Of a stretch of DNA of 33,109 nt, positions 1-33,109 are shown piece after piece. The position numbers were made by a program, and so were the translations under genes. Within the stretch, counting starts at the first letter, position 1. Each line of letters opens with the position of its first letter. The notes beneath the pieces were generated by a model, which saw only the letters and a list, made by a program, of their open reading frames with translations, did not search any database and was not told where the DNA came from. Source of the stretch: an uncultured Clostridium sp. (GTDB taxonomy: Bacteria > Bacillota > Clostridia > TANB77 > CAG-508); contig CANSII010000017.1 in the NCBI GenBank assembly GCA_947646915.1, forward strand, positions 1 to 33,109. The letters are read 5' to 3'.

Positions 1-172
1 TTATGTTATATTGGAAATTTTTAAATAATTTTTCCGAAACTTCTTGACACTAATTTTTCTTAACTAATTATTTATTCAATTTTACAACTTGTTTTATTAT
101 AAGTCAATAATTTTTATGTTTTTTTATTTTACATTTTTGATACACTTTTATTACAAAAATATTACTAAATAT

Positions 173-1264
173 TTAAACATTAAACTTAAATAATACAATA
201 TCTCCATCTTGCATTATATACTCTTTTCCCTCAGAACGAACTAGTCCCTTTTCTTTTGCAGCAACCATTGAACCTTCTTTTATTAAATCATTATATGATA
301 CAACTTCAGCTTTTATGAAACCTCTTTCTATATCTGAATGAATCTTTCCAGCTGCTTGTGGTGCTTTTGTCCCCTTCTTTATTGTCCAAGCTCTTACTTC
401 AGGCTCTCCTGCTGTTAAAAATGACATTAATCCTAATAAATCATAACTTCTTTTTATAACTTTATCTAAGCCTGCTTCATCTAAACCTAAAGCATCTAGC
501 ATTTCTTTTTTATCTTCTTCCTCTAATCCTGAAAGTTCTTCTTCTATTTTTACACACAGTGGGATAACTTCTGCTTTTTCTTGATTAGCATATTCTTTAA
601 CCATTTTGACTTTATCATCATTTTCTATATTATCTAATTGTTCTTCAGATACATTTGCAATATATAATATTGGCTTTGTTGTTAATAAAAACATATCTTT
701 TACTAAAATTTGTTCTTCTTCATTAAAATCTAATGTTCTTGCAGATTTTCCTTCCTCTAATGTCTTTATTATTCTTTCCAACAAATCAATTTCAATTTGA
801 TATTTTTTATCAGCTTTCAAATTTTTTCTTGCTTTATCTAATCTTTTATTAGTTGTTTCTATATCTGCAAATATTAATTCTAAATTGATTGTATCAATGT
901 CTCTAATCGGATTTACATTTCCATCAACATGTACTACATTTGAATCTTCAAAACATCTTACAACCTCAATTATTGCATCTGTTTCTCTTATATGTGATAA
1001 GAATTTGTTTCCTAAACCTTCGCCTTTACTTGCACCTTTTACAATACCTGCTATATCTACAAATTCAATTACTGCATGTGTAGTTTTTACAGGTTTGTAC
1101 ATTTCTGTTAATCTATCTAGTTTTTCATCTGGCACTGCTACTATTCCAACATTTGGTTCTATTGTACAAAATGGATAGTTTGCACATTCTGCTCCTGCCT
1201 TTGTTATACTGTTAAATAATGTACTTTTTCCTACATTTGGTAATCCTACTATTCCTAGCTTCAT
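173..1264 (-). CDS. ychF: Redox-regulated ATPase/GTPase YchF (OLA1 family)
   Basis: TRAFAC P-loop NTPase of the Obg/YchF family. In this family it binds ribosomes and prefers ATP; its cellular role is still debated. The P-loop GLPNVGKST is at residues 7-15, a Switch II/G3 region DIAGIVKGASKGEGLG follows near residue 70, and the C-terminal TGS domain ends VLFKFNV. An upstream in-frame ATG at 1276 would add four residues, but the GGAGGA at 1269-1274 overlaps that ATG and sits 4 nt before the ATG at 1264. The latter is therefore chosen and gives 363 residues, the usual family length. It is the last gene of the rpsO-pnp-thrS-ychF string, about 100 bp after thrS. The 172 bp beyond its stop show no gene and no convincing terminator. 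Confidence 0.97.
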   Translation of the reverse strand: MKLGIVGLPNVGKSTLFNSITKAGAECANYPFCTIEPNVGIVAVPDEKLDRLTEMYKPVKTTHAVIEFVDIAGIVKGASKGEGLGNKFLSHIRETDAIIEVVRCFEDSNVVHVDGNVNPIRDIDTINLELIFADIETTNKRLDKARKNLKADKKYQIEIDLLERIIKTLEEGKSARTLDFNEEEQILVKDMFLLTTKPILYIANVSEEQLDNIENDDKVKMVKEYANQEKAEVIPLCVKIEEELSGLEEEDKKEMLDALGLDEAGLDKVIKRSYDLLGLMSFLTAGEPEVRAWTIKKGTKAPQAAGKIHSDIERGFIKAEVVSYNDLIKEGSMVAAKEKGLVRSEGKEYIMQDGDIVLFKFNV

Positions 1265-1281
1265 TTTATCCTCCATTTTTT

Positions 1282-1316
1282 AGTGTGACAAGAGGGGCGA
1301 CCCTTTTTGTCACACT
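1282..1316. repeat. Intergenic palindrome between thrS and ychF
   Basis: A perfect 10-bp inverted repeat (AGTGTGACAA at 1282-1291, TTGTCACACT at 1307-1316) encloses a smaller AGGG/CCCT pair. It lies just upstream of the ychF Shine-Dalgarno. There is no T-run on the minus side, so it is not a normal terminator for thrS. By its GC-rich centre and TGACA/TGTCA arms it resembles the short dispersed palindromes common between clostridial genes; that resemblance is from memory. It could protect or attenuate the downstream message. Confidence 0.6.
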
Positions 1317-1366
1317 TAACAAATTAATTTCATCTTTTATACTTATAAAATAAATTGTAAAACTTA

Positions 1367-3283
1367 TTAAATTAATTTTGTCACATTTATTTTATTTATA
1401 AATTCTTCTAATCTTATTGTTCCTATATCTCCCTCTTCTCTTGAGCGAACTGCAACTGTATTTTCCTCAACTTCTTTTGCTCCTATTACTAACATATAAG
1501 GAACCTTTTCAAGTTGTGCTTCACGTATTTTATATCCAACTTTCTCATTTCTATCATCTAAAATAACTCTTATTCCTATTTTGTGTAATTTTTGTTCTAC
1601 TTCTTTTGCATAGTCATGTTGTGCATCTGTAATTGGTAATATTTTCACTTGTGTTGGTGCTAGCCATAATGGGAATGCTCCTTTTGTTTCTTCTATTAAG
1701 AAGCACATAAATCTATCAAATGTTCCAAGTATTGCTCTATGGATTACAACTGGTCTATGTTTTTCTCCATCTTCTCCTATATATTCTAGTTTAAATCTTT
1801 CTGGTAATAAGAAGTCTAATTGACATGTTGATACTGTTACATCATGTCCAATCGCTGATTTTAATTGAACATCTAATTTTGGTCCATAAAATGCTGCCTC
1901 TCCTTCTGCTTCATAGAATTTCACTCCTATCTCTGTTAGTATTTCTCTTAATTGACTTTCTGCTTTTTCCCACATTTCATCATCATCAAAATATTTTTCT
2001 TTGTTGTTTTTGTCTCTTAATGATAATCTGAATTCATATTCTTTAAATCCAAAGTCTGCATAAACTGCTAAAATCAATTTAACAACTTTTCCAAATTCTT
2101 CTTTTATTTGATCAGGTCTTACAAATAAATGTGCATCATTTTGACACATTTCACGTACTCTTTCTAATCCACAAACACTACCACTATCTTCAAACCTAAA
2201 GTCATGTGCAAGTTCCCCAATTCTTATTGGTAAGTCTCTATATGAGTGCATTTTATTTTTATAAATTAACATATGATGTGGACAGTTCATTGGTCTTAAT
2301 ACTATTTCTTCATTATCCATTTTCATGACTGGAAACATATCATCTTTGTAATGATCCCAATGTCCAGAAACTTTATATAATTCAGTATTTGCAAGTGATG
2401 GTGTGTATACATGGTTATATCCCATTTCTACTTCTTTATCTTGAATATATCTTTCTAATAATCTTCTTACAGTAGCACCATTTGGTAAATACATTGGAAG
2501 GCCCGATCCTACTAATGGACTTGTCATAAATAATTCTAATTCTTTTCCGATTTTTCTATGATCTCTTTGTCTTGCTTCCTCTAATTTTTCTAAATACTCA
2601 TCAATTTGACTTGCTTTTGGGAATGATATTGCATAAATTCTTTGTAACATTTTATTATGTTCGTCACCTCTCCAATAAGCTCCTGATGATGATAATATTT
2701 TTATTGCTTTAATTTTTCCTGTTTTTGTTAAGTGTGGTCCTGCACATAAATCTGTAAAATCACCTTGTTTATAAAAACTAATTACTTCTCCTTCTGGTAA
2801 TTCATTAATTAATTCTTGTTTATATGGTTGATTTTCCATTAATTTTAAAGCTTCTTGTTTTGGTAATGAAAATTTCTCAATTTCGATATCTTCTTTTATT
2901 ATTTTTTTCATTTCAGCTTCAATATTTGTTTTATCCTCGTCAGTAAAAGGTTTTTCTACATCAAAATCATAATAAAATCCATTATCAATACTTGGTCCTA
3001 TTGCAAATTTAACATTTGGAAATAATCTTTGAACAGCTTGTGCCATTATGTGTGATGTTGTGTGCCAATATGCCTTCTTCCCTTCTATACTACTATCAAA
3101 TGTTTCTACACTTAAATTACAATCTTCTTGTAGTTCATATCTTAAATCTTTAGCATCTCCATTAACAATCCCACAAGTTGCCATTCGTGCTAATCCTTCA
3201 CTTATTTTTTTGGCTACTTCTAATATTGTTGTTCCTTTTTGAACTTCTATGTTTGATCCATCTTTTAATGTTATACTAATCAT
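1367..3283 (-). CDS. thrS: Threonyl-tRNA synthetase
   Basis: Class II synthetase that charges tRNA-Thr, cytoplasmic. Domains in order: N-terminal TGS (about 1-60), editing domain with HTTSHIMAQ giving an HxxxH metal site, class II catalytic core with RPMNCPHHM supplying the zinc-binding Cys, and a C-terminal anticodon-binding domain starting near LAPTQVKILPI. An in-frame upstream start at 3331 is possible, but CCTCC at 3291-3295 (GGAGG on the minus strand) lies 7 nt before the ATG at 3283, giving 638 residues, normal for ThrS. Only about 90 bp separate it from pnp, and that gap is filled by a palindromic repeat with no room for a T-box, so it is probably transcribed with pnp. Confidence 0.97.
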   Translation of the reverse strand: MISITLKDGSNIEVQKGTTILEVAKKISEGLARMATCGIVNGDAKDLRYELQEDCNLSVETFDSSIEGKKAYWHTTSHIMAQAVQRLFPNVKFAIGPSIDNGFYYDFDVEKPFTDEDKTNIEAEMKKIIKEDIEIEKFSLPKQEALKLMENQPYKQELINELPEGEVISFYKQGDFTDLCAGPHLTKTGKIKAIKILSSSGAYWRGDEHNKMLQRIYAISFPKASQIDEYLEKLEEARQRDHRKIGKELELFMTSPLVGSGLPMYLPNGATVRRLLERYIQDKEVEMGYNHVYTPSLANTELYKVSGHWDHYKDDMFPVMKMDNEEIVLRPMNCPHHMLIYKNKMHSYRDLPIRIGELAHDFRFEDSGSVCGLERVREMCQNDAHLFVRPDQIKEEFGKVVKLILAVYADFGFKEYEFRLSLRDKNNKEKYFDDDEMWEKAESQLREILTEIGVKFYEAEGEAAFYGPKLDVQLKSAIGHDVTVSTCQLDFLLPERFKLEYIGEDGEKHRPVVIHRAILGTFDRFMCFLIEETKGAFPLWLAPTQVKILPITDAQHDYAKEVEQKLHKIGIRVILDDRNEKVGYKIREAQLEKVPYMLVIGAKEVEENTVAVRSREEGDIGTIRLEEFINKINVTKLI

Positions 3284-3301
3284 AAAAATTCCTCCAATCT
3301 T

Positions 3302-3379
3302 TCTTTGTCCATGTCCAAATAAGTTATACAAAGTAAACTTTGCTTGTTACAGATGACTTATGCCAAGCTGGACATTATT
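3302..3379 (-). repeat. Intergenic imperfect palindromic repeat, copy after pnp
   Basis: Fills the pnp-thrS gap. Its outer part is an imperfect inverted repeat with TGTCCA/TGGACA ends and ATAAGT/ACTTAT inside them; the centre contains CAAAGT and ACTTTG. The plus-strand segment 3354-3379 matches 11018-11043 at about 23 of 26 positions, and both sit at the 3' end of a minus-strand gene (pnp and mcsB), so the element belongs to a dispersed family. Confidence 0.55.
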
Positions 3380-5480
3380 CTTCTGATAATATTGCTGTTA
3401 AGTTTACTCTTCCTTGTTCATCTATATTAGCAACTTTGACAGTAATTTTATCTCCTACATTTAATACATCTTCAACGTTTTTAATTCTTTCTTTAGATAT
3501 TTTAGATATATGAAGTAAACCTTCTTTACCATTTATCCCTAAGTCAACAAATGCTCCAAATGTTGTTGTTCTTGTAACTTCTCCGTAGTAAATTCCTCCA
3601 ACTTCAATTTCTTTAACTATATCTTCTATCATTTCTAATGCTTGATTTGATTTTTCTGAATCTGCTGAATAAATAAATACTTGCCCATCTTCTTTAATAT
3701 CTATTTTTACTCCTGTTGCATCTATTATTTTGTTTATTGTTTCTCCACCTTTTCCAATAACATCTTTAATCTTCTCTACTTTTATTTTTGTGCTCACTAT
3801 TCTTGGTGCATATTTTGAAATTTCTTTTCTTGGCTCTGATATTACTGGTAACATTATATCTTCTAATATATGTTTTCTTGCTATTCTTGTTCTTTCAAAT
3901 GCTTCTTTGATTATTTCATATGATAATCCATCAACTTTTATATCAACTTGGATTGCTGTAATTCCTTTTTCAGTTCCTCCAACTTTAAAGTCCATATCTC
4001 CAAAAAAGTCTTCTATTCCTTGTATATCTGTTAACATTACATAGTCTTTTTCATCATTTGGATTTGTTACTAATCCTGTTGAGATTCCTGCAACTGGTCT
4101 TTTTATTGGTACACCTGCTGCCATTAATGACAATGTACTTCCACATATACTTGCTTGTGATGTTGATCCATTTGATGATAATACTTCTGATACTACTCTT
4201 ATTGCATATGGGAATTCTTCTTCTGATGGTAATACTGGCACTAATGCTTTTTCAGCCAATGCTCCATGTCCTACTTCTCTTCTTCCTGGTCCTCTTGATG
4301 GTCTTGCCTCTCCTACACTATAACTTGGGAAATTATATTGATGCATATATCTTTTGGATGTTTCTGTATCAATTCCATCTAATTCTTGCTCTTCACTTAC
4401 CATTCCTAATGTAGTAACTGACAATACTTGAGTTTGTCCTCTTGTAAATAATGCGCTTCCATGAACTCTTGGTAATAAATCTACTTCACATGATAATGGT
4501 CTTATTTCATCTAATTTTCTTCCATCAACTCTTTTATGATCGAAGAATATCATATTTCTTACACATTTCTTTTCTAATTTATAGATTGCTTCTCCTATAT
4601 CTGATTTATGTTCTTCAAATAACTCTTCTCCAAATTTTTCTACATAAGCATTTGCAATTTTATCTGAAACTGCTGTCACATTATTATCTCTTGTTTCTTT
4701 GTCTGCTTCTTGTAGTGCTTGTTTTACATCTTCTTCAAAGTTTGTTTCTATAAATTCATATACATCATGATCTACTTCAAATGATTTGTATTCAAATTTT
4801 GGTTTTCCAATTTCTTTTTTCATCTTCTCTATGAATTTACATATTTTTTTGATTTCTTTATGTCCTTGTTTTATTGCTTCTAACATAATATCATCTGGAA
4901 CTTCATTTGCTCCTGCTTCTATCATTGCTATTTTTTCTTGTGTTCCTGCTACTGTTAATGTTAAGTCCGACTTTTTTCTTTGTTCTTCTGTAGGATTTAT
5001 TACTATTTTTCCTTCTACTAATCCTACATTTACAGCTGCTGTTGGCCCTCCAAATGGTATATCTGATATTGATAATGCTGCTGATGCTCCTATCATTGCT
5101 GATATTTCTGGTGAATTGTCTTGTTCTACTGAAAGTACTGTTGCAACAACTACCACATCATTTCTGAAGTCTTTTGGAAATAATGGTCTTAGTGGTCTAT
5201 CTATTGCTCTTGATGTTAGTATTGCTTTGTCACTTGGTTTTCCTTCTCTTTTTTGGAATGAACCTGGTATTTTTCCTACAGCATATAGTTTTTCTTCATA
5301 GTCTACTGATAATGGAAAAAAGTCAATTCCATCTTTTGGTTCTTTTGATGCTGTAACATTTACCATTACTACTGTTTCCCCATATCTTACTATTACACTT
5401 CCATTTGATAATCCTGCCATCTTTCCAGTTTCTAATATTAGCTTCCTCCCTGCTAATTCTGTTTCATATGTTTTAAACAT
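3375..5480 (-). CDS. pnp: Polyribonucleotide nucleotidyltransferase (PNPase)
   Basis: Phosphorolytic 3'-5' exoribonuclease that degrades mRNA. Two RNase PH-like domains frame a helical linker; the second carries RTRGQTQVLSVTTLG and the GRREVGHGALAEKAL region. A KH domain (IGKGGETINKIIDATG, about 555-615) and a C-terminal S1 domain (GEVTRTTTFGAFVDLG, about 620-690) bind RNA. A GTG at 5516 is in frame, but MFKTYETELAG, starting at the ATG at 5480, fits the normal N-terminus and gives 701 residues. The ribosome-binding site upstream is weak (GAAGGGAAG about 9 nt away). It follows rpsO, the classic rpsO-pnp order, across a 270-bp structured gap. Confidence 0.97.
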   Translation of the reverse strand: MFKTYETELAGRKLILETGKMAGLSNGSVIVRYGETVVMVNVTASKEPKDGIDFFPLSVDYEEKLYAVGKIPGSFQKREGKPSDKAILTSRAIDRPLRPLFPKDFRNDVVVVATVLSVEQDNSPEISAMIGASAALSISDIPFGGPTAAVNVGLVEGKIVINPTEEQRKKSDLTLTVAGTQEKIAMIEAGANEVPDDIMLEAIKQGHKEIKKICKFIEKMKKEIGKPKFEYKSFEVDHDVYEFIETNFEEDVKQALQEADKETRDNNVTAVSDKIANAYVEKFGEELFEEHKSDIGEAIYKLEKKCVRNMIFFDHKRVDGRKLDEIRPLSCEVDLLPRVHGSALFTRGQTQVLSVTTLGMVSEEQELDGIDTETSKRYMHQYNFPSYSVGEARPSRGPGRREVGHGALAEKALVPVLPSEEEFPYAIRVVSEVLSSNGSTSQASICGSTLSLMAAGVPIKRPVAGISTGLVTNPNDEKDYVMLTDIQGIEDFFGDMDFKVGGTEKGITAIQVDIKVDGLSYEIIKEAFERTRIARKHILEDIMLPVISEPRKEISKYAPRIVSTKIKVEKIKDVIGKGGETINKIIDATGVKIDIKEDGQVFIYSADSEKSNQALEMIEDIVKEIEVGGIYYGEVTRTTTFGAFVDLGINGKEGLLHISKISKERIKNVEDVLNVGDKITVKVANIDEQGRVNLTAILSEE

Positions 5481-5569
5481 TTTATTTTCTTCCCTTCTTC
5501 TTTTTATTCTTTTCACCTTTTTTATTTACTTAAAATATATTTTTTAATTTAAAAAAGAATTATTTTTTT

Positions 5570-5661
5570 AATCTAAGCCTTATTTAGATTGTAACCTCTA
5601 TAATATTCTGCCAATTATGCAGTACATTATACAAGCTACTTACCTAAATCTAAGGCTTATT
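5570..5661. repeat. 15-bp imperfect direct repeats in the rpsO-pnp leader
   Basis: AATCTAAGCCTTATT at 5570-5584 recurs as AATCTAAGGCTTATT at 5647-5661 with one mismatch. Because AAGCCTT and AAGGCTT are nearly self-complementary, the copies can also pair with each other. They lie in the untranslated gap that precedes pnp on the minus strand and could form alternative folds in the pnp leader. No protein-coding frame is seen here. Confidence 0.45.
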
Positions 5662-5708
5662 GTTTTGCATAAGATATCTATAACTTGCTTCGCTCGAACA
5701 GCTATCTT

Positions 5709-5745
5709 AAGAGCCTATGGCAATTTTTGTTTTGCATAGGCTCTT
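5709..5745 (+). terminator. Terminator-type hairpin just after rpsO, polarity facing plus
   Basis: An 11-bp perfect inverted repeat (5709-5719 with 5735-5745, core GAGCCTATG/CATAGGCTC) is followed by TTTTTTG on the plus strand only. On the minus strand, the direction of rpsO and pnp, the hairpin has no U-run and is more likely an RNA processing or stability element. No plus-strand gene was found upstream that would need this terminator. Confidence 0.5.
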
Positions 5746-5753
5746 TTTTGTTT

Positions 5754-6017
5754 TTATTTTCTTAATCCTAATTTTTCAACGATGTCTCTATATCTTTGTA
5801 CATCTTTTTTTGATAAGTAGTTTAGTAAGTTTCTTCTTTTTCCTACCATTTTTAATAATCCTCTTCTTGAGTGATTATCTTTTACATGTACTTTTAAGTG
5901 TTCTGTTAATTCATTAATTCTTTCTGTTAAAAGAGCTATTTGTACCTCTGGTGATCCAGTGTCTTTTTCTTCTCTTTTATATGTTTTAATGATTTCTTGT
6001 TTTCTTTCCTTTGTCAT
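5754..6017 (-). CDS. rpsO: 30S ribosomal protein S15
   Basis: Primary 16S rRNA-binding protein of the small subunit platform. Its 87 residues are a normal length, with family landmarks [34 protein letters not shown] and [12 protein letters not shown]. The start has GGAGGTG 6 nt upstream. It leads the rpsO-pnp-thrS-ychF string with its own promoter and a leader that can fold, as expected for a gene where S15 represses its own translation. Confidence 0.98.
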
Positions 6018-6042
6018 TTTTTACACCTCCATTTTTTTCTAT

Positions 6043-6098
6043 ATCCTTTAACTGGGCTTTAAGATTTGGTGCCCCTCTCTAAAGCTAAGTAAAAGGAT
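6043..6098 (-). promoter_or_regulatory. Candidate S15 autoregulatory leader
   Basis: Between the rpsO promoter and its Shine-Dalgarno the RNA can form an outer helix (6043-6049 with 6092-6098, ATCCTTT/AAAGGAT) and an inner helix (6056-6061 with 6080-6085, GCTTTA/TAAAGC), joined by an internal loop, with an 18-nt apical loop rich in G and C. S15 mRNAs in many bacteria carry leader structures bound by S15. Whether this one is the Firmicutes type was not tested. Confidence 0.5.
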
Positions 6099-6109
6099 TT
6101 TACTTTAAT

Positions 6110-6138
6110 AGTATACTACTTTTTTTCTGATTTATCAA
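6110..6138 (-). promoter_or_regulatory. Sigma-A promoter of rpsO
   Basis: On the minus strand TTGATA (6138-6133) and TATACT (6115-6110) are separated by exactly 17 nt. Transcription would start about 90 nt before the rpsO start codon, leaving room for the foldable leader. Confidence 0.7.
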
Positions 6139-6162
6139 GTATTTTTTATGTTTTGTTTTTTA

Positions 6163-6897
6163 TTATCTTGTTAATGACATTAAACGTGCTTTTGTTTGAA
6201 GTTCTTGAACTAATTTATTGTATTCTCTTAGTTCTGTTGAATTATAGAATAATAATTGTCCATTTTCTACTTTCCAGCTATCTTTATGTTGTAATAGGTA
6301 GTCATATGTTTCTATAAGCTTATCAAATAGTTCCATAACTTTATCCTTTATACTGCTCATTGTTTCTTTTTCTTTTGCTAATTTTGCTGATAAATCACCT
6401 ATCATTAATTCATTATATAAGTCTACATATTTTTGTGATAAACCTTGTTCTTCAATTTGTTTTTTTATGTACTCCTCAGATGACATTTCGATAATAGTAT
6501 TTACACTATTTTCTACATTTGTTTTTATTTGTTGAACTTCACTTTTTCTTTCTTCAAGTTTATCTTTTTCAACAACTCCTTGAAGATTTGCTACTTTTGC
6601 TGACTCTTCTGTAATTGCATTTATTGCATCTGAGTATTTTTGTAAATATTCTTTGATAGTTTTTTCTACTTTTGCATAATCTCCAGATGTTTTTAATTCT
6701 GTATTAAAATCATCCTTTCCTAATGTTTTTTTACTTAGTGTTGTTAATTCTTCATTTAATACCACTCTCTGACTTACTTCCTTATATGCATTAAATCCTA
6801 CATATCCTATTACTGCTACAATAGCAATTACTACTAAAATGACTATTCCTATAATAGCCTTTTTACTGTTATTTTTTTGGACCTTTTCTTCTTCCAT
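6163..6897 (-). CDS. Coiled-coil protein with one N-terminal membrane anchor
   Basis: Not recognised as a named family. Of 244 residues, about 1-14 are charged and cytoplasmic, about 15-37 form one hydrophobic segment (AIIGIVILVVIAIVAVIGYV), and the rest is charged, helical and coiled-coil-like, rich in Lys and Glu, with no cysteines. The expected topology is a long extracytoplasmic helical domain. The start has AAGGGGG 8 nt upstream. It follows the pilin-like gene by 69 bp but has its own promoter in that gap. It ends just upstream of the rpsO promoter. Confidence 0.85.
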   Translation of the reverse strand: MEEEKVQKNNSKKAIIGIVILVVIAIVAVIGYVGFNAYKEVSQRVVLNEELTTLSKKTLGKDDFNTELKTSGDYAKVEKTIKEYLQKYSDAINAITEESAKVANLQGVVEKDKLEERKSEVQQIKTNVENSVNTIIEMSSEEYIKKQIEEQGLSQKYVDLYNELMIGDLSAKLAKEKETMSSIKDKVMELFDKLIETYDYLLQHKDSWKVENGQLLFYNSTELREYNKLVQELQTKARLMSLTR

Positions 6898-6920
6898 TTT
6901 TTTACCCCCTTATGTTCGAG

Positions 6921-6949
6921 ATTATATCACTTATTTTTTTTTATATCAA
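6921..6949 (-). promoter_or_regulatory. Sigma-A promoter of the membrane coiled-coil gene
   Basis: TTGATA (6949-6944) and TATAAT (6926-6921) on the minus strand with a 17-nt spacer, directly ahead of the gene starting at 6897. Confidence 0.75.
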
Positions 6950-6966
6950 TAACTTTTAAAAAATTT

Positions 6967-8271
6967 TTACTTTTTTAATACAATTTTGTTTATATCTATT
7001 GAACATGAGCCTCTATTTTGTGCAGTATTCTGAGATCCTGCTGGATTATAATTAAGTATACTAATATACTTTTTTCCACTTATATTCGAAATGTTTAGTT
7101 CTGTATGTGTGACTTCTTCTGTAATTCCTTCAAACATATTAGATACATCAGAATAATAATAGTTATTAGCAACATCTCCAACTACATTTTGATATTTAGC
7201 ATAACCTGTATATTTTACATTACCTATTTCTATTTCTAGGTTATTATAATTAGTTAGATCTTCATAACAATTTAATCCAATTCCACAAGCAACTTGTGCA
7301 CTATTATCTATCATATTTAAGTTAATATTATTTGCATTTTTTGTACAAGTTCCACCTGACATTACCAAATTATTATTATACTGTACAGCTCCACTTTTAA
7401 AATTTGTAAATTCCATCCCATACCAATACAATGCCTTTCCATCATTGTTTTCTTCGCATGGATACATTTTTATATTATTTAATTCTTCTATCTCAATTTC
7501 TTTTTCATATATAACTTCACCCTTTAATATACATTGTGCTTTTACCTTTTGTTTTTCATTTTTTGTTCTTACTTCTATTTTTCCTTCTTGACTTGTTCCA
7601 CTTTGTGTTATTTTTCCTATTTCTTTTTCACCAATTTTTATAGTTGTAATACTATTTTTAGGTGATTGTATATTAATTTTTCTCGTATATATTTCTCCAA
7701 TATGATCTACTATAGGAATTTCTATTTCTCCTAAAATTACTTTTTCATCTTTAACTATATAATCATTATCTTTCAATACATCTTCTATCTTCTTTATTAA
7801 TTCATCAATTTCCATCTTTTCTCTATTTTCTGATGCTTGCTCTTCTATAATACTTATAATTTTATCAATTTCTTTTTTTATTTTTTCTTCTTCACTTTCT
7901 TCCTCTTTTTTTCCTACATATATAACTTGTCCTAATTCTGTTATTTTAAATTCATATCCATCCACTTTTATTGTTAAATCATAACTTATATCTCCTATTA
8001 TTTGTTCATGTAACCCCTCTATTTTATTTATATTTTCTTTTAATTCTTCTTTTTCTAAATTTCCACTTTCTCCATATGACGCATTTACTGCTAATTTTAC
8101 CTTTTCTTCTGCTATTTCATACCTTGTTTTTTCCCTTGCTTCTATTGCTCTTTTAATTAATCCATTTTCTCCTGTTAATGTTGCTAATGTTATCCCTGCC
8201 AATATTAGTAATATTATTATTGTTATTACTAATGCAACTAAGGTTATTGCTTTTTCACTTTTATTTTTCAT
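6967..8271 (-). CDS. Pilin-like surface protein with type IV prepilin-like N-terminus
   Basis: A short basic leader (MKNKSEKA) precedes ITLVALVITIIILLILAGIT, the layout of a class III prepilin signal. The glutamate usual at mature position 5 is replaced by alanine. A helical Lys/Glu-rich region (about 45-175) follows, then a beta-rich C-terminal half containing several cysteines and many Asn and Tyr. GGAGG at 8276-8280 fixes the start at 8271 (434 residues) rather than the ATG at 8310. Possible roles are pseudopilin or cell-surface adhesin. No pilus assembly ATPase, PilC or prepilin peptidase gene lies in the window. Confidence 0.85.
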   Translation of the reverse strand: MKNKSEKAITLVALVITIIILLILAGITLATLTGENGLIKRAIEAREKTRYEIAEEKVKLAVNASYGESGNLEKEELKENINKIEGLHEQIIGDISYDLTIKVDGYEFKITELGQVIYVGKKEEESEEEKIKKEIDKIISIIEEQASENREKMEIDELIKKIEDVLKDNDYIVKDEKVILGEIEIPIVDHIGEIYTRKINIQSPKNSITTIKIGEKEIGKITQSGTSQEGKIEVRTKNEKQKVKAQCILKGEVIYEKEIEIEELNNIKMYPCEENNDGKALYWYGMEFTNFKSGAVQYNNNLVMSGGTCTKNANNINLNMIDNSAQVACGIGLNCYEDLTNYNNLEIEIGNVKYTGYAKYQNVVGDVANNYYYSDVSNMFEGITEEVTHTELNISNISGKKYISILNYNPAGSQNTAQNRGSCSIDINKIVLKK

Positions 8272-8334
8272 TTTTCCTCCTATGTTTTTTTCTATTTGTA
8301 TGTATTTCATACAAAAGCTCTTAATATATAAAAC

Positions 8335-8363
8335 ATTATATATTTATATAATTTATTTGTAAA
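8335..8363 (-). promoter_or_regulatory. Sigma-A promoter of the pilin-like gene
   Basis: TTTACA (8363-8358) and TATAAT (8340-8335) with a 17-nt spacer on the minus strand, just after the clpC terminator. The pilin-like gene is therefore probably transcribed independently of the heat-shock operon. Confidence 0.7.
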
Positions 8364-8372
8364 TAGCATATT

Positions 8373-8415
8373 AAAAAAATGTCCATTTGGAACATTTCCA
8401 TTTAGACATTTTTTT
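8373..8415 (-). terminator. Rho-independent terminator of the ctsR-clpC operon
   Basis: An 11-bp inverted repeat (8373-8383 with 8405-8415), an inner TGGAA/TTCCA pair and a run of seven Ts on the minus side. The stem begins at the clpC stop codon itself, so it is very tightly placed. Confidence 0.85.
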
Positions 8416-10885
8416 AGATTATTTGTTTTAATTTTCCATCTTTAACACTAAATTTAGCAACTTTGCCTTTATTTAAATTTCCATCTAAAATTTCTTCTGC
8501 CAATTTATCTTCAACTAAATTTTGAATTGTTCTTCTCAAAGGTCTAGCTCCAAAGTTTTTATCAATCCCCTCTTTTGCAATTAGTTCTTTAACATCAGAT
8601 TCTAATATAACTTCATATTTTTGTTCTTTTAATCTATTAACAACTTCATTTAGCATTATATCTATAATCTTTCCAATTTCAGCATCATTTAATTTATGGA
8701 AAACAATAATTTCATCAATACGATTTATAAATTCAGGTCTTAACTCTTTCTTTAATTCAGCCATAACTTCTTTTTTAGTTTCTTCATATTCTTTTTGATT
8801 GCTTTTTTCTTTATCTGTTTCTGTATTATTTGTAAATCCTAAAAACTTTTTATCTGTAATGACTCTAGCTCCAAGGTTTGATGTCATTATTATTACTGTA
8901 TTTTTAAAATTAACAGTTCTACCTTGACTATCTGTTAATCTTCCATCTTCCAATATTTGAAGTAACATATTCATTACATCAGGATGAGCTTTTTCAATTT
9001 CATCAAATAATATTACTGAATAAGGTTTTCTTCTTATTTTTTCAGTTAATTGTCCTCCTTCATCAAATCCAACATACCCTGGAGGTGATCCTATTAATTT
9101 AGATATTGAGTGTGGTTCCATAAATTCTGACATATCTACTCTTATCATTGAATTTTCATCACCAAATAATACTTCTGCTAGTGCTTTAGATAGTTCTGTT
9201 TTACCAACCCCTGTTGGTCCTAAGAAAAGGAATGAACCAATTGGTCTTTTTGGATCTTTTAACCCTACTCTTCCTCTTCTTATTGCTTTTGCTACTGCTT
9301 CAACTGCTTCATTTTGTCCAACTACTCTTTTGTGTAATTCGTTTTCAAGATTTTTTAATTTCTTGTTTTCATCTTCTGTTATTTTTTTAGCAGGAATTCC
9401 TGTCCAATTTGCGATAACTTCTGCAATATTTTCATCTGTAATATTTACTATTGATTTTGTATTTTTATTTTTCCATTTATTTTCTTCTTTTTCAAATTTT
9501 TCTCTTAATGTCTTTTCTTTGTCTCTCAATTCTGCAGCTTTTTCAAATTTCTGATTTATAACTGCTTCTTCTTTATCATTTTTTACTTTTTCAATATCCT
9601 CTTGTAATTTTTTTAAGCTGTCTGGCTCAGTAAAAGTTTTAAGTCTTGCTCTTGATGCAGCTTCATCTATTAAATCAATTGCCTTATCTGGTAAAAATCT
9701 ATCATTTACATATCTAACAGATAAACTAACTGCAGATTCTATCGCTTCGTCAGTAATTTTTACATTATGATGTGCTTCATATTTATCTCTAATTCCTTTT
9801 AATATTAAGATTGTATCTTTTTCTGATGGTTCATTTACAGTAACTGGGCTAAATCTTCTTTCTAAAGCAGAATCCTTTTCTATAAATTTCCTATATTCAT
9901 TTAAAGTTGTAGCTCCAACTAGCTGTATTTCTCCTCTTGCAAGTAATGGTTTTAAAATATTTGCTGCATCAATTGCTCCTTCTGCAGCTCCAGCTCCAAC
10001 AATTGTGTGAATTTCATCTATGAAAAGAATTACATCTCCAACTTTTTTTACTTCATTTAAAGCTTTTTTTATTCTTTCTTCAAAATCTCCCCTGTATTTA
10101 GCACCTGCAACCATTCCTGATATATCTAGTGTTACTACTCTCTTATCTTTTAAAATCTCTGGCACATCACCTGAAACGATCTTTTGTGCTAATCCTTCAA
10201 CTGCAGCTGTTTTACCAACTCCTGGTTCTCCTATTAAACATGGGTTATTCTTTGTTCTTCTAGATAAGATTTGAATAACTCTTTCTATTTCTTCTTTTCT
10301 TCCTATTATTGGATCAAGTTTGCCTTCTTCTGCTTTTTTTGTTAAATCTTGGCCAAATTGATTTAATGTTTGTGTTTGATTATAGCTTCCTCTTCCTTTT
10401 TGTTTTGATTTTGAACCTCTAGATGATTCTGCATCATCTGAATTATAACTTTCTCCTTCATTTATTACTTTTACTATTTCATTATATAATTTTGGTATAT
10501 TTGCATTTAAATCTAATAATATTTTTGCTGCAATGCAGTCTCCTTCTCTTAATATTCCTATTAAAAGATGTTCTGTTCCTATAAAATTATAACCCAATTT
10601 TTTTGCTTCAATAAACGCTGATTCAACTACTCTTTTTGTTCTTGGTGTAAAGTCTATTATATTTTCAATAGGCTCATCTTTTCCTATTAATTCTTCCATT
10701 TTATTAAGTATATCTTCAGCTGTTATTTGCTGATTTTCTAATACTCTTGTTGCAACTCCATTTCCTTCTTTAGCTAGTCCATATAATATATGTTCTGTTC
10801 CTATATAACTATGCCCTAGCTCTAATGCAATGTCATTTGCCATTTCTATAGCTTTATTTGCTCTATTTGTAAATTTATATGTCAT
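8414..10885 (-). CDS. clpC: AAA+ unfoldase ClpC
   Basis: Hsp100 unfoldase that feeds ClpP and, in Firmicutes, recognises arginine-phosphorylated proteins. Layout: two N-terminal repeats (about 1-145), AAA-1 with Walker A GEPGVGKT near 219 and Walker [11 protein letters not shown], a middle domain with a UVR-like stretch ([15 protein letters not shown]), AAA-2 with [16 protein letters not shown] near 560, and a C-terminal sensor domain. An in-frame GTG at 10894 overlaps the AGGTG Shine-Dalgarno of the ATG at 10885, so the ATG is chosen (823 residues). It is the last gene of the CtsR-controlled operon, 153 bp after mcsB. Confidence 0.97.
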
Positions 10886-10917
10886 TTTTAACACCTCTCT
10901 TTTTCATTTTGTCCATT

Positions 10918-11043
10918 TTTGCCTGTCCATTGGGGACTGTCTTTTTCACTTCGCTTTGTTCGTTCATCGTCATCCAAGATTTTTCTTTGAAAAATCTCAT
11001 CTGCCAAATTTCTTAGTTGACTTATGCAAAGTTAGACATTATT
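10918..11043 (-). repeat. Intergenic palindromic repeat, copy after mcsB
   Basis: The mcsB-clpC gap holds a perfect 9-bp hairpin (10977-10985 with 10989-10997, AGATTTTTC/GAAAAATCT, 3-nt loop) and a GTCC/GGAC-type palindrome near 10925-10940. The segment at 11018-11043 matches the repeat after pnp (3354-3379). No T-run follows on the minus strand, so clpC is probably reached by readthrough from mcsB. There is no coding frame here. Confidence 0.5.
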
Positions 11044-12052
11044 TTTCCTCAATTATTTGTTTAATAACTTCTGCCCTTTTTATGTCTCGTTCTAATGGCT
11101 CATATTGTTCTCCTAAGTATTTTTGCATACTTGCTGGTTTTGTATATAATGTTAATTTTTGAATTTTACTATCATTTATTTCTTTTAAAATTCCTAGATC
11201 TGTTCCCATTTTTATATTTGATATTAATTCTTGTGCTTCATTTAATGTAATTTTTCTGCAATTGTTTAATATTCCATAACTTCTGTATATTATATCTTCT
11301 AGTTCAATTGTGTCTTTTGCTAAGAATTTTCTTGCATATCTTTCTTGTTCTATTAATTTATTTGCTACTATTTTTATGTTTTCTATAATTTCTTGTTCTG
11401 TTATTCCTAATGTTCTTTTATTTGATATTTGATATATATTTTGATTGTTTACATTGTCTTGTCCATATGCTCCTAATATGTTTATTCCAAAATTGTTTAA
11501 TGTGTAAAATACTTTGTCTATATTTTTTGTTTTTTCTAATGCTGGTAAATGAACCATCACTGATGCTTTTAGTCCTGTTCCACAATTTGTTGGTAAACTT
11601 GTTAAGTATCCATATTTTTTATTTGTTACATATCCTAATACTTCTTCTATTTTTTGGTCCAGCTCTATTGCATAGTTTAATGTATTTTCTAATTCAAATC
11701 CTGCACTAAATACTTGAATTTTTAAATGATCTTCATCGTTTATCATTATGCAAATATTTTCTTCATCATTTATTAATATTGCTCCTGTTTCATTCTTATT
11801 TAGTGCATATTCTGCACTTATTATGTTTTTTTCTACTAAACTCATTTTTGTTATGTCATCCATGTCTTTTAGATCTAAATATTTTAGTCCATATCCTATT
11901 GAATATATATTTTCTTTTATTTTGTTTTTTAGTTTGTTTATTTCTTCTTTTGTTTTTAAGTTAAATTTAAATCCTGCTAAATTTCGTGCAAGTCTTATTC
12001 TTGTACTTTTTACTATGTCTGATTCTTTTCCTGTTTGTAAATACCAATTCAT
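11039..12052 (-). CDS. mcsB: Protein-arginine kinase McsB
   Basis: Phosphagen-kinase-fold enzyme that phosphorylates arginines to mark proteins for ClpCP. Visible motifs are the nucleotide-binding STRIRLARNL, NDEDHLKIQ (the usual NEEDH with the first Glu changed to Asp) and LTSLPTNCGTGLKASVMVHLP. In the last, the cysteine that normally precedes PTN is leucine, and a cysteine appears four residues later. AAGGA about 6 nt upstream supports the ATG at 12052 (337 residues) over the one at 12097. It is separated from mcsA by 372 bp that hold an opposite-strand gene, an unusual break in this operon. Confidence 0.95.
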   Translation of the reverse strand: MNWYLQTGKESDIVKSTRIRLARNLAGFKFNLKTKEEINKLKNKIKENIYSIGYGLKYLDLKDMDDITKMSLVEKNIISAEYALNKNETGAILINDEENICIMINDEDHLKIQVFSAGFELENTLNYAIELDQKIEEVLGYVTNKKYGYLTSLPTNCGTGLKASVMVHLPALEKTKNIDKVFYTLNNFGINILGAYGQDNVNNQNIYQISNKRTLGITEQEIIENIKIVANKLIEQERYARKFLAKDTIELEDIIYRSYGILNNCRKITLNEAQELISNIKMGTDLGILKEINDSKIQKLTLYTKPASMQKYLGEQYEPLERDIKRAEVIKQIIEEK

Positions 12053-12134
12053 AGTTATCCTTCTTTCTTTAATATTTTTTTCAATAACATATTCCACAGA
12101 AAATCGCTTCGCAATTTTTGCGGGGCGAACATTT

Positions 12135-12183
12135 CTTATCTGTATGAAACGAAGTGAATTACAGATAAGTTATACAGAGGAAA
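12135..12183 (+). repeat. Dispersed repeat carrying a ribosome-binding site, copy 1
   Basis: The 44 bp at 12140-12183 match 17081-17124 at 39 positions in the same orientation. Here the repeat also forms a perfect 10-bp stem (12135-12144 with 12160-12169, CTTATCTGTA/TACAGATAAG). Both copies end in AGAGGAAA just before an ATG, so the repeat brings its own ribosome-binding site. In this copy it serves the small membrane-protein gene at 12186. Confidence 0.6.
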
Positions 12184-12185
12184 TA

Positions 12186-12359
12186 ATGTCAGTACTTATG
12201 GCAATAAGGGGAATTCCTCTTGTAAAAGGAGCAAAAGAGTGGAAAACTTTGGGGAAACCAAAGTATTACTCTGAGGACATATTCAACGGAATATTTTTTA
12301 TTCTTTTAACTATAATCTTTTTTATAGTTGGTATTGTTGTTATATTAATTTCCTTATAA
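12186..12359 (+). CDS. Small single-pass membrane protein inside the ctsR operon
   Basis: Unrecognised 57-residue protein. Residues 1-34 are mixed and basic (IRGIPLVKGAKEWKTLGKPK), and about 35-57 are one hydrophobic helix (FFILLTIIFFIVGIVVILI), suggesting an inner-membrane protein. AGAGGAAA 2-3 nt before the ATG supports this start; a second ATG four codons on is possible. It lies opposite to and between mcsA and mcsB and is followed at once by a plus-strand terminator, which supports a real transcription unit. Its transcription would collide with the heat-shock operon. Confidence 0.6.
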   Translation: MSVLMAIRGIPLVKGAKEWKTLGKPKYYSEDIFNGIFFILLTIIFFIVGIVVILISL

Positions 12360-12365
12360 TATTAT

Positions 12366-12419
12366 AAGCCAACTGTATCAAGGGTTCTTCCCTTTTTATG
12401 GTTGGCTTCAACCGTTTTT
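12366..12419 (+). terminator. Terminator of the small plus-strand gene
   Basis: AAGCCAAC (12366-12373) pairs with GTTGGCTT (12401-12408), with an inner AAGGG/CCCTT stem (12380-12384, 12390-12394). An alternative GGTTG/CAACC stem (12400-12404, 12409-12413) is followed directly by GTTTTTA. The polarity fits plus-strand transcription. Confidence 0.65.
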
Positions 12420-12424
12420 AAGCT

Positions 12425-12976
12425 TTACTTTTCTTCTTTTTTTATCTCATCTCTAATTTTAGCAGCATCTTCATATCTTTCCTCTTTAATAGCCTGTTTC
12501 AAATCAGCTTGCAATTTATCTAATTTATTTTCTACAATTTTATTAGAATTGCTTTCTTGACTTTTATCAAACTTAACTTTATTTTCAGATATTTTTCCTA
12601 ATCTACCATTATGTCTATTTGAACCTTGTAATTTTTTTAATATTGGATCCATTCTATCTTCAAAAACATCATAGCAATTAGGGCAACCATATCTACCTGT
12701 ATTTATAATATCATCAAAAGTTGAGTTACAACTTTCACATTTTACTTGCTTTATTTCACTTAATAATGGCATAAAATCTGATGAGTTACTAAAGTCTTCT
12801 AAAAAGCTTCCGAAAAAATTTGAAAAATCAAATGTTGGCATTCTTAAATCCATATTATTTGTTATTCCTAGTTCTCTACTGCATTCCTCACATAAATTTA
12901 ATTCTTTTCTTATTCCATTTATATTTTCTGAATATCTTACATTTGCCTCTCTTTTTTTGCAATTTTCACATAACAT
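12425..12976 (-). CDS. mcsA: Zinc-binding activator McsA
   Basis: Adaptor that activates McsB kinase and modulates CtsR. It has two treble-clef-type cysteine pairs at the N-terminus (LCENCKK and LCEECSRE), a second set (VKCESCNSTF and YGCPNCYDVF), and a C-terminal UVR motif (LQADLKQAIKEERYEDAAKIRDEI). An in-frame GTG at 12985 lies in the spacer of the GGAG site; the ATG at 12976 is preferred (183 residues). It lies 94 bp after ctsR in the usual order. Confidence 0.95.
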   Translation of the reverse strand: MLCENCKKREANVRYSENINGIRKELNLCEECSRELGITNNMDLRMPTFDFSNFFGSFLEDFSNSSDFMPLLSEIKQVKCESCNSTFDDIINTGRYGCPNCYDVFEDRMDPILKKLQGSNRHNGRLGKISENKVKFDKSQESNSNKIVENKLDKLQADLKQAIKEERYEDAAKIRDEIKKEEK

Positions 12977-13070
12977 ATTAATCACTCCTTTTTTTTATTA
13001 ATGAATTTTCTAAAAATTCATTCTATTATGTTTTATTTTAATTTCATTTTTAACAAAATACTATTTTATC

Positions 13071-13520
13071 TTAATCTAAATTTAACAACATATTTTTAAA
13101 AATTCTAGCTCTTACTTCATCTTTAATATCAATATCTAATTTAAGAACATTGTCGCTTGTTGCTACTTTCAAAAGTTTTGCTTGTTGTTCTGTTATTATG
13201 TTATATGTTAAAAAATCACTTAATAAAATATCTATTTCATTTACAGTTATTGTTTTATCTATATTATTTATAATATGCATTATATAATCTGATTTTGTAT
13301 TATTTATTTTTTTTATTCTAATATTTCCGCCACCACCTCTTCGGCTTTCAACATAATATCCTTGTGATGGCTTGAATCTTGTTGATATTACATAATTTAT
13401 TTGTGATGGAACACAATTGAATTGTTGTGCTAATTCATTTCTTTGAATTTCTATAAAGTTGCTTTGATCTTCTTCAAATAATTCCTTTATAAATTCTTCT
13501 ATTACATCTGACATTCTCAT
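13071..13520 (-). CDS. ctsR: Heat-shock repressor CtsR
   Basis: Dimeric winged-helix repressor of clp genes that senses heat through a glycine-rich wing. The wing is plainly visible as SRRGGGGNIRI near residues 59-69, following the HTH (RNELAQQFNCVPSQINYVISTRF). The C-terminal dimer domain is phosphorylated or bound by McsB in the family. Of 149 residues, with GGGAG 9 nt before the ATG. Six CtsR-type heptads lie around its promoter, so the gene represses itself and the whole operon. Confidence 0.97.
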   Translation of the reverse strand: MRMSDVIEEFIKELFEEDQSNFIEIQRNELAQQFNCVPSQINYVISTRFKPSQGYYVESRRGGGGNIRIKKINNTKSDYIMHIINNIDKTITVNEIDILLSDFLTYNIITEQQAKLLKVATSDNVLKLDIDIKDEVRARIFKNMLLNLD

Positions 13521-13583
13521 TATATCAAACTCCCTTTAAAAAACTTGTCCTTTTGTGCGATTTGTTTTAAAATCAAATTCATC

Positions 13584-13600
13584 TTTGACTATCTTTGACC
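13584..13600 (-). promoter_or_regulatory. CtsR operator, promoter-proximal
   Basis: On the minus strand GGTCAAA-GAT-AGTCAAA, an exact match to the CtsR heptad direct repeat with a 3-nt spacer. It lies directly downstream of the -10 box, where a bound repressor would block initiation. Confidence 0.9.
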
Positions 13601-13610
13601 TACAATATAT

Positions 13611-13638
13611 ATTATAAATGTTTTTTTTAATAAATCAA
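13611..13638 (-). promoter_or_regulatory. Sigma-A promoter of the ctsR operon
   Basis: TTGATT (13638-13633) and TATAAT (13616-13611) on the minus strand, 16-nt spacer, flanked on both sides by CtsR heptads. Confidence 0.75.
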
Positions 13639-13646
13639 TTTTGTTT

Positions 13647-13683
13647 TTTGACTTTCTCTGACTTTTTCTGACCTTTTTTGACT
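13647..13683 (-). promoter_or_regulatory. Tandem CtsR operators upstream of the -35
   Basis: Four heptads in exact 10-bp register on the minus strand: AGTCAAA (13683-13677), GGTCAGA (13673-13667), AGTCAGA (13663-13657), AGTCAAA (13653-13647). The outer two match the consensus and the inner two have one change. With the downstream site, six half-sites surround one promoter. Confidence 0.8.
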
Positions 13684-13715
13684 TTTAATATTATTTATTC
13701 TACTTTTATCTTTTT

Positions 13716-13895
13716 TTAACTCTCTTTATCTTTGTTTTTTGTTATATTCTCCAACTCTTCAACTTTCTCTTTCTGATTTGGTAATGATACCCATGCAAAA
13801 TATGATGATATAAATTCTCCATATTTTGTTGCATCTTCCCCTACTTCTTCCGATGTTTGTCTTATTTCTTTTCCTAAATCTTTTTTATCTTCCAA
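13716..13895 (-). CDS. Small acidic hypothetical protein upstream of ctsR
   Basis: An unrecognised frame of 59 codons plus stop, starting at TTG (13895) with AAAGG about 11 nt upstream, a long spacing. The peptide begins EDKKDLGKEIRQTSEEVGED, continues through an aromatic stretch (YGEFISSYFAWVSLP) and ends in a charged helix. No stop precedes the TTG until about 12 codons upstream, so the start is uncertain. Amino acid composition and Lys/Glu codon use look like a real gene. It ends 33 bp before the upstream CtsR operators. Confidence 0.45.
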   Translation of the reverse strand: MEDKKDLGKEIRQTSEEVGEDATKYGEFISSYFAWVSLPNQKEKVEELENITKNKDKES

Positions 13896-13988
13896 AATAA
13901 CACATACCTTTCTAGTTGTAATTTAAATATTAAGACAACTATTTAAAGTATGTGCCATTTTTATATAAATATACAATATTTTAATTTT

Positions 13989-14135
13989 GATTACAGAAAA
14001 AAGATATATATTTCAAAGTGAGTTTGACCTGAGTTGTTATTCACTTTAAGCCATTATAGTGTGTATTTAAAATTTGAATATACAGTATCTTAAACGCCTT
14101 GGAAAACGGAACTGCGAAATATATATCTTTTTTCT
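13989..14135. repeat. MITE-like element with perfect 20-bp inverted ends
   Basis: A perfect 20-bp inverted repeat (13997-14016 with 14116-14135) encloses 99 bp with no gene; inside, AAAGTGA and TCACTTT form a second inverted pair. The left 42 bp (13989-14030) match 20121-20162 at 40 positions. The right arm ends six bp before the muramidase stop codon (complement of 14141-14143), so it could also act as a 3' structure for that gene. No target-site duplication was recognised. The rest of the 13896-14140 gap shows nothing else. Confidence 0.6.
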
Positions 14136-14140
14136 AATAT

Positions 14141-15448
14141 TTAAATTTTTAGTACAAGACCTGAATAAATATATCTAGAATTTCTAATCCCATTAAGTCT
14201 AGCAATTCTTTTTGGACAAGTTCTATATTTTCTAGCAATTTTGCATAAATTATCCCCTCTTTGAACAGTATAGTAAATATAATCATTTGAAGATTGACTT
14301 AAATTTACTTTTGAAGGTTCATTTGCAATTTTATTTGAACTTAATTTAGAAGTTGTATTTAATGTTGAAGTATTAAAATTCCCATACAATATTAATCTTT
14401 GACCTGGATATATCAAATTAGGTGTTTTTATATTATTCCACTCAATTAGATTTTGTACAGTTGTGCCATATCTTCTTGCAATTCCCCAAAGTGAATCTCC
14501 TCTCTTTATAGTGTAATATGTTTTTCCTGTTGAGTTTACTTCACTTCCAGCTACATTTGAATTAGTATGTATTCTTAATTGTTGACCTGGATATATCAAA
14601 TTAACATTTTGTATTCCATTAATTTGCGCAATTTCTTGTATAGTAGTTCCATATTGTCTTGCAATTTTCCATAATGTATCTCCTCTTTTTACTGTATAAT
14701 AAACTGTTTCTGTATTATAATTATCATTTTGATTATCTGTATTTGGTATTTCTGAACTATCATCTAAAAGTACTTCATCTGAAAATAAATCTCTATCTAC
14801 ATATCCTCTTATTCCTGAAACAATACCTCTATCTGTATATTGTACTCCTATAAAAGAATTCCAACTTGCACTAATATTTTGTATATTTCTATAATCTCCA
14901 TAATACGCAATCCACAACTCTCCTTGATTTGCTAGTTCTGTATTAAATGTACTTTCACTATTGTATAAATCACTATAAATAATAACTTGTTTTTTAGTTA
15001 ATTCTTTTACCTTTTGAATAAAGGCTAATGCAATTTGATTTATTTGTTCTTTAGAAACTTGATTAAATTGTTCATAATCTAAAGCTAATTTACAGTCTGC
15101 TTGTTTTCCTGATATTATTGATGAAAAGAATACTGCTTGTTGTATAGCCTCTTCTATATTTGTTGCTGTTAAAAAATGATAGAAACCAACTTTTAAATTA
15201 TTTGCTTTAGCATTTTCATAATTTATATCGAAATATGGATCTTTAATATTATTGCCTTGACTTGCTTTTATATATACAATATCAATTCCTGCATTTTTCA
15301 CCTGACTATAATCTATGTAACCTTGCCAATCACTAACATCAATACCTTCATATTTTAAACTTCCTTGTGGTGATAACGCATATACATAATTAATGAAAGC
15401 AATTGAAAATATTAAAAAACTTATAAAAATTTTAGATATTTTATTCAT
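14141..15448 (-). CDS. Secreted GH25 muramidase with three LysM domains
   Basis: Cleaves the glycan strands of peptidoglycan at the cell surface. The signal peptide is about 1-24 ([19 protein letters not shown]). The GH25 barrel spans about 33-225, with catalytic-site landmarks GIDVSDWQG (35-43) and LALDYEQF (121-128). Three LysM repeats for wall binding lie at about 250-294, 311-354 and 391-435. The third diverges ([24 protein letters not shown], with two Cys) and ends the protein exactly. AGGAGGGG about 6 nt upstream supports the start. The gene is divergent from ylbJ, so a sporulation or cell-wall role is plausible but inferred. Confidence 0.92.
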
Positions 15449-15574
15449 ACACCCCTCCTATTAACTTTTAGCTTTACTATTGGTGGCAACATTTTTCTTT
15501 TAAAATTTTTTATCATAACATTAATCAAAATGAGTATACTGTATTATATTAAAACTTTTAAATTAGGTGATTTA

Positions 15575-16633
15575 ATGTTTTCAAAATGTCATTTTTATAT
15601 TTTAAAAATTAAACGAAATATTCTAGCACTAATATTTTTAGGATTTGGAGCAAGTTTATTACTCTTTTCAAGTAATAATTTACCTGCTATTAAAAAAGGG
15701 CTTTCTCTATGGGCAAATTCAGTTGTTCCATCACTTTTTCCATTTTTTGTAGCAACAGAACTTTTAATGAATACTAACTTTGTAAATATTTTAGGAAGAT
15801 TTTTAAATAAAATTATGAAACCTCTTTTTAATATAAGAGGCGAAGGTTCTTTTGGATTTATTATGGGATTAATTAGTGGTTATCCTGTTGGGGCTAAAAT
15901 TGCATGTGATTTTAGAGAAAATAATGTTTGTTCTAAAGAAGAATGTGAAAGATTGCTGAGTTTTACCAATAATTCAGGTCCTTTATTTATACTTGGAACT
16001 GTTGGTATTAGTATGTTTGGTAATTCTACAATTGGAATTTTGTTATTAATTACTCATATTTTAGCTTGTATAACTGTTGGCTTTATTTTTAGATTTTGGA
16101 AATATGATTATACTAGTTCTGATTATGTTAGTACTAAAAACTCCGATTTGAAAAAAAATAAAAATGTAACTTTTTCTAATTTAGGTGAAGTTTTAGGAAA
16201 AAGTATTACTAATAGTATTTCAACAGTTTTAATTATTGGTGGTTTTGTTGTTATTTTTTCTAGTATTATTTCAATTTTAAAAGCTAGTGGAATTTTAGCT
16301 AATTTAACTTTAGTTTTAACTCCTATTTTCAATTTTTTACATATTGATAGTTCTTTTATTTATGGAATTCTGACTGGTTTTCTTGAAATTACTAATGGTA
16401 TTAGTTCTATTACTAGTATTAATATTAAAGAAATTTCTATTAATATAATTTTAACTGCTTTTTTACTTGGTTTTGGTGGATTATCTGTTTTACTCCAAGT
16501 TTTAAGTATTACTTCTAAAACAGATTTGTCTATTAAACCTTATATTTATGGAAAGTTATTACATGGTTTATTAGCTGCTTTTTATACTTTTATAGCAATT
16601 TATGTTTTCCCTTTTTTTAATTTTAATTTGTAA
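15575..16633 (+). CDS. ylbJ: Sporulation integral membrane protein YlbJ
   Basis: Multi-pass membrane protein needed for spore cortex formation in Bacillus. About eight hydrophobic segments are visible. The family stretch SVVPSLFPFFVATELLM and the glycine-rich GLISGYPVGAKIACDF, followed by FTNNSGPLFILGTVG, are strongly characteristic. An ATG at 15530 would add 15 residues, but AGGTG 5 nt before the ATG at 15575 supports the shorter form (352 residues). It is the clearest sign that the organism forms spores. Coding is on the plus strand, opposite to most of the window. Confidence 0.92.
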   Translation: MFSKCHFYILKIKRNILALIFLGFGASLLLFSSNNLPAIKKGLSLWANSVVPSLFPFFVATELLMNTNFVNILGRFLNKIMKPLFNIRGEGSFGFIMGLISGYPVGAKIACDFRENNVCSKEECERLLSFTNNSGPLFILGTVGISMFGNSTIGILLLITHILACITVGFIFRFWKYDYTSSDYVSTKNSDLKKNKNVTFSNLGEVLGKSITNSISTVLIIGGFVVIFSSIISILKASGILANLTLVLTPIFNFLHIDSSFIYGILTGFLEITNGISSITSINIKEISINIILTAFLLGFGGLSVLLQVLSITSKTDLSIKPYIYGKLLHGLLAAFYTFIAIYVFPFFNFNL

Positions 16634-16797
16634 CTTTCTTGAAATATTATAACACATAAGAAAAGAAGTTGGACTATAATTACTGTACAGCTTTTTTACC
16701 CCCTTAGGTATCTTCAACTTACATAACTTGTCAAATCTATAAGAATAATTTAATTTTTACTATAATATAATTTATTAGTATGATTGGAGATGATTTT

Positions 16798-17073
16798 ATG
16801 GATAAAGATTTTAATAATATTCCACCTTTTATGGATTTTTCTATGATGCAACAAATGGGAGGAAATCCTTCTGATATGAATGATTTATATCGTGATCCGA
16901 TGTTTAATCCTATTGCTCAATATGAACAGGCTTACTGCTATTATAGATATTTATGTATGCAAATGGATTATAAAATAAAATGTAAAGAATATGAAAAAAT
17001 GTGTAATTCAAATTCTAATTCAAGTTTTACTTCAAATTCTAATAATGATAGATCTCAAAGAAAAGTTGAATAA
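16798..17073 (+). CDS. Small Met/Asn-rich hypothetical protein
   Basis: Unrecognised 91-residue protein beginning MDKDFNNIPPFMDFSMMQQMGG, then a Tyr/Cys segment (QAYCYYRYLCMQMDYKIKCKEYEKMC) and an Asn/Ser-rich tail. It is soluble with no signal peptide. Its composition resembles small spore-coat-like or CotJ-type proteins, but no family could be named. GGAG 8 nt upstream selects the ATG at 16798 over the one at 16780. It lies 164 bp after ylbJ and may be a sporulation gene by position only. Confidence 0.7.
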   Translation: MDKDFNNIPPFMDFSMMQQMGGNPSDMNDLYRDPMFNPIAQYEQAYCYYRYLCMQMDYKIKCKEYEKMCNSNSNSSFTSNSNNDRSQRKVE

Positions 17074-17080
17074 TATTTGA

Positions 17081-17124
17081 CTGTATGAAACAAAGTTAAT
17101 TACAAATATGTTATATAGAGGAAA
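17081..17124 (+). repeat. Dispersed repeat carrying a ribosome-binding site, copy 2
   Basis: Matches 12140-12183 at 39 of 44 positions. It also ends in AGAGGAAA before an ATG, but here the frame is only five codons (MRHVK) and runs straight into a terminator stem. The 10-bp stem of copy 1 has decayed. Confidence 0.55.
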
Positions 17125-17127
17125 AAT

Positions 17128-17174
17128 GAGGCATGTAAAGTAATTTAAAAAATCCAAAAATTTGATCATGCCTC
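17128..17174. terminator. Bidirectional terminator between convergent genes
   Basis: GAGGCATG (17128-17135) pairs with CATGCCTC (17167-17174); TTTTGTT follows on the plus side and ATTTTTC on the minus side. It sits between the plus-strand small gene and the minus-strand HNH nuclease gene, which converge here. Confidence 0.75.
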
Positions 17175-17188
17175 TTTTGTTCTATTAA

Positions 17189-18160
17189 TTATGCTTTAAA
17201 TACAAATTCTTTATGGTATTTTAAATATTTAATTCTTTTATCATCTAAAGGTAATTTATCAACTTTCTTTCCTGTATATATTCCTAATCTCTTTTGATTT
17301 ATTGGCGAAATCCAAGGAGATACAATTAGTTTTTTGTCTTCATCAAAAGTAATAAATCCTCTATCAAATAGTTTATCATATGTTGGTGTAAAAATAAATC
17401 CATTCTTTGGATCAGTTTTTTCTCTATTATTAGAATTTGCCCAAGGTTTTATATGTGATGCAATTAGTAATCTTTCATCATTTACCATTGTAAATGGACA
17501 ACATTGGCATTCTTCTAATAATTTTGTTCGATATTTCCCTTGTCCTATTCTTGCCTGAATTATATTTTCTTTTCTCTTTTTAGATATTTTTTCATTACTT
17601 TCTATATTTTCTTCTTGTATCTTTTCTTCTGGCATTTGGTAACCAATAATGTCAGGTTTATAGTCTATAAAAATTTTAAAATAATAAACTATATTTTTAT
17701 CTTCATCTTTTAATTTTAGAACTGATAAATATGATATATTTGGTAAGCCTACTTTTCTCATAAATTCATAATATTCTGATTTTGCATTAACATAAATTCT
17801 TGGTGGCTTTACTTTAACTCTATATAATTTAAATTTTAATATTTGACTATTAAATTTAGATAATTCTTCTTGTAATTTTATAAATCTTTTCCCCATTGTA
17901 TTGGCTCTAATATAATTTTGTTGTGGATTCTCATATTCTTGTTTTGCTTCTTCCATAAAAGTTTCAAAGTCTTCTTTACGAAAAAAACAATCTACATTAA
18001 AATCTCCAAAAAATTTGAATATTCTCTCACCTTCTTCTCCAACATACAGTTTGGCTTCTCCATGGCCTGTTCCTATTTTATTTTCTTTTAAAAAAGAATC
18101 TGCTAATGTTACGTATTCAAGAGTATCTATTACTTCATAATCTTTTCCATCTATTTTCAT
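17189..18160 (-). CDS. HNH restriction endonuclease, partner of the C5 methyltransferase
   Basis: Predicted type II restriction nuclease. Of 323 residues, the N-terminal half (about 1-175) has no family I can name and may bind DNA. The C-terminal HNH_2-like domain carries ECQCCPF (218-221 cysteines), ASHIKPW (His 236) and DPKNGFIFTPTYDKLFDRGFI, the Asn and Phe pattern of this nuclease class. Its ATG overlaps the methyltransferase stop as ATGA, so translation is coupled, with methylation enzyme first. No separate control protein gene is seen. The recognition site cannot be read from sequence. Confidence 0.85.
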   Translation of the reverse strand: MKIDGKDYEVIDTLEYVTLADSFLKENKIGTGHGEAKLYVGEEGERIFKFFGDFNVDCFFRKEDFETFMEEAKQEYENPQQNYIRANTMGKRFIKLQEELSKFNSQILKFKLYRVKVKPPRIYVNAKSEYYEFMRKVGLPNISYLSVLKLKDEDKNIVYYFKIFIDYKPDIIGYQMPEEKIQEENIESNEKISKKRKENIIQARIGQGKYRTKLLEECQCCPFTMVNDERLLIASHIKPWANSNNREKTDPKNGFIFTPTYDKLFDRGFITFDEDKKLIVSPWISPINQKRLGIYTGKKVDKLPLDDKRIKYLKYHKEFVFKA

Positions 18161-19947
18161 TTATTTTTATCTCCTTCATTATTAAAGTCATAACTTTCAA
18201 GTATTTTAGACATTATAGCAATTAAAACATCTACAACTATTGAATTTCCAGCTTGTTGATACATTGATGTATCTGAAACTACTATTTCAAAACTATCACA
18301 AAATCCCATTAGTCTTAAACACTCTCTTGGTGTTAGTTTTCTTATTCTTCCTTCTGTTGTAACATAATTATCAATACCCGCTCTATGCATTTTATGCATC
18401 GTTGTTAATAATGGTCTTGCAACATCTAAGTTAATTTTTGGTTTTGAATAAAAATCTTTAGTGCCTGTTGATAAAACATATTTTTCTACCTTTTCAGATA
18501 AAAAATATTTTTCAAGATCTTGCATTGTTTTTTCCATGTCTTTATTTTCTTCTACAAATACAAAATCTCCATGCCAATTGAACTGCTGATTTTTCTTTTG
18601 ACATAACGAAACTTCACCATCAATTTGAGTATATCTTTTAGTTAAATTATTTTTATCTGTAACAAAGTCTACACCCTTTTTTGGTAAATAATATTTCCCA
18701 GAAACATTATCTATTAGAAAATCTTGCATTTTTTTGTCTAATTTTACAGGTTTAGGAAAATCAAATTGTTTTTTTAATTTTAAATCATTTCTAAAACCTA
18801 CTACAAATATTCTCTCTCTATTTTGAGGTATTCCAAAATCTTTAGCATTTAAAACTTCTTTTTTCCATGTATAGTCTAAATCTGTAAATACTTTTTTCAT
18901 TACCTCCCATGTATGCCCATCATCATTACTTAATACAGCTTTAACATTTTCATATATAAATACTTTCGGTCTAATTTCTGAAATTAATCTAGCATACTCA
19001 TAAAATAATGTTCCTCTTGTGTCTTCTAGTCCTCTTTGTTTTCCAACTAAGCTAAATGATTGACATGGGCTTCCTCCAACAAATAAATCTACTTTATCCT
19101 TATATTCGTTACCATCAAGAAATGATACATTCCAATGAAAATCCTCTTCATTTATATTATAGTTTGCTAAATAACTTTTCTTTACTTTATTTTGCTCTTC
19201 CTTTCCTTTATATAGTAAGTCTATATATTCCTTTTTTTCTTTATAATTATCAATTTTTGATAATTCATTATGTATTTTTAGAGTATTTATTCTTTCATGC
19301 AACATTGCTAAATATTCACATATTTCTTTAACATCTTTTTGAATTTTTTTAAAGTCATATTTATTTGAGATTTCATTTATATATTTTAATTCTTCTATAA
19401 CTTTTTTCCAATCTATATTTTCTGTTGATTTTATTTTCTCATTTTCTTTTATTAGTGTTTTTATTGCATTATCTTTTAAATAATCATTTATTATTTTTAA
19501 TGTTATTTTTATTTGTTCAAATATATTATTTGAATCTTGTTTTTTCATGTTTTTTATAGTTTCTAAAAAGTTTTTATATTCCTTTTTCTTTGTGTCTTTT
19601 ATTTCACATTTTAATATATTTTCTAATATTTTTCTTATGTTACTTTTTAATTGTCTTTCCTTTATAGTTTTTATATAATTTTCAGCTTTTTCTAATTTGG
19701 ATTTACATTGTTTTAGTTGTATATCAAATTCTTTTCCTTCATCACTTTTATTTTTCGCTTCATTAATTATATTTTTTAATTTTTTTGTTTCATCTTTTAT
19801 TTCATTTATATTGTCTTCTATATTCTTAGATAAAATATCTACATCTCCATTATCACATGCAAAGACTATTTCATGTTCTAATCCCATTCTTTCTAAAGCA
19901 TGTTCTATTGCTCCTATTCCACTAAATACTGTTGCTAATTTTATCAT
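18157..19947 (-). CDS. dcm: DNA cytosine-5 methyltransferase with large coiled-coil insertion
   Basis: Methylates cytosine at C5 to protect host DNA from the adjacent nuclease. Motif I is at 7-16 (VFSGIGAIEH), motif IV has the catalytic PCQ at 294-296 (GGSPCQSFS), motif VI is ENV at 333-335, motif VIII QNRERIF at 375-381, a target-recognition region lies at about 395-530, motif IX is around RKLTPRECLRLMGF (536-549), and motif X is QQAGNS (564-569). Unusually, about residues 41-255 between the motif II region (ACDNGDVD) and motif IV are a Lys/Glu/Ile-rich helical insertion. With AAGGAG 6 nt upstream, the start is firm. At 596 residues it is well above the roughly 330-450 typical. Confidence 0.93.
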   Translation of the reverse strand: MIKLATVFSGIGAIEHALERMGLEHEIVFACDNGDVDILSKNIEDNINEIKDETKKLKNIINEAKNKSDEGKEFDIQLKQCKSKLEKAENYIKTIKERQLKSNIRKILENILKCEIKDTKKKEYKNFLETIKNMKKQDSNNIFEQIKITLKIINDYLKDNAIKTLIKENEKIKSTENIDWKKVIEELKYINEISNKYDFKKIQKDVKEICEYLAMLHERINTLKIHNELSKIDNYKEKKEYIDLLYKGKEEQNKVKKSYLANYNINEEDFHWNVSFLDGNEYKDKVDLFVGGSPCQSFSLVGKQRGLEDTRGTLFYEYARLISEIRPKVFIYENVKAVLSNDDGHTWEVMKKVFTDLDYTWKKEVLNAKDFGIPQNRERIFVVGFRNDLKLKKQFDFPKPVKLDKKMQDFLIDNVSGKYYLPKKGVDFVTDKNNLTKRYTQIDGEVSLCQKKNQQFNWHGDFVFVEENKDMEKTMQDLEKYFLSEKVEKYVLSTGTKDFYSKPKINLDVARPLLTTMHKMHRAGIDNYVTTEGRIRKLTPRECLRLMGFCDSFEIVVSDTSMYQQAGNSIVVDVLIAIMSKILESYDFNNEGDKNK

Positions 19948-19990
19948 TTTTTCTCCTTCTTTTTCTAGTATGTTTTTTAAGTTTCGTTTC

Positions 19991-20162
19991 TTTCTATAAT
20001 CAAATTAGTAGACACAAAAAACTGAAACTAAAATGTATTTTATATTATATCTTATATCATAAATATTATTTTTTCTCAATATTTAAATTTTTTTAAGTTT
20101 TGGTTTTTTATTTTATAAATTTGATTATAGAAAAAAGATTTATATTTCAAAGTGAGTTTGAC
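19991..20162. repeat. Inverted-repeat element at the 3' end of the GIY-YIG gene
   Basis: A perfect 16-bp inverted repeat (19991-20006 with 20118-20133) spans the gap between the methyltransferase start and the GIY-YIG stop. Its right side runs into the 42-bp dispersed repeat at 20121-20162, which matches 13989-14030 at 40 positions. The two occurrences have different inverted partners, so the shared block is mobile as a unit smaller than either palindrome. The 190-bp gap has no other gene. Confidence 0.55.
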
Positions 20163-20466
20163 AGCTAAGTGTATATAGTTTAGGATCAATCTTATCTCCT
20201 AAAAAATTATTTAATAATTGTGGATTTACAATTAAACTTTCTTTTTGTTTTTTTGTCAATTTTTTAAGATGAAATTCTAATTTAGATGCTAGCACTCTAT
20301 TTTCAGATTGCCATGATATTTCCATTTTTATAGCTTTATGTGTTAATGTATATTTTGCAGTTTTTTCTCCTTTTTCTCTATGTTCTTTTAATCGTCTTTC
20401 TATATCTGTTGTTATTCCTGTATATAATGAATTATCTTCACATCTTAATATATATGTATAATACAT
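20140..20466 (-). CDS. GIY-YIG domain protein (YhbQ/YazA-like)
   Basis: Small single-domain GIY-YIG nuclease-fold protein; the cellular role of this family is poorly known. It has MYYTYILRCEDNSLYTGITTD as the GIY-YIG strand pair, RRLKEH as the following conserved Arg/His element, and SENRVLASKLEFHLKKLTKKQK as the catalytic Glu helix. Of 108 residues, GGAG 6 nt upstream. The final seven codons (CQTHFEI) and stop lie inside the 42-bp dispersed repeat, so the repeat either landed here and supplied a new tail or arose from this gene. It is next to the restriction-modification pair. Confidence 0.85.
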   Translation of the reverse strand: MYYTYILRCEDNSLYTGITTDIERRLKEHREKGEKTAKYTLTHKAIKMEISWQSENRVLASKLEFHLKKLTKKQKESLIVNPQLLNNFLGDKIDPKLYTLSCQTHFEI

Positions 20467-20548
20467 TTATTTCTCCTTTTTTACAGTCTAATGTCCTTAA
20501 TTTATTAATTATTAATGTGTTTTGGCAAATTTGTGTGCAAAGTTTTTA

Positions 20549-20572
20549 AAGCCGAACAATATTATTCGGCTT
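20549..20572 (-). terminator. Hairpin after enolase
   Basis: AAGCCGAA (20549-20556) pairs with TTCGGCTT (20565-20572), 19 bp beyond the enolase stop. The following minus-strand tail has few Ts, so termination strength is uncertain; stability of the enolase message is another possible role. Confidence 0.5.
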
Positions 20573-20591
20573 GTACACTTTATAATACTAT

Positions 20592-21881
<1,290 letters not shown>

Positions 21882-21950
21882 TCACATATCTTTTAGGTAT
21901 TTTATACATTTTTTCCACTTTTTATACTTATAATTGTTTATTAAAATTTT

Positions 21951-23582
21951 TTAGCTTACCTTCTTATTTCTTAATTGTGTTGCGTATTGTATTGTTGTGT
22001 CATTTATTTCTCCTGAGGATATTCTTGCAATTTCTTCTATTATTTCTTTTTCATTTAATAGTTTTATATTTGTTTTAGTTCTATCATTTACTATTTTTTT
22101 ACTAATAAAATAGTTATAGTCTGCAATTGCTGCTATACTTGGTAAGTGTGATATACATATTACTTGATGATTTTTTGATATTCCATTTAATTTTTCTGCT
22201 ACTGCATTTGCTGCTTTTCCACTTATTCCTGTATCTATTTCATCAAATATTAATACTGGCATTTTATCTGTATCTGCTAAAACTTTTTTTATTGCTAACA
22301 TTATTCTTGACATTTCCCCTCCTGATGCTATTTTTGATAATTGCTTTTCATCTTCTCCTAAATTTGTTTTTATAAAGAATTCTACTTCATCTTTTCCATT
22401 TTCGTAAAATTCATTTTCTTTATATTCTACATGTATATTTATTTTTGCATTTTTCATTTCTAATTGTTCTAAAACTTTATTTATATTATTACTTAATTTT
22501 TTTCCATATTCATTTCTTTGTTTGTTCATCGTATTAGCTAAGGTTGTCATTTGTACTTTTATTTGTTTTATTTCTTTTTTTAACTTATTATTGTATTCAT
22601 CTGAATTTTCTATGTGCTCAATTTCTTCTTGTATCTCATTTTTGTATGTAACTATTTCTTTTATGTTATTTCCGTATTTTCTTTTTAATGAATATATTAA
22701 ATCTAGCCTTTCTTCAATTTCATTTCTTTCTGTTTCATCAAAATATATATCTTCTTTATGACCTGTTATATCTCTTGAGATTTCTTGCAATTCATAATAT
22801 ATATTTTTTAAATTACTTGATATTTTTTCGTATGTTTCATCTATATTTTCTATTTTTTCTAATGCTCTAATTGCATTATTTATGCTATCAATGCTGTTTT
22901 CACCTATTTCCCTGTCTGCTTCATTTAAGTTTTTTGATATTTTTTCTGAGTTCATCATTTTTTTTCTTTTTTCTTCTAGTTGTTCTTCTTCGTTTTCTTT
23001 TAAATTTGCTTCTTCTATTTCTTTTAACTGATATTTTAATAGGTCTAGTTTTCTTTCTCTTTCTTTTTCGTCTCCATAATTTGCTTTTAATTCTTTTTTT
23101 ATTTCAATATATTTTATATATTTTTCAATATATTGTTTTTTTATTTCTGCTATTTCTTCTCCTATATAACCATCTAGATATTTTAGATGGAATTTATTAT
23201 CTAATAAACTTTGATTGTCATTTTGTCCATGTATTTCAATATATTTTGTCATAAAGGTCTTTAGTTCATTTACTGTTACCATTCTGCCATTTATTTTACA
23301 CATATTTTTTCCATTTGAATTTATTTCTCTTGAAACGATTATATTTCCATCTATTGCGTTTTCATTTTCAGGTTCATACATACAAATTTCTACAAATGAG
23401 TTTGATTCACCTTTTCTTATCATTTCTTTTGAAAATCTTCCACCAGATATTATTTCTAAAGAATCTATTATTAATGTTTTTCCTGCTCCTGTTTCTCCTG
23501 TTAATACATTTAACCCTTCATTTAAATCTATTGTTAAATCATCTATTATTCCTATATTTTTTATGTGTAATGTTGTTATCAT
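21951..23582 (-). CDS. recN: DNA repair ATPase RecN
   Basis: SMC-like protein that gathers broken DNA ends during double-strand break repair. The Walker A GETGAGKT is at residues 29-36, the middle 150-380 is a long charged coiled coil, and the C-terminal half has the ABC signature LSKIASGGEMSRIMLAI and Walker B VLIFDEIDTGISG. Of 543 residues it is slightly shorter than Bacillus RecN. AGGAGG 7 nt upstream supports the start, but both the Shine-Dalgarno spacer and start codon fall into an 11-bp inverted repeat that could hide them. Confidence 0.95.
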   Translation of the reverse strand: MITTLHIKNIGIIDDLTIDLNEGLNVLTGETGAGKTLIIDSLEIISGGRFSKEMIRKGESNSFVEICMYEPENENAIDGNIIVSREINSNGKNMCKINGRMVTVNELKTFMTKYIEIHGQNDNQSLLDNKFHLKYLDGYIGEEIAEIKKQYIEKYIKYIEIKKELKANYGDEKERERKLDLLKYQLKEIEEANLKENEEEQLEEKRKKMMNSEKISKNLNEADREIGENSIDSINNAIRALEKIENIDETYEKISSNLKNIYYELQEISRDITGHKEDIYFDETERNEIEERLDLIYSLKRKYGNNIKEIVTYKNEIQEEIEHIENSDEYNNKLKKEIKQIKVQMTTLANTMNKQRNEYGKKLSNNINKVLEQLEMKNAKINIHVEYKENEFYENGKDEVEFFIKTNLGEDEKQLSKIASGGEMSRIMLAIKKVLADTDKMPVLIFDEIDTGISGKAANAVAEKLNGISKNHQVICISHLPSIAAIADYNYFISKKIVNDRTKTNIKLLNEKEIIEEIARISSGEINDTTIQYATQLRNKKVS

Positions 23583-23619
23583 AATAAGACCTCCTAAAAT
23601 TTTTGTTCGGTCTTATTAT
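23581..23619 (-). promoter_or_regulatory. Inverted repeat over the recN start region
   Basis: ATAATAAGACC (23581-23591) and GGTCTTATTAT (23609-23619) are an exact 11-bp pair with a 17-nt loop. On the mRNA the downstream arm includes the last two bases of the Shine-Dalgarno region, the spacer and the first two bases of the recN ATG. It could be a translational brake or a repressor site. Confidence 0.5.
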
Positions 23620-23690
23620 ATATTCTTATTTTTATATTGTCAATACTTTTTGCAAACTTTTTTTCGTTTTTTATTAAAGGTCAATTTTTT

Positions 23691-24488
23691 CTATTTAATA
23701 GATGTCATCGAGCAGAAGTCAGATGTTGGAGTTATATTTTTTAAAATATTAAAAAATCTTTCTTCTTTTAATATTGAATTGCTTGAATCTATAAAATAAA
23801 TTTCACATTTACTTTCTTTTTCGTTAATTAGATCTTTTTTGTTTAGAATTTCTTTTAAATTTTTTGCTAATCCATTTGCTCCATCAAAAAAATTTACATT
23901 TCCTAAAACTTCTTTTATTTGTTCTTGAATTAATGGATAATGCGTACATCCTAATACTACATTTTCAACTTTTCCAGCATATTTAGATAAATTTTCTTTT
24001 AAATACTTTTGGATTTTCTCATTATTTCCTTCTTCAATAATATCTGCTAGCCCTACACATGATAATAAATATGTTTTTTTATTGTCATATTTTTCGTATA
24101 ATTCTTTGAACTTCTTACTTTCAATTGTTCCTTTTGTTGCCATTACTAATGTGAACTTGTCATAATCAAAGTCATGTACCATTTTATATGATGGTTCTAT
24201 TGCTATTATAATTTCATTAGGATACTTATCTCTTAATTTTTTTGATGCTTTTGCACTTGCTGTATTACATGCAATTACTATTGCTTTACATTTTTGTTTT
24301 ATAAATTTTTTTACTATTGTATCACATAATCTAAATACTTGTTTATCGGTTTTGTCTCCATATGGATTATTTTTTGAATCACTATAATATATGTATCTTT
24401 CATTTGGCAATATCTTTAGAATTTCTGTTAGTACTGTTACTCCTCCTATTCCTGAATCGAAAATTCCTATCTTTTCGTCTTTTTCCAC
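23691..24488 (-). CDS. murI: Glutamate racemase
   Basis: Makes D-glutamate for peptidoglycan. Both catalytic cysteines are present: ACNTAS near residue 73 and LGCTHYPL near 184. IGIFDSGIGGVTVL at the N-terminus and NNPYGDKT are further family landmarks. The start codon is GTG with GGAG 8 nt upstream. The 265-residue length is normal, though the extra 50 or so residues at the C-terminus are poorly conserved. It lies 108 bp before recN. Confidence 0.95.
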   Translation of the reverse strand: MEKDEKIGIFDSGIGGVTVLTEILKILPNERYIYYSDSKNNPYGDKTDKQVFRLCDTIVKKFIKQKCKAIVIACNTASAKASKKLRDKYPNEIIIAIEPSYKMVHDFDYDKFTLVMATKGTIESKKFKELYEKYDNKKTYLLSCVGLADIIEEGNNEKIQKYLKENLSKYAGKVENVVLGCTHYPLIQEQIKEVLGNVNFFDGANGLAKNLKEILNKKDLINEKESKCEIYFIDSSNSILKEERFFNILKNITPTSDFCSMTSIK

Positions 24489-24642
24489 TTTATTTTCTCC
24501 TTTTCTTAATTCATATTTTATTAACTTTTATCCATTATAATTAAATTTTACTGTGAAAATAAAAATTTAATTTTTCCATTTGTTGCTCCTTAATAAATTA
24601 GGATACCATTTCTATTATTTTTATCATTCTATATTAACTTTT

Positions 24643-25449
24643 TTAAATATTAAGACTCTTTCTAGCTTCATTCCATACTTCCATTGGTATCTTATCTAAA
24701 TCATCATCCACTCCATGTTCTTTTGCTATCTTTTGTGTCTCCTTTATATATAAATCAGGATAATCAATACCTGTCTTCATTAATTTTATCAATGCATTAC
24801 CCCATTTTATTGCTGTTTTATCTAACATACTTTTCTTTATTAATTCTATTGGTTTATTAATATCATATTGAATATTATAATTCTCGATTTTATGATAATT
24901 TTGATTTATTTCTAAGACTGCAAATTCTATTCCTGGTCTTCCTCCAGTTGCTAAACCTACTGAACCTGGATTGATATATTTTATACTTTCCCTTTCAAAA
25001 ATATATTGTTTATGCGAATGTCCAAAAATTTTATACATACAATCATTACCATCATTATAATTTCTTTTATGGCTTATAAATATCTTTGGAATATTAGGAA
25101 TATCAATTATATAATTCTCTGGAAGCCTTGAAATAAATTCCATATCTTCTTTATTTAATTCGTTATAAGCACATAATAATGGTCCCTTTCTATTTTCCAT
25201 AGTCCAATTCTTGTTATTGGAAGTATAATATTCTATAATATAATTTTCTCTATTTCCTCTTATAATGTAACTTTCATATTTTTCCATTGTATTTTTTATA
25301 AATTCAATAACTTCGTGTGATTTAGGTATATCAGTAATATAATCACCACACCATATAATTTTATCAATATTCATTCTATCAATATTTTTAATACATTCTT
25401 TTAATGCAAAAATATTACCATGTATGTCACTAAGTATTGCAAATCTCAT
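24643..25449 (-). CDS. Calcineurin-like metallophosphoesterase (YfcE/MJ0936-type)
   Basis: Cytoplasmic phosphodiesterase or phosphatase of unknown substrate. Metal-ligand motifs are all present: LSDIHGN (7-13), IWCGDYI, RGNRENY, ISHKRN and FGHSHKQ, followed by NPGSVG. The first 160 residues form the standard fold; about 100 C-terminal residues (ITKKS-like helices ending WNEARKSLNI) are an extension. The start has AGG about 7 nt upstream. A terminator lies ahead of it at 25544-25567, so it begins a new unit. It is the last backbone-like gene before the accessory zone. Confidence 0.88.
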   Translation of the reverse strand: MRFAILSDIHGNIFALKECIKNIDRMNIDKIIWCGDYITDIPKSHEVIEFIKNTMEKYESYIIRGNRENYIIEYYTSNNKNWTMENRKGPLLCAYNELNKEDMEFISRLPENYIIDIPNIPKIFISHKRNYNDGNDCMYKIFGHSHKQYIFERESIKYINPGSVGLATGGRPGIEFAVLEINQNYHKIENYNIQYDINKPIELIKKSMLDKTAIKWGNALIKLMKTGIDYPDLYIKETQKIAKEHGVDDDLDKIPMEVWNEARKSLNI

Positions 25450-25543
25450 ATAATTTTCCTAACATTTCTTATATTATTAATAATTTACTTATTATTAAAT
25501 TTTAAATTAATTTCAATTATTGTATCATAAAAAATCAAAAAAA

Positions 25544-25567
25544 GAAAGTGCTTTTCCAAACACTTCC
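25544..25567 (-). terminator. Terminator after the first repeated gene fragment
   Basis: GGAAGTG and CACTTTC arms on the minus strand (25567-25561 with 25550-25544) followed by TTTTTTTG. The orientation serves transcripts coming from the accessory module at higher coordinates. Confidence 0.65.
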
Positions 25568-25569
25568 AA

Positions 25570-25786
25570 TTAAGTTTTATCTCCAAACATTCATTTATTT
25601 TTTTATAACTAATTTATACTACTCCGCACACCATATCAACCTCTATCATTACCTTAATTTTATTATTTTCTACTCTTTTAACCTTATTTTTACTTTTTCG
25701 CTCAAAACTAATAAAATCCTCAAATGCACTAAATTCAACTATTGTATCGTACCTTTTAGATATAGCACCGAGCAACATTCCACATG
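25570..25786. repeat. Direct repeat copy A bracketing a 3.2-kb module
   Basis: About 217 bp that recur in the same orientation at 28740-28952 with roughly 90% identity (about 12 substitutions in the shared coding part, a few indels beyond it). Both copies start at TTAAGTTTTATCTCCAAAC and break off at ACATG. The coding part is the 3' end of an unrecognised gene. Confidence 0.85.
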
Positions 25787-25808
25787 CGTTGTTTCTCTCT
25801 AGTTGCAA
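25614..25808 (-). pseudogene. 3' gene fragment, copy A (unrecognised protein)
   Basis: Frame of 64 residues from a TTG. The C-terminal 55 residues (from CGMLLGAISKRYDTIVEF to EVDMVCGVV) are shared with the fragment at 28780-28959; the first nine differ, so this is probably the tail of a larger gene cut off at the repeat edge. The family was not recognised. Of about 12 base differences from copy B most change the amino acid, which suggests loose or no selection. No convincing Shine-Dalgarno is present. Confidence 0.5.
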
Positions 25809-25892
25809 TATTATTTGAATGTTGTTTATCGCTCATAGCAGTATTTTTTATTGCTTTATTATCGCTCAAATTCGTAAATTTATCTTTGCAAT

Positions 25893-26899
25893 TTATTTCT
25901 GTTCCATAATTCTATCTTCCATTATTCTTACTTCTACTGGCTCTCTTACATCATATCCTCTGTGATAAACTGCATTTACAAGTGCTTCTTCTATAGCTTG
26001 ATATGGATAATTAAAAAATCTTACTGCTTCTGCTTGTCCATCTATTTTCAAAATTTTTTCTACAATAACAGTATTTTTAATATATGTTAAAGCACTTTTT
26101 ATCATACTATCTATTGGTCCTTTAAATATTTGCTCTGTCATATCATCGTCTTCTGGACCATTTCGTAAATCCCTTCTATTTGTGAATATGGAAAGAATTT
26201 TTGTGGTTCATCATTGAAAAACATTAAGCCAACATTCAAAGGTTTCATATATTCTAGTGTTCCATCTACAATTCTCATACTTTTGCATAAATCCATAAAA
26301 TACATTGTTTCAGATTCTTTTAGTAAATCACTTTTGATTTCATATAGATAATTTTGAATTAGTGGCAATTTTAAATCTCTAATTTCTGCTTCGTGATTCA
26401 TTCTATCATCAAAAGGTATAGTTCTTGCCATATCATATAATTCTTTTTGTTCTATCTCTGTTGCTTTTATTGTGCTTGACATTTTTCTAATATAATATGA
26501 ATATCCTTTTGAAAAGTCTTTATCTAATGTTGTTGGACATTTATATGGTCTTGTTTTTCCTCCAAAACACCATACTACTAATATATTTTTTCCTTTATAT
26601 TCTGCAACATCTACTATTGGTGTATATGATGGTTGAATTAACTTACATTTTGCTAATAATTCCTTTTGAATTTTATCTATTTCAGATAATTCAAGTCCTG
26701 TTATTGGCATTTTAGGTCTACCATTTTCTTCTTCAACACCTATTAAAATATATCCTCCACCCCAATTATCTATATCATTTGCAAATGCACAAATTGTATG
26801 TAATATTGGTTCTGGATTCCAATTTTTCTTTAATTCTAATCTTGCATTTTCTACAATATTCTCATTTAGTATATTTTCTATACTTGTAGGTAATTTCAT
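25893..26899 (-). pseudogene. Broken AlbA_2 (Schlafen-like, COG2865-type) DNA-binding/ATPase gene
   Basis: The family is a putative transcriptional regulator or helicase-like protein with an N-terminal AlbA_2 domain and a C-terminal GHKL-like ATPase. The N-terminal part is intact from the ATG at 26899 (AAAGGTG 5 nt upstream): ENARLELKKNW, AFANDIDNWGGGYILIGVEE. Near 26172 the frame breaks (SQIEG then a stop at 26138). The other frame resumes DLRNGPEDDDMTEQIFKGPIDSM and runs through NYPYQAIEEALVNAVYHRGYDVREPVEV, then ends abruptly at MEDRIMEQK, where family members continue for about 150 more residues. So it has a small indel (net two extra or one missing base) and a lost 3' end. Confidence 0.8.
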
Positions 26900-26962
26900 G
26901 TTTTCACCTTTCTTTTTCAAATGTCCATTTTTTTCGGACTTATGAAAAGTATATAGTAATTT

Positions 26963-27378
26963 TTATTTCATATAATCTCTAATTTTAAATAATAAATGAT
27001 CATCTAATACTTCTGTTGAAGCAAAGTTGCTTAAAGTATTATTATCTTTCCACTCCATATCAAATAAATTTATCACTTTATCATATCTTGGAAAAGCATG
27101 ATAATGAACAAATGGATCTTTCATCATCATAATCATATAATTAATTTTATTGCTCCAAATTTCTCTCTACACAATTCTTCATACCATTTTATTACTTCTG
27201 GAAATTCAGAACCTTCTTCTAGTAACATTCCACTTACATTTTGTGTTTCTCTTTTTAATAAAATAACTACATCTCCTAATGTTGTTTGTTTTTGTCTAAC
27301 ACAAACAATCCAATATTCAAACTCTTTAACACAAAGTTCTTCTGGTCTAAATTTTTTCATAAATTCTAAATTACTCAT
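26963..27378 (-). pseudogene. HIT-family hydrolase gene with a one-base frameshift
   Basis: HIT proteins hydrolyse or transfer nucleotidyl groups from dinucleoside polyphosphates and AMP conjugates. The intact first part runs from the ATG at 27378 (GGAGG 8 nt upstream), with EYWIVCVRQKQTTLGDVVILLKRE. It stops at KLII (27133). Adding one A to the A-run at 27145-27148 restores KINYMIMMMKDPFVHYHAFPRYDK, the HIT active-site strand, and the frame continues to a normal end at 26963 (about 138 residues). The first His of the usual HxHxH is Phe here; the two catalytic ones remain. A sequencing error in the run is possible. Third gene after HD and phosphatase genes, 24 bp apart. Confidence 0.8.
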
Positions 27379-27401
27379 TGATAAGACCTCCTCTTATATT
27401 T

Positions 27402-28046
27402 TTATTTTTTAAACATATCATTTAAATTATGTGATATTAATTTTAAATCATCTATATTCTCCCCTTCAATAACATAAGGCATACAATGTTGTATTTGTAA
27501 TTCAAACACTCTTTCTCTTGGCTCAATTTTAAACATATTTAAAAACAAGCATCTTATTGCATGATAATGTGAGAATATTCCTATTGTTATATCATCAGTA
27601 AAATCTAACGAATTAAGAAATCTCTTGCATCTTATACTAACATCAGTATAGTTTTCTCCATTTGGTGCTTTTTGTACAAAATCTGTTCTAAATTTACTAA
27701 ATTTTTTATCTGTAATATATTTATTATATTCATTAGAAGATAATAAATCTTTCTTTTCCTTTCCTTCAAATATTCCTAAACATCTTTCTCTTAAGTCTTT
27801 ACTTAAGTTTAGTTCATATCCTGGTTTAGCTAATTTTGCCGTTTGTATTGCTCTTATTAAATCTGAAGAATAGACTTTTTCAATACTTTTAATAATATCA
27901 TTTTTTGCTAAAATACTTGCTTGATTCTTTCCTTGTTCTGTTAAACTTGTCAATTCATTATTTAAAGTTCCTGTATATAAAGCTGTTCCTTCATCATTTA
28001 TCACATTTGCCATTGTTTGTCCATGTCTAATTATAACTATTTTCAT
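27402..28046 (-). CDS. Histidine phosphatase (phosphoglycerate mutase-like)
   Basis: Branch-1 histidine phosphatase; substrate unknown. The RHG phospho-acceptor motif is at 7-9 (IIRHGQT), with SSDLIRAIQTA, the acid residue region DLRERCLGIFEGKE, and the second His in IGIFSHYHAIRCLF. Of 214 residues, with AAGGAAGG upstream and a start that overlaps the stop of the HD gene (TAATG), so the two are co-translated. The pairing with HD and HIT genes suggests a nucleotide or phosphometabolite clean-up module, by inference only. Confidence 0.88.
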   Translation of the reverse strand: MKIVIIRHGQTMANVINDEGTALYTGTLNNELTSLTEQGKNQASILAKNDIIKSIEKVYSSDLIRAIQTAKLAKPGYELNLSKDLRERCLGIFEGKEKKDLLSSNEYNKYITDKKFSKFRTDFVQKAPNGENYTDVSIRCKRFLNSLDFTDDITIGIFSHYHAIRCLFLNMFKIEPRERVFELQIQHCMPYVIEGENIDDLKLISHNLNDMFKK

Positions 28047-28630
28047 TAATTCTTACCTTCCTTTTTATCCTTTATTACTTCAATATATTCTTTAACATAT
28101 AAATTCATATCTCTATCAAATAGCTCTTTTGAATATTCTAATCTTAATATTTCTTCTCTTAAAATTGGCAAATATATTTCTATAATTTCATCTAATGCCT
28201 CTAGTTCTTCTTCAATACATCTTTTCCATCTATTTTTTCCAATATAAGCAATTTTATCTGCATCTCTTACAATCTTTCCCTCAATTGTTGAAGGAATACA
28301 TTTTCTCTTGTGGTTTACTACTGCTGAATAACATTGTTCTATCATTTCATTACTATAACCTAACTTATTCATTTCTTCTTTTAGAATTCTTCCGCTTTCC
28401 TCTTCGTGTCCTTTATCTGTAACAGTCCTTCCTACATCATGCCAATATGCAGCTATAATACATATTTCTTTATTGGCTGGTATCTCTTCTAATAATTCTT
28501 TTACATAATTTACGACATCAATAGTATGACCTATAAAATGTAGTGGGTCATCTTCACATACTTTTATTTTTTCTATAGCTATATCAATTAATTTTTTATT
28601 TTTATTATATATTCCTTCATAAATATCCAT
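28046..28630 (-). CDS. HD-domain phosphohydrolase
   Basis: Metal-dependent phosphohydrolase of the HD superfamily; substrate unknown. The ligands are visible in order: HFIGHTIDVV (His), AAYWHDVGR (HD), VNHKRK and IVRDADKIAYIG (Asp). Of 194 residues, with no membrane segment. GGGAG lies very close to the ATG, so the start is not certain. First gene of the module; the terminal overlap with the phosphatase gene indicates an operon. Confidence 0.85.
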   Translation of the reverse strand: MDIYEGIYNKNKKLIDIAIEKIKVCEDDPLHFIGHTIDVVNYVKELLEEIPANKEICIIAAYWHDVGRTVTDKGHEEESGRILKEEMNKLGYSNEMIEQCYSAVVNHKRKCIPSTIEGKIVRDADKIAYIGKNRWKRCIEEELEALDEIIEIYLPILREEILRLEYSKELFDRDMNLYVKEYIEVIKDKKEGKN

Positions 28631-28739
28631 TCTCCCTAAACTCTCCCTATCTCTATTCTTTTATATTTTGACCATATTTTACCATAAAACACATAAAAAA
28701 TAAAGCATATAACAAATAAATTATTACATACTTTACCTT

Positions 28740-28952
28740 TTAAGTTTTATCTCCAAACATTCATATTTTTATTATAAAATTATACTACTCCGCACACCAG
28801 GTCAACTTCTATCGTTACCTTAATTTTATTATTTTCTACTCTTTTAACCTTATTTTTACCTTTTCGCTCAAAACTAACAAAATCCTCAAAAGCAGTAAAT
28901 TCAACTATTGTATCAAATCTTTTAGATATAGCACCGAACAACATTCCACATG
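28740..28952. repeat. Direct repeat copy B bracketing the 3.2-kb module
   Basis: About 213 bp matching 25570-25786 in the same orientation. Distance between copies is about 3.17 kb, so recombination between them would remove the AlbA_2, HIT, phosphatase and HD genes. This copy lies immediately upstream of the HD gene promoter region (minus strand direction). Confidence 0.85.
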
Positions 28953-28959
28953 TTTTCAT
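28780..28959 (-). pseudogene. 3' gene fragment, copy B (unrecognised protein)
   Basis: Open frame of 59 residues starting MKTCGMLFGAISKR and ending EVDLVCGVV. It is the same C-terminal peptide as at 25614-25808. The ATG lies at the edge of the shared block and has only a weak ribosome-binding site (AAAAGATTTTTAG). It could be an expressed small protein or a gene tail left by rearrangement. Confidence 0.4.
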
Positions 28960-29253
28960 CTAAAAATCTTTTAAAATTTTTTAGGGTATGTTAAGTAACT
29001 TTAAAAACTTGAAGTTATAATGTTTTTTAGCACTTTTTTAATAAATTTTAGTAGTATAAATATTTTCAAGATTTTAGTCTTTTTTGTAAATTATTTTTAC
29101 TTTGGTTAGATTTTAGTTAGATATTTTTTAGATTAACAGAATACTTACTATTTATAATATTAAATATATTATTTTGGAGATTAAAATGTAATAGTTAATC
29201 TCCCTTTATATATTGTAATTTGTTTCTCTAATATATAATCTGATTTTTCAAAT
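28960..29253. other. Gene-free AT-rich stretch with one stem-loop
   Basis: About 295 bp with no plausible coding frame. The only structure found is an 8-bp stem (29176-29183 with 29196-29203, GGAGATTA/TAATCTCC) about 50 bp beyond the acetyltransferase stop, which may stabilise its mRNA or serve as a weak terminator. Confidence 0.5.
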
Positions 29254-29736
29254 TTATAAATCTAATTTCATATAAATAGATGTATCCATTGGACTATTGT
29301 TGTAACTGTTAATTTCATAAAATCCATATTTTTTATACATATGAACTGCATTTTGTAAAAAAGGTAATGTATCTAATAACATATAAGAATATCCAATCTC
29401 TTTTGCTTCTTTTATTATATTTTTTACTAAAAAATCTCCTATATGTTTTCCACGAAATTTTGTTCTTACATATAATCGTTTCATTTCACAATTTTTATCA
29501 TCTATCTTTTTTAATCCTATGCAACCTGCTAATTCATTATCACAATATGCTAAATATAATCTTCCATTTGGTAGACCATATTTATTTTCCAAATTATTTA
29601 ATTCCTCATCATAATTTTGAATTGTTAAATATTCTTGGAAACTATTATCGCCTTTTATTAGCATATCAGTATATTCAGTAAATAGTTCTTTTACTTCTTC
29701 TTTATATTTATATGCAAGTACTAATTTTATTTCCAT
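29254..29736 (-). CDS. GNAT-family N-acetyltransferase
   Basis: Acetyl-CoA-dependent acetyltransferase, substrate unknown. The acetyl-CoA loop is RLYVRTKFRGKHIGDFLVK (motif A with R-G-K-H-I-G), preceded by ELAGCIGLKKIDD and followed by the motif B strand YSYMLLDTLPFLQNAVHMYKKYGF. GAGGAG 8 nt upstream selects the ATG at 29736 (160 residues) over the one at 29757. It is an isolated gene in the accessory zone. Confidence 0.85.
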   Translation of the reverse strand: MEIKLVLAYKYKEEVKELFTEYTDMLIKGDNSFQEYLTIQNYDEELNNLENKYGLPNGRLYLAYCDNELAGCIGLKKIDDKNCEMKRLYVRTKFRGKHIGDFLVKNIIKEAKEIGYSYMLLDTLPFLQNAVHMYKKYGFYEINSYNNSPMDTSIYMKLDL

Positions 29737-29970
29737 TATAATCTCTCCTCTTAACATTTTTATTTTTTATAATAATTAATCCTCTCTATGTATTGCAATT
29801 TATATAATAGTTAAATTACCTTATGTGTTTTTTATATTATTTATTTTCTTATACTTTTTATAATTTCAGTAGATTTTATTTTATTATCTATTTTGTTTTT
29901 AATTGTACTTAAGAAATTGTAAGTTGTCTTTATGCTAATCTTTTTTAATAAATCTGTAAAATCATTTATT

Positions 29971-30264
29971 TCAATATTTACTAGTAAACTCCTCATAAAA
30001 TTGTATTTCTTCATCTTCTGTGGTTTCTTTAACTGAAAATTCTTGCAGATCTTTTTTCATATTTTCATATATTGTATCTTTTTTATATTTATTACAAAAG
30101 ACAGTATGAACCATACCACCTACTCCACATGTAATTGCATAATATTCTTCGCATTTTTCTAATGTTATTCTTGCTAAACCATTAAATTCTTCATCTTTTT
30201 CTATTATTCCATTTTCAGAGCCATTTGTTCCTATTGTTTTTCCATCATCTATAATCTCCCACAT
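29971..30264 (-). CDS. Conserved-looking hypothetical protein, 97 aa
   Basis: Not assigned to a named family, although the pattern MWEII...GSENGIIEKDEEF...ARITLEKC...YYAITCGVGGMVHTVFC feels familiar from Firmicutes genomes as an uncharacterised protein. It has no signal or membrane segment. GGAGG 8 nt upstream. It follows the zinc-ribbon gene by 24 bp, so the two are probably one unit. Confidence 0.75.
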   Translation of the reverse strand: MWEIIDDGKTIGTNGSENGIIEKDEEFNGLARITLEKCEEYYAITCGVGGMVHTVFCNKYKKDTIYENMKKDLQEFSVKETTEDEEIQFYEEFTSKY

Positions 30265-30288
30265 TTTATTACCTCCTCGATAACTCTA

Positions 30289-30591
30289 CTATTTTTTTAA
30301 CATATCTCTATTTTTATTATTTAATGGATTAAATTCTATTAAATTTCCTTCCTTATCTTCAATATATATTTTTCCACAGTTAGTACATTGATATATTAAT
30401 CTAGTTTTTTCTATTATCGTTTTTCTCATCTCCATACATAGTTTTCCTTTGTCTTGATTTCTTTCTTCGATATAGCCGTCAATTTTTTCCATTACTTCAT
30501 GCCAATCTTCATCAGGAATATAATGAGCTTTATAACTTAAAGCATCTGTAATATCTAATATTGTATTTCCACAATTACACTTCATCTTCAT
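30289..30591 (-). CDS. Zinc-ribbon hypothetical protein, 100 aa
   Basis: Four cysteines in two pairs, KCNCGN (4-6) and YQCTNCGKIYI (about 68-71), form a likely zinc ribbon split by a helical insert. Function unknown. GGGAGG lies about 9 nt before the ATG; a second ATG two codons later is possible. It is read into the 97-aa gene and lies downstream of the hairpin-rich noncoding stretch. Confidence 0.75.
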   Translation of the reverse strand: MKMKCNCGNTILDITDALSYKAHYIPDEDWHEVMEKIDGYIEERNQDKGKLCMEMRKTIIEKTRLIYQCTNCGKIYIEDKEGNLIEFNPLNNKNRDMLKK

Positions 30592-30721
30592 TTTTTTGTT
30601 CCTCCCTACAAATTACTATTCTATTTTAATTATGATAACATAAGTCTAGATAATTTTCAATAAATATCTGGCTTTATTATTGTAAATAATATATTAATTT
30701 TTCAATGTTTTTTAATAAAAA

Positions 30722-31092
30722 ATACACTGAAATGTATGCACTCTGCATATTATCTGTAAGTAAATAATTCTTACAGATAATTAGAAAGCTTGTCTTTCTA
30801 GATGTTTTCAGGAAATGCTCTGCTTTCCTTATCCTGCCATTAAATCTTTCTAAAATTTAATGGAAATCAAAAAAAGAGAAGTATCTGAAAAAATACTTCT
30901 CAACTAGAACTATATAAGTTACTTATATATAAGTGAGATCTAAAATCTCAAATTAGATTAATCTATACTATATATTATATTAAAATTTTTAAAATATATG
31001 CAAAAAGAGTAAAGTTTTGAACCTTTACTCTTAAATCAACCTTATATATTTCTATATAAGTAAGCTCCACCTTACGTGGAAAATATTTATTA
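30722..31092 (-). ncRNA. Promoter-driven hairpin-rich noncoding transcript (candidate)
   Basis: No gene, but about eleven stem-loops lie in series. In minus-strand order: 31080-31066 (TCCAC/GTGGA) competing with 31075-31060 (GTAAG/CTTAC), 31060-31041 (8-bp stem, GAAA loop), 31032-31005 (10-bp stem then TTTTTG), 30950-30934, 30934-30921, 30901-30876 (9-bp stem then seven Ts), 30863-30837 (9 bp), 30836-30809, 30800-30782 (7 bp), 30781-30749 (12-bp stem), 30749-30735 and 30737-30722 followed by TTTTTTA. A strong promoter sits just upstream. The first 80 nt (two hairpins plus terminator-like stem) could be one sRNA, and 30950-30869 a second of similar plan. Alternatives are a multi-part terminator region or a large structured RNA. 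Confidence 0.45.
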
Positions 31093-31097
31093 ATTTA

Positions 31098-31125
31098 ATT
31101 ATACCATAATTTTAGGCAATGTCAA
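31098..31125 (-). promoter_or_regulatory. Near-consensus sigma-A promoter inside the mazF 3' end
   Basis: TTGACA (31125-31120) and TATAAT (31103-31098), both exact, with a 16-nt spacer. The -35 box overlaps the last codons of the ancestral mazF frame. It points into the hairpin-rich stretch, with a start expected near 31091. Confidence 0.8.
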
Positions 31126-31623
31126 GATTTTTTAAAAGTCTTTTCTCTAGTCTTATCATAAATTCAGGTGTCATTTTTCCTATTTTATAAATTAAACGAG
31201 ATTTGTCTATACAAGAGATTTGTCTATACAAGAGATTTGTTCTGCCTTTGCTTTAGATGGTAACTTATTTAGTTTTCCTTCTTCTAAGTCTGTTTCTAAA
31301 ATCTTTTCGTGTGTATCACATAACCTATTAGAACTAGAAATTGGTATTACAATAACTGTACTTGATACACTATTTTTATATGAATCTTGCATAATAATTC
31401 CCATATGTGTATTACACAATTCTTTTCCTACATTTTGACCAAATTCTATTAAATATATTTCACCTTTTCTTGGTCTTATAGGGTGTAAGTTATTTTTTCT
31501 GTTCTTCTCAAATTGTTCAGATTTATCATTTAAGTCAAACTTATATATAAACCAATCAAAAAACTTTTTAAAATTTTTTCTATTTATATATTTAGTAACG
31601 TTTTTTATAACATACTCCAACAT
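31112..31623 (-). pseudogene. MazF/PemK-type toxin gene, truncated by a 17-bp tandem duplication
   Basis: MazF toxins are mRNA interferases. The current frame (31207-31623, 138 codons) has an N-terminal extension of about 50 residues, then the toxin fold: RKGEIYLIEFGQNVGKELCNTHMGIIMQDS, TVIVIPISSSN, and AKAEQISCIDKS, before LV and a stop. Removing one 17-bp repeat unit at 31201-31234 continues the protein as SRLIYKIGKMTPEFMIRLEK to a stop at 31112, the usual C-terminus of the family (about 163 residues). About 27 residues of the dimer-forming C-terminal helix are thus lost. No MazE antitoxin gene is adjacent. It starts 3 bp after the MazG-like gene stop. No good Shine-Dalgarno at normal spacing, so coupling is likely. 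Confidence 0.85.
31198..31240. repeat. 17-bp tandem repeat, about 2.5 units
   Basis: The unit ATTTGTCTATACAAGAG occurs at 31201-31217 and 31218-31234. Three bases before (GAG) and six after (ATTTGT) continue the period, giving a 43-bp tract. Units are identical, so the duplication is recent or actively slipping. Confidence 0.95.
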
Positions 31624-31626
31624 ATT

Positions 31627-32001
31627 TTAAGTATTTTTCCTCCACTCTTTTTTCATTTCATTTTCTTCTCTTTCATCTATTTCTTCTTGCTCAACATCAA
31701 TCAAATAAATTTTATCATTAAAAGAACCTTTTTTATTATTTTTAATTTTTCTAGCATTTTCTATATCCTCTATTGATATATTCCTATCCTTCATTATAGC
31801 AAAAATAACTTCCATTAAATCAGCAAGTTCTTTTATTGAATGTTCTTCTATAAATTCATGTGCTTCTTCAAATAATTTTTTATCTAATTCTTTTAAATAC
31901 TCATCATTATTTAGAATTTTAAAATTACATTTTCTTCCTTCCATAGAGTTAATATTCTCTGGTATTCTATCTCTTACTAATTTATTATAAATATATTTCA
32001 T
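31627..32001 (-). CDS. MazG-like nucleotide pyrophosphohydrolase (COG4997-type)
   Basis: All-alpha NTP pyrophosphatase expected to hydrolyse a nucleoside triphosphate to its monophosphate; substrate unknown. Characteristic start YNKLVRDRIPE (about 6-16) and metal-binding helices KLFEEAHEFIEEH and KELADLMEVIFAI. Of 124 residues, with AGGAG 9 nt upstream. It is directly ahead of the MazF-type toxin gene, echoing the E. coli mazEF-mazG neighbourhood, although this protein is the COG4997 type, not classic MazG. It is transcribed away from the excisionase-like gene. Confidence 0.82.
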   Translation of the reverse strand: MKYIYNKLVRDRIPENINSMEGRKCNFKILNNDEYLKELDKKLFEEAHEFIEEHSIKELADLMEVIFAIMKDRNISIEDIENARKIKNNKKGSFNDKIYLIDVEQEEIDEREENEMKKEWRKNT

Positions 32002-32109
32002 TTAAATCATCTCCTATTTCAATCATGTTTATATGATAAAACATTTGTTTTTAAAAGTCAATAGGATTTTTAAAATTTGAGAATTTTCTATTTTAAAATT
32101 TAACATAAA

Positions 32110-32132
32110 ATTTTGCAAAAACATTGCAAAAT
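32110..32132. promoter_or_regulatory. Candidate operator in the divergent gap before the excisionase gene
   Basis: Perfect 9-bp inverted repeat ATTTTGCAA (32110-32118) and TTGCAAAAT (32124-32132) with a 5-nt spacer, centred between the MazG-like gene and the plus-strand excisionase-like gene. Symmetry and size suit a dimeric HTH regulator. No promoter was assigned with confidence; a weak TTGCTA and TATTTT pair lies at about 32159-32184. Confidence 0.5.
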
Positions 32133-32204
32133 CCTGCAGTATACTTTTAAAAATTAACTTGCTATACTTTTTATAAATATATTTTACTTAATGGAGGTAT
32201 ACAA

Positions 32205-32426
32205 ATGTGTAGTAATAATTCGCAAAAATATTATAAATCTATGTTTAAAAATTATCCTGATGTTGTAAATGTTAAAGAACTACAATCAATGTTAGGTGGT
32301 ATTAGTAAAAGGCTAGCCTATCACTTATTAAGAAATAATATTATTAAATCCATTAAAATCGGTCGACAATATAAAATTGCTAAAACTGATGTAATTTTAT
32401 ATCTTACTGAAAAAAATTGCTCATAA
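32205..32426 (+). CDS. Excisionase-like helix-turn-helix protein
   Basis: A 73-residue protein with a MerR/excisionase-type winged HTH: VVNVKELQSMLGGISKRLAYHLLRNN as the HTH and IKSIKIGRQYKIAKTDVILYL as the wing and following helix. Such proteins direct integrase toward excision or act as small activators. TGGAGG 7 nt before the ATG. It lies 90 bp ahead of a tyrosine integrase on the same strand, which strongly supports an excisionase role. A 7-bp stem (32428-32447) follows its stop. Confidence 0.88.
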   Translation: MCSNNSQKYYKSMFKNYPDVVNVKELQSMLGGISKRLAYHLLRNNIIKSIKIGRQYKIAKTDVILYLTEKNCS

Positions 32427-32516
32427 CTAGATTTTCGATTAAATCTATGCTATTATAATTCCAATATTATAAATAGTAGGTAAATTCAATTCTGTTATGA
32501 ACGGAAGGAGTTATTT

Positions 32517-33109
32517 ATGCAAAATATAACAGAAAACCTACGTAAAACAAATATAACTGTTAGTTTACACGAAAAAAATAATATATATCAAGCAGTAATT
32601 AATTATAAAGATGATAACAATAAAAGGAAACAAAAATGGGTATCTACTGGGATTAAAGTCGCTCGTGGTAATAAAAGACTGGCTCTACAAAAATCTGAAG
32701 AATATAGAGAGCAATTTGAAAAGTTTTTTAATTTGAAAGAACGTATTAAACAAGAAAATGATGAACAGGCTAAAATGTATATGCTATTTAGAGAAAAATT
32801 GCATATAATGGATTCTCGTAATTATTATGATGAAAATATTCTTTATTTCGACTACCTAAAATTATGGATTGAAAAAGTAAAAAGTAATCTTGAATTAACT
32901 ACTTATACATCTCATTTGCAAATGATTAATTCAAGAATTAAAAATTATTTTACTTTAAACCCTATTAAGCTATTAGAGCTTGAACCTATACATATACAAA
33001 ATTTTTATGATATTTTGTTAGCTGATGGACTAAAACCTACTACTGTTATTCGTTATCATGCTATTATTAGAAAATCACTTGATTATGCTTTTAAAAATGA
33101 TTTAATTGT
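32517..33109 (+). CDS. Tyrosine recombinase/integrase, N-terminal part (runs off the window)
   Basis: Integrase of a mobile element. Only 197 full codons lie inside the window. Residues about 10-60 look like an Arm-type DNA-binding domain (NIYQAVINYKDDNNKRKQKWVSTG). About 95-197 is the SAM-like core-binding domain (LWIEKVKSNLELTTYTSHLQMINSRI, LEPIHIQNFYDILLADGLKPTTVIRYHAIIRKSLDYA). The catalytic domain with its Tyr lies beyond 33109. GGAAGGAG 6 nt before the ATG. The element this integrase serves probably lies mainly to the right. Confidence 0.9.
   Translation, partial: MQNITENLRKTNITVSLHEKNNIYQAVINYKDDNNKRKQKWVSTGIKVARGNKRLALQKSEEYREQFEKFFNLKERIKQENDEQAKMYMLFREKLHIMDSRNYYDENILYFDYLKLWIEKVKSNLELTTYTSHLQMINSRIKNYFTLNPIKLLELEPIHIQNFYDILLADGLKPTTVIRYHAIIRKSLDYAFKNDLI

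What the first reader, a model, noticed from the sequence alone, without database searches (positions are those of the whole stretch)
31112..31623. Toxin gene mazF disabled by an exact 17-bp tandem duplication
Deleting one copy of the identical 17-bp unit at 31201-31234 restores the reading frame and yields the standard MazF C-terminus (SRLIYKIGKMTPEFMIRLEK and onward to a stop at 31112). The duplication is a clean, readable lesion. Because the units are identical and the length is not a multiple of three, slippage could switch the toxin on and off, so this may be phase variation rather than simple decay.
Basis: partly seen in the sequence, partly recalled or inferred. Interest (0 to 1): 0.75.

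Follow-up and report, generated by a model that had tools for sequence, protein, structure and literature searches.

The report
Broken mazF beside a conserved RNA
A toxin-like gene in a gut Clostridia genome carries a recent 17-base duplication that cuts its protein short, which looks like ordinary loss of function, but right beside it lies a conserved, apparently undescribed small RNA gene that travels with this toxin family and may be its antidote.

Summary
An exact 17-bp tandem duplication (array 31198-31240, 2.5 units) frameshifts a PemK/MazF-like gene: 138 aa instead of about 164. All 20 relatives readable there carry one unit; the two-unit form is in 1 of 210 genus genomes, this one. It most likely arose by slippage between 9-bp repeats present in the two nearest relatives. 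The flanks are little decayed, so the lesion is recent. Switching could not be tested; nothing shows it, and the repeat is not conserved. Best reading: a young loss-of-function allele, not phase variation.

The bigger result lies just downstream: a ~95-nt noncoding RNA gene with a perfect sigma-70 promoter (31125-31098), covarying stems and a terminator (31097-31002, minus strand), with no Rfam match at curated thresholds. Of 27 distinct strong RNA loci, 22 have this mazF clade beside them, in either orientation; 10 of 11 clade genes in the genus have it, and the eleventh is a possible exception cut by its contig end. No protein partner is conserved. Three loci keep the RNA beside a damaged toxin gene and five have no toxin gene. 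An RNA antitoxin is inferred, probability about 0.4.

The parts
31198..31240 (-). 17-bp tandem array, 2.5 exact units; three 9-bp ACAAATCTC arms separated by TTGTATAG
   Evidence: (TRF); one-unit relatives L037 and L038 carry two exact arms 17 bp apart
31207..31623 (-). PemK/MazF-like open frame, 138 aa, ends early in the array
   Evidence: PF02452 46.4 bits against a cut-off of 23.1, profile positions 2-84 of 109
31112..31201 (-). Out-of-frame C-terminal piece of the same gene, 29 residues plus stop
   Evidence: 90 of 90 bases identical to L037 and L038
31098..31125 (-). Promoter of the noncoding RNA, TTGACA-16-TATAAT, 12 of 12, overlapping the last codons of mazF
   Evidence: 11-12 of 12 in 24 of 27 distinct strong RNA loci
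31002..31097 (-). Conserved noncoding RNA gene (RNA1): leader, stem 1, stem 2, terminator stem
   Evidence: 103.7 bits
30876..30965 (-). Second, weaker copy of the RNA (RNA2) ending in a terminator
   Evidence: model match 30891-30965, 28.3 bits here, 35-39 bits in L037, L038, L039, L079; terminator 30901-30876
31627..32001 (-). MazG-like (KLVRDxIPE motif, recalled) protein, 124 aa, 3 nt upstream of mazF; not a conserved partner
   Evidence: (only weak profile matches, below cut-offs)
32205..32426 (+). Excisionase-like DNA-binding protein
   Evidence: PF12728; TIGR01764 25.4 bits, below its cut-off of 28.8
32517..33107 (+). N-terminal part of a phage-type integrase, cut by the contig end
   Evidence: PF14659, phrog_1

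Best explanation
The 17-bp duplication is a recent, private loss-of-function allele of a PemK/MazF-like gene that sits by mobile-element genes. It most likely arose by replication slippage between two pre-existing 9-bp direct repeats (inferred mechanism; the repeats are shown). It removes the last 28 residues, which align with the ends of solved MazF proteins; [quoted passage not shown] The gene belongs to a two-part element whose second part is a noncoding RNA gene at its 3' end with its own strong promoter (shown by conservation and covariation, not by expression). The RNA is probably the antitoxin of this toxin-like protein, acting directly as an RNA rather than by pairing with the start of its mRNA (inferred, about 0.4). 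Loss of the toxin with the RNA kept is what one expects when such a pair decays.
For: One-unit form in 20 of 20 readable relatives, and in a remnant in L165; two-unit form in 1 of 210 genus genomes and in no viral contig. Slippage arms: exact 9 of 9 in L037 and L038, 8 of 9 in L039 and L047, 6-7 of 9 in five others. Recent: 90 of 90 bases after the array equal L037 and L038, and dN/dS before it is 0.08-0.18 against L037-L039. The family is otherwise kept: pairwise dN/dS 0.05-0.18 among 8 sequences, except 0.24 for one pair that differs at two sites. Other, different lesions: L048 has a 240-nt in-frame deletion between AAAATTA words, L046 an early frameshift, L165 (G434) only a remnant of the C-terminal end. 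RNA: fold z -5.1; 12 of 22 consensus pairs with changes on both sides; 95.5% of cells paired and covariation 0.363 against at most 0.103 when slid (28 pairs of which four are pseudoknot pairs). Co-occurrence: 22 of 27 distinct strong RNA loci have the mazF clade beside them; 10 of 11 clade genes in the genus have the RNA. No protein partner in more than 4 of 13 loci within 900 nt.
Against: No reads, RNA or activity data were available, so switching, expression, toxicity and neutralisation are untested. Five of 27 RNA loci have no such mazF nearby, so the RNA may have another job; three of these five also have a degraded promoter. L040 (G204) is a possible exception: a full-length gene with unrelated sequence after the stop and no RNA in the 56 nt before the contig ends. 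L012 (G056) keeps a middle fragment of the gene with no RNA. The RNA is downstream or convergent, not upstream as in type III systems, and its possible pseudoknot is not kept in all (79.7% of cells). One of five covariation measures, the number of further pair types, is no higher than in shuffles (469 of 500 as high). The Arg named as catalytic in SaMazF is His here, so the protein may not be an active RNase. Zero to one differences in 198 nt after the array against 14 and 11 in 388 before it also fits selection on the RNA promoter rather than youth of the lesion.
Confidence: 0.7

Rival explanations
1. Phase variation: cells in the population switch the toxin on and off by gain and loss of 17-bp units.
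For: Exact units of a length not divisible by three; tandem duplications in pneumococcal capsule genes are cited as a cause of phase variation, with at most about 1e-5 reversion expected for a 9-bp insertion (passages of PMC4022640).
Against: 20 of 20 readable relatives one-unit, two-unit in 1 of 210, slippage arms not conserved, no second allele found in the assembly. Other members are broken by unrelated lesions.
Confidence: 0.12
2. Assembly artefact, or a minor allele picked up in a metagenome assembly.
For: 99 contigs and 94.4% completeness suggest a metagenome bin (inferred). All 12 named loci are from MAGs. Contigs of five relatives end inside this gene (L044/L047, L046, L011, L082, and L079 inside the array).
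Against: The array is 43 bp, shorter than ordinary reads, and assemblers tend to collapse rather than expand repeats (general knowledge). No other exact non-triplet array of 17 bp or more overlapped an open frame in the 433 kb examined.
Confidence: 0.1
3. The RNA is not an antitoxin but a regulatory or mobile-element RNA that hitchhikes with the gene, or an antisense RNA against the mazF start.
For: Five RNA loci lack the gene; the gene lies by integrase and excisionase genes in the window, L037 and L038, with pieces of both in L040, and by recombinase-like frames (by eye) in L041, L046 and L048.
Against: Adjacent in 22 of 27 loci, in both orientations and amid largely different neighbours. 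Pairing of the RNA leader with its own mazF start is matched or beaten by 50-192 of 197 other gene starts in 13 of 15 loci; L042 and L043, which are near-identical, reach 10 of 197.
Confidence: 0.45
4. The 138-aa product is a functional short variant.
For: It keeps the residues aligned with the two catalytic positions of SaMazF.
Against: All 17 full-length relatives keep the C-terminal part, which has many invariant residues in the 15 aligned and aligns with the ends of the 13 solved MazF sequences matched.
Confidence: 0.04

Closest known systems
PemK/MazF toxins of type II toxin-antitoxin systems (PF02452)
   Same: 15 of 15 full-length relatives scanned match PF02452; profile alignment to 13 solved MazF sequences within positions 43-162.
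   Different: About 50-residue N-terminal extension, invariant His73 at the position of SaMazF Arg24 and Ser96 at Thr47, and no conserved adjacent antitoxin protein.
Type III toxin-antitoxin systems (ToxIN, CptIN, TenpIN)
   Same: A MazF-family protein next to a structured noncoding RNA gene, with a second RNA copy in tandem in the window and 10 of 18 relatives searched. Type III toxins share the MazF/Kid fold (passages of PMC5086642).
   Different: The RNA is downstream or convergent with its own promoter, not upstream in one operon; units are separated by terminators; pseudoknot not established.
Tandem duplications in pneumococcal capsule genes (type 3 locus, cap8E, tts)
   Same: Exact tandem duplication inside an open frame that stops the gene product.
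   Different: There phase variation is reported (titles and passages cited in PMC4022640); here it is not known. The primary papers were not read.

Membership tests
PemK/MazF family (PF02452) | Profile match above the curated cut-off | tested here: met
   Window piece 46.4 bits, L038 63.8 bits, cut-off 23.1
PemK/MazF mRNA interferase | Catalytic Arg (Arg24 in SaMazF) and Thr (Thr47) | tested here: not met
   His73 and Ser96 at these positions, invariant in 15 of 15; residues named in PMC4041440 passages. By motif, 3 of the 5 other PF02452 proteins of this genome (L004, L005, L006) also have His there
PemK/MazF mRNA interferase | Sequence-specific RNA cleavage and growth arrest | not testable with these tools
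   No wet assay
Type II mazEF module | Adjacent antitoxin protein gene | tested here: not met
   No ORF of 28 aa or more is shared within 900 nt by more than 4 of 13 loci; MazG-like gene in 4 of the 13, frameshifted in one of them (L041)
Type III toxin-antitoxin | Toxin preceded by a terminator and an array of repeats of the antitoxin RNA, one promoter | tested here: not met
   RNA is 3' of the toxin or convergent and has its own promoter; criteria from PMC5086642 passages
Type III toxin-antitoxin | H-type pseudoknot in the RNA | tested here: inconclusive
   Four tested pseudoknot pairs: 79.7% of cells, one pair with a change on both sides
Type III toxin-antitoxin | RNA neutralises the protein | not testable with these tools
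   No wet assay
Phase-variable locus | High-frequency reversible switching | not testable with these tools
   No reads or cultures
Phase-variable locus | Repeat tract kept or varying in copy number among relatives | tested here: not met
   One unit in 20 of 20 readable relatives; arms decay with distance

The most novel reading that the evidence does not exclude
A PemK/MazF-family toxin, a family known with protein antitoxins (recalled), is held in check by a small structured RNA made from its own promoter at the 3' end of the toxin gene. It would be a new kind of RNA-antitoxin module that resembles type III systems in its parts but not in its layout, and the broken gene in this window would be a toxin lost from a pair whose RNA is still intact.
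Probability: 0.35. Interest if true: 0.75.

Novelty: new variant of a known kind. Interest (0 to 1): 0.5.

Why it matters
The duplication alone is an ordinary lesion. The RNA beside it matters because this clade of MazF-like genes has no visible antitoxin protein, and a conserved RNA with a strong promoter is the only constant neighbour found. If it neutralises the protein, RNA antitoxins extend to the large PemK/MazF family, and other long MazF-like genes without an evident antitoxin should be searched for RNA partners. The claim is directly testable with two natural, unaltered parts.

Tried and rejected
Phase variation: see rivals. MazG-like neighbour as antitoxin: rejected, because full-length mazF occurs without it (L042, L043, L045, L008, L010, L072, L074, L076-L078), with a frameshifted copy (L041) and with one that has an internal stop (L040). 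Antisense pairing of the RNA with the mazF start: own pairing matched or beaten by 50-192 of 197 control gene starts in 13 of 15 loci, 10 of 197 in L042 and L043. H-type pseudoknot: plausible in the window (GUAAG/CUUAC) but not kept in the L076 clade. Rfam: at the curated threshold only two tRNAs in flanks of L045 and L072 among 7 sources; at E up to 5 in 30850-31130 only RatA (24.5 of 49 bits, other strand) and sbrA (22.6 of 45 bits), both below cut-off. Four weak RNA-model hits (G193, G267, G320, G077; 33.8-48.2 bits) have no mazF and no promoter above 8 of 12 and were dropped as chance. More distant PemK genes: 10 loci, none with the RNA by the model, though L014 has a 55-nt BLAST match to the promoter and leader. 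Phage and plasmid collections: no DNA match; viral contigs: none. Literature: no paper held all of toxin-antitoxin, phase variation, toxin gene, slippage or all of MazF, PemK, histidine, catalytic arginine; two held toxin-antitoxin, tandem duplication, toxin gene and frameshift, neither on this by title; this is one library only, and the RNA itself was looked for in Rfam only. Papers seen as passages: PMC4022640, PMC11868660, PMC11394972, PMC4041440, PMC5086642; all others as search listings.

Full report
OBSERVATION. The window carries, on the minus strand, a PemK/MazF-like open frame of 138 aa at 31623-31207 (PF02452, 46.4 bits against a cut-off of 23.1). An exact tandem array of period 17, 2.5 copies, lies at 31198-31240 and ends the frame with a TAG inside the unit. 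The rest of the gene follows in another frame (29 residues, stop at 31112-31114). I searched the two pieces apart and made no mended copy. In all 17 distinct relatives with a full-length copy they match in one frame and overlap by one codon (15, two). In 20 Markov-simulated windows no exact array with 17 or more matched bases at period 10 or above appeared; in 433 kb of this genome (window plus 400 kb in 20 stretches) this was the only exact array of period 17 or more, not a multiple of three, that overlaps an open frame of 80 aa or more.

RELATIVES. Distinct relatives that can be read across the array number 20 (L008, L010, L037-L043, L045, L047, L048, L072, L074, L076, L077, L078, L082, L169, L170); all 20 have one unit, as has the remnant in L165. 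Relatives cut by a contig end before the array (L011, L044, L046), ending inside it (L079) or fragmentary (L012) were not counted. The two-unit sequence occurs in 1 of 210 genomes of the genus, this one, and in no viral contig. The collection holds one genome per species, so variation within the species could not be tested.

ORIGIN AND AGE. The unit is bounded by the 9-bp word ACAAATCTC. In the one-unit relatives L037 and L038 two exact copies of this word lie 17 bp apart, an apt substrate for slippage; L039 and L047 match 8 of 9 and five others 6-7 of 9. The repeat is thus an accident of the nearest lineage and not a kept feature. The 90 bases after the array equal L037 and L038; over 198 nt there are 0 and 1 differences, against 14 and 11 in 388 nt before it. 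Before the lesion dN/dS against L037-L039 is 0.08-0.18. The lesion is therefore probably young, although the quiet 3' side is also explained by the RNA promoter that overlaps it.

EFFECT. The lost part aligns with the ends of the 13 solved MazF sequences found by a profile search and holds many residues invariant in 15 relatives. [quoted passage not shown] Loss of function is likely but inferred. The genome holds five other PF02452 matches, one a short canonical one. A caution on 'toxin': the residues named as catalytic in SaMazF, Arg24 and Thr47 (passages of PMC4041440), align with His73 and Ser96, both invariant here.

PHASE VARIATION OR DECAY. A 17-bp duplication can revert; for a pneumococcal capsule gene at most about 1e-5 is expected for a 9-bp insertion (passages of PMC4022640). 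But phase variation means high-frequency, reversible switching, and its wider use where reversion is not shown is advised against (passages of PMC11868660); nothing here shows it. Other members carry unrelated lesions: L048 an in-frame deletion of 240 nt between AAAATTA words, L046 an early frameshift, L165 (G434) a remnant of the C-terminal end, L012 a middle fragment. The neighbours decay as well: the MazG-like gene has a stop in L040 and a frameshift in L041, and the integrase is split over two frames in L038. I read the duplication as one more private lesion.

THE RNA. Looking for what else is kept, I found that the sequence 3' of mazF is conserved where the protein is only 57-67% identical, and that in some loci it is inverted. 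In the window it begins with a 12-of-12 sigma-70 promoter at 31125-31098 whose -35 box lies in the last mazF codons, followed by 31097-31002, of which 31092-31002 folds with z -5.1 into two hairpins and a terminator stem. On 17 aligned sequences 12 of 22 consensus pairs have changes on both sides. Counting 28 pairs (these stems plus four pseudoknot pairs), 95.5% of cells pair and the covariation score is 0.363, against at most 0.103 for slid partners; four of five measures exceed all 500 shuffles and the fifth, further pair types, does not (469 of 500 as high). A covariance model found 16 places in 15 of 210 genus genomes, and 9 further strong places outside the genus among 385 genomes of the order. 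A weaker second copy lies downstream in the window (28.3 bits) and in ten of the 18 relatives searched (31-39 bits). Rfam has no match at its thresholds.

ASSOCIATION. Counting places of 60 bits or more once (15 in the genus, 9 more in the order, and L042, L043, L047), 27 distinct RNA loci remain; L037, L038 and L039 are the same records as G400, G419 and G451 by their coordinates. Of the 27, 16 have a full-length mazF of this clade beside them, 3 a damaged one (this window, G184/L048, G434), 3 one cut by a contig end (G191, G144, L047), and 5 none (G011, G036, G111 contig 40, G463, G309). In G096, G042, G035, G168, G078 and G426 the RNA is convergent with the gene. The promoter scores 11-12 of 12 in 24 of the 27; the exceptions are three of the five loci without mazF. 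From the protein side, 11 genus genes match the clade profile at E 1e-50 or better; 10 have the RNA. The other, G204 (same record as L040), has unrelated sequence with an inverted repeat after its stop codon and ends 56 nt later, so it is a possible exception. Among weaker matches G184 has the RNA, G025 (L011) ends at a contig edge, and G056 (L012), a middle fragment, has no RNA in its locus. Ten more distant PemK loci have no model hit, but L014 shows a 55-nt BLAST match to the promoter and leader. No ORF of 28 aa or more is shared within 900 nt of the gene by more than 4 of 13 loci.

WHAT THE RNA MAY DO. Type III toxins share the fold of the MazF/Kid family (passages of PMC5086642) and are neutralised by RNA. 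Here the only constant neighbour found is an RNA, and in eight loci it is present where the toxin gene is broken (3) or absent (5). An RNA antitoxin is the best single reading, at about 0.4. Against it: layout unlike type III, pseudoknot not established, five loci without the gene, one possible toxin without RNA, and no data on expression or binding. Antisense control of the mazF start was tested and not supported in 13 of 15 loci.

VERDICT. The finding is confirmed as a lesion and ordinary as biology; phase variation is not supported. The adjacent conserved RNA gene is the part worth following.

Noticed in passing
31002-31125 (-): Noncoding RNA gene with a perfect sigma-70 promoter beside mazF, absent from Rfam at its thresholds; it became the main result.
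   Followed up: yes
L014:1213-1266 (-): Downstream of a diverged MazF-like gene that follows a MazG-like gene (G047 contig 21), a promoter and leader 80% like that of the RNA over 55 nt, with different sequence after it: perhaps a diverged version of the RNA.
   Followed up: partly
L174:4704-4800, L175:5063-5160, L176:3165-3261, L167:1501-1598, L168:1501-1598: RNA loci without any mazF match; two (G011, G036) lie by a transglutaminase-like frame (by eye), whose kin also lies near mazF in L011.
   Followed up: partly
L079 (G191 contig 178): Contig with the identical RNA and the identical last 93 bases of mazF that ends inside the repeat arm, so its allele cannot be read.
   Followed up: partly
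L040:3000-3057: After the mazF stop codon an unrelated stretch with an inverted repeat (TTGTGACTA...TAGTCACAA), where relatives have the RNA promoter; the contig ends there. It looks like a mobile-element end.
   Followed up: no
25592-25786 and 28758-28952: Direct repeat of 195 nt, 91% identical; the second copy includes most of a 59-aa open frame (28780-28959). A kin lies in L038.
   Followed up: no
17189-19947 (-): Cytosine-5 methyltransferase gene next to an HNH-type restriction endonuclease-like gene (type II restriction-modification).
   Followed up: no
L004, L005, L006 (own genome): Long MazF-like proteins of the same genome also carry His, by motif, where SaMazF has its catalytic Arg: perhaps a wider His-type group.
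   Followed up: partly
L044/L047, L046, L011, L082, L079: Contigs of five relatives end inside this mazF gene (in one MAG two contigs do, overlapping at residues 77-93), as if it often breaks assemblies.
   Followed up: no
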